Source of the DNA: Verrucomicrobiota bacterium
GTDB taxonomy: Bacteria; Verrucomicrobiota; Verrucomicrobiia; Limisphaerales; UBA9464
Assembly: GCA_947454705.1 (NCBI GenBank)
Contig: CANGKZ010000010.1
Coordinates: 62,001-126,000 of the forward strand
Length of the DNA: 64,000 nucleotides
Reading direction: 5' to 3'
Positions 1 through 64,000 of the stretch are shown here, piece by piece. A program made the translations under genes and the position numbers. A model generated the notes under the pieces. The model saw nothing but the letters and a program-made list of their open reading frames with translations, was not told the origin of the DNA and made no database searches. Position 1 is the first letter of the stretch, and each line of letters begins with the position of its first letter.

Positions 1-108
1 GCCGGGGTTCGGCGGAGGGAATGTTGGCGGAGTTCATGACGAGGAACTCAGGGAGACGATTCAGGCAGGCGACTTGTTCGGACGAATTTTGAAGCATTTT
101 GAGCGGGC

Positions 109-894
109 GTGCGTCTTTCTACGATCATGACTCCCGACGCACGCCGCGAAGCGGTCCGAGTTTCCCCCCGGGCAGGTGCCTTCACCTTGATCGAACTGCT
201 GGTGGTGATCGCCATTATCGCCATCCTGGCAGGTATGCTTCTGCCCTCGCTGTCGGGCGCCAAGGAGGCCGCGAAACGGATTTCGTGCGTCAATAATCTG
301 CATCAACTCGGATTGTCCCACACGCTGTACGCGGGCGATCATCAGGGAAAGTTTGTGCCCCGCACGTACAACCCGGCCTGGCCCTCCCTGCTCTACGCGA
401 GCTACCAGAGCGTCACGATCCTGCGCTGCGCGAGCGACGTGCCCAAGCCCTTCACCTTCGGCGCCACGAGCACGAACTACATCGCCGACAACGCCCCGCG
501 CAGCTACATCATGAATGGTTGGAACGATTTCTTCCAAACCACCCTCCCGGCCGACGAATTCGCGAAGTACATGGCCCACACGGTGACGCTGTCGGTGCCG
601 GACTCCGCGCTGCAGGAGCCGTCGGACACCATCGTGTTCGGCGAGAAGCGGTCGGACGCCAAGCACGGGCATTTCCACATGGACTTCCTCGACGGCAAAC
701 TCGGCGACGACGTGGAGGAGTTGGAACACGGCCGCCACGGCAAGAACGCCTCGGCCAAGGGACAGGGATCAAACTACGCCTTTGCCGACGGCAGCTCGCG
801 CTTCCTCCGCTACGGACGCTCCCTGAGCCCGATCAATCTCTGGGCCACCACGCAGCTCTGGCGGACCAACACGGCGACGTTTAATCCTCAATAA
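109..894 (+). CDS. Prepilin-type (type II secretion pseudopilin-like) secreted protein
   Basis: A 261-residue protein with a short basic leader followed by a type IV prepilin signature ([18 protein letters not shown], about residues 25-42), so it should be cleaved and N-methylated by a prepilin peptidase and anchored through this helix. The rest is a globular exported domain. Near the C-terminus is a [13 protein letters not shown] segment, which resembles the end of the H-X9-DG/DUF1559-like pseudopilins that are abundant in Verrucomicrobia and Planctomycetes. Here the His lies farther from the DG than in the classic motif. The ATG at 109 is taken from the ORF track; a second in-frame ATG at 127 would also leave the leader intact. 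Role beyond pseudopilin or surface protein is unknown. It stands alone, with the next gene convergent. Confidence 0.85.
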
Positions 895-927
895 GTCCAA
901 CGTCGAAAGTCCAAGGTCCAAAGTCGG
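893..927. repeat. Heptad micro-tandem array (AAGTCCA type)
   Basis: Five consecutive 7-bp units, AAGTCCA/ACGTCGA/AAGTCCA/AGGTCCA/AAGTCGG, begin inside the stop codon of the prepilin-like gene and fill the short convergent gap before the KdsD gene. The unit is degenerate but the period is exactly 7. It belongs to a set of heptad arrays seen elsewhere in the window (22050, 25526, 41292, 47746). Confidence 0.8.
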
Positions 928-939
928 ACACGGCAGGGG

Positions 940-1911
940 CTACATCAGTTTTAGTTTGGGGAGGTCCTGGGAGTCGACGAGGCCGACGGGTTCGCGTTTG
1001 GCGTTGACGACGATCAGGTCGTCGATGTTGCGTTCGTTGAAGATTCGCAGGGCTTCCACCGCCAGCGCCGTGTCGCGAATGCAGATGGGCTTGCGGGTCA
1101 TCACCAACTTCAACGGCAGGTCGAGCACCGCTTCATCCGACGCCATCAAGCGACGGAAATCACCATCGGTAAACACTCCGGCCAGTTTTCCGGTTCGCGT
1201 GATCACGCTCACCGATCCGGACTTGGCCCGGGTCATCACCAGCAGCGCATCCTTCACCTTCACGGTCTCGGAGGCCACGGCGCTGCGTTCGCCGCGGCGC
1301 ATGATGTCGCCGACGGTGACCAGCATGGCGCGTCCGATCGCACCGCTGGGATGTCGCTTGGCGTAGTCCTTCACCCGGAATCCCCGGGCCTCCATCACGG
1401 CAAGGGCCAGGGCATCGCCCATGACCAACATCGCGGTGGTGCTGGAGGTGGGGGCGAGATTGAACGAGCAGGCTTCGCGCGGGACCTTGCACTCGATGAC
1501 GACATCGGCATGACGCGCGAGGGTCGATTTCGCCGTTCCGGTCAGTGCTACGATGCGCACGCCGAATCGCTTCAACGCGGGCAAAAGGTGAACCAACTCC
1601 TCCGATTCGCCGGAGTAGCTCAGGGCGATGACCAGGTCGGCATCCTGAACGAGGCCCAGATCGCCGTGCAGGGCATCGACGGGATCAAGCACGACCGCGG
1701 TGGATCCGGTGCTGGCGAGGGTGGCGGCGATTTTGCGTCCGATATTTCCAGATTTTCCGATGCCGGCGACCACCACCTTGTTGCGTCGGGCGAGGGTTTC
1801 GACGATGGCCTCCACTGCGGCGTCGAACGAGGCATCGAGCGAATCCCGGACGGCACGGAGCGCCGAGAGCTCGATGGCAAACACTTCGCGGGCACGTCGG
1901 AGATGAGACAC
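940..1911 (-). CDS. kdsD: D-arabinose-5-phosphate isomerase, KpsF/GutQ family
   Basis: A 323-residue cytoplasmic enzyme predicted to interconvert D-ribulose 5-phosphate and D-arabinose 5-phosphate, the first committed step to Kdo for lipopolysaccharide. An N-terminal SIS sugar-isomerase domain (about 35-175) carries GIGKSGNIGRKIAATLASTG, HGDLG and the ALSYSGESEEL sugar-phosphate loop. Two CBS domains follow (about 205-323). Length and order match E. coli KdsD (328 aa). The family GKSGHIG motif has Asn in place of His here. GutQ/KpsF paralogues have the same architecture, so the exact paralogue name is inferred. It implies a Gram-negative LPS-type envelope. Confidence 0.93.
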   Translation of the reverse strand: MSHLRRAREVFAIELSALRAVRDSLDASFDAAVEAIVETLARRNKVVVAGIGKSGNIGRKIAATLASTGSTAVVLDPVDALHGDLGLVQDADLVIALSYSGESEELVHLLPALKRFGVRIVALTGTAKSTLARHADVVIECKVPREACSFNLAPTSSTTAMLVMGDALALAVMEARGFRVKDYAKRHPSGAIGRAMLVTVGDIMRRGERSAVASETVKVKDALLVMTRAKSGSVSVITRTGKLAGVFTDGDFRRLMASDEAVLDLPLKLVMTRKPICIRDTALAVEALRIFNERNIDDLIVVNAKREPVGLVDSQDLPKLKLM

Positions 1912-1970
1912 GGATGGATTGTAAGGGAACCGGACCGTTCATTGAACCTCAAAGTCCGACGTTGCAGGAC

Positions 1971-2050
1971 GGCGGCAATTTTGGAGTGCGGTGGCAGAGC
2001 GGAGCGTCGACACCGCTTTCGAAACCGGGCGAGGCGAAATGCCGACCGGC
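1971..2050. repeat. Dispersed hairpin repeat B, copy 1
   Basis: The segment TTTTGGAGTGCGGTGGCAGA ... ACACCGCTTTCGA ... ACCGACCGGC recurs almost unchanged at 25446-25523 and in diverged form at 29956-30044. The GCGGTG and CACCGC arms can pair. It lies in the 338-bp gene-free stretch upstream of kdsD. I see no credible ORF there; the short ORFs in the track are repeat translations. Confidence 0.75.
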
Positions 2051-2120
2051 AACCTTGGCGCTCAAGAAGGATACAAATCGTTCAACGCCCCTTGGCCGAC
2101 CTGGCGCTGAGATTCCAATC

Positions 2121-2229
2121 AGGCAACGACGGCGCTGGCGCTGGTCGTTTTGTAGTATCGGCTGCGCGGCAGCGCAGCCCTACCCCACGTTGGCAGGGCG
2201 GCGTTGCCGCGCCGCCGTCACTGGATTCC
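2121..2229. repeat. Dispersed two-hairpin repeat A, copy 1
   Basis: About 110 bp that closely match 41102-41210. The element contains two hairpins. The first is GGCTGCG-CGGCAG-CGCAGCC (2160-2179). The second is GGCGGCG-TTGCCG-CGCCGCC (2197-2216). The first stem differs from its counterpart in the other copy by paired, compensating changes. It is followed directly by octad TTCAAC units in both copies. Confidence 0.8.
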
Positions 2230-2288
2230 CCTTCAACGGTTCAACTTTTTTAACCCTTCAACTGCCGTTTTAGGTTCAACCCTTCAAC
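2230..2288. repeat. Octad TTCAAC array, overlapping the 3' end of the next CDS
   Basis: Units CCTTCAAC, GGTTCAAC, a 9-bp variant, CCTTCAAC, the spacer TGCCGTTTTA, then GGTTCAAC and CCTTCAAC. The same octads and the same spacer module recur at 30321-30369, and octads alone at 41211-41242. The array runs into the C-terminal codons of the minus-strand membrane protein. Confidence 0.8.
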
Positions 2289-2732
2289 CTCGGGCTTGAT
2301 CCGTCCCGCGAGGACTCCCGCAGCAATGGCCCATCCCGCGTAGCCCGCGCCTTCCGCAGCGGCCCACCAGGCGGGCAGGCCGGCGTTGATATCAATCCCC
2401 ACCAGCACGGCGGCGTGGATCAGCGCGATGCGGACCAGAAACCGGATCACTGGGAGGTACCGCACGACATCGAAGGAAAGAAACAGCAGCAACGCACCAA
2501 ACACGGCGTACAGGGCGGACGCGGAACGGGCGAGGTAGAGCACCACGGGAAGGTGCGGCAGAGCACCGAGTCCGGCGCCGGCGTGGAAGTGGTCGTGCCA
2601 CGACGCCGGCATGAAGACCGCCACGAGGGCGGCGAGATCCAGCACCCCGATCGCTCGGAGCAGCCAGGCCAATGTTCGTTCCGGACGATTCACAATCGGC
2701 ATCCGGACCCCGCGCGTTCCCCTTCCCTTCAC
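2250..2732 (-). CDS. Small polytopic membrane protein of unknown function
   Basis: A 160-residue protein with about four hydrophobic helices (near residues 20-40, 60-85, 90-112 and 128-146), so an inner-membrane protein; I do not recognise the family. Its last residues (GLNLKRQLKG) are encoded by the intergenic octad repeat, which suggests the original stop was lost or the C-terminus was replaced by repeat insertion. It starts 30 bp after the aspartate kinase stop on the same strand and may be cotranscribed with it. An ATG at codon 11 (MPIVNRPERTLAW) is an equally plausible start. Confidence 0.6.
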   Translation of the reverse strand: MKGRGTRGVRMPIVNRPERTLAWLLRAIGVLDLAALVAVFMPASWHDHFHAGAGLGALPHLPVVLYLARSASALYAVFGALLLFLSFDVVRYLPVIRFLVRIALIHAAVLVGIDINAGLPAWWAAAEGAGYAGWAIAAGVLAGRIKPEVEGLNLKRQLKG

Positions 2733-2762
2733 CGATGGGGAGACGCCGCGGGAAACCGGCAG

Positions 2763-3980
2763 TTATTCCAGGAAGGCCGTGTGCAGGGCGCGCATGGCCT
2801 GCTCCCCCTTGGCGAGTTCAATGACCACGGAGATCTTGATCTCGCTGGTGGAAATCATGCCGATGTTCACGCCCTCGTGCGCGAGGACGTCGAACATCTT
2901 GGCCGCGACGCCGCTGTGGCTGCGCATGCCGACGCCGACGATGGACAGCTTGCCGATCGCCTCGTCGGCGACGGTTTCCTTGAAGCCCACGGAGGCCTTC
3001 AGTCCTTCGATGACGTGGCTGGCCTTGGCGAGGTCGGGCTTGTCCACGGTGAAGCTCAGGTCGGTGGCCGGGACGCCGCCGCCGTGGCTGGCGTTCTGGA
3101 CGATCATGTCCACGTTGATCGCCGCATCGCTCAGCGCGCGGAAGATGCGGGCGGCGCGGCCGGGTTGATCGGGCACTCCGAACAACGTGATCTTGGCCTG
3201 GTTCTTGTCGAAGGAGACGCCGCGGACCACGACGTTCTCCATGCTGTTCGTTTCCTCTTTCACGATCGTACCGGGATTTTCGTTCAGGCTGGAGCGGACT
3301 TCGAACACCACGTTGAACTTCTTGGCAAACTCCACGGAGCGGAGCTGCATCACCTTCGCGCCACTGCCGGCGAGCTCGAGCATCTCGTCGTAGGCGATTT
3401 CAGGGATCTTGCGCGCTTGCGGCACGATCCGGGGATCGGCGGTGTAAACGCCGTCAACGTCGGTGTAAATCTGGCAAAGGTCGGCCTTCAACGCCGCCGC
3501 AAGGGCAATGGCGGTGAGATCGCTGCCGCCGCGGCCGAGGGTCGTGATCGCGCCCTCGGGGGTCTGGCCCTGGAAGCCGGCGACGATCACCACATTCCCG
3601 GCGTCGAGCAGCTTGTGCACTTCGCTGGGAGTGATGTTCTGGATCTTGGCCTTGGTGTGGACGCCATCGGTGACGATGCCGGCCTGCGCTCCGGTGAGCG
3701 ACACGGCGGGAACGCCCATGGAATGCAGCGCGATCGCGGCGAGGGCAATGGTCTGCTGTTCGCCCGTGGCGAGGAGCATGTCCATCTCGCGCTCGCTTGG
3801 GAGCGTGGTGATTTCCTTGGCGAGTTTGATCAAGCCGTCGGTCACGCCGCTCATCGCTGAGACGACGACAACCACCTGATCGCCCTGCTCGCGATACTTC
3901 GCGACGCGACGAGCGACGTTCTTGATGCGGTCCGTGTTGCCCACGGAGGTGCCGCCGTATTTCTGGACGATGAGCGCCAT
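2763..3980 (-). CDS. lysC: Aspartate kinase
   Basis: A 405-residue enzyme that phosphorylates L-aspartate, the entry to the lysine, threonine, methionine and diaminopimelate pathways. The N-terminus [13 protein letters not shown] is the invariant start of monofunctional aspartokinases and fixes the ATG at 3980; the longer ORF (to 4280) is an upstream extension. A purine-rich AGAAGG lies about 4 bp upstream of this ATG. The amino-acid-kinase domain spans about 1-230 ([36 protein letters not shown]), followed by two ACT domains (about 265-400) with the allosteric motif [16 protein letters not shown]. The length equals the usual 405-411 aa. Feedback control by lysine and/or threonine is expected from the family. 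Confidence 0.96.
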
Positions 3981-4099
3981 GACCTTCTGAAAGGCCGCCT
4001 TTGTGCCGGACTGCGGGCCGTGAGACAAAGGAAAAGTTTTTGTCCCCGATGCTGTTTCAATAGGTGGAGCCCCTTTTTCCCCGTTCCCGGATTCGAATT

Positions 4100-4822
4100 T
4101 CAGGGCTGCCTTTTGGCGAACTTCGCGCGCCGGGCCTGTCGCAACGTCGCGGCCACGATCAACGCCCCGCCCACAACATACCCGTACTCCTCCGGCTCGG
4201 GTACGCCCACGAATTCCAATCCCCAACTCTTCAACTGCGCTTCCCCGCCGGTTTCCATGTCCATCAGGAACAGGGTCCATTCGCCGTTCGGGTCCATGCC
4301 GTTGAAGACGCTCAGCATGGAGGACGCAGAGCGCGTGGTCCCGGTGACTTCGGTGCCCGGGGTCACGCTGGGGCTGGACCGCCCGCTCGGCTGCCAGGAT
4401 CCGGTCAATGGCGCGTTGAGAAGACCCGTGACAATCCGGTAGGTGTGAACGTCGTTCGCCGCCTGATCGTCCAGGACGAACCCGGCCCCGAAGCCGCTGT
4501 CGCCGTATCCGGTGCTGTTCACATCGGCGCGTCCCACCCGGCTGAGCAGGACCGAGAACTGGGTCCCGTAGGACAGGCCGACGTAAAGATCCCCATTGTA
4601 CATCGGGCCGGTGCCGCCGGGCAGGGTTTCAATGTCGAGCCAGACGTTCAGATCCGTCAGCGACACCATGTTGATCCCGGTCACCAGCTGGGAATGCAGG
4701 ATGCCGCCTGGGTTGCCGTCGGGGATGGTGACGTTGACGTTGTTGAAGTTGACGATGACCGCTTGGGCCGACGCACAGAGCGTCAGGGAGGCGAGCCAGG
4801 TCGCGAGGGAATGGGTTCTCAC
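4100..4822 (-). CDS. Secreted P-domain-like protein with PEP-CTERM sorting signal
   Basis: A 240-residue exported protein. It has a signal peptide ([21 protein letters not shown]). Its central beta-rich region, with [26 protein letters not shown], resembles the end of proprotein-convertase P/Homo B domains, which usually close with G-W-L-x-D ... L-x-SW-x-L-x-F. The C-terminus is a classic PEP-CTERM tripartite signal: [14 protein letters not shown], a hydrophobic helix, then [10 protein letters not shown]. It should therefore be processed by an exosortase at the envelope; no exosortase gene is in this window. It starts 57 bp after the giant gene's stop, on the same strand. Binding function is unknown. 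Confidence 0.8.
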
Positions 4823-4879
4823 AGGAGGAGGCGGAATCTAAGGTTAAGGATTCGGTGGGACGGACCGGAGGCGCCGCGA

Positions 4880-7800
4880 TCAGGGCACGATTTCCGTGCG
4901 ATAGAACCGGGTCGCGCTGTTGAAGATGTTCGGATCGTTGACCGAGAGCCGCCCATTGGATTGCGAGGTCACGGGCCGGCCGCTGTTGAGAAGCGTCCAC
5001 GGAGTGCCGAGGGCGCTCTGCGCGTACACCAGGTACTGGCGATTTGGCGCGCCCTGGAACTGCACCGTGACATTTCGATTGCCCGGTCCTGCGGTGACCG
5101 CGTTGACCAGATTGAAGGTCGGCGTCTCCGTCGGAGCCGCGACAACATTCAACGTGACCGTGCCCGTGGAGGTTCCACCGAACCCATCATCGATGGTGTA
5201 GGTGAAGGTGTCGGTGGTGTTCGCCGTGGATCCATTGGCGCGATACGAAATCCAACCATCCGCCGCCACCACCGTCACGCCATTGGCCGAGGTGGTGGTT
5301 TGAGACACGAGGCTCAGCGAATCGCCTTCCGGATCGGTGTCGTTGGCGGTGAGCTTGGAGACGTGGAACTTCACCGTCTTTCCCTCGATGCGGGTCAAGG
5401 TGTCATCCGCTGCGACTGGGGATTGGTTGGGAATTCCTTTTCCGGAAATGAGAGCCGCCGCACCGCGCGTGTGCTCGGAGTTGGAATCGATTTCAACAAT
5501 CGCATCCCGAGCTCCCAGGGCCTTCGGAGTGAAGGTCACGGTGAAGGTGGTGAAATCCGACGAAGGCAGGACGCGCTGCTTCATGGCGGTCGTGTCGATC
5601 GCGTAATCCTCCGGGTGGTCCCCGTTGAGCCTGACTCCCCGGATGATCAAGGGATCGATCCCCACATTGACGACGGTGAACGTCCGGGTGACCGGTGCAC
5701 TCCCCACCCGCAGGTCGCCAAAGACGACCGGATCGGTTCCGTCGGATCGCGCGACGCCGACAGGTTGCTGGAGCACGACCCTGGATTCGGGGGGATAAAG
5801 TTCGAGCTCATCGATGGCAATCGGCAGTCCCGACGCTTGGGTCAGGATCCGGAAGCCGGTTGCCCGTATGTCCTGGAACGAGAAGAGATGCCGCACGCTG
5901 CCATCGGTGATCGCGGCGACTCCAGTGCCCGGATAGGTCACCGTGCCGATGGTCTTCCATTCCGAATCCGGAGTGCTGGCATTGACGGTATTGGCGGTGG
6001 TGTACTGAAGGGTGTAAGTGCCCTGCCAGCGATCCGCCGTGAGCGTTCCGGTATTGTCGCGCCCAAACGCCACCCGGTTGATCGGCTGCGGAAAGGAGGC
6101 CACTTGGACTCCCACAAAGCTGTTGGTGCTTCCGGCAATCCAACTGCCGCTCTCCCCGGTTCGAAGATCCACGACATTGTTAGCCGGATAGCCCCCTGAG
6201 CTGATTTCGTCCTTGGCAAAGGGAGATCCCCCAAGGGTGTATTTTTCGGGGACATCACCGCCGACCGGCACATCAAAAAGTTTCCGTGAAGCGAACACGG
6301 CCACGGTGAAGTTCGTGGTGGCGGTGTTGCCGGTTCGATCCGACGCGGTGGCCGTCACCGTGGTCACGCCCAGCGGGAACAGCGTTCCCGAAGGATGACT
6401 GTAACTCCACACCGGGACCTCGCCGGAATCGTCGGTGCCTGGCGGATCCGGAAAGATCACCCGCACGCCGGAGTCCGCGCTGGCCAAGGCGGTGATCTCC
6501 GACAGCGTGCCGATTACCGGCGCATGGGTGTCTGTTCCCGTGCCGGTCAGCCGGATCAGGAACTCAGGGAAATCCGGATCCATCGAAGCGATCCGCAAGT
6601 GCGCCGCGTAGTTGGTGTCCGCGCGCGGCACGAACACCGCCTCGAGGGTGGTGCTGCCACCCACCGGGACAAATCCCACGGTCGCTCCGGTATCGAGGAC
6701 GAATCCCGGGTCCTCAGCCGATGCATCCGCCAAGTCAACGGTGAGCGTCAGAGGAATCGCCCCGGTGTTGCGGAGGGTCACCGTGTTGGTCACACGGGTG
6801 CCGGCGGCATTGGTTCCGAAGGCGATCCCGGGCCAATTCGTCACGCCAGGCGTGGAATGGGTGTCGGCCAGAAACGGCGTGCCCGAGGGGAACTCCACCA
6901 ACAATCGGGGCGGCAATCCCACGGTCACAGTAAAGGTGCGCGTGGAGAAATTTCCCGCGCCATCCGTGGCGGTGATCGTCACCACCGTGTCTCCGACCGG
7001 GAACAGGGTTCCGCTGGCCTTGGAATAGCTGAGGATCGGAGCCTCCCCGGAATTGTCGGTGGCCGATGCCGGCGCGTAGTGAACCACCGCTCCGCCACTG
7101 CTCGTTTGAATCGCGGCCACGTTGACGTGCGATGCAATCACCGGCGGCGTGTGGTCCACGCCGATTCCGGACACGGGCAGCTGCAACACCGTCACGCCAT
7201 TTCGAATAAAGAACAGTTTGGACTGACGCACCCCGAGACCGGTCGGGTGAAAGGTCATCGTAAACGTGGTGGTGTCGGCATCCGTCTCCAATGCGAGGCG
7301 GGTCCCGGTCGTATCCACCAAGAAGTCGTCGCCGCCGACTTCCGACATCCCGATGTAATCGAAGTTCAACCGTCCCTGACCCACCCGGCGGATCGTGAAC
7401 GTTTTCGGCGTGCCGCTGGTGTTTTCGTTCTGACTTCCGAACAGCACCGGTCCCGCAGTGGGATCGATTTCGGTTCCGGCAGGTTGCTCCAGGACGATCC
7501 GGATCGGCGGTCCGTACAGTTCGAGTTCGTCGATGCAGATCTCCGGTCCGCCGCCCCCCGAGTTCACATTGATCCGGAAGCCGGTGGCGGCGACCGTTTT
7601 GAACGCATACAAGTGACGCAGGGCGGGTTGGCTCACCGCCGTGGCTCCGGATCCCGGATAATTGATCGTACCGATCGTCTGCCAGCTGGCATCCGGAGTC
7701 GTCTCATCGGGATTCGCGACTGTCGTAAACTGGAGCGTGTAGGATCCGTCGGTCCGATCCCCAAAAACTCCACGATTGTCGCGGCCAAAGGCCACGCGAT

Positions 7801-10800
7801 CGATGTACACCGGTGTCGCCCCAAGATTGATCCCCAGGAAACTGGCGGAGGCCCCGGCAATCCAACTCTCGCTGTTGCCGTAGGCGCGGTTGTTAATGTT
7901 GGCGATTGAGTGCGGGAACGAACCAATCACATCCTGCGCAAAGGGGGTTCCAGCATTCGCAAGGTTCGGCGGCACGGCATCTCCGGATCTGACCACCGGG
8001 GGATTGGCCGTGGTTTGAACGGTGACGGTGAACGTCGCGGTCGAGCTGTTGGACGAGGCATCCGTCGCCGTCACCGTGACCGTGGTCACGCCCCGCGGGA
8101 ACACCGTCCCGGCCGGATGCGAATAGGTCACCGTGGGGGTGCTATCGAAATCGTCGACCGCCTGCGCCGCCGGATAAAACACGGCGATACCGGCGGGTTC
8201 TGCAGCGGACACCACCAGGTTTGCCGGAGGCGTGAGCGTCGGCGGTGTCGTATCACTTCCGGTACCGCTGAGTGCCACGAAGAAGTCGGGAAATTCAGGA
8301 TCCTCGGAACGGATTCGCAGGCGGGTGGTTTGTCTCCCGAAAGTCACCGGGGCAAAAACCACCTCCATTGTTGTGCTCTCCCCGGCAGGGATCGTGGTCA
8401 GGGTCGAGTTGGTGCGAAGGCTGAATTCCGAGGCATTGCCACCCACCAACTCCAGACTCGCAATTCGCAGCGCCCCCAATCCGGAATTCCTCAACGTGAA
8501 AGTCCTGGTTCCGGTGGAATGAATTGCATGCGAACCAAAGGCCACGCTTGGCGGCGTGACCACGCGTGCGGTGATTCGATCCAGGGCCGCCGAGACATTG
8601 AGGACGTTGCTCAATCCACGAGCAAAGGTCAGCTGTCCGCCTGCGTCGTTGTCACCCGAGCCCCGCAGTGTCCCGTCGTCCAGCAATCCGAGAACAAAGC
8701 ACTGGCCGGAGGCGACGGCGCGAAGGGATCGTGGCGTCGGTGCGCTGGCCAGCACCCCCGCGCAGCCGCGACCCCATTGGACCACTCCCCCATCGCGCTT
8801 CACAGCAGTGGACGTCAACTCGCCCGCGGAGATCGCGACCACCTGGGTCAAACCACTCGGCACGTTCAGCGCTCCGTCCAGATCCTGGCCCCACGCAACC
8901 ACCGTTCCATCGGACTTCAACGCCAGGCTGTGAAAGCGACCCGCACTGACCGCCACCACTCCGGTCAATCCGTTGGGCACGTCGAGCTCGCCAACACCGT
9001 TTGCGCCCCAGGCCACCACCGTCCCGTCATCCTTGAGGGCCAGCGCATGCGTGCCCGCCGCGCTGATTGCCGTCACGCCGAGCAGACCCGACGGCGGAGA
9101 ATACGGGAAGGAGCCTGATCCACCCCACTGCACCACCGTCCCGTCCGACTTCAGTGCCACGGCAAACGCGCTCCCTGCGGCGATCGAAACAGCATCCGTA
9201 ATGGAAGCTGCCCCTGAGACCATCCCCTCGGTGTCCACGCCCCAACCCACCACCGAGCCATCGCGCTTGAGCGCCAGCGATTGCTGCGGGCCACTCACGA
9301 CCGACACCACCCCATTCAAGTCCGTCGGCAATTCCTCCTCGGAAGTGGTTCCAAGGCTTCCCCAAGCCCGAAGCAACACGGTCCCCGCCAGGGCGGTGCC
9401 GGCCGGTTGCTCCACACCAAGCTGCACCGGGCGCCGGACCACGATCGTGAAGGACGAAGTCGAAGCATTGTCGGCCGCATCCCGGGCCGTGATGTTCACC
9501 GTGTTCGTTCCGACCGGGAACCGGCTGCCACTCTCCGGTGAATAGGTCACCGTGGGGACTTCCCCGGAATCATCCGAAACCAGGACGGGATTGAAGTTCA
9601 CGACCACGCCGGTGGGATCGCTGGTGACCACCGTGCGATCGAGATGCTGCACGATGACCGGAGCCGTCACATCCACCCCTGTGCCGGTCAACGTAACGGA
9701 ATAGGTCGGCTGGTACGGATCATCCGACACGAGTTGCAGCTCCGTCGAGCGCGCCCCGGTTCCGCGCGGACGAAAGGCAACGCTCAACGCGGTGCTGCTT
9801 CCCGGAGGAACCGTGAGGAGCAGGCCCTTGGTGTTCACCTCGAACTCCGCGGCATTTCCACCGGTCGTTGAGACGCTGGAAAAATGAAGCGTCCCGCCGC
9901 CGGTGTTTTTCACCACGAAGGATTTCACGACCGGAGCACTGCCAATCGAGGCGCTTCCGAAGCCCACCGTGGGAGGCGTCCCCGCAAGCACGGTTCCGGC
10001 CGGCTGCTCCAACTCCAGCACCGGAGGCGGCGTCACCGTGACCGTAAAGGTGGAGGTGGATTCGTTGTTGTCCTCGTCCTTCGCCGTGATGGTGACCGTC
10101 GTCGTCCCCAAGGCGAAGAAGGCGCCACTCTCGATGCTGTACGCGAGCGTCACTGCGTTGCCCGAGTTATCGGTGACCACGGCAGGCTCGTAGGACACGT
10201 TGATCCCGGTGGCGTTGGTGGTCGCCACCACCACATTTGGATGCGACGCGATGACCGGGGGAATGGTGTCCACCCCGCTGCCTTGAAGCGGCACGTCAAA
10301 CACCGGAGTCGTCGGGTCATCCGTTGCAATTCTGAGCGTCGCGGATCGATCCCCGCTCTTGCGCGGATGGAACAGAACCGAAAACGACGTGACCCCATTC
10401 GTGGCCGGCACCACGGAGGACATGCTCGAAATGTTGAGAACAAAGTCTCCGACCATCGGTCCCACCAGCGCAACCGAGCGCACCGCCATCGACTTGGTCC
10501 CGGAATTGGTGAGGGAGAACGTGCGCAACGCGCTGTCCGTTTGGAGCTCCTGCGCATCGAAGGCGGGGAAAGCCGCTCCAGCGGTCAGCGGAGTTCCAGC
10601 AGGTTGCTCCACCGCGAGCTGCGCCGACTGCTCGTAGTTATAGAGCTCGAGTTCATCAATCGCCACCTCCTGGTCCGGGCGCTCGATCAGCAGCCGGAAA
10701 CCGGTGGCCTCGACCGGTGTGAAAGTGAAGACGTGCCGCAGACTCGGCGCCGAAAACCACACCGCATCCCGCAACGTGGAGTAGTCCACCGTACCCAGGG

Positions 10801-13800
10801 TCACCCAATCGCTGGCCGCGGTGGTTTCATCCGGATTGGGCACCGAGGTGAACTGGAAGGTGTAGCTGGCGATTGACCGATCCGGCGAGAAGCCGAGGTT
10901 GTCGCGCCCGAAGGCCACGCGTCGGATGCGAACCGGCGTCGCACCCAGATTGATCCCGACAAAGGAGTCGACGGAGTTCGCCAGCCAGCTGAAGGAGTTT
11001 CCGAAGTTTCCATCGTTCGCATGCGCGATGGAGTGGGGCGGACTGGGATAGACGTTTTTCGCAAACGCCGTGCCTGTCAGGGCGAGATTGGTCGCGTTAA
11101 TTCCACCGCCCTGTTCCACCAGCACCGGGGCGGGATACACCGTGTTGACGGTGACCTTGAAGGTGGACGTGGCCACATTCCCCGTCGCATCGGTCGCGGT
11201 AATGGTCACGAGAGTCGTCCCCAAAGGAAAATGGCTGCCGTTCGCGGGGCTGTATTCGACGGTCGGGGCGTTGCCGGAGTTGTCCGTCACGTCCGCCGCC
11301 GCAAAGGTAACCTGGGATCCCGTCGGATCGGCGGTCCCCACCATCACGTCCGGGTGCACCTGAATCACCGGCGGCATCGTATCTTTTCCGGTACCGGTCA
11401 GAGCCACGTCGAAGGTCGGTGTGACAGGATCGTCCGTGAGAAGACGCAGGGTGGCCGCCTGAATCCCGGTGGCTGCCGGACGGAACACCACTCCGACCTG
11501 CGTCGATCCACCACTGAATGCGACGTTGGTGTTCAGAGAAGTCGTGTCCAGGAAGTAACTTCCCGCGCCCGCCCCCAGGAAGGAGATGGACCGGATCTTG
11601 AGCGCCTTCGTGCCGGAGTTTTTCACCGTGAGGACCTGCGAAGCGCTCTCGCTCTGCACCTCCCGCTCGGCGTAGGTGAAGGTCGTGGTCCCGCTGTGAA
11701 TCACGGTGCCGACCGGTGCCTCCACCGCGAGCTCGGCCACCGGATCGTACCCGTAGAGTTCCAACTCATCGATGGCCGGGGGCAGACCATCCGTTTGAAT
11801 GCGCAACCGGAAACCGGTGGCTTCCACCGGAGAAATCGAGAACACGTGGCGCGTGTGGGGAGCGGTGAACAGTTCCGCATCCACCAGGGTTCGAAAATCA
11901 ACCGTTCCCAGCGTGATCCAACTGGAATCCGGCGTGGACCCATCCGGATTGGGCACCTGGGTGAACTCGAAGGTGCAGGTTCCAAAATCCCGCTCACGAA
12001 GCGCCCGCTGATTGTCACGGCCGAAGGCCACTCGTTTGATGAGAACCGGCGCGGCACCCAGGTTTATGCCTGCAAATGTGTCCGTCGATTCCGAGAGCCA
12101 GCTGAAGTCGTTGCCATAGTTGCCGTCGTTCAGGTTCGGAATGCTGTGCGGCGGCGCCGGATAAACATCCTTGGCAAACGCAGTGCCGGTTCGGGCGAGA
12201 TTGTTCGCGGCAAAGAATCCATCCTCCTCCACCAGAAACGGCGCCAAAGCCACGATGATCTGGAAGGTCGAGGTGCCGGCGTTGCCCTCGGCATCGGTGG
12301 CCGTGATCGTCACCACGTTCGTCCCCAGCGGGAAGAGGCTTCCGCTGGTCGGATTGTACGCAACCACCGGGGCGGCCGCGGCGTTGTCCGCGACCACCGC
12401 GGCATCGAAGTTGACGTTTACTCCAGCGCGATTCGTGGTCACGACGCGCACGTCCGGATGCGGCTCGATCACCGGCTTGGTGGTGTCCACGCCCACACCA
12501 CTCAGAAGGAGGTCGAACTGCGGAGCCTTCGGATCGTCGGTCCGAATGCGCAACGACGCCTCCCGCACGCCGGCGGCGGTGGGGCGGAACCACAATTGGA
12601 ACGAGGTGGATCCGTCGCCGAAGGGAACCACAGCAGCCATCGCGGTCGTATCGATCGCAAAATCCCCGGCATTCGCCCCGGACAAGGCCACCGACTGAAT
12701 CGCCAAGGTTCGGGTTCCAGAGTTGGTCAACGTGATCGTGCGCAGAGCGCTGTCGACCTTCAGTTCCTGGGCGGCGAAGGAAATGGTCGACGTTCCGGAA
12801 CTCAGCGGCGTCCCAGCCGGAGACTCCACCGCAAGGGCGGACACCGGCTCGTAGCCGTACAACTCGAGTTCATCGATCGCGATCTCCAACTCTTCGGAAT
12901 GGATCAGCAGACGGAAGCCGGTGGCTTCAACGGGGAAAATCGAGAAGAGGTGGCGCAACTGGGCCGAGGTGAAAAGAGTCTCATCCACCAGGGTCCGGTA
13001 ATCCACTGGACCGATCGTGGTCCAATCCTCGTCCGGGGTGGATTCGTTCGGATTGGGGACCGTGGTGAACTGGAAGGTGTACTGCGCTGTGGACCGGTCC
13101 AACGACAGACCGGTGTTGTCGCGACCGAAAGCCACGCGCCGGATGGGAAGCGGAGTCGCTCCCAAATTGATTCCCACAAAGGAATCGGGCGAGCCCGCCA
13201 GCCAGCTGAAGGAGTTGCCAAAGATTCCGTCGTTCGCATGCGGGATGGAGTGGGGCGGACTGGGGTAAACATTCTTGGCAAAGGCCGTCCCGGTCAGGGC
13301 GAGATTGGTGGCGGAGATCCTTCCCCCCTGCTCCACCAGCACCGGCGCTGGATAGATAAACCGGACAATCACCCGGAAGTTCGACGTGGAGACATTCCCG
13401 TTGGCGTCGGTCGCGGTGATGGTGACGGAATTCGTACCCAGCGGAAACAGGCTCCCATTCAAGGGCGTGTATCCAATTACAGGTGTCATCCCCGAGTTGT
13501 CAGAAGCCGTCGCCGCATCGAAGGTGACGTTCATTCCGGCAACGTTGGTGGTGGCCACCGTCACGTCCGGGTGGGATGTGATCACCGGGCTCGTGGTGTC
13601 CTGGCCGGTGCCGGACACCAACAAATCAAAGACAGGGGTGTTCGGATCATCGGTCCGAATCCGCAGCGTCGCCGTACGAACTCCCAGAGTCGTGGGACGG
13701 AACTCCAATTGAACCGAGGTCGATCCACCGCGAATCGGAACCGGTGAATTGAGGCCCGTCGTATCGAGTGAAAACTCTGCAGCGTTGGCCCCCAACAACG

Positions 13801-16800
13801 TCACCGATTCCACGTTCAGGATCCGATTGCCGATGTTCTTCAAAGTCACCGTGCGGGGCGCACTTGCCGACTGCACTTCCTGCGCTGCAAAGGTGAGCGT
13901 GGAGATCCCCGAGCTAAGCGGGGTGCCTGCCGGCTGCTCCACCGACAACTCGGGCAATGGGTCATACCCGTAGAGCTCCAGCTCATCGACGGCCAGCAGC
14001 TCCCCGGTGGACTGAACCAGCATTCGGAATCCGGTGACCTCCACCGGGGTGAAGGTGAAGGAATGACGCAGGTGCGGCTGGCTGAACAGGATCGGATCGC
14101 TGAGCGTTCGATAGTCTGCGGTGCCCAGCGTGAGCCACGCGGAATCCGGCGTGGATGCTCCAGGATTGGGAACCGTGGTGACCTGGAAAGTGTACAATCC
14201 CAGAGTCCTGTCGGGGAACCCGCCGCTGTTGTCGCGGCCGAATGCGACGCGCTGGATGCGAACCGGTGTCGCACCAAGATTGATCCCCACGAATGAATTC
14301 GTGGAGCCGGCGAGCCAGCTGAATTCATTCCGGTATTTCCCATCCTTCAAATTGGCAATGCTGTGGGGTGGGGCCGGATAAACGTCCTTCGCAAACGCGG
14401 TTCCCGTTTCGGCAAGATTGGTCCTGAGCAGAGTCCCGCCCTGCTCGACCAACACCGGCGCAGGAAACTGGAAATTCACGGTGACCTGGAACGTGGATGT
14501 GGAAGTATTTCCCACCTCGTCCCGGGCGGTGATGGTCACCGTCGTAACCCCCACCGGAAACACACTCCCGCTGGCCTTCGAATATCCCAGCACCGGCGCA
14601 AAGCCCGAATCATCCGTCGCCGAGGCCGCCGCATAGGACACCGCGGTCCCAGTCACGGAGGCGGTTTCCACGGCGACATTTCCGTGCAACGAGATCACCG
14701 GGGCCGTGGTGTCGTGTTCAAGCGAAAGTTCGAGTTCGTCGATGGCGAGGGCCGTGTCCGCGGCGAGAGTCTTCACCCGGAACCCGGTCGCCATCACCTT
14801 GGGGAACGCAAACACGTGACGCGCCGCGGGACTGGCAAATGCCCCTCCGCCGGTTGAGACAAAGTTGACGGTTCCAAGAGTGGTCCAGTTTTCATCCGAT
14901 GTGGACGCATCGGGATTGGCCACCGTGGTGAACTGAAGCGTGTAGGTGCCGAGGGCGAGATCGGTTTTGGTTCCGGTTTGATCCCGACCGAAGGCCACTT
15001 GATCGAAAGCCTGCGCGGTCGTCCCGAACGACACACCGGCAAAACTGTCCGCAGTGCCGGAGATCCAGCTGCTCGCATCGCCGTAGATCCCGTCGTTCAA
15101 CTTCGCGATGGCATGCGGTGCGACGGCCGATGCGTCCTTGGCGAAGGCCGTCCCGTTGGCGGCGCGATTGCGGGAAGTCTTGGTTCCGCCTTCACCGACG
15201 AAGGTGAGCCCCACGCCGGAGATCGTGTAGCCCGGCAGGCGCGTCACCACCACCGTGTTGGTCCGGGTGACACTCTCATCCGGCGCGGTCACACGAACCG
15301 TGATCGTATTTGCTCCCTCCGCGAGTGCGATCGATCCGCTCGTGCCGCCATTGGAAACCGCGGTCCCGTTCACCGTCACGGTGGCGAGCGGTTCCACCGC
15401 CAGCGGCGTCACCGTGACTGAAGCCACCGACCCCGCGACCGATGCGGTATAAGCCGTGGTGTTCGCCTCAAACGAGGGCGACAAGGTGCCGTTGCTGAGG
15501 GCGAGGCCCGCCAGGTTGGCGTTCGATGACACCGCCGCACCCGTCACCGTGAAGTCGAAACTCGCGTTCACCGCATCGTTGCTCGCGAGGTGAACCGATG
15601 CAGTGCTTCCTCCAGCGTGCACGGGCGCAAACACGACCGTAAACGTCGTGGACTCCCCAATCGCCAGACTCGTCGATGCTGGAGCCGAGACCGTGAAATT
15701 CGTCGCCCCGGGGCCCGTCACCGTGAAGGCCCCGAGGGTCAGCGCGGCGGTGCCCGCATTGCGGATCGTGAAGGTGTTGGTGGCGGTCGAACCGGCATTG
15801 ATGGAACCAAAGGAATTCGTGGAAGCGCCGTCGGTGAGCGTGGTTCCCACCGGTTGCTGCAGCGTGAGTTCAGCCTCGCCGCTGTAGAATTCCAGTTCAT
15901 CGATGCCTGCGCCCGACGGGGTGAGCAGTCGAAACGCCGTCGCACTGACCGGGTCAAATCCGAAGAGATGGCGTCGGGCCGGGGCGGAGAAATTTGAACC
16001 ACCCGCACCAAGGTAATCGATTTTTCCGAGCGTGGTCCAAATGGCGTCGGGCGCCGACGAATCCGGATTCACCGAAGTGGTGTACTGAAGAATGTAGATC
16101 CCGTTGAAGTGATCGCTGAAGACCCCGGTGTTGTCCCGGCCGAAGGCGACCCGATCCACCGTCACCGGAGTGGGCGACAGGACGATTCCGACAAAACTGT
16201 TCGTCGTGCCGCCAATCCAGCCGGAGGCGTTGCCGAAGACTCCGTTGTTGATCAACACCCCGGAATAAACTCCCCCGGGCAGGTCGTCCTTCGCAAAAAC
16301 GGTTTTGCCTGCGGAAAGATTGTGACGCGCGATCGTCCCGCCTTCCTGCAGCAGCGTGAGCCCACCCCCGTTCAGCACCACCCCCTGCGCCGGGCCGTAC
16401 AACTCGAACTCATCCACCGCGATGTAGTCACCGTCCGTGTGCACCTTCACCCGGAACCCGGTGGCCGCGACCTGCGGAAAGGAGATCAGGTGGCGAAGCT
16501 CCGGATGCGAGAAGTACGGCCCTCCGGCGACCTGGTAATCCAGTGTACCAATCGTGGTCCAACTGCCATCGGGCGTGGACGCATTGGGATACGGAACCGT
16601 GGTGAACTGCAGCGTGTAGGTACCGATGGCGCGGTCCTTCTGCGTGCCGGTATTGTCGCGGCTGAAGGCGATTCGATCGATCAGGATCGGCGTCGGTCCA
16701 AAGCTCACCCCAAAGCTCGAATCCGGCGATCCCGCCAGCCAGCTCTTCTCATCCCCGTATTCGCGATCCACCAGTCCTTCGATCGAGTGCGCTCCGAGGG

Positions 16801-18031
16801 GAAACAGATTCAACGCCACCGGAGTTCCCGCGGGGCCGAGGTTGTTCGCGGCGAACGATCCCCCTTCCTCCACGATCGACACCCCGGTCCCGGTGATGAC
16901 CACGCCGGTGAACGGGCTGTAGATTTCCAGCTCATCGATGCACAACACGGAGCCCGCCGACAGCGTGCGGATCCGGAGTCCGGTGGCCGTCACCGGGTCG
17001 AAGGCGAACCGATGCCGCAACGAGGGCGAGGCAAAGAACGGGCCACCGGCGGCCTGGTAGTCGAGGGTACCAATCGTGGTCCAACTGCTGTCCGGCGTGG
17101 AGGCATTGGGATTGGGCACCGTGGTGAACTGCACCGTGTACGTCCCGAGCGAGCGGTCGGAAAATGTTCCGGTATTGTCCCGGCCAAACGAGATGCGATC
17201 CACCGACACCGGGGTGCTGCCAAAGCTGATGCCCACAAAAGAATTCGCGGTTGCCCCGAGCCAGCTCTCGGCATTTCCGTAGGCTCGATTATTGATGTTC
17301 GCAATCGAGTGCGGAGGCAGGCTGAAGACATCCTGCGCAAACGGCGTTCCGCCCGGGGCGATGTTTCCGGTTCCTGCCGATCCCCCTTCCTCCACCAAAC
17401 GCAGCCCTCCGCCGGAGAGAACGATCCCGGTCGCCGGGCTGTAGATCTCCAGCTCGTCAATGCACAGCACCGCGCCCGACGAGACCGTCTTCAAGCGCAG
17501 GCCGGTCGCCGTGACCTGATTGAAGGTGTAGGCGTGTCGCAACGCGGGCGAAGAGAACAGATCCCCACCGGCGGACTGGTAATCGATCGTGCCCACCGTG
17601 GTCCAACTGCTGTCGGGCGTGGAGGCGTCCGGATTGGCCACCGTGGTGAACTGCAGCGTGTACACGCCCAACGCGCGATCGCCGAAAGCCCCCAGGTTGT
17701 CGCGACCGAAGGCGATCCGGTTCACCGCCACCGCAGTCGCGCCAAAACTCACCCCCACGAACGAATTGTCCGATCCCCCGAGCCAGCTCTGGCCGTTTCC
17801 GTACGAGCCATTGATAACATTCGGAATCGAGTGCGGTGGCAGACCGTACTCATCCTTCGCGAAAGCCGTTCCGCCGGTCGCAATGTTCCCGGAGCCAAAC
17901 GTGCCGCCCTCCTCCACCAGCGCCAGGCCGCCGCCGGAAATCACCACGCCGGCGGACGCCGCCCCGAGGGCAAGCGACCAAACGGACAAAACCAGGGACA
18001 GGCAGCGGAGGAAGGGAATCCGGGAACGCAT
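4880..18031 (-). CDS. Giant modular secreted protein (discoidin-like, choice-of-anchor-D, HYR, RCC1, cadherin-like modules)
   Basis: About 4383 residues from the ATG at 18031, where a signal peptide begins (MRSRIPFLRCLSLVLSVWSLALGAASA); the track's 58 extra N-terminal residues look non-coding. By reading I count about 11 discoidin-like units of roughly 140 aa (PPHSIANLNDGNYGN, FVGINLGATP, RVAFGRDN, ATGFRL, IDELELYG), about 10 choice-of-anchor-D domains (VEQPAGT ... LRIRTDDP), and about 9 HYR domains (DTTPPVI ... TVTITATDAxGN). There is also one cadherin-like beta-sandwich (about 840-935), an RCC1 block (about 2880-3160), one tandem-95/Ig-like domain (about 4205-4310) and a verrucomicrobial C-terminal module ending ATRFYRTEIVP. 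There is no LPXTG or PEP-CTERM anchor. I infer a secreted adhesin or carbohydrate-binding surface protein. A sensor kinase and regulator sit just upstream. Confidence 0.9.
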   Translation of the reverse strand: MRSRIPFLRCLSLVLSVWSLALGAASAGVVISGGGLALVEEGGTFGSGNIATGGTAFAKDEYGLPPHSIPNVINGSYGNGQSWLGGSDNSFVGVSFGATAVAVNRIAFGRDNLGAFGDRALGVYTLQFTTVANPDASTPDSSWTTVGTIDYQSAGGDLFSSPALRHAYTFNQVTATGLRLKTVSSGAVLCIDELEIYSPATGIVLSGGGLRLVEEGGSAGTGNIAPGGTPFAQDVFSLPPHSIANINNRAYGNAESWLGATANSFVGISFGSTPVSVDRISFGRDNTGTFSDRSLGTYTVQFTTVPNPNASTPDSSWTTIGTLDYQAAGGPFFASPSLRHRFAFDPVTATGLRIRTLSAGSVLCIDELEIYSPFTGVVITGTGVSIVEEGGSFAANNLGPAGTPVALNLFPLGAHSIEGLVDREYGDEKSWLAGSPDSSFGVSFGPTPILIDRIAFSRDNTGTQKDRAIGTYTLQFTTVPYPNASTPDGSWTTIGTLDYQVAGGPYFSHPELRHLISFPQVAATGFRVKVHTDGDYIAVDEFELYGPAQGVVLNGGGLTLLQEGGTIARHNLSAGKTVFAKDDLPGGVYSGVLINNGVFGNASGWIGGTTNSFVGIVLSPTPVTVDRVAFGRDNTGVFSDHFNGIYILQYTTSVNPDSSAPDAIWTTLGKIDYLGAGGSNFSAPARRHLFGFDPVSATAFRLLTPSGAGIDELEFYSGEAELTLQQPVGTTLTDGASTNSFGSINAGSTATNTFTIRNAGTAALTLGAFTVTGPGATNFTVSAPASTSLAIGESTTFTVVFAPVHAGGSTASVHLASNDAVNASFDFTVTGAAVSSNANLAGLALSNGTLSPSFEANTTAYTASVAGSVASVTVTPLAVEPLATVTVNGTAVSNGGTSGSIALAEGANTITVRVTAPDESVTRTNTVVVTRLPGYTISGVGLTFVGEGGTKTSRNRAANGTAFAKDASAVAPHAIAKLNDGIYGDASSWISGTADSFAGVSFGTTAQAFDQVAFGRDQTGTKTDLALGTYTLQFTTVANPDASTSDENWTTLGTVNFVSTGGGAFASPAARHVFAFPKVMATGFRVKTLAADTALAIDELELSLEHDTTAPVISLHGNVAVETASVTGTAVSYAAASATDDSGFAPVLGYSKASGSVFPVGVTTVTITARDEVGNTSTSTFQVTVNFQFPAPVLVEQGGTLLRTNLAETGTAFAKDVYPAPPHSIANLKDGKYRNEFSWLAGSTNSFVGINLGATPVRIQRVAFGRDNSGGFPDRTLGLYTFQVTTVPNPGASTPDSAWLTLGTADYRTLSDPILFSQPHLRHSFTFTPVEVTGFRMLVQSTGELLAVDELELYGYDPLPELSVEQPAGTPLSSGISTLTFAAQEVQSASAPRTVTLKNIGNRILNVESVTLLGANAAEFSLDTTGLNSPVPIRGGSTSVQLEFRPTTLGVRTATLRIRTDDPNTPVFDLLVSGTGQDTTSPVITSHPDVTVATTNVAGMNVTFDAATASDNSGMTPVIGYTPLNGSLFPLGTNSVTITATDANGNVSTSNFRVIVRFIYPAPVLVEQGGRISATNLALTGTAFAKNVYPSPPHSIPHANDGIFGNSFSWLAGSPDSFVGINLGATPLPIRRVAFGRDNTGLSLDRSTAQYTFQFTTVPNPNESTPDEDWTTIGPVDYRTLVDETLFTSAQLRHLFSIFPVEATGFRLLIHSEELEIAIDELELYGYEPVSALAVESPAGTPLSSGTSTISFAAQELKVDSALRTITLTNSGTRTLAIQSVALSGANAGDFAIDTTAMAAVVPFGDGSTSFQLWFRPTAAGVREASLRIRTDDPKAPQFDLLLSGVGVDTTKPVIEPHPDVRVVTTNRAGVNVNFDAAVVADNAAAAPVVAYNPTSGSLFPLGTNVVTITATDAEGNAGTSTFQIIVALAPFLVEEDGFFAANNLARTGTAFAKDVYPAPPHSIPNLNDGNYGNDFSWLSESTDTFAGINLGAAPVLIKRVAFGRDNQRALRERDFGTCTFEFTQVPNPDGSTPDSSWITLGTVDFRTLVDAELFTAPHTRHVFSISPVEATGFRLRIQTDGLPPAIDELELYGYDPVAELAVEAPVGTVIHSGTTTFTYAEREVQSESASQVLTVKNSGTKALKIRSISFLGAGAGSYFLDTTSLNTNVAFSGGSTQVGVVFRPAATGIQAATLRLLTDDPVTPTFDVALTGTGKDTMPPVIQVHPDVMVGTADPTGSQVTFAAADVTDNSGNAPTVEYSPANGSHFPLGTTLVTITATDATGNVATSTFKVTVNTVYPAPVLVEQGGGINATNLALTGTAFAKNVYPSPPHSIAHANDGNFGNSFSWLANSVDSFVGINLGATPVRIRRVAFGRDNLGFSPDRSIASYTFQFTSVPNPDETTAASDWVTLGTVDYSTLRDAVWFSAPSLRHVFTFTPVEATGFRLLIERPDQEVAIDELELYNYEQSAQLAVEQPAGTPLTAGAAFPAFDAQELQTDSALRTFSLTNSGTKSMAVRSVALVGPMVGDFVLNISSMSSVVPATNGVTSFSVLFHPRKSGDRSATLRIATDDPTTPVFDVPLQGSGVDTIPPVIASHPNVVVATTNATGINVSYEPAVVTDNSGNAVTLAYSIESGAFFALGTTTVTITAKDEDNNESTSTFTVTVTPPPVLELEQPAGTVLAGTPPTVGFGSASIGSAPVVKSFVVKNTGGGTLHFSSVSTTGGNAAEFEVNTKGLLLTVPPGSSTALSVAFRPRGTGARSTELQLVSDDPYQPTYSVTLTGTGVDVTAPVIVQHLDRTVVTSDPTGVVVNFNPVLVSDDSGEVPTVTYSPESGSRFPVGTNTVNITARDAADNASTSSFTIVVRRPVQLGVEQPAGTALAGTVLLRAWGSLGTTSEEELPTDLNGVVSVVSGPQQSLALKRDGSVVGWGVDTEGMVSGAASITDAVSIAAGSAFAVALKSDGTVVQWGGSGSFPYSPPSGLLGVTAISAAGTHALALKDDGTVVAWGANGVGELDVPNGLTGVVAVSAGRFHSLALKSDGTVVAWGQDLDGALNVPSGLTQVVAISAGELTSTAVKRDGGVVQWGRGCAGVLASAPTPRSLRAVASGQCFVLGLLDDGTLRGSGDNDAGGQLTFARGLSNVLNVSAALDRITARVVTPPSVAFGSHAIHSTGTRTFTLRNSGLGALRIASLELVGGNASEFSLRTNSTLTTIPAGESTTMEVVFAPVTFGRQTTRLRIRSEDPEFPDFFVALSGTGSDTTPPTLTPPANLVVSAAEPAGIAVFYPAAQAVDDFDSTPTVTYSHPAGTVFPRGVTTVTVTATDASSNSSTATFTVTVQTTANPPVVRSGDAVPPNLANAGTPFAQDVIGSFPHSIANINNRAYGNSESWIAGASASFLGINLGATPVYIDRVAFGRDNRGVFGDRTDGSYTLQFTTVANPDETTPDASWQTIGTINYPGSGATAVSQPALRHLYAFKTVAATGFRINVNSGGGGPEICIDELELYGPPIRIVLEQPAGTEIDPTAGPVLFGSQNENTSGTPKTFTIRRVGQGRLNFDYIGMSEVGGDDFLVDTTGTRLALETDADTTTFTMTFHPTGLGVRQSKLFFIRNGVTVLQLPVSGIGVDHTPPVIASHVNVAAIQTSSGGAVVHYAPASATDNSGEAPILSYSKASGTLFPVGDTVVTITATDGAGNFSTRTFTVTVGLPPRLLVEFPSGTPFLADTHSTPGVTNWPGIAFGTNAAGTRVTNTVTLRNTGAIPLTLTVDLADASAEDPGFVLDTGATVGFVPVGGSTTLEAVFVPRADTNYAAHLRIASMDPDFPEFLIRLTGTGTDTHAPVIGTLSEITALASADSGVRVIFPDPPGTDDSGEVPVWSYSHPSGTLFPLGVTTVTATASDRTGNTATTNFTVAVFASRKLFDVPVGGDVPEKYTLGGSPFAKDEISSGGYPANNVVDLRTGESGSWIAGSTNSFVGVQVASFPQPINRVAFGRDNTGTLTADRWQGTYTLQYTTANTVNASTPDSEWKTIGTVTYPGTGVAAITDGSVRHLFSFQDIRATGFRILTQASGLPIAIDELELYPPESRVVLQQPVGVARSDGTDPVVFGDLRVGSAPVTRTFTVVNVGIDPLIIRGVRLNGDHPEDYAIDTTAMKQRVLPSSDFTTFTVTFTPKALGARDAIVEIDSNSEHTRGAAALISGKGIPNQSPVAADDTLTRIEGKTVKFHVSKLTANDTDPEGDSLSLVSQTTTSANGVTVVAADGWISYRANGSTANTTDTFTYTIDDGFGGTSTGTVTLNVVAAPTETPTFNLVNAVTAGPGNRNVTVQFQGAPNRQYLVYAQSALGTPWTLLNSGRPVTSQSNGRLSVNDPNIFNSATRFYRTEIVP

Positions 18032-18257
18032 GGCGGGGGAAGGAAGCCGGCGTCCCACGGAATCAGAGGTGCTGGAGGAACCCTCATCGCATCGGATGGA
18101 AGCGTGGGGAACAGGGAATGCCGGATACATCGGCATCTTGGTACTACGCCGAACGGTGAGTCCGGTATCGGATGAAGATCCTACAACGCGCTCAACCCGG
18201 TTCACCGACGAACCAGTTCTGGAACACCAAGTCGCCGGGAACGACGGCCCGTCGCCC

Positions 18258-18911
18258 TCACTTGCCCAAAAACTTCACCACCGCCTCCGTGCGATTGTTC
18301 ACGCGGAGCTTTTCATAGATGCGCTGCAGATGGGTCCGCACCGTGGAGATGCCGATCCCGAGTCGGTCGGCGATTTCCTTGTACTGGCTGCCCTCGGCGA
18401 GGGCCTCGACGATTTCGCGCTCCCGCGGGGAAAGCGATGCCGTCTCGTCATTCCGCGGCTTCACCGGTTTGGCGAAGGATTCCACGACCTTTCGCGCAAT
18501 CAGGCTCGTCATCGGCGCCCCGCCCGCATTCAGATCGCGAATCGCCCCCAGCAATTCCTCGGGCACCGATCGCTTCAGCAGATACCCGGTGGCCCCGGCC
18601 TGCAGCGAACGGAAGATCAACTCCACATCCTCATACACCGTGAGCATGAGGAACTGCGTTCCCGGCATCACGCCCTTCAGCTCGCGAACGCAATCGATGC
18701 CGGATTTTCCCGGCAGATTGATGTCCATCAACACCACGGCCGGCGCGGCTTCCGGAAGTTGGGCCAGCGCCTGCTCCGCGTTGGCGTAGGCGCCCACGCA
18801 ATGAAATCCGCGCGACCGTTCGAGTCGGGAGATGAAGCTGGCACGGAGCCGGTCGTCGTCTTCCACAACGGCCACCCGGATTCCCGGATCGTCTTGATTG
18901 GGAGTAATCAA
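18258..18911 (-). CDS. NarL/FixJ-family response regulator
   Basis: A cytoplasmic transcriptional regulator. The receiver domain (about 10-130) has an acidic pocket VVEDDD, phospho-acceptor Asp in VLMDINLPGKSG, Thr in LTVYED and Lys in GYLLKRS. The LuxR-type HTH (about 150-215) reads LSPREREIVEALAEG ... STVRTHLQRIYEKL. The only in-frame ATG (19052) would overlap the kinase by 62 bp and add a long unlike extension. I prefer the TTG at 18911, which gives 217 aa, the normal family length; this start is uncertain. It lies 79 bp downstream of the sensor kinase and 226 bp upstream of the giant gene, all on one strand, so the kinase is its probable partner. Confidence 0.87.
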   Translation of the reverse strand: MITPNQDDPGIRVAVVEDDDRLRASFISRLERSRGFHCVGAYANAEQALAQLPEAAPAVVLMDINLPGKSGIDCVRELKGVMPGTQFLMLTVYEDVELIFRSLQAGATGYLLKRSVPEELLGAIRDLNAGGAPMTSLIARKVVESFAKPVKPRNDETASLSPREREIVEALAEGSQYKEIADRLGIGISTVRTHLQRIYEKLRVNNRTEAVVKFLGK

Positions 18912-18990
18912 AGGAAGCGAAGGTGACGCATCGAAACCGAAAGCGCCATCGGATGAAAGGAGGACACGGCAGGCTCGGGAATTCGAAAAA

Positions 18991-21900
18991 TCATGGATTG
19001 GAAAGCGGCAATCGGAAGCGAACGCGGGTGCCCCCCGTGGCGGGACGCTCAATCACGCACCCACCGCCGATGGCTTCGAGACGTTGACGCATGTTGCCCA
19101 GGCCGTCGCTGGTCGGGGCAACCCCGGCGGGATCGAATCCCCGACCGTTGTCCTCGACTTCAATCTCCAAAACCCCATCCGGAACGCGGATCCGGAGGTG
19201 CACCTCGGTGGCCCCGGAATGTTTGATCACATTGGCGATCGCCTCCTTGTACGCGAGGAACAACTGGTGGCGTCGTTCCGCGATGATCGGCACCACGGAA
19301 ATCCCGGGCTCCACCCGGTAGTGCAGGCGCAATCCACGCGACCCGAGCGTGGACTCCGCATGGTGGGTCAGGTAATCCACCAGGCCCACGGTCGTGTCGT
19401 GACGCGGGTTCACCGTCCACACCAACTCATCCAGTTTCCCCACGATCTCGCGGGAAAGATCCGCGATCTGTCCAAGCCTCGGATGCGCCGCTGCGGGGTC
19501 CGCATCCGGACCAAGATCCTCATCAATCGGCGATCCGAGCAGCGTCAACTGCGTCAGAGCCGAGCCCACATCGTCGTGAATGTCCCTCGCGATGCGCGCA
19601 CGCTCCAGGTCCACGGCGCGCTGGCGTTCCAACTCGGCGAGGCGCTGACGCACCTTGCGCTGGGAAACGAACGTCGCACCCCATACGGCGATTCCCAGCG
19701 TCGCAGCCGCCGAACTGGATCGAAACCAGAGCGTCTCCCAGAAGAACGGCAGCACGGTGAAAGAAAGCGTCGCGCCGGAGTTGTTCCACACACCGTCGTT
19801 GTTGCAGGCCACCACGCGGAAGCGATGTTCGCCGGGTTCGAGACCATTGAAGGCCGCGAAGCGGTCGCGCCCGGACTCAAGCCACTCTCCCTGCTGCTCC
19901 TCCAGCCGGTAGCGGAATCGCACCTTCCCCGGCGCGGTAAAGCTCAGTGCGGCGTAATGAATCTCCACCCGACGCGCCCCGGCCGGGATCTTCTGCCCTT
20001 GCGACGCAGGCAGGATTCGCCCATCGACGCGCATCTGCTCGATCACAACCGGGGGAGGATTCGTGTTCACCGGAATCGCAGCGGGATTCACCGACACCAG
20101 CCCGCGCATCGTGGCAAACCACATCCGCCCGTCCGGCGTCTGGGCAATTTTTGGCTGCGAATTGGCCGTGCCGTGGATGGTGATGATCCCGTCATCACGA
20201 TTGAAACTGTCGCACACAATCGATGCCACGCGCCCGTCCAGCTGCGACTCCAGTTCCGCACGCCGGACCCGGAAAAGTCCACGCCGCGAGGTGAACCAAA
20301 AATATCCCAGACCATCCTCGGCGATGCCGCAGATGGACTTCTGCGCCAGCCCTTGTTCGATCGACACACCCGAGATGCGATCCTGCTTCAATCGAAACAA
20401 CCCGCCCCCCTCCGATCCAATCCAAAGCACCCGCTCCCGGTCCAGGTACAGGGACTGAATTTCGGCGAAGGGAAGCCCCCGTTCTTTCCCGTACGCGAAG
20501 AACCTGCCCTCCCGCCGACACCAGAGACCATGTCCGATGGTTCCGATCCACAGGGTTCCATCCGGTTCGCACACCATTGAACTAATCGACCTTCCTCCCG
20601 GCCAATTGGTTTCCACCATCGCGGTCAGATTCGTCGCGTGCATCAGGTTGTCGCCGCCCGCCCAGACTCCCCCCTTGGGATCATCACAAATCGCGGTCAC
20701 ACGCACCCCTCGCACAAGACTGTCCACCTGCGCTCCCTCGCGACGGAACAACCCCGCAACCAAATCCCCCACCCAAAGCCGCTCCTGGGGATCGATGTGA
20801 AGGCCCCACGGAAAGGAATCGAATCCACCGACTGGCTTGAGCGCATCGCCCTTCATGCGCAGCAATCCGCTGCTGTGGGTCGCGACCCAAAGTCCGCCGC
20901 CATCAGAGGCGGGAGCCGGGAGGACTCCATAGACAATCTCACTCCCCAATCCCGCCTCCGCGCCATAAGTGCGGAAGCGCCGCGGCGTGACCACGCTCAC
21001 CCCGCCCCCGTCGGTCGCCACCCAGAGGTTCCCCTCGCGATCGAACTCGAAGTATCGAATTCGATCCGCCCCGAGGCCATCGCGCTTGGTAAAAATCCGA
21101 ACATCCCCGGAAGGAGAAATCTTCGCCAATCCCAGCTCACGGAACCCCACCCAGATGTTCCCGTACGAATCCTCCGATATGGCCATGAACTCGTCGGCCG
21201 GCAATTCCGGCAGCGCGCGAGGTGCCGTCAAGGTCCCGTCAGGCATCAGCGCGCGACGCTCAAAAATGCGGCCCGACTGGGTCAGCATGGAATATTCGCC
21301 CGACGAGCGAATATAAAGCCGGGGCCGGGTGAACTCCTTCACCCCGGTGGGATCCGATGCCGCAACAAACTTCCCGTCCCGAATGATCCCGCATTGTTGA
21401 TTTTTCGTTGTCGGGTCCAGGTACGATCCCCACTCCGGACCAAATCCCGGCCACCGGAAGCGGCTGACTCCCGGCGGCAAATCCACCATCGATTGCGACT
21501 TCGCCACGCCTTCCGGCCACCGATAATACAATCCCAAAGCCGTCCCGAGGATTACCCTGCCCTTTCCATCCAAGTTCCACGAGGCGTAGGCCGCAGGGAG
21601 CGTTACCGGACGGAAACCCAATTCGTCCCGGAGAATCAAATCGCCCAGCTCATTCCCCACCCAGAGGCGGCCTTCGAGATCTGCCGTCACCGAATAAATC
21701 ATCCGGCTTTTTAGCACCGGCGTGTCATCCCGATCAAAAGTGGTAAACCGAACCCCGTCAAACCGCGCCAATCCCGCACCGGTCGCGCACCAGATATAGC
21801 CCTGCCGATCCTGGGTGAGGCTGAAGACGGCATTATTTCCCAAGCCTTCATCCGCCGTGTAAGTGCGAATCAGGTAGTCCGTCGGCGCCACCGGCGCGGC

Positions 21901-22056
21901 GTCCAACCGAAGGATCGCGGTAAGACACAGCCACACGATCCTCCAGAGGACGCGAGATCGGAAATTGCAGGGCACGAGCAAGACCCTCCACAGCCACCCG
22001 CTCCACCGCAAGCCTCGCATCCGGGGAGCGGGAGCCAGGACCGAGTTCGAAGGCAA
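18991..22056 (-). CDS. Sensor histidine kinase with two-component-regulator propeller and Y_Y_Y domain
   Basis: 1021 residues. An N-terminal hydrophobic segment (about 35-53) is probably a signal or anchor. Next comes a long periplasmic beta-propeller region (about 60-640) of Reg_prop blades (for example GYIWCATGAGLARFDG, GNLWVATDGGGVSVV, RVLWIGSEGGGLFRL) and a Y_Y_Y domain (about 655-745) ending FTVLPFFWETLWFR. One transmembrane helix (about 750-775) leads to a HisKA_3 dimerisation domain with phospho-His in ARDIHDDVGSALTQL (about 823). The HATPase domain has DNGRGFDP and a GLGNMRQRLE G-box. This is the one-piece sensor type common in Bacteroidetes and Verrucomicrobia, often tied to polysaccharide sensing. 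Unlike the hybrid forms it has no receiver; the adjacent NarL regulator supplies it. Confidence 0.92.
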   Translation of the reverse strand: MPSNSVLAPAPRMRGLRWSGWLWRVLLVPCNFRSRVLWRIVWLCLTAILRLDAAPVAPTDYLIRTYTADEGLGNNAVFSLTQDRQGYIWCATGAGLARFDGVRFTTFDRDDTPVLKSRMIYSVTADLEGRLWVGNELGDLILRDELGFRPVTLPAAYASWNLDGKGRVILGTALGLYYRWPEGVAKSQSMVDLPPGVSRFRWPGFGPEWGSYLDPTTKNQQCGIIRDGKFVAASDPTGVKEFTRPRLYIRSSGEYSMLTQSGRIFERRALMPDGTLTAPRALPELPADEFMAISEDSYGNIWVGFRELGLAKISPSGDVRIFTKRDGLGADRIRYFEFDREGNLWVATDGGGVSVVTPRRFRTYGAEAGLGSEIVYGVLPAPASDGGGLWVATHSSGLLRMKGDALKPVGGFDSFPWGLHIDPQERLWVGDLVAGLFRREGAQVDSLVRGVRVTAICDDPKGGVWAGGDNLMHATNLTAMVETNWPGGRSISSMVCEPDGTLWIGTIGHGLWCRREGRFFAYGKERGLPFAEIQSLYLDRERVLWIGSEGGGLFRLKQDRISGVSIEQGLAQKSICGIAEDGLGYFWFTSRRGLFRVRRAELESQLDGRVASIVCDSFNRDDGIITIHGTANSQPKIAQTPDGRMWFATMRGLVSVNPAAIPVNTNPPPVVIEQMRVDGRILPASQGQKIPAGARRVEIHYAALSFTAPGKVRFRYRLEEQQGEWLESGRDRFAAFNGLEPGEHRFRVVACNNDGVWNNSGATLSFTVLPFFWETLWFRSSSAAATLGIAVWGATFVSQRKVRQRLAELERQRAVDLERARIARDIHDDVGSALTQLTLLGSPIDEDLGPDADPAAAHPRLGQIADLSREIVGKLDELVWTVNPRHDTTVGLVDYLTHHAESTLGSRGLRLHYRVEPGISVVPIIAERRHQLFLAYKEAIANVIKHSGATEVHLRIRVPDGVLEIEVEDNGRGFDPAGVAPTSDGLGNMRQRLEAIGGGCVIERPATGGTRVRFRLPLSNP

Positions 22057-22125
22057 AAGGGAAAAGGCAAAACTCCAAATCCTGATCTTCGATCTTCGAT
22101 TTGCGATCTGCGAACTCCGATTCCC
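22050..22125. repeat. Heptad micro-tandem arrays (AAGGCAA and GATCTTC types)
   Basis: Two period-7 arrays run head to tail: AAGGCAA/AAGGGAA/AAGGCAA/AACTCCA, then GATCTTC/GATCTTC/GATTTGC/GATCTGC/GAACTCC/GATTCCC. They fill the divergent gap between the sensor kinase and the inositol-monophosphatase gene. The promoter region of both genes therefore lies in or beside the array. The AAGGCAA block recurs in opposite orientation at 41292-41326. Confidence 0.8.
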
Positions 22126-22172
22126 CGGCCTTTCAACCTCCGCCGGCTTCGAGTTTCATCTCCCGAATACGG

Positions 22173-22961
22173 ATGAAGACCAACGAACTCAAGCAGGCCC
22201 TGAAGGCGGCCGTCACCGCAGCCGAAGCCAGTGGAAAACTCATGCGGCTCCACCGGCGCCGGACCAAGAAGGTCAATGAGGCCCTGCACCACGACATCAA
22301 GCTCGAGCTCGATGTTCGCAGCCAGAAGCTCATCACCCGCACGCTCGCCAAGGCGTTCCCAAAAATTCCGGTCCTGGGCGAGGAAGGCATCGACGCCAAG
22401 GTCGAGGCCGCACCCGCCCGCTGGGTCGTGGATCCGATCGATGGCACGGTCAACTACGCCTACGGCATTCCCCACGCCTGCGTCAGCATCGCACTCCAGA
22501 TCCGCCAACCCAATGGCACCTTTCGCACCGATGTCGGCGTGGTGTACGACCCCTTTGTCGGTGACCTCTGGACCGCCATCCGAGGCACACGGACCAAGCT
22601 CAACGGCACACCCATCGCCGTGAGCAAACGCAAGAAGCTTGAGGAAGCCATCGTGTCGCTCGGATTTGCCAAGAACGACGAAAGTCTCGACGCCACCATC
22701 GCCCATTTCGCCGCGCTGACCCGTCGCGTGCGCAAGCTCCGCATCATGGGCTCGGCCGCCCTCGCCTTTGCCTACGTGGCCGATGGCCGGTTCGATGCCT
22801 ATCTGGAGCGCGGCGTCCGACTCTGGGACGTCGCCGCGGGAGCCCTGCTGGTGGAATGTGCCGGCGGGATCCACGGCTGCGAAGACCTGCCCGGCGAGCA
22901 TCGCGTCCGCGTCACCTGCCACAACGGCCGGCTCGCGTCGTCGCTTGCCCAACTTCGATAA
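22173..22961 (+). CDS. Inositol monophosphatase family protein
   Basis: A 262-residue Mg-dependent, Li-sensitive-type sugar phosphatase. The ATG at 22173 (MKTNELKQALKAAV) is chosen because the longer ORF start at 22101 lies in the heptad repeat. Metal-site motifs are GEEG (about 70), WVVDPIDGTVNYAYGIP (about 85-100) and WDVAAGALLVECAGG (about 218-232), which match the family signatures GEE, WxxDPxDGTxNF and WDxAAxxLI. The usual F after N is replaced by Y. The substrate could be inositol phosphate, a histidinol phosphate or another small phosphate; sequence alone does not decide. It lies 21 bp upstream of the cyclophilin gene, same strand. Confidence 0.9.
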   Translation: MKTNELKQALKAAVTAAEASGKLMRLHRRRTKKVNEALHHDIKLELDVRSQKLITRTLAKAFPKIPVLGEEGIDAKVEAAPARWVVDPIDGTVNYAYGIPHACVSIALQIRQPNGTFRTDVGVVYDPFVGDLWTAIRGTRTKLNGTPIAVSKRKKLEEAIVSLGFAKNDESLDATIAHFAALTRRVRKLRIMGSAALAFAYVADGRFDAYLERGVRLWDVAAGALLVECAGGIHGCEDLPGEHRVRVTCHNGRLASSLAQLR

Positions 22962-22982
22962 TTTCGACAGGTTTCGCCCGCG

Positions 22983-23837
22983 ATGCGCGCCCTTCTCGCC
23001 CTGTCCCTCACCCTGGCAGTCTTCATTTCCGTCACCGCCCAGGCCGGAACCTTCGTTCGATTCCGTACCATTCTTGGGGATGTCGAAGTGGAGCTGCTCG
23101 ACAAGGAGCGCCCCATCACCGTGCAGAACTTTCTGCAGTACGTCCGGGACGGCGCGTACAACGGCATGTTCTTTCACCGGATGGTGCCCGACTTCGTCAT
23201 GCAGGGCGGCGGATTCATCAACACCGGTCTCGGTACCACCAACGAACACCTCGGTCAGGTCCCCGCCCGTGCGCCCATCACCAATGAATTCGGCATCGGC
23301 CCCCTGATCAGCAACGCGGCCGGAACGATCGCGATGGCCAAGACCTCTGATCCCAACTCCGCCACCTCCCAGTTCTTCTTCAACCTGGTCAACAACGCCT
23401 CCTCGCTCGACCTGACCAACAACAGCGGCGGCTTCACGGTCTTCGGCCGGGTCGTCGGAGGAACCAACGCCCTTGCCCTATTCAACTCCTTCGTCGGTCA
23501 ACGCACCCCGTCCACCAACGTGCTGGTCAACGCCGGTTCGCCGTTCAACGAACTCCCGGTGACCCACTTCCCCGGGGCCACCGAGAACATCTTCTCCATC
23601 CTCATCTACTGCGACGTCACGCTGATGAACGTCACGGTGGACAAGCAGACGGACGGCTTTCGGAAGATCAGTTGGAGCAGCGCCCTCAACGCCACGAATG
23701 TCGTTGAGTACACCACCAACTTCCCTCCGGTCTGGACCACCCTGACCAACCTCGTCCGCCCGACCGCGACCAACTCCGTGGCCATCGATCCCTCCGGCGA
23801 TCCGAATCGATTCTACCGGGTCCGAACCGCGTACTGA
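22983..23837 (+). CDS. Secreted cyclophilin-type peptidyl-prolyl isomerase with C-terminal surface module
   Basis: 284 residues: a signal peptide (MRALLALSLTLAVFISVTAQA), then a cyclophilin domain (about 22-200) with the active-site FFHRMVPDFVMQGGGF and the AGTIAMAKTSDPNSATSQFFFNL segment. The catalytic Arg in FHRM is present. It should isomerise Xaa-Pro bonds in the periplasm or outside the cell. A C-terminal module of about 80 residues (VEYTTNFPPVWTTLTNL ... DPNRFYRVRTAY) resembles the end of the giant protein and is not part of normal bacterial cyclophilins (about 165-190 aa). It is probably cotranscribed with the upstream phosphatase and downstream COQ7-like gene (19-bp gap). Confidence 0.92.
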   Translation: MRALLALSLTLAVFISVTAQAGTFVRFRTILGDVEVELLDKERPITVQNFLQYVRDGAYNGMFFHRMVPDFVMQGGGFINTGLGTTNEHLGQVPARAPITNEFGIGPLISNAAGTIAMAKTSDPNSATSQFFFNLVNNASSLDLTNNSGGFTVFGRVVGGTNALALFNSFVGQRTPSTNVLVNAGSPFNELPVTHFPGATENIFSILIYCDVTLMNVTVDKQTDGFRKISWSSALNATNVVEYTTNFPPVWTTLTNLVRPTATNSVAIDPSGDPNRFYRVRTAY

Positions 23838-23856
23838 GGCGCGGTCACGGCGCATC

Positions 23857-24459
23857 ATGAGCCTCCCGCACCCGGCGCTGCGAACGCTGCTCCAAAAAGC
23901 CTACTCCGGGGAACGGGCGGCCGCACTGGCCTACATCGGACACGCCGCTTCCCTGCGCGACCCCGCGGCCCGCGCGGCAGTCCAACAAATCGAGGCCGAC
24001 GAATGGAATCACCGCAGCAACCTCAAGGTGATCCTCGATCGATACGAAATCCCGGTTTCCCGGAGCTTCGAGATCCGCTTCTACTGCATCGGCCGCATCA
24101 TTTCCCTCAGCTGCCACGTCATCGGCTGGTTCATGCCCTACTTCTTCGCGGGCAAATTGGAGAGCGGCAACGTGTGCGAATACTTCGTGATGCTGCGTCA
24201 GTTCCACTCGCTCGGAATCCACGACCACGACGAGGTGCTCTACGAAATGGGCATCAAGGAAAAGGAGCACGAGGTGTACTTCCTCCAGCAAATCCGGCAC
24301 AGCCGACTCCTGCCCTGGTTCGAACGAATCTTCCGCTGGGGTCCGGGCTCCACGGTCAACGACGTGGACCTCGACCAAAAATACCCGATCACCGAAGCCC
24401 ACACCTACTGCCGGAATTTCAAACGTCATCGCGAAGCCGACTCTGCCGACGCCCCCTGA
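23857..24459 (+). CDS. COQ7/ferritin-like di-iron protein
   Basis: A 200-residue protein with an up-down helical pattern and two helices bearing ExxH-type di-iron ligands (EADEWNH near 48-54 and KEKEHEVYF near 134-142), plus other well-placed Glu (SGERAAALAYIGHA near 18). Hydrophobic stretch IISLSCHVIGWFMPYFFAG would suit membrane association. This fits the demethoxyubiquinone hydroxylase (COQ7) and related ferritin-like families. COQ7 hydroxylates a ubiquinone precursor, but no ubiquinone genes are nearby, so the actual substrate is not established. It sits between the cyclophilin and hydrolase genes on the same strand. Confidence 0.7.
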   Translation: MSLPHPALRTLLQKAYSGERAAALAYIGHAASLRDPAARAAVQQIEADEWNHRSNLKVILDRYEIPVSRSFEIRFYCIGRIISLSCHVIGWFMPYFFAGKLESGNVCEYFVMLRQFHSLGIHDHDEVLYEMGIKEKEHEVYFLQQIRHSRLLPWFERIFRWGPGSTVNDVDLDQKYPITEAHTYCRNFKRHREADSADAP

Positions 24460-24481
24460 CCTTCGATAAGCCCCATCCGAC

Positions 24482-25396
24482 ATGAACGCCCTCCTGTCCC
24501 GCACACTCGCACTCGCCGCGCTGCTGATTGCATCGACGCCCCTGTCCGCCGACGGACCGCCCTACGTGCAGAAGCAGGACGTGGTCTATGGCGAGGTGCA
24601 CGGAACCGGGCTGCTGATGGACATCTTCACCCCCACCGGCAAACCGAACGGACTCGCCATCGTCGATGTGGTAAGCGGCGCCTGGTACTCGGATCGCAAC
24701 AAGATCCGCGACCACACCCTCGCCCAGATCTTCAAAATCTATTGCTCCCGCGGGTACGTGGTCTTTGCCGCGCGCCCTGGATCCAAGACCCGCTACACGG
24801 CGGCCGAAATGGATCAGAACGTGAAGACTGCGATCCGCTTCGCCAAGGAGCACGCGGCCGAGTACAAGGTGGATCCCGCCCGGCTGGGTCTGACCGGAGC
24901 CTCGGCCGGCGGTCATCTCGCCACTCTCGCCGCGCTCACGCCGGTGGCGGCGAATTCCCAGTCCAAGAATCCGCTGGAGAAGCACGACACCAGCGTCCGC
25001 GCCGTCGGCGTATTCTTTCCGCCCACGGACTTTCTGGAATGGGATTCAGGCAAGCCGGCAGATCCCAAAGTCGTCGGTCCCCTGCTCTACCTCAACGGCG
25101 CGGCGGGACACAGCGAGGAGGAGGTTCGCGCCGCTGCGAAAGCGGTTTCCCCGGTTTACCAGGTGGGACACCCCACGATTCCGTTCCTCCTGATCCACGG
25201 AGATGCCGACCCACTCGTCCCGCTGTCGCATTCCAAGAAACTCGTCTCCGCCATCCAGGCCGCCGGTGGCTCTGCGGAATTGATCGTGAAAGCGGGCGGC
25301 GGACATCCGTGGCTCACCCTGCCGGAAGAAGTGGCCGTGATGGCCGACTGGTTCGACAAACAACTGGGAGCCTCCAAGCCATCGGGAGAAAAATAG
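24482..25396 (+). CDS. Secreted alpha/beta hydrolase (esterase/lipase-like)
   Basis: 304 residues with a signal peptide (MNALLSRTLALAALLIASTPLSA), so periplasmic or extracellular. The serine-hydrolase fold shows a nucleophile elbow GASAGG (about 139-144), an acid in HGDADPLVP (about 239-247) and a catalytic His in GGGHPW (about 273-278). An aromatic/oxyanion region YSDRNK ... FAARPGSKTRY lies upstream. It belongs with the BD-FAE/acetyl-esterase-like enzymes of the prolyl-oligopeptidase superfamily; the substrate (acetylated carbohydrate or other ester) cannot be told. It is last in the four-gene plus-strand run and convergent with aroB. Confidence 0.88.
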   Translation: MNALLSRTLALAALLIASTPLSADGPPYVQKQDVVYGEVHGTGLLMDIFTPTGKPNGLAIVDVVSGAWYSDRNKIRDHTLAQIFKIYCSRGYVVFAARPGSKTRYTAAEMDQNVKTAIRFAKEHAAEYKVDPARLGLTGASAGGHLATLAALTPVAANSQSKNPLEKHDTSVRAVGVFFPPTDFLEWDSGKPADPKVVGPLLYLNGAAGHSEEEVRAAAKAVSPVYQVGHPTIPFLLIHGDADPLVPLSHSKKLVSAIQAAGGSAELIVKAGGGHPWLTLPEEVAVMADWFDKQLGASKPSGEK

Positions 25397-25403
25397 CCCC
25401 TCC

Positions 25404-25456
25404 GAAGCAGCGCCGAGTTTGGAAGCAGCGCCGAGTTTGGAAGCGCGGCGATTTTG
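25404..25456. repeat. 18-bp tandem repeat, about three units
   Basis: GAAGCAGCGCCGAGTTTG occurs twice exactly (25404-25421, 25422-25439), followed by a third diverged unit (GAAGCGCGGCGATTTTG). The array begins 7 bp after the hydrolase stop codon and leads directly into hairpin repeat B. Confidence 0.85.
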
Positions 25457-25523
25457 GAGTGCGGTGGCAAAGCGCAGCGTCGACACCGCTTTCGACCCCG
25501 CCGGGTGAATCAAACCGACCGGC
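25446..25523. repeat. Dispersed hairpin repeat B, copy 2
   Basis: Nearly the same as 1971-2050, including TTTTGGAGTGCGGTGGCA, GCGTCGACACCGCTTTCGA and CCGACCGGC. It lies in the convergent gap between the alpha/beta hydrolase and aroB. Confidence 0.8.
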
Positions 25524-25525
25524 CC

Positions 25526-25595
25526 CATCCAGCATCCAGCATCCAGCATCCGCCCTCGCCTCAACGCCCACCCCGATCTCCGATCTCCGATCGTC
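25526..25595. repeat. Heptad micro-tandem arrays (CATCCAG and GATCTCC types)
   Basis: CATCCAG three times then CATCCGC (25526-25553), and after a short spacer GATCTCC, GATCTCC, GATCGTC (25575-25595). The second block ends at the aroB stop codon. Confidence 0.85.
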
Positions 25596-26685
25596 ACTCC
25601 GCCAGCGTCGCCAGCACCGCATTGATATCCGAGTCCGGCACGCGCTGTCCCCAGTTGGACACGCCGATCGACTGCGCGAGGACGAACTTCAACTCACCAC
25701 CGCTGACCTTCTTATCCAGCCGCATCGCGTCGAACAACGCGTCGCGCTTCTTCGGCGCCAGCTTCAGGGTCACCGGCAGGCCCGCCTTCACCATCAGATC
25801 CCGGATCCGGTCGGCGTCCTTTTCCGTCAGCGTGGACAGCTTCGTGGACAACCGCGCCGCGGCCACCTGGCCAATGCTGATTGCCTCACCGTGCAGGTAC
25901 TCGCCATAGCCTGAAATCGCCTCGAGGCCGTGGCCCACGGTGTGACCAAAATTGAGCAAGGCGCGCTCGCCGGATTCGGTTTCGTCGGCCACCACAACCT
26001 CCGCCTTGATCGTGCAGCAGCGGGAAATGACATTGGCCAGCGTGGTCGGGTCGCGCTTCAGGATCCGATCCATCTCGCGCTCCAACCGGCGGAACAATTC
26101 CGCATCGCGAATGATGCCGTACTTGATCACCTCGGCGAGGCCCGAGCGGAATTCGCGGTCCGGCAGCGCCGTCAGCGTGTCCAGATCGCAGAGGACCACC
26201 TTCGGCTGATGGAACGCGCCGACCAGATTCTTCCCGGCCTTGAGATTGATGCCCACCTTGCCGCCCACGGAGGAATCGACCTGCGAAAGCAGTGTGGTCG
26301 GCACCTGGACAAACGGGAGTCCGCGCAGATAGCTCGCGGCCACAAACCCGGCCAGATCCCCCACCACCCCGCCGCCCAGGGCGACGAGGAACGAGCGCCG
26401 TTCCAGACGCTTCATGGCGAGTTGATCGTAGCATTCGCCGACGATCTTCAGGGACTTGGAGGTTTCACCGGCGGGCACCGTGATGACGCTCGGCACGAAG
26501 CCGGCCATCTTCAGGGCACGCACGGCAGCGTCGGCGAACTTCGGACCGACGTTGGTATCCGTGACGATGACGCACCGCTCGCCGAGCTTGAGGCGACGGC
26601 AGTGGTCCCCCAGTTTGGCCAGCAGGCCGTTTCCCACGTGGATGGTGTAGGAACGATCCCCGAGCGGCACCTGAACCGAACGCAT
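25594..26685 (-). CDS. aroB: 3-dehydroquinate synthase
   Basis: A 363-residue enzyme (E. coli AroB is 362) that converts DAHP to 3-dehydroquinate in the shikimate pathway using NAD and a divalent metal. The NAD-binding and substrate motifs are intact: VALGGGVVGDLAGFVAASYLRG (about 102-123), VPTTLLSQVDSSVGGKVGIN (about 128-147), and the metal-ligand helix FGHTVGHGLE (about 247-256). Glu in DETESGERALLNFGHT and the downstream HGEA motif complete the metal site. The gene is preceded (in its own direction) by an MFS gene 100 bp away; no other shikimate gene is present. Confidence 0.97.
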   Translation of the reverse strand: MRSVQVPLGDRSYTIHVGNGLLAKLGDHCRRLKLGERCVIVTDTNVGPKFADAAVRALKMAGFVPSVITVPAGETSKSLKIVGECYDQLAMKRLERRSFLVALGGGVVGDLAGFVAASYLRGLPFVQVPTTLLSQVDSSVGGKVGINLKAGKNLVGAFHQPKVVLCDLDTLTALPDREFRSGLAEVIKYGIIRDAELFRRLEREMDRILKRDPTTLANVISRCCTIKAEVVVADETESGERALLNFGHTVGHGLEAISGYGEYLHGEAISIGQVAAARLSTKLSTLTEKDADRIRDLMVKAGLPVTLKLAPKKRDALFDAMRLDKKVSGGELKFVLAQSIGVSNWGQRVPDSDINAVLATLAE

Positions 26686-26785
26686 GACGGCAGAGTAACG
26701 GAAGACTTTTGACTCGGAAAGAGAGAAGCCGGGGGAGATGAGCCCCCCTTTCAGATCCCCGATCCGGCCGGGTCGGCCGCCGCCC

Positions 26786-28057
26786 TCAGACCCGGTCCGT
26801 CGCCGCCAAATGCCGCTCTTCCACCCGGGAACCCAGCGGAATCAGGCACAGCAGTCCCCCGATCAACGCCAGCGCGAGGGTGATCGACCGGTCGGAAATC
26901 CAGCCCACCACCGGGTTCACCAGCACGATCGCCAGGGTCCGGACCATCGAGGCGCAGGACAGCACGGTGGCCCGCTTGTCCGAGGGAATCAGGGTGTTGA
27001 AATGCGCCGTATAGACCGTCACCCGCGGCAAACTGAAGGCGAACGCGATGAACACCAGCGGGATCACCAGGGGCAACCACCGCACCCACGCCAGCGCCAG
27101 CATGGCCATGCCGGCAATCACCGTGCTGACCACCAGCAACCGCCGACGCGACCCCGCCCACCCGATCAACCGCTCCAGCTGGGAAAGAAACGCAATCTGC
27201 GCCAGACACGACCCCGCGTGCACCAGCCCAAAATACTGCAGCGGCATCTGACACGCCTGCAGCACCGGCTGAAACAGCCAGATGATCGCCCACGCCAGCG
27301 CATTCGTGATGGCCAGATCCAGGCTCAGCAGCCGAAGCACCGGATGGTTCAGGAAATAGCGTCCGCCCTCGATCAGCACCTGACTGTACCGCGTCCGCTC
27401 CTTGCGTCCGCCCCCGGAATCCACCTCGATCAACGCCAGCGACAACACCCCCACCAGCAGGGTCGGGATCGTGTACATGCGCATCGGCGCCGTGACACTC
27501 CAGGTCGCCCCGATCCACGCACCGGCCAGTGTCCCCAAATTGATCCCCAACAATTTGCACGCCTCCAGCCGGCCAAGGATGCGGGTTGCAGCGGATTCCT
27601 CCCCGGCCGCCTTGAGGGTGTCGTAGAGCAGCGCCTCATCCGCCCCTGAGTGGAGGGTGAAGGCAATGGCCAGCAGGAACTCCGCAATCGCAAAGCGAAC
27701 CCACGAAGGCTCGCTCACATACACCAGCGCACCCGCCGCAGCCACGAAGCCGCCGAGGGCGAGTGAAACCTTTCGACCGAGGAAATCAGCCACCGTGCCG
27801 GTCGGCACCTCCAGCAGGAAGCTGCACAGCATGAACCAGGCGTTGAGGTAGAACACCTGCGACAACTTGAGCCCGCCCCACTGGGTGAAGAACGGCACCA
27901 TCACCGCGCCAAAGAGATGTCCCCAGAACAAGGTGCGAACCAGGTACAGCAGCGGCACGTTGCGCTTCAGGGCACGCGCCGCTTCGGCCGAGACCGGCAC
28001 GTATCCCGTCGCAGGCTTGGCGTCCGGCCGTGGAGTTGAATCAGAATTGGGGAGCAT
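26786..28057 (-). CDS. MFS transporter
   Basis: A 423-residue polytopic protein with about 12 hydrophobic helices. The loop 2-3 motif is DFLGRKVSLALGG, a good match to the MFS motif GxLaDRxGRKxxL. An N-terminal cytosolic extension of about 30 residues precedes the first helix. The substrate is not evident; the fold and loop best resemble drug/metabolite exporters of the MFS. It is on the same strand as, and 191 bp downstream of, a second, dissimilar MFS gene. The gap holds only a GC-rich hairpin-prone stretch. Confidence 0.85.
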   Translation of the reverse strand: MLPNSDSTPRPDAKPATGYVPVSAEAARALKRNVPLLYLVRTLFWGHLFGAVMVPFFTQWGGLKLSQVFYLNAWFMLCSFLLEVPTGTVADFLGRKVSLALGGFVAAAGALVYVSEPSWVRFAIAEFLLAIAFTLHSGADEALLYDTLKAAGEESAATRILGRLEACKLLGINLGTLAGAWIGATWSVTAPMRMYTIPTLLVGVLSLALIEVDSGGGRKERTRYSQVLIEGGRYFLNHPVLRLLSLDLAITNALAWAIIWLFQPVLQACQMPLQYFGLVHAGSCLAQIAFLSQLERLIGWAGSRRRLLVVSTVIAGMAMLALAWVRWLPLVIPLVFIAFAFSLPRVTVYTAHFNTLIPSDKRATVLSCASMVRTLAIVLVNPVVGWISDRSITLALALIGGLLCLIPLGSRVEERHLAATDRV

Positions 28058-28248
28058 GGTCGGGAGCGACCGCCCGGGGAACGTCCCGCGTCCCAGGGGC
28101 GGGCCGCGGGGGAAATGACGTCGTTTCGAATCAATGCGTCAGGATCCCACTGCAGGCGGCCCGGGCCGGTTTGGCCCCGGCCATCGCAGGCTGCGGGTGG
28201 ATTCGATTCATCACGTCGCGCGCATCCTCCCGGAGACGCCGCGAGGGG

Positions 28249-29466
28249 TCAACCCTTGCGGAGCTCCTGCCGTCGAATCCTCCACGCCAGCGCGATCCCG
28301 CCGGCGAGAAATGCCGTCACCGTCCACGCGGGCGCCATGGCCTGTCCGGTGAGCCACTGGCCCGCCGCGCTCACGGCCGGGCCGCCGCAAATGCCGATGC
28401 CGATCAGCGCCTCGTGGATTCCACCATCCGCCCCGTGCGAATCGCTGCCGTCCATCGCGTAGTACAACGCCGAGTAATACAACAGCGCCGAGGCCCAACC
28501 AAAAATGATCTGAGCCACGATCAACATCCACACCCAGGGCGCAACCAGCACCCCCACGAACCCGACGAGCAGCAGCACGAATGCCGACAGAAACCATCCG
28601 AAATGGTAGTGCCACCCGGGCCACCACCAGAGCTTCAGGAACGCGGCCGCGCGAACGTAATACCAGACCGACATCACCAACCCCGCCTGCGGAATGGTCA
28701 ACCCCACATGCCCCGCGATGCCGGGAACCACCGCCAGGATGGTATTCGCCGCCATGTAATTGAACGGATTCGCCGTCCAAGCCAGGCGTTGAAAATACCG
28801 CGGCCGCGACTCGGATCCATGGGACTCCTTTGTCGAAGCCAACGGCGGCGCGGCGGCGAGCCACGCATCATGACGCGCCCGCAGCGGCCACGTGGCCAGG
28901 AACTGGGCGGCATGAATCCCGATCGGAACCACGTACAAACTCGCGCGTCCGAAATGCTCAAAGATCCATCCCCCCATCGAATACCCCATGGCGGCCGTCG
29001 TGGCCCAGACCACGTTGTAGAGCCCCACCCGGTTCGGCAGGCGCTCCACCGACTCATGCTCGCTGACCAGCGCCTCCAGGATTGGCCACGTGAAACACAT
29101 CGTGAACGTCCACAACCACAGCGCGAGCAACTGGCCCCACAACGCCGGGATCAATCCGCCCAGAGCAATGCTCGCCGCCATGCCACCGAACCCGATCCGG
29201 AGCGACGTGAAGTAGCCGTGGCGCTGGCCAAATCGACCTCCATACCACGAACCGCCGATGTAGATGAACCCGTGCACCGCCCCCACCAACAGGTTCTGAA
29301 AATTCCCGAACCCGTGGTCATCGCGCAGCAGGAAGAGGAGGTAGTTGAAATAGAACGCGGTCGCGAAGGAGTTGAGACCTTCGAGAATGTAATAACCGGA
29401 CTTGGACGGATTCGCTCGCACGACAGGGGGGAATTCCCGCGGGACAACCTGGATTCGGGTCCGCAC
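28249..29466 (-). CDS. MFS transporter (second, unrelated subfamily)
   Basis: A 405-residue polytopic protein with about 11-12 helices. The motif after helix 2 is GGRFGQRHGYFTSL, a diverged MFS loop. The centre carries a hydrophilic loop (about 195-225), as usual between the two six-helix halves. Many Trp and Tyr in the C-terminal half (LKLWWWPGWHYHFGWF) are noteworthy. No substrate can be assigned. The start is the first ATG after a run-in of 128 bp from the divergent DUF4870 gene. Confidence 0.8.
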   Translation of the reverse strand: MRTRIQVVPREFPPVVRANPSKSGYYILEGLNSFATAFYFNYLLFLLRDDHGFGNFQNLLVGAVHGFIYIGGSWYGGRFGQRHGYFTSLRIGFGGMAASIALGGLIPALWGQLLALWLWTFTMCFTWPILEALVSEHESVERLPNRVGLYNVVWATTAAMGYSMGGWIFEHFGRASLYVVPIGIHAAQFLATWPLRARHDAWLAAAPPLASTKESHGSESRPRYFQRLAWTANPFNYMAANTILAVVPGIAGHVGLTIPQAGLVMSVWYYVRAAAFLKLWWWPGWHYHFGWFLSAFVLLLVGFVGVLVAPWVWMLIVAQIIFGWASALLYYSALYYAMDGSDSHGADGGIHEALIGIGICGGPAVSAAGQWLTGQAMAPAWTVTAFLAGGIALAWRIRRQELRKG

Positions 29467-29594
29467 CGGGAGCGCGGAGTCAACGGACCCTGCCCCGGCC
29501 CTGCAAGGTCAATTCCGAAGACTCAATGGGCCGGTGGAATTTTCGTACCGGGCTCCATTTGATTTTTTACCTCGCGTGAAGCCCCATCGCGCGG

Positions 29595-29951
29595 ATGAGT
29601 ACATTTGACACCCCCACCCCGCCCCGGATCGACAGCAACGACCGTCTGTGGATCACCATCTCCCACCTCTCGCTCTTCTTCGGAGCCGGCATCCTGCTGC
29701 CGTTGATCATCTACCTGGTGAAGAAAGCCGACTCCCCGGTGGTCGCCTCGCAATCACGCGAAGCCCTGAACTTCCACATCTCGGTGTATCTCTACGCGGT
29801 GTTGGCGGCCGCACTGAGCTTCCTGTTTATCGGCATTCCCCTGCTGTTCGCGATCGGCATTGGGAGCCTCATTCTCTCCGTCCTCGCGGCGGTGAAAGCG
29901 GTCGACGGCAACGAATACCGCTACCCGCTCACGATTCGCTTCGTGAGCTGA
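29595..29951 (+). CDS. DUF4870 (Tic20-like) small membrane protein
   Basis: 118 residues with an N-terminal polar segment and three to four hydrophobic helices. The core DRLWITISHLSLFFGAGILLPLIIYLVKK ... SREALNFHISVYLY matches the DUF4870 pattern (W ... HLS ... G ... P ... P-x-Y ... Q-x-x-EALNF). The family is widespread; its molecular function is unknown. It is divergent from the MFS gene upstream and followed by a repeat-rich gap. Confidence 0.85.
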   Translation: MSTFDTPTPPRIDSNDRLWITISHLSLFFGAGILLPLIIYLVKKADSPVVASQSREALNFHISVYLYAVLAAALSFLFIGIPLLFAIGIGSLILSVLAAVKAVDGNEYRYPLTIRFVS

Positions 29952-29955
29952 ACTG

Positions 29956-30044
29956 GAGGAGTGCGCTTTGTAGAGCGCGGGAGCAGAGCGCAGCGCCGAT
30001 ACCGGCTTCGAACCCGCGCGGCGAATCAATCAAACCGACCGCCG
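29956..30044. repeat. Dispersed hairpin repeat B, diverged copy 3
   Basis: It shares GGAGTGCG, GAGCAGAGCGCAGCG, CGATACCGGCTTCGAACCC and AATCAAACCGACCG with copies 1 and 2, with an extra GCGC-rich arm. It begins 5 bp after the DUF4870 stop and opens a 431-bp gene-free stretch (29952-30382) that otherwise holds the decad and octad repeats. Confidence 0.65.
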
Positions 30045-30144
30045 GGATGCCTCGAGACACGCCTCCCCGAACCGGCTGAAGTGAAGACGGGGCTCCAAAC
30101 GAGTGAGAAAACCCTCGCGGAAGCGTCGGATTCCCCGTCAACGC

Positions 30145-30345
30145 TTCAACCTAGAAACGGCAGTTGAAACCACAGATGGACACAGATTCACACAGATAGA
30201 GAGGGAGATGCGTGAATCAAGAGGCCTCAAACGGTCTCACCTTCTGGGTGATCCATGAGTCCCTCCGTTTCGCGCGTTTCCATCTGTGTTTATCCGTGTC
30301 CATCTGTGGTTGAACTCTTCTTGAACTGCCGTTTTCAGGTTCAAC
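30145..30345. repeat. Large inverted repeat with decad (CACAGATNNA) cores
   Basis: Left arm 30145-30200 and right arm 30279-30345 are inverted copies. Each has an AACCTrrAAACGGCAGTT module and three 10-bp units. On the left these are CACAGATGGA, CACAGATTCA, CACAGATAGA (30171-30200). On the complement of 30279-30308 they are CACAGATGGA, CACGGATAAA, CACAGATGGA. About 80 bp of unique sequence lie between the arms. There is no ORF of note. Confidence 0.85.
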
Positions 30346-30369
30346 TTTTCAACTTTTCAACCCTTCAAC
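30338..30369. repeat. Octad TTCAAC array
   Basis: Four exact-period 8-bp units GGTTCAAC/TTTTCAAC/TTTTCAAC/CCTTCAAC end just before the stop codon of the minus-strand cytochrome gene. The preceding TTGAACTGCCGTTTTCA module also occurs at 2255-2280. Confidence 0.85.
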
Positions 30370-30382
30370 TTCGAAACTCCCC

Positions 30383-30787
30383 TCACCCTTTCGGCGCCGT
30401 GGAATCCCCGCGCAGATGCTTGTGGCAGCTCACGCAACTGAAGGTGAGCTGCGTGTAGGCGAGCGTCGCGGCATCGATGTTCTTCGACTTGGCGGCCTTC
30501 GACAGATTCTCCGCGTGACGCCGGAATTCCAAACTGAATAGGGCGTATTCCGGGGTCTGACGCGCCTGCCAGCCGGCCATCTGACTCAGCTTCACCAGTT
30601 GGTTCGCGTTCGATTGGATCGCAGTCCAGTCCTGCAGGGCAATTCCCCGGAGGATGAACTGCGCGTGCTGCAGCTTGTGCTGCATGATTTCGCGCGTCTC
30701 CAAGTCCTGACGCGCCTGGCCGGGCAACAGGAACGCCAGTCCAACGGCAAGGCCAAGAATTCGAACCTGAACGGGGGAAGGTTTCAT
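30383..30787 (-). CDS. Small exported c-type cytochrome (cytochrome c'-like)
   Basis: 134 residues with an N-terminal signal segment (MKPSPVQVRILGLAVGLAFLLPGQA) and a helical body. A single C-terminal haem-binding motif CVSCHKHLRG lies about 15 residues from the end. A haem motif at the end of a four-helix-bundle-like sequence is the cytochrome c'/c556 layout. It should be periplasmic with covalently bound haem; electron-transfer partner or gas-binding role is unknown. It lies 104 bp downstream of the helicase gene on the same strand. Confidence 0.78.
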   Translation of the reverse strand: MKPSPVQVRILGLAVGLAFLLPGQARQDLETREIMQHKLQHAQFILRGIALQDWTAIQSNANQLVKLSQMAGWQARQTPEYALFSLEFRRHAENLSKAAKSKNIDAATLAYTQLTFSCVSCHKHLRGDSTAPKG

Positions 30788-30891
30788 AAGCGGGATCTTT
30801 CGAGTGCACTTTCACCGTGCCCCGCCCGCGTCACCACCGCATTGCCCCGTTTGCCGAAGAGTGCCCGCTTCTTGGCTTCCGTGCCGCCGAC

Positions 30892-33684
30892 TCAGTGCCG
30901 GCGCAACACCAGCCGGTGATCCACCCGCTTGGTCTGGTGGAACTCCAGCGTGGGAAGATCGGTGTCCGTCGGTGACTCGGTCTGCTGGAGCATCGACTTG
31001 GCCTGCTTCTGCAATCCCGTCCACCGGTCCCATTCCAGCGCCGGCGCGTGGGCGATCTGACGCAGGAGCGAACGCCACTCGATGATGATGCGGTCGATGT
31101 CACCATCGCCGAGAAATTCCGTCACGAAGCGGTGTTTGCTGAACGGGTCCTTGTGCACGGATCGAACCACGGTTTCCGCCCCGCTGCCGTACTTGGGGGG
31201 AACGCCGTTTTCGAGATAGCCGGTGATGTTCTGGCTCCCAAATTTGGAACGACACGCCATCGCGAGCCGTCCTTCCCAGCGGTCGCCCGAGGAGCAGAAA
31301 CGGAATCCGGCATCGAGATTCGCGAGATCGAACAGCAGGTCGTCGAGCGGGTAGTTCGATTCCTCCAGGGCCGCAGCCACGGCGAGTCCATCGCCCGCCG
31401 AGAAACAGCTGACCACGCGTCCGCGTCGGGTCGGGACGCCGGCCGCATCCACCAATCCAAGACGCCGCCACAACAACGCCGTGCCGGTGCCGGTGGGAAG
31501 GGTGCGACAACGCGAGACATACTCACATTTGCCGCAGTCGTCGGGAACGATCTCGCGCTCGGGCGGACGCCAGAGCGGAACCCCGTGCGCGTCCACAAAG
31601 GCCCGAACCGTCTGCTCGCCCAGGCGGGTCTGCAGGACGATGCGGTCGGACAGCTCCACCACGCCGGCGACCGGGAATCCTTCCGCGGCCATCTCGCGTT
31701 GAAGCAGCGGAACCACCAGTTCACGCCAGCTGGCCAGTGAGGTTTGACGCCCATTCCAGTTGGTGAGGCGGCGCACCCATTTCGAGAGGATGACGCCGTC
31801 CTCGCCGTGTCGGTCGGCAGCCACGCTTTCGCGTCCCAAAATGGGTCCCTCGGGCGTTTCCTCGAGCACCACCAACTCGCCGTGGCCGATCTTGTCCAGC
31901 ACCGCCGGCTCCGACAGTGCGGGGCGGATGCGCCAAAGTTTCGGATCTGCAACGACGCCGGCGTCGGAGGCTCCCACCACCGGCGGAAGCGCCCCGCCTG
32001 CGGGATCGGGTTTCATCGCCGCAATCTGGGCGGGCGTGGCCACGGGGCTGGATTCCACGGCAGCCTCGCCACGGACGCGTCCCATGGGCATCGACTTGGC
32101 ACGAATCCGCGGCTTGGGGGCCAGCGGGGTGACCGCCGGTTCCCCGGGACGGCCCACCGGCCCCTCCCAAATCACCTGCCGCACGGTGTCGAGCGGAAGC
32201 GTTTCGGGGGTGGGAACAGCCTGCCATTCTCCGCGTGAATTCAGCATCTCCCGCACGCGACGGCGGACATGACGCGCGCGCTCCGAATCGGTCATGAGCC
32301 CGCACGGGGCGTTGGGGTGTTTGAGGGAAAACTCGACCCCCAGGAAAATCGGCTTGGTGGTGAAGAGGCGGTCCTGCACGCGGACCGCTTCGGCAAAGGG
32401 TTCCTTCCCCTGCTCTGCTGCGGCGGCCATGAGGGTGAGCAACGCGCTCCAATCCACCATGCCACTGCGCGAGAGCTGCGCCGCGTGTCCATCGCGCAAC
32501 CGCACCTCGTTGGCGCTCACCAGCACGTAGCCGGATTCATCCAGACCGCGTCGACCGGCCCGGCCGAACATCTGCAGAATTTCATCGGGTCGCAGCGGAA
32601 TCTCCTGTCCGTCGCGCCGATACGTCCCCGCGGTGAGGGCCACGCTGCGGAGCGAGAAATTGATCCCAGCCGCAAGCCCCATGGTGGCGACCACCACGCG
32701 CAACTGTCCGGCCTTGGCGAGGGGTTCGATCACGCCGGCGCGGGCTGCATAGCTGAGTCCGCTGTGATGGTAGGCCACGCGCGATTTGAGCAGGCGCGCG
32801 AGATGATCCCCCACGATGCGCCGTTGCGCTTCGCTGAGAGGGAGCGGATTGGGGTTCGGCAGTTCGCGGGCGAGTTCCGCAGCAATGGCCTCGGCGTTGG
32901 CTCGACGGGGCGCAAACAGCAGAATCGGACCGAGGCTTTCCGCGAGGGCCTTGGCGCAGAACCGGGGCCAGTAACCGCGAATTCCCGGAGGCAAATGATA
33001 GCTCAGCTGATTGCCGTGCACTTCCTCCAGCGGAACGGGACGAATTTCGTGTCGCACCAGCACCGCGGGGCGCCCGAGGCGGTTCAACCATTGAACGATG
33101 TGGTGCGGATTCGCCACGGAACCCGAAAGCATCAGCAGCCGGGTGGTCTGTGGCGCAAGGGCCATGGCCAGCTCGTAGTTTAGGCCACGGTCCGGATCGG
33201 CGAGCATCTGGTACTCGTCGATGACCAGCAGTGTGGGGCCATCGCCCCGGATGAGCCGGTTCTTCTGGGTTTCCAGCGTGGCCACGATGACCGGGGCATC
33301 GAGGTTTTCCGAAAGGTCACCGGTGGCAATGCCCACGTTCCATCCGCGGCTGCGCCATTCGGCCAGCTTGTCGTTGGCGAGGGCGCGGGTGGGAACGGTG
33401 TAGATGGCCTGGCCGCGGTTTTTTCCACCGTTGGACCAAAGCTCGAAGATCAGGGTCTTGCCACTGCCCGTGGGGGCTTGGACGACGACATCCTTGCCAG
33501 CCCGGAGGGCGGAGACGGCCTGCTGCTGCCAGAGATCGGGAACGGTCACCGACCCCAGGGCGGCGGAAATGGGAGATTCTCCCGGGCCGGCGGCCTGGGG
33601 TTCGCGGTCCCGTTCGCTGTCTTTGTCCCGCCTCGGTTCGCGCGCGCGATTCCGGTCACGATCCCGATCAACAAGGTCTGACAC
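30892..33684 (-). CDS. Ski2-like DEAD/DEAH-box helicase with C-terminal Cys motif
   Basis: 930 residues. After a charged Arg/Asp-rich N-terminus (about 1-30) comes a superfamily 2 helicase core: Walker A QAPTGSGKT (about 74-82), DExH box VIDEYQML (about 155), motif III LSGSVANP (about 188), and in RecA2 ATMGLAAGINF and motif VI QMFGRAGRRG (about 378). The GRAGRRG and AAGINF forms are typical of Ski2/Mtr4/Brr2-like helicases. The C-terminal half is unfamiliar. It contains CGKCEYVSRC, which matches the CxxCxYxxxC cluster seen in Cas4/AddB-type Fe-S nucleases, but I cannot see a convincing PD-(D/E)xK site. It probably works on RNA or DNA; no defence neighbours are visible. Confidence 0.85.
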   Translation of the reverse strand: MSDLVDRDRDRNRAREPRRDKDSERDREPQAAGPGESPISAALGSVTVPDLWQQQAVSALRAGKDVVVQAPTGSGKTLIFELWSNGGKNRGQAIYTVPTRALANDKLAEWRSRGWNVGIATGDLSENLDAPVIVATLETQKNRLIRGDGPTLLVIDEYQMLADPDRGLNYELAMALAPQTTRLLMLSGSVANPHHIVQWLNRLGRPAVLVRHEIRPVPLEEVHGNQLSYHLPPGIRGYWPRFCAKALAESLGPILLFAPRRANAEAIAAELARELPNPNPLPLSEAQRRIVGDHLARLLKSRVAYHHSGLSYAARAGVIEPLAKAGQLRVVVATMGLAAGINFSLRSVALTAGTYRRDGQEIPLRPDEILQMFGRAGRRGLDESGYVLVSANEVRLRDGHAAQLSRSGMVDWSALLTLMAAAAEQGKEPFAEAVRVQDRLFTTKPIFLGVEFSLKHPNAPCGLMTDSERARHVRRRVREMLNSRGEWQAVPTPETLPLDTVRQVIWEGPVGRPGEPAVTPLAPKPRIRAKSMPMGRVRGEAAVESSPVATPAQIAAMKPDPAGGALPPVVGASDAGVVADPKLWRIRPALSEPAVLDKIGHGELVVLEETPEGPILGRESVAADRHGEDGVILSKWVRRLTNWNGRQTSLASWRELVVPLLQREMAAEGFPVAGVVELSDRIVLQTRLGEQTVRAFVDAHGVPLWRPPEREIVPDDCGKCEYVSRCRTLPTGTGTALLWRRLGLVDAAGVPTRRGRVVSCFSAGDGLAVAAALEESNYPLDDLLFDLANLDAGFRFCSSGDRWEGRLAMACRSKFGSQNITGYLENGVPPKYGSGAETVVRSVHKDPFSKHRFVTEFLGDGDIDRIIIEWRSLLRQIAHAPALEWDRWTGLQKQAKSMLQQTESPTDTDLPTLEFHQTKRVDHRLVLRRH

Positions 33685-33765
33685 GCCCGAAGGGTAGTCG
33701 GGTTCCCCAAAATCGAAACCAGCAAACGTGCGCGAGCCGGAGATTTAATTCATGTCCGGACTCCC

Positions 33766-34743
33766 TTACTTGCCCGCGCCCGTGCCCTTGCCCTGTTCCA
33801 AACGAAGACGCCGCTGCACGTCGCGAATGGCGCGGTACCCCACCAGCTTCACGTGGTCACGCTTCAGAATCTCCCGAATTTCAGGGTCGTTGGTGAAGGT
33901 TTCAAACTCCGCCGACCGCACCGCCCAGCTGCCGGTGATGGCCTTGAGCTCATCGGTGGGTTTGCCTGCGTGGATGAAGAGTTCGGTGATGCCGGGCTTG
34001 AGATTCGACAGCCGCTTGCGCCAGGCCGGGGCCACGCTCTCCGGTCCGGTGTAGCGAAACTCGTCATACACAAAATCGTCGGTGAACAGGATCCCCTTGG
34101 CGGCAAAGCGGGCGCGCCACTCGGGCTGGCCCATTTTTTCGAAGGTGGCCTGCGAGGCCATGCGAACCGGGAGATCGAACTCCACGGCGAGCTGCAGGTA
34201 CTTGGCGAGAAAGGCCGGATGCAACTGCAACACCCCCATGTGGGAGTCGAGATGCGTGACATCCACGCCGGCATCGAGCGCTTTCTGAATCTGCGCCTTT
34301 GCCTCGCGATACGCCTCCTCGGGCGTCGCCTTGGCGTACACCTGCGGCGTGTCGGACCACAGGTACCCGGCGGGGTCGATCAATCCTGGGACCTCGGTCC
34401 GCGGAGCCACCGGGCCCCAGCGATACACGCGCCATTCGCTGGTCTGGCAGAGGTGCACGCCGAAATCCATTTTCGGATGCTCCTTGGCGTACTCGGCGAT
34501 TTCGAGGAACCACGGGCACGGAACGAGGATGGTGGCCGACGACATGATGCCTCGTTCCAGGCACTCGATGGTGGCAAGGTTGGCGGTGTGGCACATGCCC
34601 ACGTCGTCGCCGTTCACAAGGAGGAGCTTGTCAGTGGCGGAGTAGCCGAGCTGTTCCGCGAGGGTGGGGACGGCCGACGCGTTGGAGCTGCCGACGGCGG
34701 CGAGAACGAGTCCGGTCACGAGGGGGATCAATCGGCGGAACAT
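33766..34743 (-). CDS. YdjC/ChbG-type carbohydrate deacetylase, exported
   Basis: 325 residues with a signal peptide (MFRRLIPLVTGLVLAAVGSSNASA), so acting outside the cytoplasm, unlike E. coli ChbG. The metal and catalytic motifs are visible: VNGDDVGMCHTAN (Asp pair near 45), DFGVHL (about 95) and THLDSHMG (about 162). These fit the YdjC family of metal-dependent deacetylases acting on N-acetylated sugars such as chito-oligosaccharides. Substrate is inferred from the family only. It lies 81 bp downstream of the helicase start and 118 bp from the exporter permease; there is no clear operon. Confidence 0.87.
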   Translation of the reverse strand: MFRRLIPLVTGLVLAAVGSSNASAVPTLAEQLGYSATDKLLLVNGDDVGMCHTANLATIECLERGIMSSATILVPCPWFLEIAEYAKEHPKMDFGVHLCQTSEWRVYRWGPVAPRTEVPGLIDPAGYLWSDTPQVYAKATPEEAYREAKAQIQKALDAGVDVTHLDSHMGVLQLHPAFLAKYLQLAVEFDLPVRMASQATFEKMGQPEWRARFAAKGILFTDDFVYDEFRYTGPESVAPAWRKRLSNLKPGITELFIHAGKPTDELKAITGSWAVRSAEFETFTNDPEIREILKRDHVKLVGYRAIRDVQRRLRLEQGKGTGAGK

Positions 34744-34802
34744 GCCGCTGAAATACCGCCAATCCCTTCGCCCGAAAACCCAAAACCAAATTTGAGACGC
34801 TC

Positions 34803-34834
34803 TGAATCCGTGAAAATCCGTGAAATCCGTGTCT
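34803..34834. repeat. Decad-like array (ATCCGTG units)
   Basis: TGAATCCGTG/AAAATCCGTG/AAATCCGTGTC. On the other strand it reads CACGGATTT, CACGGATTTT, CACGGATTCA, a variant of the CACRGATNNA units at 30171-30308. It lies between the deacetylase start and the stop of the second permease. Confidence 0.7.
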
Positions 34835-34861
34835 CAACTTTGGGCAACCCCAAGGCCCCAC

Positions 34862-36220
34862 CTACTCGTATCGCAGCGCCTGGATGGGATCGAGCCGCGC
34901 GGCCTTGAAGGCGGGAATGAGCCCGGCCGTCACGCCGACCGCAGCGCTGAACGCCACTCCCACCACCATGGCCATGGGAGTAATCACGGGGGTGTTTGCC
35001 GACGGTGTCAGCAACTGAAGCACCTCCACAAACCCATAACTCGCGGCCACCCCGAGCAACGCGCCGATCATCGAAACCACGAGGCTTTCCACGAGGATTT
35101 GGATGAAGATGTCCACGCCGGTCGCACCGATCGCCTTGCAAATGCCGATCTCGCGGATGCGTTCATTGATGCTCGCGAGCATGATGTTCATGATGCCAAT
35201 GCCGCCGACGAGCAGGCTGATGGCGGCAATGATGCCACCGCTGAGCCGGGCGTTTTGGATCTGCTTGTTGATGCTTTCGAGCTGATTCTCCTGCGTCTGG
35301 AAGGTGAAGTCCTCGATGCCGTGATGGGTCATCATGAGAACATTCCGCGCCTGTTGCAGCGCGGGTTCCAATTGATCGAGGCTGGCCACCTTCAGATTGA
35401 TGTCGGTCAACCGCGGATCGGGCACGCCGTTCAAATCCCCCACCGCTCGAAACTTCACCCACGCGGTGTAGAGCGGGATGTAAACGGTGTTGTTCTTGGA
35501 CCAGAAGGCCCATCCGCCCTTGCGTCCCCAACCCTTCTGTCGCTTCGGACCCGCCACCGCCTTCTGGGGGCCCTCCTTGGCCTTGAGCGCGGCCTCCTTG
35601 GCGTCCTGCTCGCTCATGTACTTGGTGAACATGCCAATGATGGTGAAGGGCTGTCCGTTGATCAGGATTTGTTCGCCGATGGGGATGATCTCCTTGCCCA
35701 CATCCTCCGGCTTGCCGAAGAGCTCGTCGCGGATGCCGGTGCCGATGACACACACGCTGCGGGCTTCCTCCTCGTCGATGTCGTTGAAGAAGCGTCCGTG
35801 CGCGAGGGTGTGAAGGTTCATGTCGAGAACCTCCTTCCACACGCCGCTGCAGAACTCGGGGCGAAAATTCTTTCCGAGGCGCGACACCGTGGCGTCCTCG
35901 ATGCCCATTTCCGGTGAAACAAGTCGGATGAGCGGGGCGCTTTTTCGCAGGGCCTGGACATCGACCATGGTCTTGCCCGGAGCCTGGTCCTGGAGGTGGT
36001 CCTGCCACGAGGGAACGGGCTGCACGCGGAGCAGCACCTTGTCCACGCCGCCCATGGCGACCATGGCTTCCTTCATGCCGTTCTCCATGCCCTTGATGAT
36101 GGCCGCCATGCCCACCAGCGAGGCCACGCCAAGGATGATGCCCAGCATGGTGAGGAGGCTCCGGAACTTGTGGGACCAGATCTCCTTGAGACCAATCAGG
36201 ACGGTGTTGAAAAGGTTCAT
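34862..36220 (-). CDS. ABC transporter permease, MacB/FtsX type (second of tandem pair)
   Basis: 452 residues. An N-terminal transmembrane helix (about 20-40, LLTMLGIILGVASLVGMAAI) is followed by a large periplasmic MacB-PCD-like domain (about 45-310). Three C-terminal helices follow, within an FtsX domain (IIAAISLLVGGIGIMNIMLASINERIREIGICKAIGA, about 322-358), and the protein ends PIQALRYE as MacB-type permeases do. It lacks a fused ATPase. It starts 12 bp after the stop of its paralogue, in an operon adaptor-ATPase-permease-permease. It probably exports a lipophilic, peptide or lipoprotein substrate; the two permeases may form a heterodimer. Confidence 0.88.
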   Translation of the reverse strand: MNLFNTVLIGLKEIWSHKFRSLLTMLGIILGVASLVGMAAIIKGMENGMKEAMVAMGGVDKVLLRVQPVPSWQDHLQDQAPGKTMVDVQALRKSAPLIRLVSPEMGIEDATVSRLGKNFRPEFCSGVWKEVLDMNLHTLAHGRFFNDIDEEEARSVCVIGTGIRDELFGKPEDVGKEIIPIGEQILINGQPFTIIGMFTKYMSEQDAKEAALKAKEGPQKAVAGPKRQKGWGRKGGWAFWSKNNTVYIPLYTAWVKFRAVGDLNGVPDPRLTDINLKVASLDQLEPALQQARNVLMMTHHGIEDFTFQTQENQLESINKQIQNARLSGGIIAAISLLVGGIGIMNIMLASINERIREIGICKAIGATGVDIFIQILVESLVVSMIGALLGVAASYGFVEVLQLLTPSANTPVITPMAMVVGVAFSAAVGVTAGLIPAFKAARLDPIQALRYE

Positions 36221-36232
36221 CCGGTGCGGGGA

Positions 36233-37618
36233 TCAGTCGTAACGGAGCGACTGGATGACGTTCATTCGCGCCGCCTTCAAGGCCGGGAAGAGTCCGGCGA
36301 GGACTCCGATGACCGCGCTGGCCGCGAAGGCCATGGCCATGGCGCCGACGGTCAGGATCGGCGCGTTGTCGGTGGGGGTAAAGGCCACGATGAGCTGGAT
36401 CAATCCGTAACTGGCCACCAACCCGGCGAGGCCGCCAATCACGGCGATGACCGTGCTCTCGACCACAATCTGGGTGAAGATGTCGAGCGCCCCCGCGCCC
36501 ACGGCCTTGCGAATGCCGATCTCACGAATGCGTTCGCTGATGCTCGCGAGCATGATGTTCATGATGCCGATGCCGCCCACGAGCAGGCTGATGCCGGCGA
36601 TCAATCCGCCGCTGAGGCGCGCGTTCTTGATAAACACATTGATCTGCTCCGCCCAATCCTCCTGCGTGCGGAAGTTGAAATCCTCGATGCCGCGGTGCCG
36701 GACCATCATCACGTTGCGGATCTCACTCAGAGCGAGTTCCAGTTTTGATACATCGCGCACCTTGATTTCCATTTCGCTCAGGCGCTTGTCGGAAGGCCTA
36801 TTGGTCTGACCGGAGAGGAGTTTGATCCACATCGTGTTCAGCGGCATGTACACGGTGTTGTTCTTGATCCAGAAGGCGAATCCGCCTCGACGGTTGCCGT
36901 TCCATCCGCGCATGCGCTTGGGACCGGTGACGTTGTTGGTGAGCCCTTTCGCGCGACGCTCCTCTTCCTCGGCCTTGCGCAGCAGACGCGCCTTGCGGTC
37001 GGAGTCGCTTTCGTACCGTTCGAACATGCCGATCACGGTGAACGGGTAGCCATTGACCGTGAGGGTGCGGCCGATGGGGATGACTTCCTCGCCCGTTTCA
37101 TCGGGATTGCCCCAGAGTTCGTCACGAATGCCGGTGCCGATCACACACACGGAGCGGGCGAGTTCATCGTCCACCTCGTTGAAGCAGCGCCCGTGCTCGA
37201 GTTTGTGCTCCATCATTTCCAACTGCACCGGCCAGACGCCGGCGGTGGACCAGGTGCGCACGGACTTGCCGTTGGCGCCGATGGTCGGGGGCGGATCGAG
37301 CCGCATCTCGGGAGAAATCTTCAACACCTCGGGGGCGTTGTTTTGGATCGCGTACACGTCGCCCAGAGTGACTCCGGTGGCGAAGTCGCGGAGGTGGCGT
37401 TGTTCTACCGGAACGGGCTGGGATTCGATGCGGAATTTTTGCAGTCCGCCCACGGCCACCAAGGCTTCGCGGGATCCTTTTTCCATTCCCTCCACCAGGG
37501 CGCTCATGGCCACCAGAGAGGACACGCCCAGGATGATCCCGAGCATGGTAAGCAGGCTCCGGAACTTGTGTGCCCAGATTTCCTTGAAGCCGACTGCGAT
37601 GGCGTTCCAAAGGCCCAT
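36233..37618 (-). CDS. ABC transporter permease, MacB/FtsX type (first of tandem pair)
   Basis: A 461-residue paralogue of the next gene. It has the same N-terminal helix (LLTMLGIILGVSSLVAMSAL), a large periplasmic domain with the shared GGFAFWIKNNTVYMPLNTMW stretch, an FtsX core (GISLLVGGIGIMNIMLASISERIREIGIRKAVGA) and a terminal VIQSLRYD. It is 62 bp downstream of the ATPase gene. The pair arose by tandem duplication and has since diverged, mostly in the periplasmic domain. Confidence 0.88.
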   Translation of the reverse strand: MGLWNAIAVGFKEIWAHKFRSLLTMLGIILGVSSLVAMSALVEGMEKGSREALVAVGGLQKFRIESQPVPVEQRHLRDFATGVTLGDVYAIQNNAPEVLKISPEMRLDPPPTIGANGKSVRTWSTAGVWPVQLEMMEHKLEHGRCFNEVDDELARSVCVIGTGIRDELWGNPDETGEEVIPIGRTLTVNGYPFTVIGMFERYESDSDRKARLLRKAEEEERRAKGLTNNVTGPKRMRGWNGNRRGGFAFWIKNNTVYMPLNTMWIKLLSGQTNRPSDKRLSEMEIKVRDVSKLELALSEIRNVMMVRHRGIEDFNFRTQEDWAEQINVFIKNARLSGGLIAGISLLVGGIGIMNIMLASISERIREIGIRKAVGAGALDIFTQIVVESTVIAVIGGLAGLVASYGLIQLIVAFTPTDNAPILTVGAMAMAFAASAVIGVLAGLFPALKAARMNVIQSLRYD

Positions 37619-37680
37619 GTCAGATCAAAACGATTCGAATCAATTCGAGTTCAGCTCAACTCAACTTCAACGCAACCAGA

Positions 37681-38415
37681 TCAATGAGCAGCTGCGGCAC
37701 CGGCGCCGGCCACTTTGCGGTCCAGACCGGCGAGTCGTGCGTCCACCTTGTCGGCGATCTTTCCGTTGCGGATTTCGATACGACGCGGCGTGACGGCGGC
37801 GATTTCGGGGTTGTGCGTCACCAGCATCACGGTGCGCCCCTGACGGCTGAGGTTGCGGAAGAGTTCGAGAATGATTTCGCCAGTGTGGGTGTCGAGGTTG
37901 CCCGTGGGTTCATCGGCGAAGATGATCTTGGGATCGTTCACCAGCGCCCGCGCGATGGCGACGCGCTGCTGCTGTCCACCGGAGAGCTGCGACGGACGAT
38001 TCTTGAGGCGGTTTCCCAATTCCACGAGCTCCAGCGCCTTCAAGGCACGCTCGCGCCGTTCGCGTCCGCTGACGCCGGAGTAAATCATCGGGAGCTCCAC
38101 GTTTTGAACCACGTTGAGCTTCGGGAGCAGATTGAAGAACTGGAAGACGAAGCCGATTTTGCGGTTTCGAATTTGAGCCAGCTGACTGGTGGAGGCTTTT
38201 TGGATCTCCACGCCATCGAGCTTGATGGTGCCGCGGCTCGGGGAATCGAGGCAGCCGAGGATGTGCATCAGCGTGGACTTGCCGCTGCCGGAAGGTCCGA
38301 TGATGGAGCAGAACTCGCCGGCTTCGATGTCGAGGGTGACGTCGTCCAGCGCGCGGATCTCCTCGCCACCGAGGTGGTAGATCTTGCTGACGTTGCGGAG
38401 TTCGAGGAGGGCCAC
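37681..38415 (-). CDS. ABC transporter ATP-binding protein, MacB/LolD type
   Basis: 244 residues, a complete ATPase: Walker [10 protein letters not shown] (about 41-49), Q-loop [12 protein letters not shown], signature [15 protein letters not shown] (about 142-156), Walker [14 protein letters not shown], and H-loop VTHNPE. The [12 protein letters not shown] form is characteristic of the LolD/MacB/FtsE group. A C-terminal tail of about 20 residues ([12 protein letters not shown]) is low complexity. It lies between the adaptor (81-bp gap) and the first permease (62-bp gap) and should energise both permeases. Confidence 0.93.
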
Positions 38416-38496
38416 GGGATCAGTGGGAAAAAAGACTTCAGAACCGAAGGAAACGAAATGAAACCAGGGCTCCGATCGGCGTTAGCTCAGCGCAAT

Positions 38497-39690
38497 TTAA
38501 CGGGTCACCGTGGGCGACTTGGAGGTGGCCGGACCGGAAGCCGCCGGTTTGGGCGAGAATCCAGCGACCACCGGGGCGGCGGTGGCCTTGGCGTTCTTGG
38601 CCTTGTCTTCGAAGGCCACCACATCGCCCGCCTTCAACCCGCCGGTGACTTCGGCAAAGAAGTAATCGCTCACGCCGATGGTGATCACGCGTCGCTCCCA
38701 TTCCTCGCCCGACTTCACCCAGGCGTAGCGTTCCTGCTGCTTGAGCTCGGGGTTGTACTCGGTGAACACGGCGGCGAGCGGAGCGGCCACCACGTTTTCA
38801 GCACTGGCCACGGGAATCGAAATGTTGGCGGTCATGCCCGGGCGGACCCGCTTGTCCACGTCCTTGAGCAGGATCCGGGCGGCGAAGCCCTTGATGTTGT
38901 TCTTGATCGTCGCCTGCGGGGCCACGCGCTCCACCTTGCCGATGATCTTCAACCCGGGAACCGCCTCGACGGTCACTTCCACGTCCTGGTTCATGTGGAG
39001 CCGGGTGACGTCCGCCTGATTGATGTGGGCGTTGATGATGAGGTCGTTCAGGTTCGCGATCGTGAGAATCTCCGTACCAGAATTGAAACCACCGGAACCG
39101 CTGACCGCCTGTCCCACCGAGACCGGACGGGTGAGGACCGTGCAGTCGAAGGGTGCAGTCACGCGGGTTTTCAGGAGCTGGTATTCGATCAGGTCGAGCG
39201 CCTTCTGCGTGTTGCTGAGGCTGTTCTTGGCCAGGTCGAAGGTGGTGCGGGAGTCGTCATAGACTTCCTGGGCAACCAGGTGGCCTTTGAAAAGTTCCTC
39301 GGCGCGACGGAAATTTCGCTCGGCCTGCTCCAATTCGAGGCGGGAGCGTTCAATCGAATTCTTCTGGGAGCTCTGCTGGATGCGAAGATCGCGATCGTCG
39401 AGCTGGAACATGAGGTCGCCCTGCTTGACCGAATCACCTACGTCCACGGGCAGCTTCTCAATCTTGCCGTTCACCTCGGGACGCACGCTGACCTGATCGG
39501 CAGGCACGATTTCACCCGCCGCGCTGACCGCGAAGCGGATGTTGCGCGTCTCGACGGTCGCCTCGACCGGACGCGCATTGGCAGCGGCCGCAGCCTTGGT
39601 GGCCACCTGCTCCTGCTGCCAGCGCGTCCAGCCCACCCAGCCGCCTCCGCCCAAGATCAGGACGGCCAAAAGAATCCCCAGTGACTTCAT
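38497..39690 (-). CDS. Periplasmic adaptor (membrane fusion protein) of a MacAB-like exporter
   Basis: 397 residues: an N-terminal membrane helix (ILLAVLILGGGGWVGW), a barrel-sandwich lipoyl half (EIVPADQVSVRPEVNGKIEKLPVDVGDSVKQGDLMFQLD), an alpha-hairpin coiled coil (about 95-175), the second lipoyl half (VTAPFDCTVLTRPVSVGQ), and beta-barrel and membrane-proximal domains to the end. This is the MacA/HlyD fold that links an inner-membrane exporter to a TolC-type channel. It is first in the exporter operon and divergent from the M48 protease gene. Confidence 0.9.
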   Translation of the reverse strand: MKSLGILLAVLILGGGGWVGWTRWQQEQVATKAAAAANARPVEATVETRNIRFAVSAAGEIVPADQVSVRPEVNGKIEKLPVDVGDSVKQGDLMFQLDDRDLRIQQSSQKNSIERSRLELEQAERNFRRAEELFKGHLVAQEVYDDSRTTFDLAKNSLSNTQKALDLIEYQLLKTRVTAPFDCTVLTRPVSVGQAVSGSGGFNSGTEILTIANLNDLIINAHINQADVTRLHMNQDVEVTVEAVPGLKIIGKVERVAPQATIKNNIKGFAARILLKDVDKRVRPGMTANISIPVASAENVVAAPLAAVFTEYNPELKQQERYAWVKSGEEWERRVITIGVSDYFFAEVTGGLKAGDVVAFEDKAKNAKATAAPVVAGFSPKPAASGPATSKSPTVTR

Positions 39691-39737
39691 GCGTTGTTCC
39701 GAAGAAATACCATTAATACGTAGGCGTGCAATTCAGG

Positions 39738-39777
39738 ATTGCGACCGGGCATTGTGTTTTAACGTTCCGGTCGCGAT
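39738..39777. promoter_or_regulatory. Interrupted palindrome in a divergent promoter region
   Basis: ATTGCGACCGG (39738-39748) and CCGGTCGCGAT (39767-39777) are inverted copies with one mismatch, 18 bp apart. The element ends 15 bp before the M48 protease ATG and lies within the 102-bp divergent gap to the adaptor gene. It may be an operator or a leader hairpin; no adjacent regulator gene points to its binder. Confidence 0.45.
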
Positions 39778-39792
39778 CGTCCTTAGACCGCA

Positions 39793-41052
39793 ATGCGTTC
39801 AAACGAATTCATCCCGATTTTAGCCGCAAGTCTGGTGATTGCCCGCTGGGCTGCTGAAACCTTTCTGTCCGGGCTGAACCGGCGGCACGTAAACGCGCAC
39901 GCCGGCGCGGTGCCGGAGGCGTTTCGTGACACCGTGGATGCGCCGACCTACGCGCAATCCGTCGAGTACACGCTGACGAAGTCGCGATTCGGCATCCTGG
40001 AAGACACCTGGGGCACCTTGATTCTGCTGCTGGCCCTGTTCACCCCGGTGGTGCCGGGGGTGTTCTCCGCGTTTCGCGATCGTTTTGGGGACGGGGTGGT
40101 GACCGATGCCTGCTGGCTGTTTTCCGTGGGAATGCTGCTCTCGATCCCGGAACTGCCTTTCTCGTGGTGGCAGCAATTCCGCATTGAATCTCGGTTTGGC
40201 TTTAATCAGTCGACCCAGGGCACGTGGTGGATGGACCGGGTCAAGGGGCTGCTGCTGGGCGCGATTCTGGGCATTCCCCTGCTCATGCTGCTGCTGAAGC
40301 TGGTGAGCTGGCTCGGGGATTCGTGGTGGATCGCGGGATGGGCCGTGATGCTCGGGTTCCAACTCCTGATGACCGTGCTGGCTCCGCTGGTGATCCTGCC
40401 GTTGTTCAACAAGCTCACTCCCCTTCCCGATGGCTCCCTGCGGGATCGGTTGCTGAAACTCGGCGAACGAACCGGATTTTCCGCGCGATCCATTTTGGTC
40501 ATGGATGGAAGCCGTCGATCGAGCCACTCCAACGCGTTTTTTACCGGATTTGGTTCATTCCGGAAAATCGTCCTGTTCGACACGTTGATCAACCAGCTGA
40601 CCGAGCCCGAGCTGGAAGCGGTGCTGGCGCACGAGGTGGGACACTACAAGCGCGGTCACATTCCCAAGATGCTGCTGGGGTCGGCGGCCATGACTTTCCT
40701 CGGGTTTGCCTGCGTGGCCTGGCTGGCGCGACAGCCGGAATTCACCGGGGCGTTTGGTTTTCCTGCCGGATCCGGACTCGCTCCGGCGCTGCTTTGCTTC
40801 GGGCTGCTTGGCGGAACGGTCACCTTTTGGACCGGACCGTTGATGAATCGGTGGTCACGCAAACACGAATTCGAGGCCGATCGCTATGCGGCCGACGCCA
40901 TGGGGGAAAATCAGTCTCTGATCGGCGCCCTGCGGAAACTGTCCGAGAAGAATCTCTCCAATCTGACCCCGCATCCCCTGTTCAGCGCGTGGCACTACTC
41001 GCATCCGACGCTGGTGGAGCGGGAACAGGCGTTGGTCCCAGCGAAGGGGTGA
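39793..41052 (+). CDS. M48 family metalloprotease (Ste24/CAAX prenyl protease type)
   Basis: A 419-residue polytopic zinc protease. It begins with membrane segments, then the family N-terminal YTLTKSRFGILEDTW region, several helices, and the zinc site HEVGHYKRGH (His ligands near 280 and 284) with the third ligand Glu in EFEADRYAAD (about 359). This long form with an extended N-terminal membrane domain is the Ste24 type, rather than the shorter HtpX. In bacteria it is presumed to act in membrane protein quality control. The gene is followed by repeat A and the octad array, then a terminator shared with the convergent pseudopilin gene. Confidence 0.92.
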   Translation: MRSNEFIPILAASLVIARWAAETFLSGLNRRHVNAHAGAVPEAFRDTVDAPTYAQSVEYTLTKSRFGILEDTWGTLILLLALFTPVVPGVFSAFRDRFGDGVVTDACWLFSVGMLLSIPELPFSWWQQFRIESRFGFNQSTQGTWWMDRVKGLLLGAILGIPLLMLLLKLVSWLGDSWWIAGWAVMLGFQLLMTVLAPLVILPLFNKLTPLPDGSLRDRLLKLGERTGFSARSILVMDGSRRSSHSNAFFTGFGSFRKIVLFDTLINQLTEPELEAVLAHEVGHYKRGHIPKMLLGSAAMTFLGFACVAWLARQPEFTGAFGFPAGSGLAPALLCFGLLGGTVTFWTGPLMNRWSRKHEFEADRYAADAMGENQSLIGALRKLSEKNLSNLTPHPLFSAWHYSHPTLVEREQALVPAKG

Positions 41053-41101
41053 TCGCATCGTTGCGCACCTGCAGTTCCGTTCCATGTGCAGGCTTGCAAC
41101 C

Positions 41102-41210
41102 GGGCAACGACGACGCTTGCGCTGGTCGTTTTGAAGTATCGGCAGAGCGGCAGCTCTGCCCTACCCCACGACGGTAGGGCGGTGTTGCTGCGCCGCCGTA
41201 ACTGTACTCC
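41102..41210. repeat. Dispersed two-hairpin repeat A, copy 2
   Basis: It matches 2121-2229 along its length. Hairpin 1 is GGCAGAG-CGGCAG-CTCTGCC (41141-41160). Hairpin 2 is GGCGGTG-TTGCTG-CGCCGCC, with one G-T wobble. It lies just after the M48 protease stop and, as in copy 1, is followed by octad units. Confidence 0.8.
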
Positions 41211-41242
41211 CCTTCAACGCTTCAACTTTTCGACCCTTCAAC
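41211..41242. repeat. Octad TTCAAC array
   Basis: CCTTCAAC/GCTTCAAC/TTTTCGAC/CCTTCAAC, period exactly 8, directly after repeat A. Confidence 0.85.
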
Positions 41243-41257
41243 TTCCGCGCGTAGGCC

Positions 41258-41296
41258 GAAAAAAAGTCCGAAGCGCGTTACGCTTCGGACTCTTTT
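41258..41296 (-). terminator. Rho-independent terminator of the pseudopilin gene (possibly bidirectional)
   Basis: A perfect 11-bp stem AGTCCGAAGCG/CGCTTCGGACT with loop CGTTA (41265-41291). On the minus strand it is followed by a run of T (seven A on the plus strand just left of the stem), as expected for the pseudopilin gene ending at 41348. On the plus strand it is followed by CTTTT, so it may also stop transcripts from the M48 gene. Confidence 0.85.
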
Positions 41297-41326
41297 CGCC
41301 TTTTGCCTTTTTACTTTTGCCTTCGG
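41292..41326. repeat. Heptad micro-tandem array (TTTTGCC type)
   Basis: CTTTTCG/CCTTTTG/CCTTTTT/ACTTTTG/CCTTCGG, five units of 7 bp; the complement of the AAGGCAA array at 22050. It sits between the terminator and the pseudopilin stop codon. Confidence 0.8.
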
Positions 41327-41347
41327 CGCCCGGGGCCGCCGCTCGCG

Positions 41348-41779
41348 TCACTTGTCGGGGATCGTGATCACGGCGCCGGCCTCGATGGTCATCTTCGACA
41401 TCTTCAGGCGCGACGGGGTGGTGGCGGTGGGCTGCTGGCCGACGGGATTGATGTTGTAAGTCTCACCCACCACCGCAGGCGGGAACTTTCCGTTCTGGAA
41501 ATAAGGCGAGAGGTCGGTCTCGGTCGGGGTCTCGTTGTCGCCCTTTTTGTGCTCGGCGGCCCAGAGCTGCTTCTGGTTATCGATGACCCGCAGGTTCTGG
41601 ATGATGCTGTTGTAGCGCGCCGTGGCCAGGGAACCGTTGATGTTGGGGATCGCCACCATCGCCAGGAGGCCAATGATCATGATGACGATCATGATCTCGA
41701 TCAGGGTGAACCCGGAGCGGAGACCCGTAAGCCGGCGGTTGCGGGAATCGGGGCGGTTCGTGCGGAGATTCAAGTGCAT
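41348..41779 (-). CDS. Type II secretion-like pseudopilin
   Basis: 143 residues from the ATG at 41779 (MHLNLRTNRPDSRNRR); the longer track ORF adds a Pro/Gly-rich non-coding-looking stretch. A basic leader of about 22 residues precedes the class III signal GFTLIEIMIVIMIIGLLAMVAIP, with Glu at position 5 of the mature protein as needed for assembly. The short C-terminal domain ends ITIPDK. It resembles GspG-like major pseudopilins, though calcium-site residues are not obvious. It is monocistronic, with its own terminator; no gsp genes are nearby. Confidence 0.88.
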   Translation of the reverse strand: MHLNLRTNRPDSRNRRLTGLRSGFTLIEIMIVIMIIGLLAMVAIPNINGSLATARYNSIIQNLRVIDNQKQLWAAEHKKGDNETPTETDLSPYFQNGKFPPAVVGETYNINPVGQQPTATTPSRLKMSKMTIEAGAVITIPDK

Positions 41780-42005
41780 GGTGTCGTGAATTAAAGCTGG
41801 TCCCGAGGGGCCTGGAGAACAAACACCACCGCGACCAAAAGGTTGCGGACGAAGGGGTGTCCCCGGACTCGGATACATCGGGCGAACCAGGAAACGGTAA
41901 CGCGGGCGGCTTCGGATTCAATGGCCATTTCCGCACGAACCCCTCCGCGGAAACCAGATGGTGGTTGTGGACACCCCGGGGCATCGCTATTTCCTCCACG
42001 CCGCA

Positions 42006-44066
42006 ATGTCCTCGTCCCCGTCGTCATCCGCCAAATCCTTTCAGCGCGTCTCCGCGCCGACGCCGCTGTCCTGGCGGCTGTGGCTGGCCGTGTCGGCCGG
42101 GGCCACGCTCGCAGGACTCGGGCTCTCGGCCTTGGGCCGTCTCGACCGCGGAGGATACAGCGTCGCACTCGCCCTGGCCGTCCTGGCTTTTGGCAATCTT
42201 TGGGGACACGAACTCCGCGCCTCGCTCCACCACGCGACTTCCCGCGTCCGCCGATGGCGTCGCCCCGCACCCCTTGGGTTCCTGATCCTGTTCGCCGCGG
42301 TCGGCCTGGGCGGGGCCATGCACGCGCCGGTGAATTACGATACCCTGTGGTACCGGCTCCCCCGCGTGCTGCATTGGCTGGCCGACGGCCGCTGGCACTG
42401 GATCGACACCCAGGAGCTTCGACTCAATGTCATCTCCACCGGTATGGAATGGCTTTGGGCCCCGCTGGTCGCCGCCACGAAGTCGGATCGACTGCTCTTC
42501 CTCCCGAATTGGATCAGCTTTGCCCTGCTCCCGGGCGCGGTGTTCAGCACGTTCGTCCGCCTCGGAGTCTCCCCGCGCACCGCGTGGTGGTGGATGTGGC
42601 TGCTCCCCGCAGGATGGATCTACGCGTTCCAAGCGGGCAGCGCCGGCAACGACGCCTATTCCACCGTGTACGCGTTGCTGATGGTTAATATGGCGCTGCG
42701 TTCCCGGACGCCGGGCCGCGAATCCGACTGGCACTGGGCCATGCTCGCCGTGGCCCTGCTCACCAACGCCAAACAGAGCAATGCCCCACTCGGCCTTCTT
42801 TGGCTGATGGCCGCACTGCCGGGATGGCGCATCGCCGTCCAGCGGCCCTGGACCACGCTCGGCGTGGCGGTTTGCGGAGCCCTGGTGTCGATGATTCCCA
42901 CCACCGCGTTGAACTTGCACCACACCGGGAACTGGATGGGCTGGTCGCGGGAGCAACAAATCTGGGTTCCGTTCAAACCCTGGGTGGCGGTGATCACCAA
43001 CACGGTTCTCATTTCGATCCACAACCTGCTGCCACCCATCGTCCCCGGAACCGGGGCCTGGAACGCGTGGATGGCCCATCTTTCCGATCCGGCAACGTCC
43101 CTGGGACAGCACCTCCGCGGCTTCGAATTCTTTGGGCACATCCCCCAGGCCATCACCGAGGCCCGCGCAGGTTTGGGTCCCGTGTTGGTCCTTTTGGCGG
43201 GCTGGATTGCCGGAGCGCGCGTCTTTGGAAAATCGAAGCCTTCGCTCCGAACCCAATCGATCCGGCAATCCACCCGATGGATCCGGTGGTCGTTGTGGCC
43301 GGTGTTGGTGTTGTTTCTTTCCACCATGGGATGCCGCGAACCGGCGCGCTACCTGGCCACCTACTACCCGTTCCTGCTGGTGTTCGCCCTCGGGGCCACG
43401 GCTCCGCTGGGCCTGTTGAGAAGCCCTGCGTGGCGACGGGCCGTCACGGGCACCATTGCCGTTTCGATCCTGCTCGTGCTGGTGTCGCGGCAGCGTCCGA
43501 TCCTCACCACGCCCGGCGTGACCGGATGGCTGGCGGAACACGCTCCGTTCGGGCGCAACCTCTGGGCCAAGATCCAACGGAAACAGGAAGACCACCTCGC
43601 CGAAGGCAACCGGCTGGAACCGGTGCTGGACGCCGTCCGAAACGAACGCGTCATCGGATTCGCGGCCAAATCCACCGGGGAAGTCCGGCTCTGGGAACCC
43701 ATGGGAACTCGCCGCGTGGTGCACGTGCCGCCGCATGTCACGGCGGATCAAATTCGGTCCCAGGGGGTCCGCCGGGTCATCGTCAATGACATCGCCGCCG
43801 TCGAAGAGGGAGACCGCGATGGAATGGAATGGGCGCGAAAACGCGGTGGAATCGTGGTGACCGCCTATCCGCTCTCCACCACCGAAGCCGCCGCCCGGTC
43901 GGCCCGGGGGGAGACCCTCGACCTCGAAGGCCTCGCCCGCGGACGCGCCAAGCCGGGCGAGACTCCGCCGGTGGACAATTTGTACGTGGTGGATCTGACC
44001 GAGTCGGTTCCAGCCAAGGCCAGTGTTCCAAGAACGCGACTTGAACCCCCGGCACTGCGCCAGTAA
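42006..44066 (+). CDS. GT39-like polytopic membrane protein (putative glycosyltransferase)
   Basis: 686 residues from the ATG at 42006 (MSSSPSSSAKS). There are about 11-12 hydrophobic helices and a soluble C-terminal domain (about 520-686). The first periplasmic loop has APVNYDTLWYRLPRVLHWLADGRWHW, where the Asp after NY sits where the catalytic Asp lies in GT-C enzymes of the PMT/ArnT type (GT39/GT83). This suggests transfer of a sugar from a polyprenyl-phosphate donor. The gene at 45841 is a paralogue. Next gene begins 22 bp downstream. Acceptor unknown. Confidence 0.75.
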   Translation: MSSSPSSSAKSFQRVSAPTPLSWRLWLAVSAGATLAGLGLSALGRLDRGGYSVALALAVLAFGNLWGHELRASLHHATSRVRRWRRPAPLGFLILFAAVGLGGAMHAPVNYDTLWYRLPRVLHWLADGRWHWIDTQELRLNVISTGMEWLWAPLVAATKSDRLLFLPNWISFALLPGAVFSTFVRLGVSPRTAWWWMWLLPAGWIYAFQAGSAGNDAYSTVYALLMVNMALRSRTPGRESDWHWAMLAVALLTNAKQSNAPLGLLWLMAALPGWRIAVQRPWTTLGVAVCGALVSMIPTTALNLHHTGNWMGWSREQQIWVPFKPWVAVITNTVLISIHNLLPPIVPGTGAWNAWMAHLSDPATSLGQHLRGFEFFGHIPQAITEARAGLGPVLVLLAGWIAGARVFGKSKPSLRTQSIRQSTRWIRWSLWPVLVLFLSTMGCREPARYLATYYPFLLVFALGATAPLGLLRSPAWRRAVTGTIAVSILLVLVSRQRPILTTPGVTGWLAEHAPFGRNLWAKIQRKQEDHLAEGNRLEPVLDAVRNERVIGFAAKSTGEVRLWEPMGTRRVVHVPPHVTADQIRSQGVRRVIVNDIAAVEEGDRDGMEWARKRGGIVVTAYPLSTTEAAARSARGETLDLEGLARGRAKPGETPPVDNLYVVDLTESVPAKASVPRTRLEPPALRQ

Positions 44067-44088
44067 CACTCCCGAAGATTTTTTACTC

Positions 44089-45282
44089 ATGCCGGCCGAC
44101 CTAGAGCTGACCATCGTGATGCCCTGCCTCAATGAGGCGGAAACCCTGGCCCGTTGCATCGAGAAGGCCCTCGCGGGCATTGCCGCTGCCGGGGTCACCG
44201 GCGAGGTCCTCATTGCAGACAACGGAAGCACCGACGGCTCGATCGAAATCGCCGAGCGCCTCGGAGCCCGGGTGGAACGCGTCACCGCCAAGGGCTACGG
44301 CAACGCCCTCCGGGGTGGTATCGCCGCCGCCCGCGGACGCTGGATCATCATGGGGGACTCGGACGACAGCTACGATTTCTCCAACATCAAGGGCTTCGTG
44401 GACAAACTCCGCGAAGGCTACGATCTGGTGATGGGCTGCCGCCTCCCGAACGGCGGAGGCACCATCAACCCCGGCGCGATGCCCTGGAAGAACCGCTGGA
44501 TCGGCAATCCGTCGCTCTCGTTCCTCGGTCGGTTGTTCTTCAAGACCCCGATTCACGATTTCCACTGCGGCATGCGCGGGTTCTCGGCCGACGGCTACCG
44601 TCGCATGGACCTCAAGACCACCGGCATGGAGTTCGCCTCGGAAATGGTCATGAAGGCCACCATCAAGGGCCTGCGGATCACCGAAGTTCCCATCACGCTG
44701 TTCAAGGACGGCCGCAACCGTCCCCCGCATCTGAAGCCCTGGCGCGACGGATGGCGCCACCTGCGCTTCATGCTGATCTATTCGCCGAAGTGGCTCTTCC
44801 TGCTGCCCGGCACCCTGCTCTTCCTCACCGGAGCCGCCGGACTCGGTGTGCTCAGCTACTCGCCGATGCAGATCGGACGGATCCACCTCGACGTCGGCGC
44901 GCAGCTCAGCGCGGGGCTCTGGATGGTCCTCGGGGCACAGTTCATCTCCCTCGCCTTTTTCACCAAGGTCTTTGCGGTCAATGAAGGGCTCCTCAATGCC
45001 GACACCGGCTTCACCAGCCTGATCCGCCGCTTTACCCTGGAGCGCGGATTGATCGTGGGTCTGCTGACCGCGCTGATTGGAATCGGATTGTTCCTCCGGG
45101 CCGTGATGGTCTGGAAGGCGGCCAACTTCGGGGTGATCGACTACGCCGACAACGTCCGCCGGCTGATCCCCGCAGCGATTCTGGTCATCCTCGGATTGCA
45201 GCTCATCTCGAGCAGCTTCTTCATGGGAGTGCTCGGCCTGAAGACCGCAGGAAAACCCGCCGCGCCCGCTCCCCGCGCATGA
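44089..45282 (+). CDS. GT2 family glycosyltransferase with C-terminal membrane helices
   Basis: 397 residues. The ATG at 44089 (MPADLELTIVMPCLNEAETLARC) starts the canonical GT-A domain; the extra track N-terminus is an artefact. Motifs include LIADNGSTDGS, the metal-binding GDSDDSYDF (near 90-98) and GMRGFS, a dolichol-phosphate-mannose/glucose-synthase-like set. At least four transmembrane helices follow (about 235-390). It probably makes a polyprenyl-phosphate sugar, the type of donor used by the flanking GT-C-like proteins. Its stop overlaps the next ATG (ATGA), so translational coupling is likely. Confidence 0.88.
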   Translation: MPADLELTIVMPCLNEAETLARCIEKALAGIAAAGVTGEVLIADNGSTDGSIEIAERLGARVERVTAKGYGNALRGGIAAARGRWIIMGDSDDSYDFSNIKGFVDKLREGYDLVMGCRLPNGGGTINPGAMPWKNRWIGNPSLSFLGRLFFKTPIHDFHCGMRGFSADGYRRMDLKTTGMEFASEMVMKATIKGLRITEVPITLFKDGRNRPPHLKPWRDGWRHLRFMLIYSPKWLFLLPGTLLFLTGAAGLGVLSYSPMQIGRIHLDVGAQLSAGLWMVLGAQFISLAFFTKVFAVNEGLLNADTGFTSLIRRFTLERGLIVGLLTALIGIGLFLRAVMVWKAANFGVIDYADNVRRLIPAAILVILGLQLISSSFFMGVLGLKTAGKPAAPAPRA

Positions 45283-45836
45283 CCTTCCTGGATCGGTTCA
45301 TCCAAAACTGGCGCGTTCGCACCGCGTCCCGGTTCATCATTCACGGGATGAAGGTGCTGGACCTCGGCAGTGCCGATGGCGTGCTGCTCGATTACTCGGG
45401 CATTTGCGGTCCCGGCAGCATGGGGATTGATCCCACGCTCCCGGCCCCGGCCAAGACCGCGGGGGGCCATCAGCTTGTTCCTGGTTTTTTCCCTCAGGAT
45501 CTCCCGCCCGGCCGCCCGTTCGATGCCATCGCCATGCTCGCGGTGCTCGAACATTTCCCCAACGATCAGCACGCGATTTTGGCCGACGGCATTGCCAAGC
45601 ACCTGCGTCCCGGTGGACTGCTGGTGATCACGGTTCCTTCCGCCGCCGTGGATCACATTCTCAAGGTCCTCACCACCCTGCGGCTCATCCATGGCATGTC
45701 CCTGGAGGAACACCACGGGTACGACACCTCGATGACCGCGCAGATCTTCTGCCCCCCGCGGTTCCGATTGCTGAAGCACGAGAAATTCCAGCTCGGGCTG
45801 AACAATCTGTTCGTCTTCGAACGCCTGGCTTCCTGA
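45279..45836 (+). CDS. Class I SAM-dependent methyltransferase
   Basis: 185 residues: a Rossmann-type methyltransferase with motif I VLDLGSADG (about 28-36), an acidic residue after strand 2 (MGIDPTLP), motif FDAIAMLAVLEHF (about 83-95) and LRPGGLLVITVPS (about 110-122). This matches the Methyltransf_11/UbiE-like group. Starting inside the stop codon of the GT2 gene and ending 4 bp before the next start, it is clearly part of the glycosylation operon, and may methylate a sugar or lipid carrier intermediate (inference). Confidence 0.87.
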   Translation: MTFLDRFIQNWRVRTASRFIIHGMKVLDLGSADGVLLDYSGICGPGSMGIDPTLPAPAKTAGGHQLVPGFFPQDLPPGRPFDAIAMLAVLEHFPNDQHAILADGIAKHLRPGGLLVITVPSAAVDHILKVLTTLRLIHGMSLEEHHGYDTSMTAQIFCPPRFRLLKHEKFQLGLNNLFVFERLAS

Positions 45837-45840
45837 TCCC

Positions 45841-47736
45841 GTGAACCCGCCGCACCGCGTGACCGCCCCGCCGGGGTTGCGGCCCTGGCTGTGGTTCAAC
45901 GTCACCGCCAGCGCCGCCGGCTGGCTGCTTTCCCCGCTCGGTTTTCTCAAGCTCCCAGCCCTGATCGGCGTGGGCCTCATGGTCACCCTCGTGGCCTGGT
46001 TCACGCGGCCGCAAACGCAGCCACCCCCGGGCCGCAGTGCCTTCCCGCGTTTCCTCCGACGCTTCCGTCAACCGCTGCCGCTCGCCTTTGCCGTGCTCGC
46101 CCTGCTGGCCTTTGCGGGCGGCGTGCTGCATCCGCCCAGCAATTACGATGGCCTCAGCTACCGCACGCCGCGGGTGCTGATCTGGCTCGCCGAGGGCCGG
46201 TGGCACTGGGTCGAATCCGCCTACCAGCGTCTGAACGTCCGCACCGCCGGATTCGAATGGGCCACGCTTCCGATCCTCGCGCTGTTCAAGACCGACCGCT
46301 TCCTGTTCCTCCTCAACAGCGTTTCATTTTTGATTTTCCCGGGGCTGATTTTTTCCGTGTGGCGTCAGCTAGGGGTCCCGGGACGCGTCGCCCGCGCCTG
46401 GATGTGGCTGCTGCCCACCGGCGGATGCTTCGCGCTTCAGGCGGGCAGTATCGGAAATGATCTCTTCGGCGCCCTGTGGCCGCTGGCCGCGATGCACTAC
46501 GCGCTTCGCGCCCGACACACCCGCAGCGCCACCGATGCCGCCGCAGCCCTGCTCGCGGCCGGACTCATGACCGCCGCCAAGGTCAGCAACCTTCCGCTGC
46601 TCCTGCCCATTGCGCTGGCCCTGCTTCCCTCCGCCCTCGGCCTGCTGCGAAAGCCGCTCCTGCTCGCGGCCACCGCAGTTCTCGGCGTGACTGTCTCGTT
46701 CCTGCCCACCGCGGTGCTCAATGTGAAGTTCTGTGGCGACTGGACCGGACTGGTGATGGAGCGCGCCATGCTCGGACACGGCTCGCCCGGGCTCTACTTC
46801 ACCCACTCCACCGCCCTGCTCACACTGCAAAGCGCGGCACCGCCGATCTTCCCCGCAGCCTCGGCCTGGAATCGATGGATCGGCTCTCACCTGCCTCAAT
46901 CCTGGAAGGAACGGATCGACCACCGGGTCGAACTCGGCGCCGCCAGCTACGAACTGCGCGAACTCAACAACGAGGAAAACGCCGGCCTCGGCACCGGCCC
47001 CACCCTGCTCCTCGTGCTACTCGCCTTCGCCTCGTGGCGCGGACCAAAAAAGAGACACACCAATTCTGCGACGCCGTTTTCGGTGCGACTGGTGCGCTGG
47101 TCTCCGTGGGTTTCGATTTTGGTCTTCCTCGCCGGCACCGGGATGGTGGCCTGCGGGCGCGTGGCGGCGCCGTATTACGCGATGCTGATTCCCGCCCTGG
47201 TCGCCGGTCCGGGCGCGGTGGCGGCCACGCGACGACGCCCCTTCCAATGCCTCGCCGGGCTCTCCTTCGCTCTCGCCTTCGCCATCGTGATTCTCTCGCC
47301 CGCCCGGCCGCTCTGGCCCGCGGGATCGGTGTTGGAGGCGCTGCGCGCCCGACACGATTCGCCCATGCTGAGCAAGGCGGCGCTGACCTTTGAGGTGTAT
47401 GCGCGCCGATGGGACCATCTCGCCCCGTTGCGCGAAGCGATTCCCGCGGAGGAGAATCTGGTGGGCTACACCGGATGGGACGAGTCGGAGACCTCGCTCT
47501 GGAGGCCGTTCGATCGGCGTCGCGTGTTGCACGTCACTGCGGCCGACACCGCGGAACGACTCCGGGCCCGGGGATTGCGCTACCTCACGCTCTCCACGGA
47601 AACCGCGCCGTGGATTCTGAAATCCTCACTCGAAGACTGGGTGAAGCAGGTTCGCGGCACCGTGGTGTTGAAGAAGAAGCTCCGGCTCCGCATCAGCGGT
47701 GAGCCGGTCGAATGGTGGGTGGTGCGACTCGATTGA
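45841..47736 (+). CDS. GT39-like polytopic membrane protein, paralogue of the 42006 gene
   Basis: 631 residues from a GTG start 4 bp after the methyltransferase. There are about ten or more hydrophobic helices, and the first loop SNYDGLSYRTPRVLIWLAEGRWHWV parallels that of the paralogue, keeping the Asp and the LAxGRWHW core. The region GSIGNDLFGALWPLAAMHYALRAR also aligns with GSAGNDAYSTVYALLMVNMALRSR there. The C-terminal soluble domain is shorter. I infer a second GT-C glycosyltransferase acting in the same surface-glycan pathway. Confidence 0.75.
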   Translation: MNPPHRVTAPPGLRPWLWFNVTASAAGWLLSPLGFLKLPALIGVGLMVTLVAWFTRPQTQPPPGRSAFPRFLRRFRQPLPLAFAVLALLAFAGGVLHPPSNYDGLSYRTPRVLIWLAEGRWHWVESAYQRLNVRTAGFEWATLPILALFKTDRFLFLLNSVSFLIFPGLIFSVWRQLGVPGRVARAWMWLLPTGGCFALQAGSIGNDLFGALWPLAAMHYALRARHTRSATDAAAALLAAGLMTAAKVSNLPLLLPIALALLPSALGLLRKPLLLAATAVLGVTVSFLPTAVLNVKFCGDWTGLVMERAMLGHGSPGLYFTHSTALLTLQSAAPPIFPAASAWNRWIGSHLPQSWKERIDHRVELGAASYELRELNNEENAGLGTGPTLLLVLLAFASWRGPKKRHTNSATPFSVRLVRWSPWVSILVFLAGTGMVACGRVAAPYYAMLIPALVAGPGAVAATRRRPFQCLAGLSFALAFAIVILSPARPLWPAGSVLEALRARHDSPMLSKAALTFEVYARRWDHLAPLREAIPAEENLVGYTGWDESETSLWRPFDRRRVLHVTAADTAERLRARGLRYLTLSTETAPWILKSSLEDWVKQVRGTVVLKKKLRLRISGEPVEWWVVRLD

Positions 47737-47745
47737 ACCGCCGGG

Positions 47746-47780
47746 GAGATGGCAGATGGGAGCTGGGAGATGGGGGATCG
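47746..47780. repeat. Heptad micro-tandem array (GAGATGG type)
   Basis: GAGATGG/CAGATGG/GAGCTGG/GAGATGG/GGGATCG, five units of 7 bp, 9 bp after the end of the glycosylation operon. Confidence 0.8.
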
Positions 47781-47819
47781 AAATGTTTCCCAAGGGGGTG
47801 AATTGACGCCCGTCCGGCG

Positions 47820-47858
47820 TTCGAAAGCGCCAGAGGACTGGCGCACTCCATGACGCTG
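47820..47858. repeat. Short element related to repeat B, inverted
   Basis: TTCGAAAGCGCCAGAGGACTGGCGCACTCC; on the minus strand it reads GGAGTGCGCCAG-TCCT-CTGGCGCTTTCGAA. The flanks GGAGTGCG and GCTTTCGA are those of repeat B, but the stem between them is a different, perfectly paired sequence. Confidence 0.6.
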
Positions 47859-47913
47859 TCGCGACTCCACTCCCGCGTGGCGAACCTCGCCCACCGCACG
47901 AACTGAACCGCGG

Positions 47914-48669
47914 TCAGCGGGCGACGCGGGAATCGACCACGGCGACCGGGGCCAGGCGACGACGCAGGCACCAGCCCACGCCGATGAGGTCGTAGATGCC
48001 GCGTCCGAGGCGATTCCACACGCCGTACTTGCTCACGCCCGCCACGCGGGGACGGTGCGACACCGGGATTTCCAGGCATCGATTTCCACCCGCAGCCACC
48101 AGAATGGGGAGAAACCGGTGGACGCCGTTGAAGGGAAAGACTCCCTGCAGGGCCGATCGCTTGAAGGCGCGGAGCGCGCATCCGGTATCGGCAAAATCAT
48201 GCCCCAGCGCCCACGTGCGCGCCGCCCGCGCGACCGACGAAGACATCTTCCGCACCCAGGAATCCTGACGCTCGGTGCGTCGGCCGCTGACGAAATCCAA
48301 CGTGTCCAGCATGGCAATCATCCGCGGCAAATCGGCGGGATTGTTCTGCAGGTCGCCGTCGAGGGTGCAGAGGATGGATCCCTCGGATCCCGTAATGCCG
48401 GTCCACACCGCCGCGCTTTGGCCGCGGTTCGATTGGTGACGCAGCCCGCGCACGCGCGGATCGGCCGCCTGCGCCTTCAGGATCTCCGCCCAGGTGGCGT
48501 CAGTGCTCGCATCATCGACAAGCACAAGTTCCCACGAACGAACCTCGCCGGCAAAGCTGCGGGCGACCTCGGCGGCGAGCGGTGCGATGTTGTCCAACTC
48601 ATTGAACACAGGCACCACGATGCTGATTTCCACGGGCACGCGGGAAGCGTATCGGATTGGGAAAACCAA
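47914..48669 (-). CDS. GT2 family glycosyltransferase (polyprenyl-phosphate type)
   Basis: 251 residues: ISIVVPVFNELDNIAPL at the N-terminus, LVDDASTDAT (about 45-54), the DGD-type metal motif LCTLDGDLQNNP (about 95-106), and SHRPRVAGVSKYG near 205, which corresponds to the conserved R-x-x-G-x-SKY of DPMS/undecaprenyl-phosphate transferases. A short C-terminal hydrophobic stretch follows. It starts 21 bp after the acyltransferase stop on the same strand, so it may be the last gene of the pst-phoU-ols run, perhaps modifying a lipid headgroup; this is speculative. Confidence 0.87.
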   Translation of the reverse strand: MVFPIRYASRVPVEISIVVPVFNELDNIAPLAAEVARSFAGEVRSWELVLVDDASTDATWAEILKAQAADPRVRGLRHQSNRGQSAAVWTGITGSEGSILCTLDGDLQNNPADLPRMIAMLDTLDFVSGRRTERQDSWVRKMSSSVARAARTWALGHDFADTGCALRAFKRSALQGVFPFNGVHRFLPILVAAGGNRCLEIPVSHRPRVAGVSKYGVWNRLGRGIYDLIGVGWCLRRRLAPVAVVDSRVAR

Positions 48670-48690
48670 ATACAGCGGGGAACTTCAGGC

Positions 48691-49473
48691 TCAGCGCCCA
48701 CCGGAAACCAGCGGCTTCCGCATCCGCACCACCTCGTCCCGAAGCTCCCGCGCCAGCACCTTGCGGTCTCCACCCGCGGCCCGGGCGGTACCAAACGTGA
48801 CACGCGCGTCGAGCCGCTCAATCGACAGCAGGTTCAGGAAGTGCGGAACAAAGGTCATGTCGCGCCAATACGCCACATGATCGGCCACCGTCCCGCGGGA
48901 GGCCGCGTAATCGAGGGCCACCGGAGCGACGTTCCATCCGGCCTCCACCGCGGGAGCCAGCAGCGAGGGACGAAACGGCATCACATCGTCCCCGCCCGAA
49001 CTCGTGCCTTCGAGGAACACCACCACGGGAATGTCGTGGCGCACCACGTCGTCGAACTGCCGGATCACCGAGGCCAGATCCCCCTTTTTCTCGCGCTGGA
49101 GGTAGAGCGTTCCACCGCCGTCGGAGAGTTTTCCCACCACCGGCCAGTTCTTCACCTCGGCCTTGGACACGAACACCACCGGCGTCGCGGCCGCGATGGT
49201 GACGATGTCGAGGTACCCCATGTGATTCGCCCCGTAAATTTGCGCCTTCGGGATGGAGCCTTCCGTCTGCACGTTCCAGTTCATCAGGCGGCAGAGCCGT
49301 TGCGCGTGACGATGCGTCCACTCGGCCCGGCGGCGGTAGTCGCGCAGCGGGCCGGAGGCGAGGGCGGGAGATTCAAAGGCCGCAACGGTTCGCGAAAGAT
49401 CGCGAAGTGCGGTCACGCTGAATCGTGCAAAACGGAGAAGTCGGACCGGAAGCCGGACCGGGTGAAGCGCCAT
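48691..49473 (-). CDS. olsA: 1-acyl-sn-glycerol-3-phosphate acyltransferase family (OlsA/PlsC-like)
   Basis: 260 residues with an amphipathic N-terminus and the PlsC acyltransferase domain: block I NHMGYLD (NHx4D, His and Asp catalytic), block III FLEGTSSGG (EGT), and VAPVALDY. PlsC enzymes acylate lysophosphatidic acid. The gene begins 4 bp after an OlsB-like gene, the same pairing as olsB-olsA in alphaproteobacteria, where OlsA adds the second, ester-linked acyl chain of ornithine lipid. I therefore favour OlsA; a true PlsC remains possible, since the two are hard to tell apart by motif. Confidence 0.75.
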   Translation of the reverse strand: MALHPVRLPVRLLRFARFSVTALRDLSRTVAAFESPALASGPLRDYRRRAEWTHRHAQRLCRLMNWNVQTEGSIPKAQIYGANHMGYLDIVTIAAATPVVFVSKAEVKNWPVVGKLSDGGGTLYLQREKKGDLASVIRQFDDVVRHDIPVVVFLEGTSSGGDDVMPFRPSLLAPAVEAGWNVAPVALDYAASRGTVADHVAYWRDMTFVPHFLNLLSIERLDARVTFGTARAAGGDRKVLARELRDEVVRMRKPLVSGGR

Positions 49474-49477
49474 GCGC

Positions 49478-50308
49478 TTAACCTATCATGCGACGGGCCG
49501 ACGCGGGAAGCGCATCGATATCCAGCCAGGTGAGGAAATCGATGGTCTTGAACTCGCGGTCGATCGCGGGCGGGCCGCAGATCTTGGCTCCGAGCGAAAG
49601 GTAGGCGCGCAGGAGTTTCGGAATCTTCGGAGCCATTGGAGCCAGATGCTCCATGTCGCAGCGGAACGCCGGAAGCGGGAAGGTCCGCAGCGAGGGCTCC
49701 ACGAGATGCTTGCCACTCAACTCAAAGAAGGCGGCGGCACCCTCGGACGGGTCCTGCGAGGTCAGCGAACTGCAGCCGAGAAAATAATGGACCCCATGGG
49801 CCCGGGCGTAATCGGCGATGCCGCGCCAAAGCAGTCCGAGCACTGCGAGATTGCGATGATCCCGGTGAACGCACGCGCGACCGAGTTCGATAATCTGATC
49901 GCGATAGGGTTCGAAGGGCGCGAAATCAAACTCGAGCGCGGAGTAGTAGCCGAGATTCGCCGCTGCGGTGCGACCGGTCTGGAGCCGGTAGGTCCCGACC
50001 ACTTCCCCGGTGCTGCAGCTTTCCACAATCACGTGGTCGCAGATTGGATCAAAACGATCCTCATCCCGCAGCGTGGTGTAGGAGCTCTCCAATCCCTCGT
50101 TCAATTCGAGGTTGAAGACGAAGAAGCGGAGGGCCTGCGCGGCCTTGATGTCGGCATCGGCACGCGAGATGCGAACCCGGTAGGGCGATTCCAAGCCCAA
50201 ACGCCCCAGGACCCGCGAACCCAATCCGGGCGCGGCTGAGGGAATCTGGGAGTCAAGGCCCGGACCAAGCATGAGAGCGTTCATAGCTGGCGAAAGCATG
50301 ACGTGCAA
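49478..50308 (-). CDS. olsB: OlsB-like N-acyltransferase (GNAT, hemolysin/ornithine-lipid type)
   Basis: 276 residues. After about 40 variable residues comes a GNAT-type domain: RVRISRADADIKAAQALRFFVFNLE, then CDHVIVESCSTGEVVGTYRL, the YYSALEFDF segment, ELGRACVHRDHRN and LLWRGIADYARAHGVHYFLGCSSL. These are hallmarks of the OlsB/hemolysin acetyltransferase family (R-F-x-VF, CDH, E-x-GR-x-CV). OlsB transfers a 3-hydroxyacyl chain to the alpha-amino group of ornithine. Several in-frame ATGs (codons 1, 4, 9, 13) compete; 50284 is a good alternative. It is 114 bp downstream of phoU, co-directional. Confidence 0.8.
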   Translation of the reverse strand: MHVMLSPAMNALMLGPGLDSQIPSAAPGLGSRVLGRLGLESPYRVRISRADADIKAAQALRFFVFNLELNEGLESSYTTLRDEDRFDPICDHVIVESCSTGEVVGTYRLQTGRTAAANLGYYSALEFDFAPFEPYRDQIIELGRACVHRDHRNLAVLGLLWRGIADYARAHGVHYFLGCSSLTSQDPSEGAAAFFELSGKHLVEPSLRTFPLPAFRCDMEHLAPMAPKIPKLLRAYLSLGAKICGPPAIDREFKTIDFLTWLDIDALPASARRMIG

Positions 50309-50422
50309 GTCCGGGGGAGCCCCTCAAAAACGAGGAAACAATGGCAAAAGTCCGGCAACTGCCAGGTCACAATCCGTTCACAACCGGATCGACCGGTATC
50401 GCCGCATGATCCGCCAGGCCGC

Positions 50423-51088
50423 TCAGCGGGTAAGTTCAGACGGGGCGGTGTGACGAATGTCCTTCGCCTCGTAGAGATAAACCGCCTCTTCGGCGATGTT
50501 CTTGGCGTGGTCGGCAATGCGTTCGATCGCCTTGCTGATGGTCATCAGGTTGAGGCACCGGGTGATGGTGGTCGGCTTCTCAATCATGAAGCTCGCCAGC
50601 TCGCGGTAGAGCTGCTTGTTGAGGGCATCCACACCCTTGTCGCGAGGGATCACCTGTCGCGCCCGCTCGGTGTCGCCCGAGGTGAAGGCTCCGAGCGCAT
50701 CGCGAAGCATGTCGGTCGCCATCTGGGCCATGCGGGGGATGTCCACGTAGGGCTTGAGCTGGGGTTCCGCGTTCAACTCCACGGCGCGACGCGCGATCGT
50801 GGTGGCTTCATCACCGATGCGCTCCAGGTCGCGCGCGATCTTGCTGGCGCAGATGATCAACCGGAGCTGACTCGCGAGCGGGGCCTTGGCCAGGAGGCGG
50901 ATGGCGTCCTCGTCCACCTCGATCTCAAGGCGATCCACCGCGTCGTCGTCCTCCTGCACCAGGCGGGCCAGATCATCGTCCCGCTCCACCAGCGCGCGGA
51001 TGGCGCGGGTGACGGCGGATTCGGACCGGCTCGCCATGCCCAGAAGCTTGTCTTTGAGGGCGGAGATTTCTTCGTCGAAGTGGCTCAT
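50423..51088 (-). CDS. phoU: Phosphate-specific transport system accessory protein PhoU
   Basis: 221 residues forming two PhoU three-helix repeats. Metal-cluster motifs are SKIARDLERIGDEATTIAR (about 83-101) in the first repeat and SKAIERIADHAKNIAEEAVYL (about 186-206) in the second, with Ala for the usual Gly in the second. PhoU connects the Pst transporter to the PhoR sensor and limits Pho signalling when phosphate is plentiful. It follows pstB by 51 bp. Confidence 0.96.
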   Translation of the reverse strand: MSHFDEEISALKDKLLGMASRSESAVTRAIRALVERDDDLARLVQEDDDAVDRLEIEVDEDAIRLLAKAPLASQLRLIICASKIARDLERIGDEATTIARRAVELNAEPQLKPYVDIPRMAQMATDMLRDALGAFTSGDTERARQVIPRDKGVDALNKQLYRELASFMIEKPTTITRCLNLMTISKAIERIADHAKNIAEEAVYLYEAKDIRHTAPSELTR

Positions 51089-51139
51089 GGAAAAAAGGGA
51101 AAGGCGGAAAAGCTCAACATCAAATCAACACACACGCGA

Positions 51140-51937
51140 TCAACCGAACCGGCCGGTGACGTAGTCTTCGGTGCGCTTGCAGGACGGATTGGTGAAAATC
51201 TTCGAGGTCTTGTCAAACTCCACCAACTCGCCGAGGTAGAAGAACGCGGTCTGGTCCGAGATGCGCGTTGCCTGCTGCATGTTGTGGGTGACGATGACGA
51301 TGGTGAAATCCTTCTTCAGGTCGAGGATCAGGTCCTCCACGCGCGAAGTCGCGATCGGGTCCAAGGCGCTGGCCGGCTCATCCATGAGCAGGATCTCGGG
51401 CTTGATGGCGATCGCGCGGGCGATGCAAAGCCGCTGCTGCTGACCGCCGGAAAGTCCCAGCGCGCTGGTGTGCAAACGGTCCTTCACTTCTTCCCAAAGC
51501 GCCGCACCACGAAGCGACTGCTCCACCACTGCATCCACTTCGGATCGAGCCTTCACCCCGTGCAGGCGCAGGCCGTAGGCGATGTTTTCGTAAATCGATT
51601 TCGGGAACGGATTCGACTTTTGAAACACCATCCCCACGCGCTTGCGGAGCTCGATGACATCCACATCGGGCGCGTAGATGTCCTCGCCGCCGATGCGGCA
51701 TTCGCCAGTGATGCGAACACCGTCGATCAAATCGTTCATCCGGTTGAAGCAGCGGAGAAAGGTCGATTTCCCACAGCCGGACGGTCCGATGAACGCCGTG
51801 ACCACGCGGGGTTGGAGCTGGATGTTGATCCCCTTCAGCGCTCGGGTGGAGCCGTAGTAGAGATCGAGATTGCGCGCCTCGATGAGAGGAGCCGGAGCCT
51901 GCGCGGGCGCAGCGGGATTGACGTTGGGGGCAACCAT
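51140..51937 (-). CDS. pstB: Phosphate ABC transporter ATP-binding protein
   Basis: 265 residues. The N-terminus [20 protein letters not shown], Walker [21 protein letters not shown], signature [16 protein letters not shown], Walker [17 protein letters not shown] and VTHNMQQA are all diagnostic of PstB; the [10 protein letters not shown] stretch is specific to this subfamily. It hydrolyses ATP for phosphate import through PstC/PstA. It is 34 bp downstream of pstA. Confidence 0.97.
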
Positions 51938-51971
51938 GGTTCGGCGGGACGGAATCTGGATCAGGAACGGT

Positions 51972-52940
51972 TCAGTGACCGGCGCGCATCGCCTTGCGCA
52001 TGCGGGCGCGGGCGACGATGCCCACGGCGTTGAGGGAAAAGGTCAGCAACAGCAGCACCAGCACCGTCGCGTAGAGAATGGGACGTGTCTTTTCAATGTT
52101 GTCCGACTGCGTGCTGAGCACGAAGGCGTGGTAGCCGAGATCCATGAATTGATCGGTCAGGTGGGTCGGCAGGTCCGCCATGTAATACGCGGCCCCAGTG
52201 AACAAAATCGGTGCCACTTCCCCGGCCGCACGGCTGATCGCCAAAATACCACCGGTGAGAATTCCCGGCAGCGCGTTGGGCAGCACGATTTTGATAATCG
52301 TTTCCAACTTGGTCGCGCCGAGTGCGAGGCTGGCTTCGCGAAGTCCCGGGGTGATCGCTTTCAACGATTCTTCGGTGGCCACGATCACCACGGGCAGGGT
52401 CATGATCGACAGCGTGAGCGATGCCCACACCAGCGCGGGCTGGCCGTAGTGCGGCCCCACCTGATGGGTGATCGAATCCAGATTCTTCCCGATGAAATTG
52501 ATGAAGAATCCCAAGCCGAAAAGTCCGAACACAATCGACGGCACGCCCGCCAGATTGGCAATCGCTGCACGGATCACCCGGGTGTAGCGCGATCCCGACG
52601 CCGCGTACTCGGTGAGGTACACCGCCGTGATCACGCCCACGGGGATGACAAAAACCGTCATCACAAACACGCGAATGGTGGTGCCCACGATCATCGACAA
52701 CACCGCCGCGGATTCGGGCTCAAAAAAATCCTTCCGCGGAATCGTGGAAACAAACCGCCACGACAACGCCGGGAGACCGTGGATCGCGATGTCGGTCAGA
52801 ATCGCGATCAGGAACAGGATGATGAAGCCCGTGGCGGATGCTGTGATGGCGGTGCCAATGCTGGCCCCCCAATCAATGCGTCGGCCGCGGAGGCTGCGCC
52901 GTTCAGGAGCCGGCGTCTGGTTGGTATTTGAAGGATTCAT
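51972..52940 (-). CDS. pstA: Phosphate ABC transporter permease PstA
   Basis: 322 residues, six transmembrane helices, and the EAA loop [26 protein letters not shown] (about 190-215) that docks Pst[16 protein letters not shown] is the usual PstA signature. The N-terminal tail of about 30 residues is polar. The start codon overlaps the pstC stop (TGATG, one shared base), which implies coupled translation. Confidence 0.95.
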
Positions 52941-54130
52941 CAGCGTCCCTCCCGTCCGCGACGCAGGCGGAACATCACTTGTTCGGCAACGAAGTTGGTC
53001 ACAAAGGTCACGAGGAACAGAAGGGTTCCGAGCAAAAACAAAATCCGGTAGTGCGGCCCGCCGGACACCGCCTCGGCCATCTCGGCGGCGATCGTCGCGG
53101 TGAGGCTGCGGGTGGAATCAAAGATGTTCCACGAAACCACGCTGGCGTTTCCGCTGGCGATCAGCACCACCATGGTTTCCCCGATGCAGCGACCAAACCC
53201 GAGGACAATCGCCGCAAACACACCGGGCGCGGCGGCCGGCAGAACGATCTGCCATGCGGTCTGCCACTTGGAGGCACCCAGCGCGAGTGCGGCCTGCACG
53301 TAGGCGCGGGGGACGCTCGTGAGCGCATCTTCGGCGATCGAGAAAATCAGGGGAATGCTGGTCAGCCCCAGCGCGATACCTGCGACAAACGCGTTCAATC
53401 GGAACCGGTATCCGAACAGCGATTGAAGCACTCCCGCCAGCACGAGGAAGGCGAAGGCTCCCATCACCACCGAAGGAATGCCGGAGAGAAACTCAACGCC
53501 GGGTTTGATCCATTCCTTGATCGAAGGCGGCGCCAGTTGCGACACGTAGATCGCGGCCCCAAGGGCCAAAGGCACCGCAAAGGCGAGACCGACCAAGGTG
53601 GTCTTGAGACTGCCGATGAAGAGCGGGATCAGATTGTATTTCGCGATCGTTCCCACCGGCTGCCAGATGTACTCGGGCTTCGAGTAGCCGGTCCACTGAT
53701 GCGGCCGGACCAGGTACTTCCATTCGGTGCCGTTGGCATGCGCATCGGGATCGTTGCGGAAGCGTTCCGGCACTTCCTTGGCGGCTTCCTCGCGGATTTC
53801 CATCAACGTCTTGAGGGTTTCCTCGTCCTTGGAGGCGAGCTCCGAGGGGGTCATGCCAAGGTACTTTGCCAATCGATCCTTGGGCACCTTGGCGAGGTCG
53901 GCCGACGGAATCACCTCCTGCACCAACGCGCTGTTGGTCTGCCCCAGGAACACCGGAAGCGCCTCGCGTCCGATGAACAAAAAGATCAGGAACACCATGG
54001 CGATCGCGAGAAAGCTGATCCCAAAGATCAACCGCTCGGCGATCCATTCCAGGGGACGGGCCCGGTGACCGCGATGGATGCCAATCCAGGTCTGCGGCCG
54101 ACGGGAGGAATCTGGGGTATTCTGAGGCAC
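52940..54130 (-). CDS. pstC: Phosphate ABC transporter permease PstC with an extra periplasmic insert
   Basis: About 396 residues if it starts at the GTG at 54130 (PQNTPDSSRRPQTW); the ATG at 54250 lies inside a long intergenic hairpin and I consider it less likely. The first helix (about 27-50) is followed by about 70-85 residues not found in E. coli PstC (319 aa), with a charged helix DRLAKYLGMTPSELASKDEETLK, then the usual five helices. The EAA loop is AEDALTSVPRAYVQAALALGASKWQT, and GIPSVVMGAFAFLVLA is the PstC signature. It forms the inner-membrane channel with PstA. Confidence 0.9.
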   Translation of the reverse strand: MPQNTPDSSRRPQTWIGIHRGHRARPLEWIAERLIFGISFLAIAMVFLIFLFIGREALPVFLGQTNSALVQEVIPSADLAKVPKDRLAKYLGMTPSELASKDEETLKTLMEIREEAAKEVPERFRNDPDAHANGTEWKYLVRPHQWTGYSKPEYIWQPVGTIAKYNLIPLFIGSLKTTLVGLAFAVPLALGAAIYVSQLAPPSIKEWIKPGVEFLSGIPSVVMGAFAFLVLAGVLQSLFGYRFRLNAFVAGIALGLTSIPLIFSIAEDALTSVPRAYVQAALALGASKWQTAWQIVLPAAAPGVFAAIVLGFGRCIGETMVVLIASGNASVVSWNIFDSTRSLTATIAAEMAEAVSGGPHYRILFLLGTLLFLVTFVTNFVAEQVMFRLRRGREGR

Positions 54131-54234
54131 GGGAAACAAAGGATGACGATCTGCGCTGCTAGAATGCGGGTTCGATCCGCTGAAGCCCAATGACGATTGG
54201 GTGAACTGATTGGATCGGATTCTCCCCTCAACAA

Positions 54235-54278
54235 GGAGCCCCGCGGACATCCGGTCCGGATGCGCTGCGCGGGGCTCC
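54235..54278 (-). promoter_or_regulatory. Long intergenic hairpin between pstS and pstC
   Basis: A perfect 11-bp outer stem GGAGCCCCGCG/CGCGGGGCTCC (54235-54245 and 54268-54278) encloses an inner hairpin CATCCG-GTC-CGGATG. There is no T-run, so it is not a standard terminator. In this position it could protect the upstream pstS message or attenuate into pstC, giving more binding protein than permease, as is common for ABC importers. Confidence 0.65.
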
Positions 54279-54309
54279 CGTGAGAGAGTTCGGAATGAAA
54301 TCCGAATGA

Positions 54310-55155
54310 TTAGTTCGAACGCAGGTTCTTCTGGAGCGGATAATATCCAACATCCTTCACCAGCTTCTGACCATCCTCGCCGCGGATCCACTTGAGGTAG
54401 GCCGCGACTTCGCCCTTATCGAGGGCGGGGTTCACATACACATACAGGTAGCGCCAGATCGGATACTTGCCGGAGAGAACATTCTCCTCGGAGGGCTCGA
54501 TTCCCGCTTCGCCCTTGGCGGTGCTGACCTTGAGGTGCTTGGCACCGGCCCCGTAGGCGGCACCGCCGTAGCCGATGCCGTTCTTGTCCTTCGAGACGGC
54601 CTGCAGCACCGCAGCGGTGCCCGGCATGGTCTGCGCGCCGGAGGCAAAATCTTTGCCCTTGAGCACGTGTTCCTTGAAGAACTCGTAGGTCCCGGAGCTG
54701 TTCTCGCGGCTATACACGGTGATCGGAGCGTCGTCACCGCCGACTTGCTTCCAGTTCTTGATGGCACCGGTGAAGATGCCTTCGAGCTCTTCAAGGCTCA
54801 GGCTGGTCACCTTGGAGTTGGATTCGCTCACGTACACGCTGAGACCATCGAGCGCGACCTTGTACTCGGTGGGGCGCTTGCCGAAGACCTTCACGCACTG
54901 CTCGATTTCCTTCGCCTTAATCTTGCGGGAGGCGTTGCACAGGTCGGTGGTCTGGTTCTGGAGCGCGGCAAAGCCGGTGCCGGTGCCGCCACCGGTGACC
55001 TGGATCTTTTGTCCGGGATGAGCGGACATGTAGACCTCGGCCCATTTTTGGGCGAGGACGACGAGGGTGTCGGAACCCTTGACGCTGATGGTGCCAGCGA
55101 TGGCATTGGCCGCAGTCAGCAAGGTCGCGGCAAGGAGTGCGAGTTTCGATTTCAT
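54310..55155 (-). CDS. pstS: Phosphate-binding protein PstS
   Basis: 281 residues with a signal peptide (MKSKLALLAATLLTAANAIA). The PBP-like fold shows the phosphate-site segments VKGSDTLVVLAQKWAE, GGGTGTGFAALQN, CNASRKIK and YSRENSSGTYEFF, which are conserved in PstS. It captures phosphate in the periplasm for PstCAB. The length is shorter than E. coli PstS (346) but normal for the PstS family of Verrucomicrobia and related phyla. It starts 67 bp after the porin stop. Confidence 0.95.
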   Translation of the reverse strand: MKSKLALLAATLLTAANAIAGTISVKGSDTLVVLAQKWAEVYMSAHPGQKIQVTGGGTGTGFAALQNQTTDLCNASRKIKAKEIEQCVKVFGKRPTEYKVALDGLSVYVSESNSKVTSLSLEELEGIFTGAIKNWKQVGGDDAPITVYSRENSSGTYEFFKEHVLKGKDFASGAQTMPGTAAVLQAVSKDKNGIGYGGAAYGAGAKHLKVSTAKGEAGIEPSEENVLSGKYPIWRYLYVYVNPALDKGEVAAYLKWIRGEDGQKLVKDVGYYPLQKNLRSN

Positions 55156-55222
55156 AGGAATGGAGACGGGAGTGTTGGAGTCGTTTTTTGCGGCTGACGA
55201 ATTCGCCAGCCGCGCTTCCGAA

Positions 55223-56605
55223 TCAGAATTTCCAGCTCAGATCCGCCATAAAGTGACCGGCGGCGCTGGTGCTGCCCGCCGGGTTTGGCAGGACGAGGGT
55301 GTTGAGGTAGTAGGTGAACACGAAGGTGAGGGAGTCGGTGATCGAGTACCGCATCGTCACGAGGTGTCCCTTCACGTTTGTGCCGCCGCGATAGCCAAAG
55401 CCGCCGACGGCATTGGCAAATCCGGAACCGCCAAGCGCCTTCTGGTAAAACGCGCCGTTGTCGTCATCCACCACTTCCTCATACCAGGCATCGGCACCGA
55501 GAACTTGATACCGGTAGCTGATCTCCCACTTCCCCTTCTCGCCAGACTTGCCGAAGGTGACACCGGCGTTGTAGCCGACGTTCTGGGTCGGGGCGCCGGG
55601 GTTGTTCATGTACTCGCCGCCGAGCTTGATCGGGAAGGCACCATCGTACATCGGGAAGCTGTCGAGCTTGTACACCACGGCACCGCTCACCACGACCGGG
55701 TTGTAGTTGTAAATCAACTGGCCGGCACCATTGCGGGTGTTGCCGTCGTTCACGTTCGGCAACGTCGCTGCGTTGTCCAGGTTGTCCTTGGATCCGAGCG
55801 CGAACACGCCCACGCCCACGGTGGATTCAAGTTTCTTGCTCCACTTGGATTCCCACAGCATCTGACCGCCGAACAGGCTGGGATCATGGCTCGGGGAAAC
55901 CACTCCGGGCAGCGAGATCTGGTTGAGCTCGTTGAGCGCGTAGTAGGCGCCGATGGCTCGAATCGACTGGGTGTCGTTGATGGAGTAGGCAATTTGCGCC
56001 GCAGCGCCTTCCGGTTGGTAGTCGGGATCGAAGACCATCGGGGACACCAGGAACTGGTTGTCCATTTTTCCGATAACCGTGGACGCGTTCCACGTGCCGT
56101 TATGGATCGGATTCCACTTCGCGTAGGCAGCATCAAAGTAGACTGCCTTGCGGGTCGCGCCGTTCTGGAAGGTGGAGTTTGCGGAGATCGGATTGCCACC
56201 TAGACCGTTCGACACATCGGCCGAGGTCAGGCGGACTCCAACTTCAAAATCCTCGGCCAGCGTGGCCGTGATGCCAACGCGGGCGCGGTAGCGGAAACGG
56301 GTTCGGCTGGTAAACAGCGAATCATCAGCGCTGAAGTGCTCCACACGGCCGCGAAAATCTCCGTTGATCTTCAGGGCTGTGACCCATTCGGGCATTCCGC
56401 TCTTGGCGGAATAGGCCTTGGAGAATTCCTTGTCCGATTCTTCTCGGAGCTGGTTGGCCTCGTTGACGTTTAGGATTCCCTTCTCGACGAGCTTGTCGAT
56501 GAGGGCATCGGCGGATTGCGCGTGAAGACTGGTGCCGAGAGCAGCGGATCCAGCGATCGCCAGCGCGGCAGCGATCTTCAATCGGGTTGTGTTGCGTGGT
56601 GCCAT
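55223..56605 (-). CDS. Putative outer-membrane porin, first gene of the pst cluster
   Basis: 460 residues: a signal peptide (IAAALAIAGSAALGTSLHAQ), a short coiled-coil or SLH-like segment (ADALIDKLVEKGILNVNEANQLREE, about 32-56), then alternating beta strands to the end and a terminal aromatic (MADLSWKF), as for a trimeric beta-barrel. It resembles the putative porin family (Porin_5-like) rather than OprP by visible motifs. Being first in the pst locus and behind the candidate Pho box, it is likely to let phosphate cross the outer membrane (inference). Confidence 0.85.
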   Translation of the reverse strand: MAPRNTTRLKIAAALAIAGSAALGTSLHAQSADALIDKLVEKGILNVNEANQLREESDKEFSKAYSAKSGMPEWVTALKINGDFRGRVEHFSADDSLFTSRTRFRYRARVGITATLAEDFEVGVRLTSADVSNGLGGNPISANSTFQNGATRKAVYFDAAYAKWNPIHNGTWNASTVIGKMDNQFLVSPMVFDPDYQPEGAAAQIAYSINDTQSIRAIGAYYALNELNQISLPGVVSPSHDPSLFGGQMLWESKWSKKLESTVGVGVFALGSKDNLDNAATLPNVNDGNTRNGAGQLIYNYNPVVVSGAVVYKLDSFPMYDGAFPIKLGGEYMNNPGAPTQNVGYNAGVTFGKSGEKGKWEISYRYQVLGADAWYEEVVDDDNGAFYQKALGGSGFANAVGGFGYRGGTNVKGHLVTMRYSITDSLTFVFTYYLNTLVLPNPAGSTSAAGHFMADLSWKF

Positions 56606-56650
56606 AGGTGTGTTGCGTCGTGCACGCGCAAACTCCGGGGCACCGGTTAC

Positions 56651-56694
56651 AGAATAAGGACTGAAATGTTACGATTGTGTGAACGAAGTTTTAC
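56651..56694 (-). promoter_or_regulatory. Candidate Pho box and -10 element upstream of the porin-pst operon
   Basis: On the minus strand three 11-bp units lie in tandem: GTAAAACTTCG, TTCACACAATC, GTAACATTTCA (56694-56662). Positions 2, 4 and 6 are invariant. They are followed after 5 bp by TATTCT (56656-56651), a plausible -10. The -35 position falls inside the repeats and has no good -35 hexamer. This is the layout of PhoB-activated promoters, where direct repeats of 11-bp period replace the -35. The porin ATG is 45 bp further on. Confidence 0.55.
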
Positions 56695-56727
56695 CAAATT
56701 TGGGGCACATCAGCGGGTTTACTCAGA

Positions 56728-58056
56728 TTACCGCAGGGTACCGACCGCATAATCCAGACCATTGTTACGAATCCGGAGGTCGTGAATCGCGACCGCAACT
56801 CCAATCTCCGCGCGGGTTTGGTTCAGCTCGGCCTGGTTGAGTTCAACAATGGAGGACAGCCCCTGGTCAAATCGAAGTCGGGCCAAGGCCAGTGCATTCT
56901 GGGCGCTTTCTGCGAGGGTTTTGGAAAGGCTGAGTGTTTCGTGGGCCTGTTGCAGTTCCAACCAGGCCAGTTTCACTTCGCGAACCACGCGAAGCTCCGC
57001 CTCTGACACTCCAGCGGCGACCGATTCCGCGAGGCGAAGTGCCTCCTTCTCACGGGCCCGGTAAAGCCCACCGCCAAACAGGGGAATGGAAAGGTTGAGA
57101 CCCGCCGCGGCGTAGTCGTGACCAAAGTGATCATCATGGACTGGACTCACTCCGGCAGCGCCGAAGGCAGTAAGCGTGGGGAGCTGCTGTCCACCCACCG
57201 CCGCAGCATGCCGACGTGCCGAGTCCCGGTTCAGGCGTAGGCCGACCAAATCTGGTCGTGCCGCCAACGCCCGGGCGACGAGTCGTCCGGACTCCTCCTG
57301 AGGGGGAGCTGGAACCGGCTCCTCGCTGAGGACGACTCCGTATTCCACATCCGGACCGGGCCCCATCAGCAAGGCCAACACCGCACGCGCTCCTTTTACA
57401 TCGGCACCTGCGCGACTGACCATCAACCTCGCCTCGTCCACACCCACCCGCGCGAATTGAGCATCCAGATCCGACCGGAGCCGGTTGCTCGCAAGCAACG
57501 AAACCTGCTCATAAAGCTGCTGTCGGGCCGTGAGTGTTGCCGAGGCGACCGCCGCCACGGAGGAGGCACGCAACACACCGAAGTAAGCCGCATCCACCTC
57601 AAGCAGGATCTGCTGTCGGGTCGCAATCACATTGGTCGAAGCGGACTGGGCCTCGAGCCGAGCGGCGGCAACCTGGTTCGCGGTCCGGCCAAAATCCGTG
57701 ATCAATTGGGAAACGGTTCCTCCCACGCCGGCCCGCTCATAGACACCCGGCGCATTCAGACTGCCGGCGGCGATGTGAATTCCTTCCGGCTGATCCGTCC
57801 CCACCGCGGTCACCGAGCCTGAAATCTGGGGGAACCACGCGGAGCGTTCCTGCAGCAACCGCTGACGGGAGGCGGCCGAACGCAGCTCCGCGACGGAGAT
57901 ACGGGGATGCGACGCAATGGCACGTTCGCGAGCCTGTTTGAGCGTCAGCACCGGCGTCATCCCCCGTTCCGAGGGATCTGTTGCACCCAAGGTGGGACTG
58001 GGGAAAAGGAGCGCGCCGACCAGGCAGCGAAAGGCAAGAAGCTGAAGCCGATTCAT
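56728..58056 (-). CDS. TolC-family outer-membrane efflux protein
   Basis: 442 residues from the ATG at 58056 (MNRLQLLAFRCLVGALLFPS), chosen because it overlaps the RND stop (ATGA) and begins a signal peptide. Two outer-membrane-efflux repeats are visible: LTLKQARERAIASHPRISVAELRSAASRQ at the start of the first, and a second helical repeat ending LSKTLAESAQNALALARLRFDQGLSSIVELNQAELNQTRAEIGVA. This is the CusC/OprM/TolC channel of the adjacent RND pump. Confidence 0.92.
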   Translation of the reverse strand: MNRLQLLAFRCLVGALLFPSPTLGATDPSERGMTPVLTLKQARERAIASHPRISVAELRSAASRQRLLQERSAWFPQISGSVTAVGTDQPEGIHIAAGSLNAPGVYERAGVGGTVSQLITDFGRTANQVAAARLEAQSASTNVIATRQQILLEVDAAYFGVLRASSVAAVASATLTARQQLYEQVSLLASNRLRSDLDAQFARVGVDEARLMVSRAGADVKGARAVLALLMGPGPDVEYGVVLSEEPVPAPPQEESGRLVARALAARPDLVGLRLNRDSARRHAAAVGGQQLPTLTAFGAAGVSPVHDDHFGHDYAAAGLNLSIPLFGGGLYRAREKEALRLAESVAAGVSEAELRVVREVKLAWLELQQAHETLSLSKTLAESAQNALALARLRFDQGLSSIVELNQAELNQTRAEIGVAVAIHDLRIRNNGLDYAVGTLR

Positions 58057-61000
58057 GACAAGACCTCCGTTCCTCCAACCGGCTGGCCGGAATTCGCGAT
58101 GCCCCTGCCGTACCAAAGCAGGTAACCCGCGGGAACCAGGAATACGGTGAGCACCACGGAGACGCCGAGCCCCCCAAGGATCGCCCGGGCGAGCGGCGCA
58201 TAGGCCTCGCTGCCCGTGCCCAATTTGAGCGCCATCGGAAGCAGCCCGATCAGCGTGGCCAGCGAGGTCATCAGCACCGGCCTCAACCGCACCCGGCAGG
58301 CGCGTGCCACGGCCTCACGCGTGGGCATTCCATCCTCCCGGAGCCGGTGGGTGAATTCGACGATGAGAATGCTGTTGGAGACCACAATTCCCACCATCAT
58401 CACGATTCCCATGAGCGACATGATGTTGAGCGTGGTGCCGGTGACCGCGAGAACCAGCAACACACCGGTGAGCCCCGTGGGCACCGCCAGGAGGATGAGC
58501 AGCGGGTCCACGAACGACTTGAACTGCGCAACCAGGATCAGATAGACGAGCAGCACGGAAAGAATCAGGCCGGAGCCGAAGCTGCGGAATGACGATTCCA
58601 TGCCAACGACGCTGCCGCGAATTGCAACGCGAAGTCCCTCAGGCAGGTCGAGTCCGGCAACGACCGGCTTGATTCGCGACGACAGCTCACCGAGGTCCTC
58701 GCCCGTTGGCGCAACATAGACGTCGATGACGCGGCGCAGCTGGTAGTGATCCACCTCCGTTGGCGAAACACCCCGACTGATCTTACCCACCGCGTCCAAG
58801 CGGGTGGCCACCGGTCGACCGGCAGCTCGAAGCGGAATGGACTTCAGACTGTCCAGATCGCTGATATGCCCCTCGGGATACTGAACGGTGAGCATGTAGT
58901 CGTTCCCGGTTTTCGGGTCGATCCAGAAACTGGGTGCAATCATGCCATCGGAAGTCAGTGCAGTAATCACGTTGTGGAGCACCTCCTTCTCGTTGAGTCC
59001 GAGGGCCGCCGCTCGTTCCCGGTCCACGTCGAGGTGCAGCGCGGGGGCATCCACGTCCTGGGGAATCAGCACATCGGCCACCCCGGGCATGTTGCGAAGG
59101 TCCATCGCCAGGCGGCTGGCAACACGATGCGCCTCCTCCAGGTTGGAGCCACTGATCTGAATGTCGATGGGCGCCGGCAAGCCAAGATTCAGCACCGCAT
59201 CCACAAGGCCGCCCGACTGCAGGTATGCCGTGATCTCCGGCATTTCCCGCCTCAGCCGCGTGCGAACCCGTTCCATGTATTCGAAGCTCCCGCCGTGGTG
59301 GTGCTCCTTGAGACCGACTTGAACGAACGCCGAATGCTGTCCCGAGTTGCTGGTGTAGATCGCCGAGAAATCCGGAGTCAGTCCGATGTTGGCCACCACG
59401 AGTTCAAGATCCTCCGCGGGGATTTCGGTGCGGACCAATTCCTCCACCCGTTGCACCAGAGCCTCGGTCGATTCGATTCGGGTGCCAGTCGCCGCCTTGA
59501 GATTGATCACGAACTGGCCGGGATCCGTACGCGGGAAATATGCGGTTCCAACCAAAGGATAGAGACCAAGGCTCAAGACGAACAAACCCAGGATACCCAC
59601 CACCGTCGAGCGCGGCCGATTCAACGCCCAGTCAAGCCATCCATCGTACCGATTGAGGAAGGAGTCGAATCCCGAGTTGAACCGGGAATGAACACGTTCC
59701 AGAAGGGATCCCCCTCCTGCGCCGTGTCCATGCCCCCCTTCGAGAAAGCGCGCGCAAAACAGCGGAACAACGGTCATCGCGACCACGTACGAGGCAAAGA
59801 GCGACAGCACGACGGCGAGGGCGAGAGCGGAAAACAGAAACCGGCTCACCCCGCTGAGAAACGTGACAGGAAAGAACACCACCACCGTGGTCAGCGTCGC
59901 GGCGAGCACCGGCAGAGCCACCTCCGTTCCGCCCTTTTCGGCGGCCACGCGTGGCGTTTCACCGAGTTCGAGATGCCGGTAGATGTTTTCCAGCACCACC
60001 ACCGAGTTGTCGATGAGACGGGAAAAGGCGAGAGCAAGTCCACCGAGGATCATGGTGTTGATGGTTCCGCCACCGGCGAACAAGGCGATGAAGGTTGCGA
60101 GGGCGGACAACGGCACGGACAGAAACACTCCAACGGTGGCCTTGGGGCTTCCGAGAAACAGCAGGATCATCGCTCCCGTTAGCGCCAGTCCGATGAAACC
60201 TTCGTGCAGCAGATTCTCGATCGCCGTTTTCACAAACACCGACTGATCGAACACCACTCGCGTCACCAGTTCCTTGGGCACATCCGTAAGCTTGCGAACC
60301 GCCTCCTGAATTCCATCCACCACCGCAATGGTGTTCGCATCCCCTCCCTGTTTCAGGACCGGGAGATAAACCGACCGCTGGCCATCCACACGCACCACAT
60401 TGTTCTGAATGGCCGCGGCATCCACCGCCCTGCCCACGTCCGCCACGAGCACCGAGGACTGGCCCGCGGTGTGCAGCGGAATCCGGTTGATGTCGGCAAC
60501 GGTCGGCACCATTGCGTTGGCGTAGAGGTTGTAGTCGTACGGCCCCAGGCGCACGTCGCCCGCCGGGAGAATCAAGTTGGCTTCGTTCACCGCGCGGACC
60601 ACGTCCATGACACTCAACTGGTGCGCCTCAAGTTTGATCGGGTCCACGTACACCTGAATCTGCCGGTAGCGTCCACCGAACGGCTGTGGAACCGACGCTC
60701 CCGGGACACCGGCCACCTGGTTTCGGACGGTGAACTGCCCCGCGTCGCGCAGCCGGGTTTCATCCAACCCGGCACCCTTGAGCGTGATGAGGCATACCGG
60801 AAGGCTGGAGGCATCAAATTTGAGCACCACGGGCGGCAGGGTCCCCGGCGGGAGACGGCGGAGATTCGCCATGGCCAGATTTGCAATCGAGGTCACGGCG
60901 GAGTCCGGATTGGACCCCGGCTGAAAGTAGATCTTGATCAGGCTTACCCCGGGAAGAGACCGGGATTCCATGTGGTCCACTCCCGAGGCGAGGGTGAAGA

Positions 61001-61202
61001 AGCGTTCAAATCTTCCCGTGATATCCGCCTCAATCTGCTCCGGAGGCATGCCGGAGTAGAAGGTTGCCACCACCACGACCGGGATCTTGACCTCCGGGAA
61101 GAGATCCACCGGCATTCGAATCAGACAACTGGCGCCGATCACCGTGGTGATCAAACAAATCACGATGATGAAGTAGGGAAAGCGGATGGAAAAGCGCGAC
61201 AT
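58053..61202 (-). CDS. RND family efflux pump (AcrB/HAE1-like) inner-membrane transporter
   Basis: 1049 residues, the normal RND length. The N-terminal helix is followed by the porter domain. A second helical block contains TM4 with the proton-relay Asp in LALAFSRLIDNSVVVLENIYRH, then a second porter half (about 560-840) and C-terminal helices with MSLMGIVMMVGIVVSNSILIVEFTHRLREDG. A His/Gly-rich loop (EGGHGHGAGGGS) separates the halves. No CusA-type methionine pattern is obvious, so drugs, lipids or other organics are as likely as metals. It is 40 bp downstream of the RraA-like gene. Confidence 0.92.
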   Translation of the reverse strand: MSRFSIRFPYFIIVICLITTVIGASCLIRMPVDLFPEVKIPVVVVATFYSGMPPEQIEADITGRFERFFTLASGVDHMESRSLPGVSLIKIYFQPGSNPDSAVTSIANLAMANLRRLPPGTLPPVVLKFDASSLPVCLITLKGAGLDETRLRDAGQFTVRNQVAGVPGASVPQPFGGRYRQIQVYVDPIKLEAHQLSVMDVVRAVNEANLILPAGDVRLGPYDYNLYANAMVPTVADINRIPLHTAGQSSVLVADVGRAVDAAAIQNNVVRVDGQRSVYLPVLKQGGDANTIAVVDGIQEAVRKLTDVPKELVTRVVFDQSVFVKTAIENLLHEGFIGLALTGAMILLFLGSPKATVGVFLSVPLSALATFIALFAGGGTINTMILGGLALAFSRLIDNSVVVLENIYRHLELGETPRVAAEKGGTEVALPVLAATLTTVVVFFPVTFLSGVSRFLFSALALAVVLSLFASYVVAMTVVPLFCARFLEGGHGHGAGGGSLLERVHSRFNSGFDSFLNRYDGWLDWALNRPRSTVVGILGLFVLSLGLYPLVGTAYFPRTDPGQFVINLKAATGTRIESTEALVQRVEELVRTEIPAEDLELVVANIGLTPDFSAIYTSNSGQHSAFVQVGLKEHHHGGSFEYMERVRTRLRREMPEITAYLQSGGLVDAVLNLGLPAPIDIQISGSNLEEAHRVASRLAMDLRNMPGVADVLIPQDVDAPALHLDVDRERAAALGLNEKEVLHNVITALTSDGMIAPSFWIDPKTGNDYMLTVQYPEGHISDLDSLKSIPLRAAGRPVATRLDAVGKISRGVSPTEVDHYQLRRVIDVYVAPTGEDLGELSSRIKPVVAGLDLPEGLRVAIRGSVVGMESSFRSFGSGLILSVLLVYLILVAQFKSFVDPLLILLAVPTGLTGVLLVLAVTGTTLNIMSLMGIVMMVGIVVSNSILIVEFTHRLREDGMPTREAVARACRVRLRPVLMTSLATLIGLLPMALKLGTGSEAYAPLARAILGGLGVSVVLTVFLVPAGYLLWYGRGIANSGQPVGGTEVLS

Positions 61203-61242
61203 GACGGGTGCAGGGAAAAAGAAGTTCGGAACGACAGTCAGC

Positions 61243-62010
61243 TCAGTCTGGGCGAGTCAGCCCCGGCCCGCGGGCCGGTGGCGGAGCTTCGGCGCGAAGC
61301 AACACTCGAAGTCGCTCAAGGACATCTCCGGGAGCGGAACACGCGTCGATCAGCTCCTGCTCGCGCGACATCAATCGCCCAGCAACCGCGGGCAGTGCGC
61401 CCCCGATCTCCGGTGGAATCGAAATCACCCCATGGACATCTCCGTGCAACCAGTCGCCGGACTCCACCTTCAACCCCGCGACCTCCACCGCGCGCCCCAC
61501 GTCCACCACATGCGCGTAGGCGTGCGAGACCGAAACCGTCCCGGAATAAACCGCCAATCCAAGCCGGCCAATCGATTCCACGTCCCGCACCGCACCATCC
61601 GTCATCACTCCCACCACCCCCATGGCCCGAAGAATGGCGGCATGCACCTGACCAATGAAGCTTCCCGCCGACGCGCCCGCATCGAGATCCTGAATCACGA
61701 CCACGCGCGGTTCGGGCACGGCCAGGACAGCATCCCACCATCGCGTATCCTCGAGATAACGGTGTCCATCCAGGGCCGGCCCCACGCTGCGGATTCGCAT
61801 CGTCACCGCATGGCCCACCATCGTGGACCGGGGCACGATTTGAGCCCGGAGGGTCGGAAGCGTGTAGCCCTCGTTGCGAAGCCGCACGGCGAAGGTTTCC
61901 ACCGCGTTGCACAAAGTGGGCGTGTTGAACCGCCGCAGATCCGCGAGCAGTTCGGGGGGCATTGATGGTTTCATTTTTGGGACCAGGGTGGAAATTTGAT
62001 TGGCAGTCAT
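61243..62010 (-). CDS. RraA family protein (aldolase/demethylmenaquinone-methyltransferase-like fold)
   Basis: 255 residues with the RraA core: FNTPTLCNAVETFAVR near the start, GHAVTMRI, and the signature GQVHAAILRAMGVVGVMTDGAVRDVESI (about 118-145), where G-x3-A-x-AxxxGxxGxVxDGxVRD is the family active-site region with the Arg-Asp metal/substrate pair. Members are 4-hydroxy-4-methyl-2-oxoglutarate or oxaloacetate-decarboxylating enzymes, and the fold also gives E. coli RraA, an RNase E inhibitor. Its ATG overlaps the adaptor stop (ATGA), so it is embedded in the efflux operon, an unusual place. Function here unknown. Confidence 0.85.
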   Translation of the reverse strand: MTANQISTLVPKMKPSMPPELLADLRRFNTPTLCNAVETFAVRLRNEGYTLPTLRAQIVPRSTMVGHAVTMRIRSVGPALDGHRYLEDTRWWDAVLAVPEPRVVVIQDLDAGASAGSFIGQVHAAILRAMGVVGVMTDGAVRDVESIGRLGLAVYSGTVSVSHAYAHVVDVGRAVEVAGLKVESGDWLHGDVHGVISIPPEIGGALPAVAGRLMSREQELIDACSAPGDVLERLRVLLRAEAPPPARGPGLTRPD

Positions 62011-63233
62011 TGGCCCCGAAGCTCGTCCCGAAGTCGGTACTCCACCGGCTGCCCCGGCCGGACTCGCGCCCCCCCGCCCACCACCACGAGTTCGCCCTCC
62101 TCGACGCCTTTCAACACCTCCACGCGCACCGGCGTCTCCAACCCACCCTGAATCACGCGCTCGGCGACCCGCCCTTCGTGATCAATCGCAAGGACTGACA
62201 TCCGCTCCCCCTTCCGGGAAATCGCCTCCACCGGAACGTACAACACCTGGGATCGCGTCCGGGCATTCACCACCGCGGTGGCATAGGTGCCCGGGATCAA
62301 CGCGCCGTCGGAATTCGCCACATCCGCTTCCACCATCATGGCACGCCCCACGGTGGTGACCTCACCGGAAACCCGTTCAATCCGGCCGGAGTAGATTCGC
62401 GAATCCACCCGGATCTCCACCGCATCGCCAGGATGAATCGATCCAATCTGCCCCACCGACACCGCAAAGGCGCAACGCAGACGGTCGAGTTGAACCAATC
62501 GAAGCAGGGGACGCGCCTGCCCGCTGGGGGACGGACCGCCCTGAACAAAATCCCCGGGGCTGGCATCCAGGCGGGACACGACACCGGCAAACGGCGCGGT
62601 GATTTGTGTGTCCGCCTCCATGGCCGCGAAGCGTTTCAGTTCCGCACGTGAGACCTCGAGCTGGCTTTGGGCGGTCGCCAGCGTCGCCGCGGCGGCACGC
62701 TCTCGGGACACCGCGGAGTCCAGTTCCTGACCGGCGAGCAGTTTGGGATTCTTCTCCACCACGGCCGACAGGCGGGATCGAACCTGGTGCGCCTCCTCAA
62801 ACAATGCGCGGGCCCTCTCCAACTCCCCTTCGCTTCGCGACACCGTCGCTTCAGCGCGCGCGCGATCCTCGCGCAGCAGCGGGACATCCAGCTCCGCCAA
62901 CACCTGCCCTGCCTTCACACGATCCCCAAGATCAACGGCAAGCCGTTTCACGTAACCGGCCACACGGGCTTGAAGATCCACCGAAAACCACGGTTTCAAC
63001 TCCGCCTGAAACGACAGCGTCTGCACCACGGCCCCGCGCTGCACCCGCTGGGCCAGAACCACGGACCGGTTCGTAGAGGTCGAACCCACAACGCCAGAGA
63101 CGGGCTCGCGTCGGCATCCGATCACCGCGGACGCGCCGATCAACAACCCCGCCAACGGGGCACGCCATCCGCGCGGCCGCTGGCGTGGATTCGGTTCGGA
63201 CAATGGGAAACAGGAAATGCTGGGAGTGAACAT
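62007..63233 (-). CDS. RND efflux periplasmic adaptor lipoprotein
   Basis: 408 residues from the ATG at 63233 (MFTPSISCFPLSEPN); the track's longer ORF overlaps the kinase. This start shares one base with the kinase stop (TAATG). A lipobox-like AVIGC near 40 suggests a lipoprotein. The lipoyl halves (VDLQARVAGYVKRLAVDLGDRVKAGQVLAELD and ITAPFAGVVSRLDASPGDFV) flank a coiled-coil hairpin (about 100-180), then beta-barrel and membrane-proximal domains follow. This is the AcrA/CusB-type subunit of the RND-TolC complex. Confidence 0.9.
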   Translation of the reverse strand: MFTPSISCFPLSEPNPRQRPRGWRAPLAGLLIGASAVIGCRREPVSGVVGSTSTNRSVVLAQRVQRGAVVQTLSFQAELKPWFSVDLQARVAGYVKRLAVDLGDRVKAGQVLAELDVPLLREDRARAEATVSRSEGELERARALFEEAHQVRSRLSAVVEKNPKLLAGQELDSAVSRERAAAATLATAQSQLEVSRAELKRFAAMEADTQITAPFAGVVSRLDASPGDFVQGGPSPSGQARPLLRLVQLDRLRCAFAVSVGQIGSIHPGDAVEIRVDSRIYSGRIERVSGEVTTVGRAMMVEADVANSDGALIPGTYATAVVNARTRSQVLYVPVEAISRKGERMSVLAIDHEGRVAERVIQGGLETPVRVEVLKGVEEGELVVVGGGARVRPGQPVEYRLRDELRGQ

Positions 63234-64000
63234 TAGGTGGGAGATGAAGGAGAAGAGTCGGAGCTCGGGGCGGTCTCCTTGGAAACGCGCGGAAGGTGAA
63301 CGCGGAAACAACTGCCGCGTCCTTCAACGCTTTCCACCTCAACCCGACCTCGATGCACCGCGCAGATGGACCGGACAATCGAAAGTCCAATCCCAGATCC
63401 CCCTCCCTCCCGGTTTCGGGAGGCATCCACGCGAAAAAAACGTTCAAACACCCGCGGCAGGGCCGAGGCGGGAATTCCGATGCCGGTGTCCCGCACCTCA
63501 AGCACGGCCTCGGTCTCGGTGCCGCGAACCAGAATCGACACGCTCCCGCCCGCTGGGGTGTATTTGAAAGCGTTGTCGAGCAGGTTGACGATCACCTGCT
63601 TCAAACGGGCCCGGTCCCCTTCGATCCAGATGCCTTCGCGAAGCATGAGCTGCACTGCAGAGTCGCAGGACAACTTCAACCCCTTGTCCTCGGCCAAAAG
63701 GCGCATCTGCTCCGCGGTCGAGCTCGCCAGAAAACTTAGGTCCAGCGGAGTCCACTCGGTGTGAATTCTTCCAGCATCCAGCCGCGACAAGGCGAACAGG
63801 TTCTCCACAAGCTTCGCCAGCCGCTCCACTTCATCGAGCAGTGATGCGACGGAATCCCGGAACCGGCCATGGGTGGATTCCCGATTCAGAGCCTCCAGCT
63901 CCCCACGCAGCACCGTCAGCGGAGTCCGCAGCTCATGGGAGGCGTCATCCAGAAAACGACGATTGTACTGAAAGGCCTCGTCCAGCCGCGCAATCATCCG
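63233..64000 (-). CDS. Sensor histidine kinase, C-terminal part (cut by window edge)
   Basis: At least 254 residues; the reading frame continues past the right edge, so N-terminal sensor and membrane parts are missing. Visible are the end of a HAMP-like segment, HisKA with FLDDASHELRTPLTVLRGE, N-box DNAFKYTPAGGSV, G1 VRDTGIGIP, F-box RVFERFFRVDASR and G2 GSGIGLSIVRSI. This EnvZ/CusS-type kinase ends at the first base of the adaptor start codon, so it probably controls the efflux operon with a regulator outside the window. Confidence 0.92.
   Translation of the reverse strand, partial: RMIARLDEAFQYNRRFLDDASHELRTPLTVLRGELEALNRESTHGRFRDSVASLLDEVERLAKLVENLFALSRLDAGRIHTEWTPLDLSFLASSTAEQMRLLAEDKGLKLSCDSAVQLMLREGIWIEGDRARLKQVIVNLLDNAFKYTPAGGSVSILVRGTETEAVLEVRDTGIGIPASALPRVFERFFRVDASRNREGGGSGIGLSIVRSICAVHRGRVEVESVEGRGSCFRVHLPRVSKETAPSSDSSPSSPT

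Follow-up and report, generated by a model that had tools for sequence, protein, structure and literature searches.

A conserved predicted PhoB-binding array of the E. coli type at the head of a porin-pstSCAB-phoU gene cluster in Verrucomicrobiota

OprP and OprO of Pseudomonas are outer-membrane phosphate porins under PhoB control. A Pho box is defined as two 11-nt direct repeats (reviewed in PMC4415409), and the E. coli consensus is CTGTCAT-A(AT)A(TA)-CTGT(CA)A(CT), within which the pentamer GTAAC falls (PMC3465305). The E. coli pstS promoter, which we checked in E. coli records, reads GTCAT-N6-GTCAT-N6-TACAT-N6-GTCAC-N10-TATTTT. The SphR boxes of cyanobacteria are likewise tandem repeats with an 11-bp period (8 bp plus 3-bp linkers) and lie upstream of pst operons (PMC1906773). 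Within the PVC superphylum, PhoB sites have been mapped by ChIP-seq in Waddlia chondrophila (Chlamydiota); the 21-bp consensus, (T/A)NTNAA(G/A)AAANTGN(T/A)AAATTT, is A/T-rich, many of the targets are hypothetical, and the authors raised the question of which genes PhoB controls in other PVC bacteria (PMC4989314). Waddlia was the sole PVC bacterium with a mapped PhoB in the literature that we searched, and no Pho box of Verrucomicrobiota was found in the searchable literature.

The window, by which we mean the whole 64,000-nt stretch of a Verrucomicrobiota contig analysed here, contains a porin gene followed by pstSCAB and phoU (Table 1). An earlier note on this DNA had described a three-unit repeat resembling a Pho box upstream of the porin, GTAAAACTTCG/TTCACACAATC/GTAACATTTCA, together with TATTCT as the -10 element; we found the repeats at 56694-56662 on the minus strand and TATTCT at 56656-56651. 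Porin orthologs were present in 26 of 39 related genomes, and an ungapped alignment of their upstream regions gave the layout GTnAC-N6-GTnAC-N6-GnCnT-N6-GTnAC-N10-nAnnnT. The 11-nt direct repeats, of which a Pho box requires at least two, follow one another at spacings of 11, 11, and 11 bp, and these were kept in 24 orthologous promoters and in the 58 held-out promoters described below. The strong units have the consensus GT(A/C)AC, which agrees with the E. coli unit core CTGT(C/A)A(C/T); in the window they read TTCAC (one base off), GTAAC, and GTAAC. The degenerate unit 3 retains its own letters, namely G in 13, C in 14, and T in 14 of the 16 promoters outside the genus, and in 30 sites obtained with a pattern that leaves unit 3 free, 26 had the G and 27 the C.

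The second and third repeats of the earlier note are real units of this array (units 1 and 2), whereas its count and register were off, the strong unit 4 and the degenerate unit 3 having been overlooked. The 5-mer of its outer unit, the GTAAAAC element in GTAAAACTTCG, agreed with GTnAC at a mean of 1.25 of 4 positions in the 24 orthologous promoters, far below units 1, 2, and 4 (Table 1); GTAAAACTTCG was dropped as an array unit and probably represents a chance resemblance.

Table 1. Features of the porin-pst locus and its predicted promoter (window coordinates)
Feature	Coordinates	Strand	Remarks
Porin (Pfam Porin_5)	55223..56605	-	PF16930, E 1.8e-25; first gene of the inferred operon
pstS	54310..55155	-	NCBIfam TIGR02136
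pstC, start codon uncertain	52940..54190	-	TIGR02138; synteny
pstA	51972..52940	-	TIGR00974
pstB	51140..51937	-	TIGR00972
phoU	50423..51088	-	TIGR02135
Predicted Pho-box unit 1, TTCAC (consensus GTnAC)	56679..56683	-	3.75 of 4 positions kept in 24 orthologous promoters
Predicted Pho-box unit 2, GTAAC	56668..56672	-	4 of 4 positions in all 24 orthologous promoters
Degenerate unit 3, GTCCT, kept as GnCnT	56657..56661	-	within the -38 to -34 region
Predicted Pho-box unit 4, GTAAC	56646..56650	-	22 bp after unit 2; 3.67 of 4 positions in 24 promoters
Inferred -10 hexamer GAGTTT	56630..56635	-	10 bp after unit 4
Outer unit of the earlier note, GTAAAACTTCG	56684..56694	-	unconserved
TATTCT, -10 of the earlier note	56651..56656	-	unsupported by conservation

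A matrix of the array built from 16 genomes outside the genus gave the window site a score of 37.5 bits, which covers the units alone, versus 6.8 bits for the next best site in the 64 kb and a maximum of 16.7 bits in 20 random 64-kb sequences. In the genus, the pattern KTMAC-N6-KTMAC-N17-KTMAC matched exactly once per genome in all eight genomes, always upstream of the porin ortholog; a spacing-shifted control pattern gave two scattered, unrelated matches. The held-out set comprised eighty named porin loci, mostly from Verrucomicrobiota records, and at the threshold of 15 bits the array was carried by 58 of 64 new distinct porin promoters versus 3 of 158 control stretches. By the earlier note's own criterion, its reading would have failed if the repeats were not conserved upstream of orthologous porin-pst loci, but the array is conserved there; the reading of the site as a Pho box is supported. 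These results indicate a genuine, deeply conserved array that is predicted to bind PhoB and is built like the E. coli site.

We searched 245 genomes of the order with a strict pattern that includes the -10 and obtained about 125 matches in 96 genomes; the reversed pattern, used as the control, gave one. The window's own site was absent from these matches because its unit 1 is TTCAC. Thirty strict-pattern sites were read in detail: 23 lay at this porin, two upstream of pstS, one at another porin-like gene, one at a GlpT-like transporter, two at a single divergent locus, and one without a clear gene (the GlpT-like and porin-like names were assigned by reading the sequence and not by profile search). 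The array is thus located upstream of phosphate-acquisition genes, both in the window and among the porin-pst, pstS, and GlpT-like genes found by the pattern search. At one locus, two full Pho-type arrays face apart with about 100 bp between them and divergent genes on either side, one of which encodes a protein with a type IV pilin-like N-terminus. Three genomes contain three full arrays each, and the size of the Pho regulon therefore varies within the order.

The order porin, pstS, pstC, pstA, pstB, phoU on one strand was observed at most loci where the sequence extended far enough to show it, pstS came next after the porin on the same strand at 67 of 76 named loci, and phoB and/or phoR directly followed phoU at five loci. 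Our matrix scan found no second box in the 67-bp gap between porin and pstS, and at two loci with no match to this porin in the stretch examined the box stands directly before pstS. Since the gap holds no second box, and since the box precedes pstS where the porin is unmatched, the box appears to mark the head of the operon. These observations support the proposal of the earlier note that the porin is an operon member, and joint activation of the porin with the genes for phosphate uptake is very probable in these Verrucomicrobiota. Downstream of phoU on the same strand, at 48691-50308 (-) of the window and also in three relatives, we found a pair of acyltransferase genes (PF13444, OlsB-like, and PF01553, OlsA-like), which look like genes for ornithine-lipid synthesis; genes for phosphate-free lipids in this position, behind a Pho operon, would suggest membrane remodelling under phosphate limitation. 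A further candidate Pho box in the phoU-olsB gap (a weak match at 50387, 6.0 bits) was dropped, being unconserved in the same three relatives.

The genome of the window encodes a PhoB-type response regulator (locus L048, 3721-4398) followed by a PhoR-type kinase. The regulator shares 46% identity with E. coli PhoB; R193, T194, H198, R200, R201, R203, T217, and R219, which we take to touch the DNA in the PhoB-DNA structure, are the same in both proteins. Its score of 255.7 bits is below the equivalog cut-off of the PhoB family TIGR02154 (296.2 bits), which is still its best-scoring NCBIfam family. The phoB promoter (L048, 4462, minus strand) reads GTCAC-N6-GTAAC-N6-GnCAT, followed by TAGCnT, and by eye 24 of the 25 loci with a stand-alone phoB have the first two units; where phoB is without a box of its own, it sits directly after phoU in the pst cluster. 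In this promoter and its orthologs the second unit is separated from the -10 by 15 bp instead of 10 bp, and TTGTAA is placed as a possible -35, so that self-control of phoB could be of either sign. Of the phosphate genes for which the earlier note had called for a motif scan, phoB carries the box, whereas the homologs of phoD and alkaline phosphatase showed no box within 200 bp upstream of their called starts, which makes the Pho regulon look small. Related arrays were observed at two further kinds of genes. Upstream of CotH-kinase genes in five genus genomes there is a triple array, GTAAC-N6-GTAAC-N6-GTCA(C/T), with diverged spacers and, in the genome of the window, GTCAA as the third unit; these arrays almost abut the start codon, a position that would suit repression. 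DUF4956 membrane-protein genes in four genus genomes have a conserved TTTGACGTAACA...CCGTAACACAACTGTC block 150-250 bp upstream, and in the genome of the window the DUF4956 gene is followed by an HlyD-like gene.

Taken together, these data make it very likely that a double Pho box renders the porin-pstSCAB-phoU promoter PhoB-dependent. At low phosphate, phosphorylated PhoB would bind the 11-bp array head-to-tail, strongly at units 1, 2, and 4 and perhaps at unit 3. The protomer on unit 4, 10 bp before the weak -10 GAGTTT, would recruit sigma-70 RNA polymerase and stand in for a -35. Transcription would then start near 56623, approximately 18 nt ahead of the porin ATG, and we infer that it reads through from the porin across pstS, pstC, pstA, pstB, and phoU as a single transcript.

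The main alternative within a Pho-box reading is the box as it was first drawn, with three units counted from 56694, TATTCT as the -10, and a start near 56644. TATTCT is closer to TATAAT than is GAGTTT, a poor -10 whose initial G counts against our preferred assignment, and it is kept or nearly so in the closest genomes (TATTCT, TATTCT, GATTCT). Among the 58 held-out promoters, however, nAnnnT was never found at the TATTCT position, whereas ten bases past unit 4 it was found in 56 (A in 56, the final T in all 58); the -10 columns were left out of the held-out scan, which used the units only, and their conservation is therefore an independent test. The -35 thus appears to be replaced at a fixed distance from the -10, as at the E. 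coli pstS promoter. If TATTCT were the -10, moreover, the conserved unit 4 just downstream would fall in the melted region, and the outermost of the three units is unconserved. We consider the box as first drawn very unlikely, and GAGTTT is very probably the true -10. The hexamer reads GAGTTT, GAGCGT, or CAGCGT in the eight genus promoters, so that its weak start is characteristic of the genus. Of the 58 held-out promoters, 40 begin the predicted -10 with C, a shared departure from TATAAT.

Another OmpR/PhoB-family regulator, for example one of WalR- or RegX3-like specificity, might bind the array and control porin-pst. Head-to-tail arrays of this type are common across the OmpR family, and similar GTAAC-N6-GTAAC arrays stand upstream of the CotH and DUF4956 genes, which have no obvious phosphate role. 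The box is, however, also found at phoB, pstS, and the GlpT-like gene, several families have phoB-phoR within the porin-pst cluster itself, and the DNA-contact residues are those of E. coli PhoB; we consider control by a different regulator very unlikely as well. That the repeats arose by chance within an A+T-richer intergenic stretch is a reading that we give practically no weight. It draws on the two-unit pattern, which is not enriched in the genome of the window (11 matches versus 14 for the control, though phoB is among the matches) and was dropped as a regulon finder there; against it stand the fixed spacing in the independent held-out promoters and the single match in each genus genome.

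Within the preferred PhoB-dependent promoter, unit 3 could be a composite element and not a decayed PhoB half-site, with CGnCnT read by sigma-70 region 4 held in place by the flanking PhoB protomers. We regard this as a tentative and rather unlikely proposal; the letters CGnCnT often run on into CTTTGT, around -38 to -30. If it were true, "GTnAC pair, sigma element, GTnAC, 10 bp, (C/T/G)AnnnT" would be a fixed design across these Verrucomicrobiota, and the usual absence of the first T from the -10 would make the promoter class strictly PhoB-dependent.

The array model is ready for use in listing phosphate-limited genes in uncultured Verrucomicrobiota genomes. The conserved box also ties a Porin_5 outer-membrane porin to phosphate uptake, which provides a likely substrate context for a poorly characterised family.

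In comparison with known systems, the closest counterpart is the E. coli pstS promoter. The earlier note had supposed that the units might represent a divergent verrucomicrobial version of the box, but this was mostly wrong: the units GT(C/A)AC lie within the E. coli consensus, the verrucomicrobial matrix gives E. coli pstS 26.2 bits (control maximum, 17.8 bits), and the contact residues of PhoB are unchanged. A divergent consensus was accordingly dropped, and the array in the window is, as judged from its letters, a classical Pho box. Both promoters have the 11/11/11/10 geometry, a weak third position, and a -10 without a -35 consensus, and both head a phosphate uptake operon. They differ in that the E. 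coli box heads pstS itself, with no porin, in their units (GTCAT/GTCAC versus verrucomicrobial GTAAC/GTCAC; TACAT versus GnCnT at the third position), and in the better -10 of E. coli, TATTTT.

The phosphate porins OprP and OprO of Pseudomonas are also outer-membrane porins under PhoB, as is predicted for the porin in the window, but their genes lie away from pst and they are members of a different porin family, whereas the first gene of the predicted pst operon in the window encodes a Porin_5 protein. The cyanobacterial SphR boxes share the 11-bp tandem repeats at pst operons and a PhoB-family regulator; their consensus, however, is CTTAACCT, and sphR is mostly not self-regulated, whereas verrucomicrobial phoB carries a box. 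Waddlia belongs to the same superphylum and has a PhoB ortholog, but its motif is A/T-rich, in contrast to the classical GTnAC repeat on the phosphate genes of Verrucomicrobiota. As far as their sequences can be read, these Verrucomicrobiota have kept the PhoB code in its classical form, along with the protein contacts and the promoter geometry seen in Proteobacteria.
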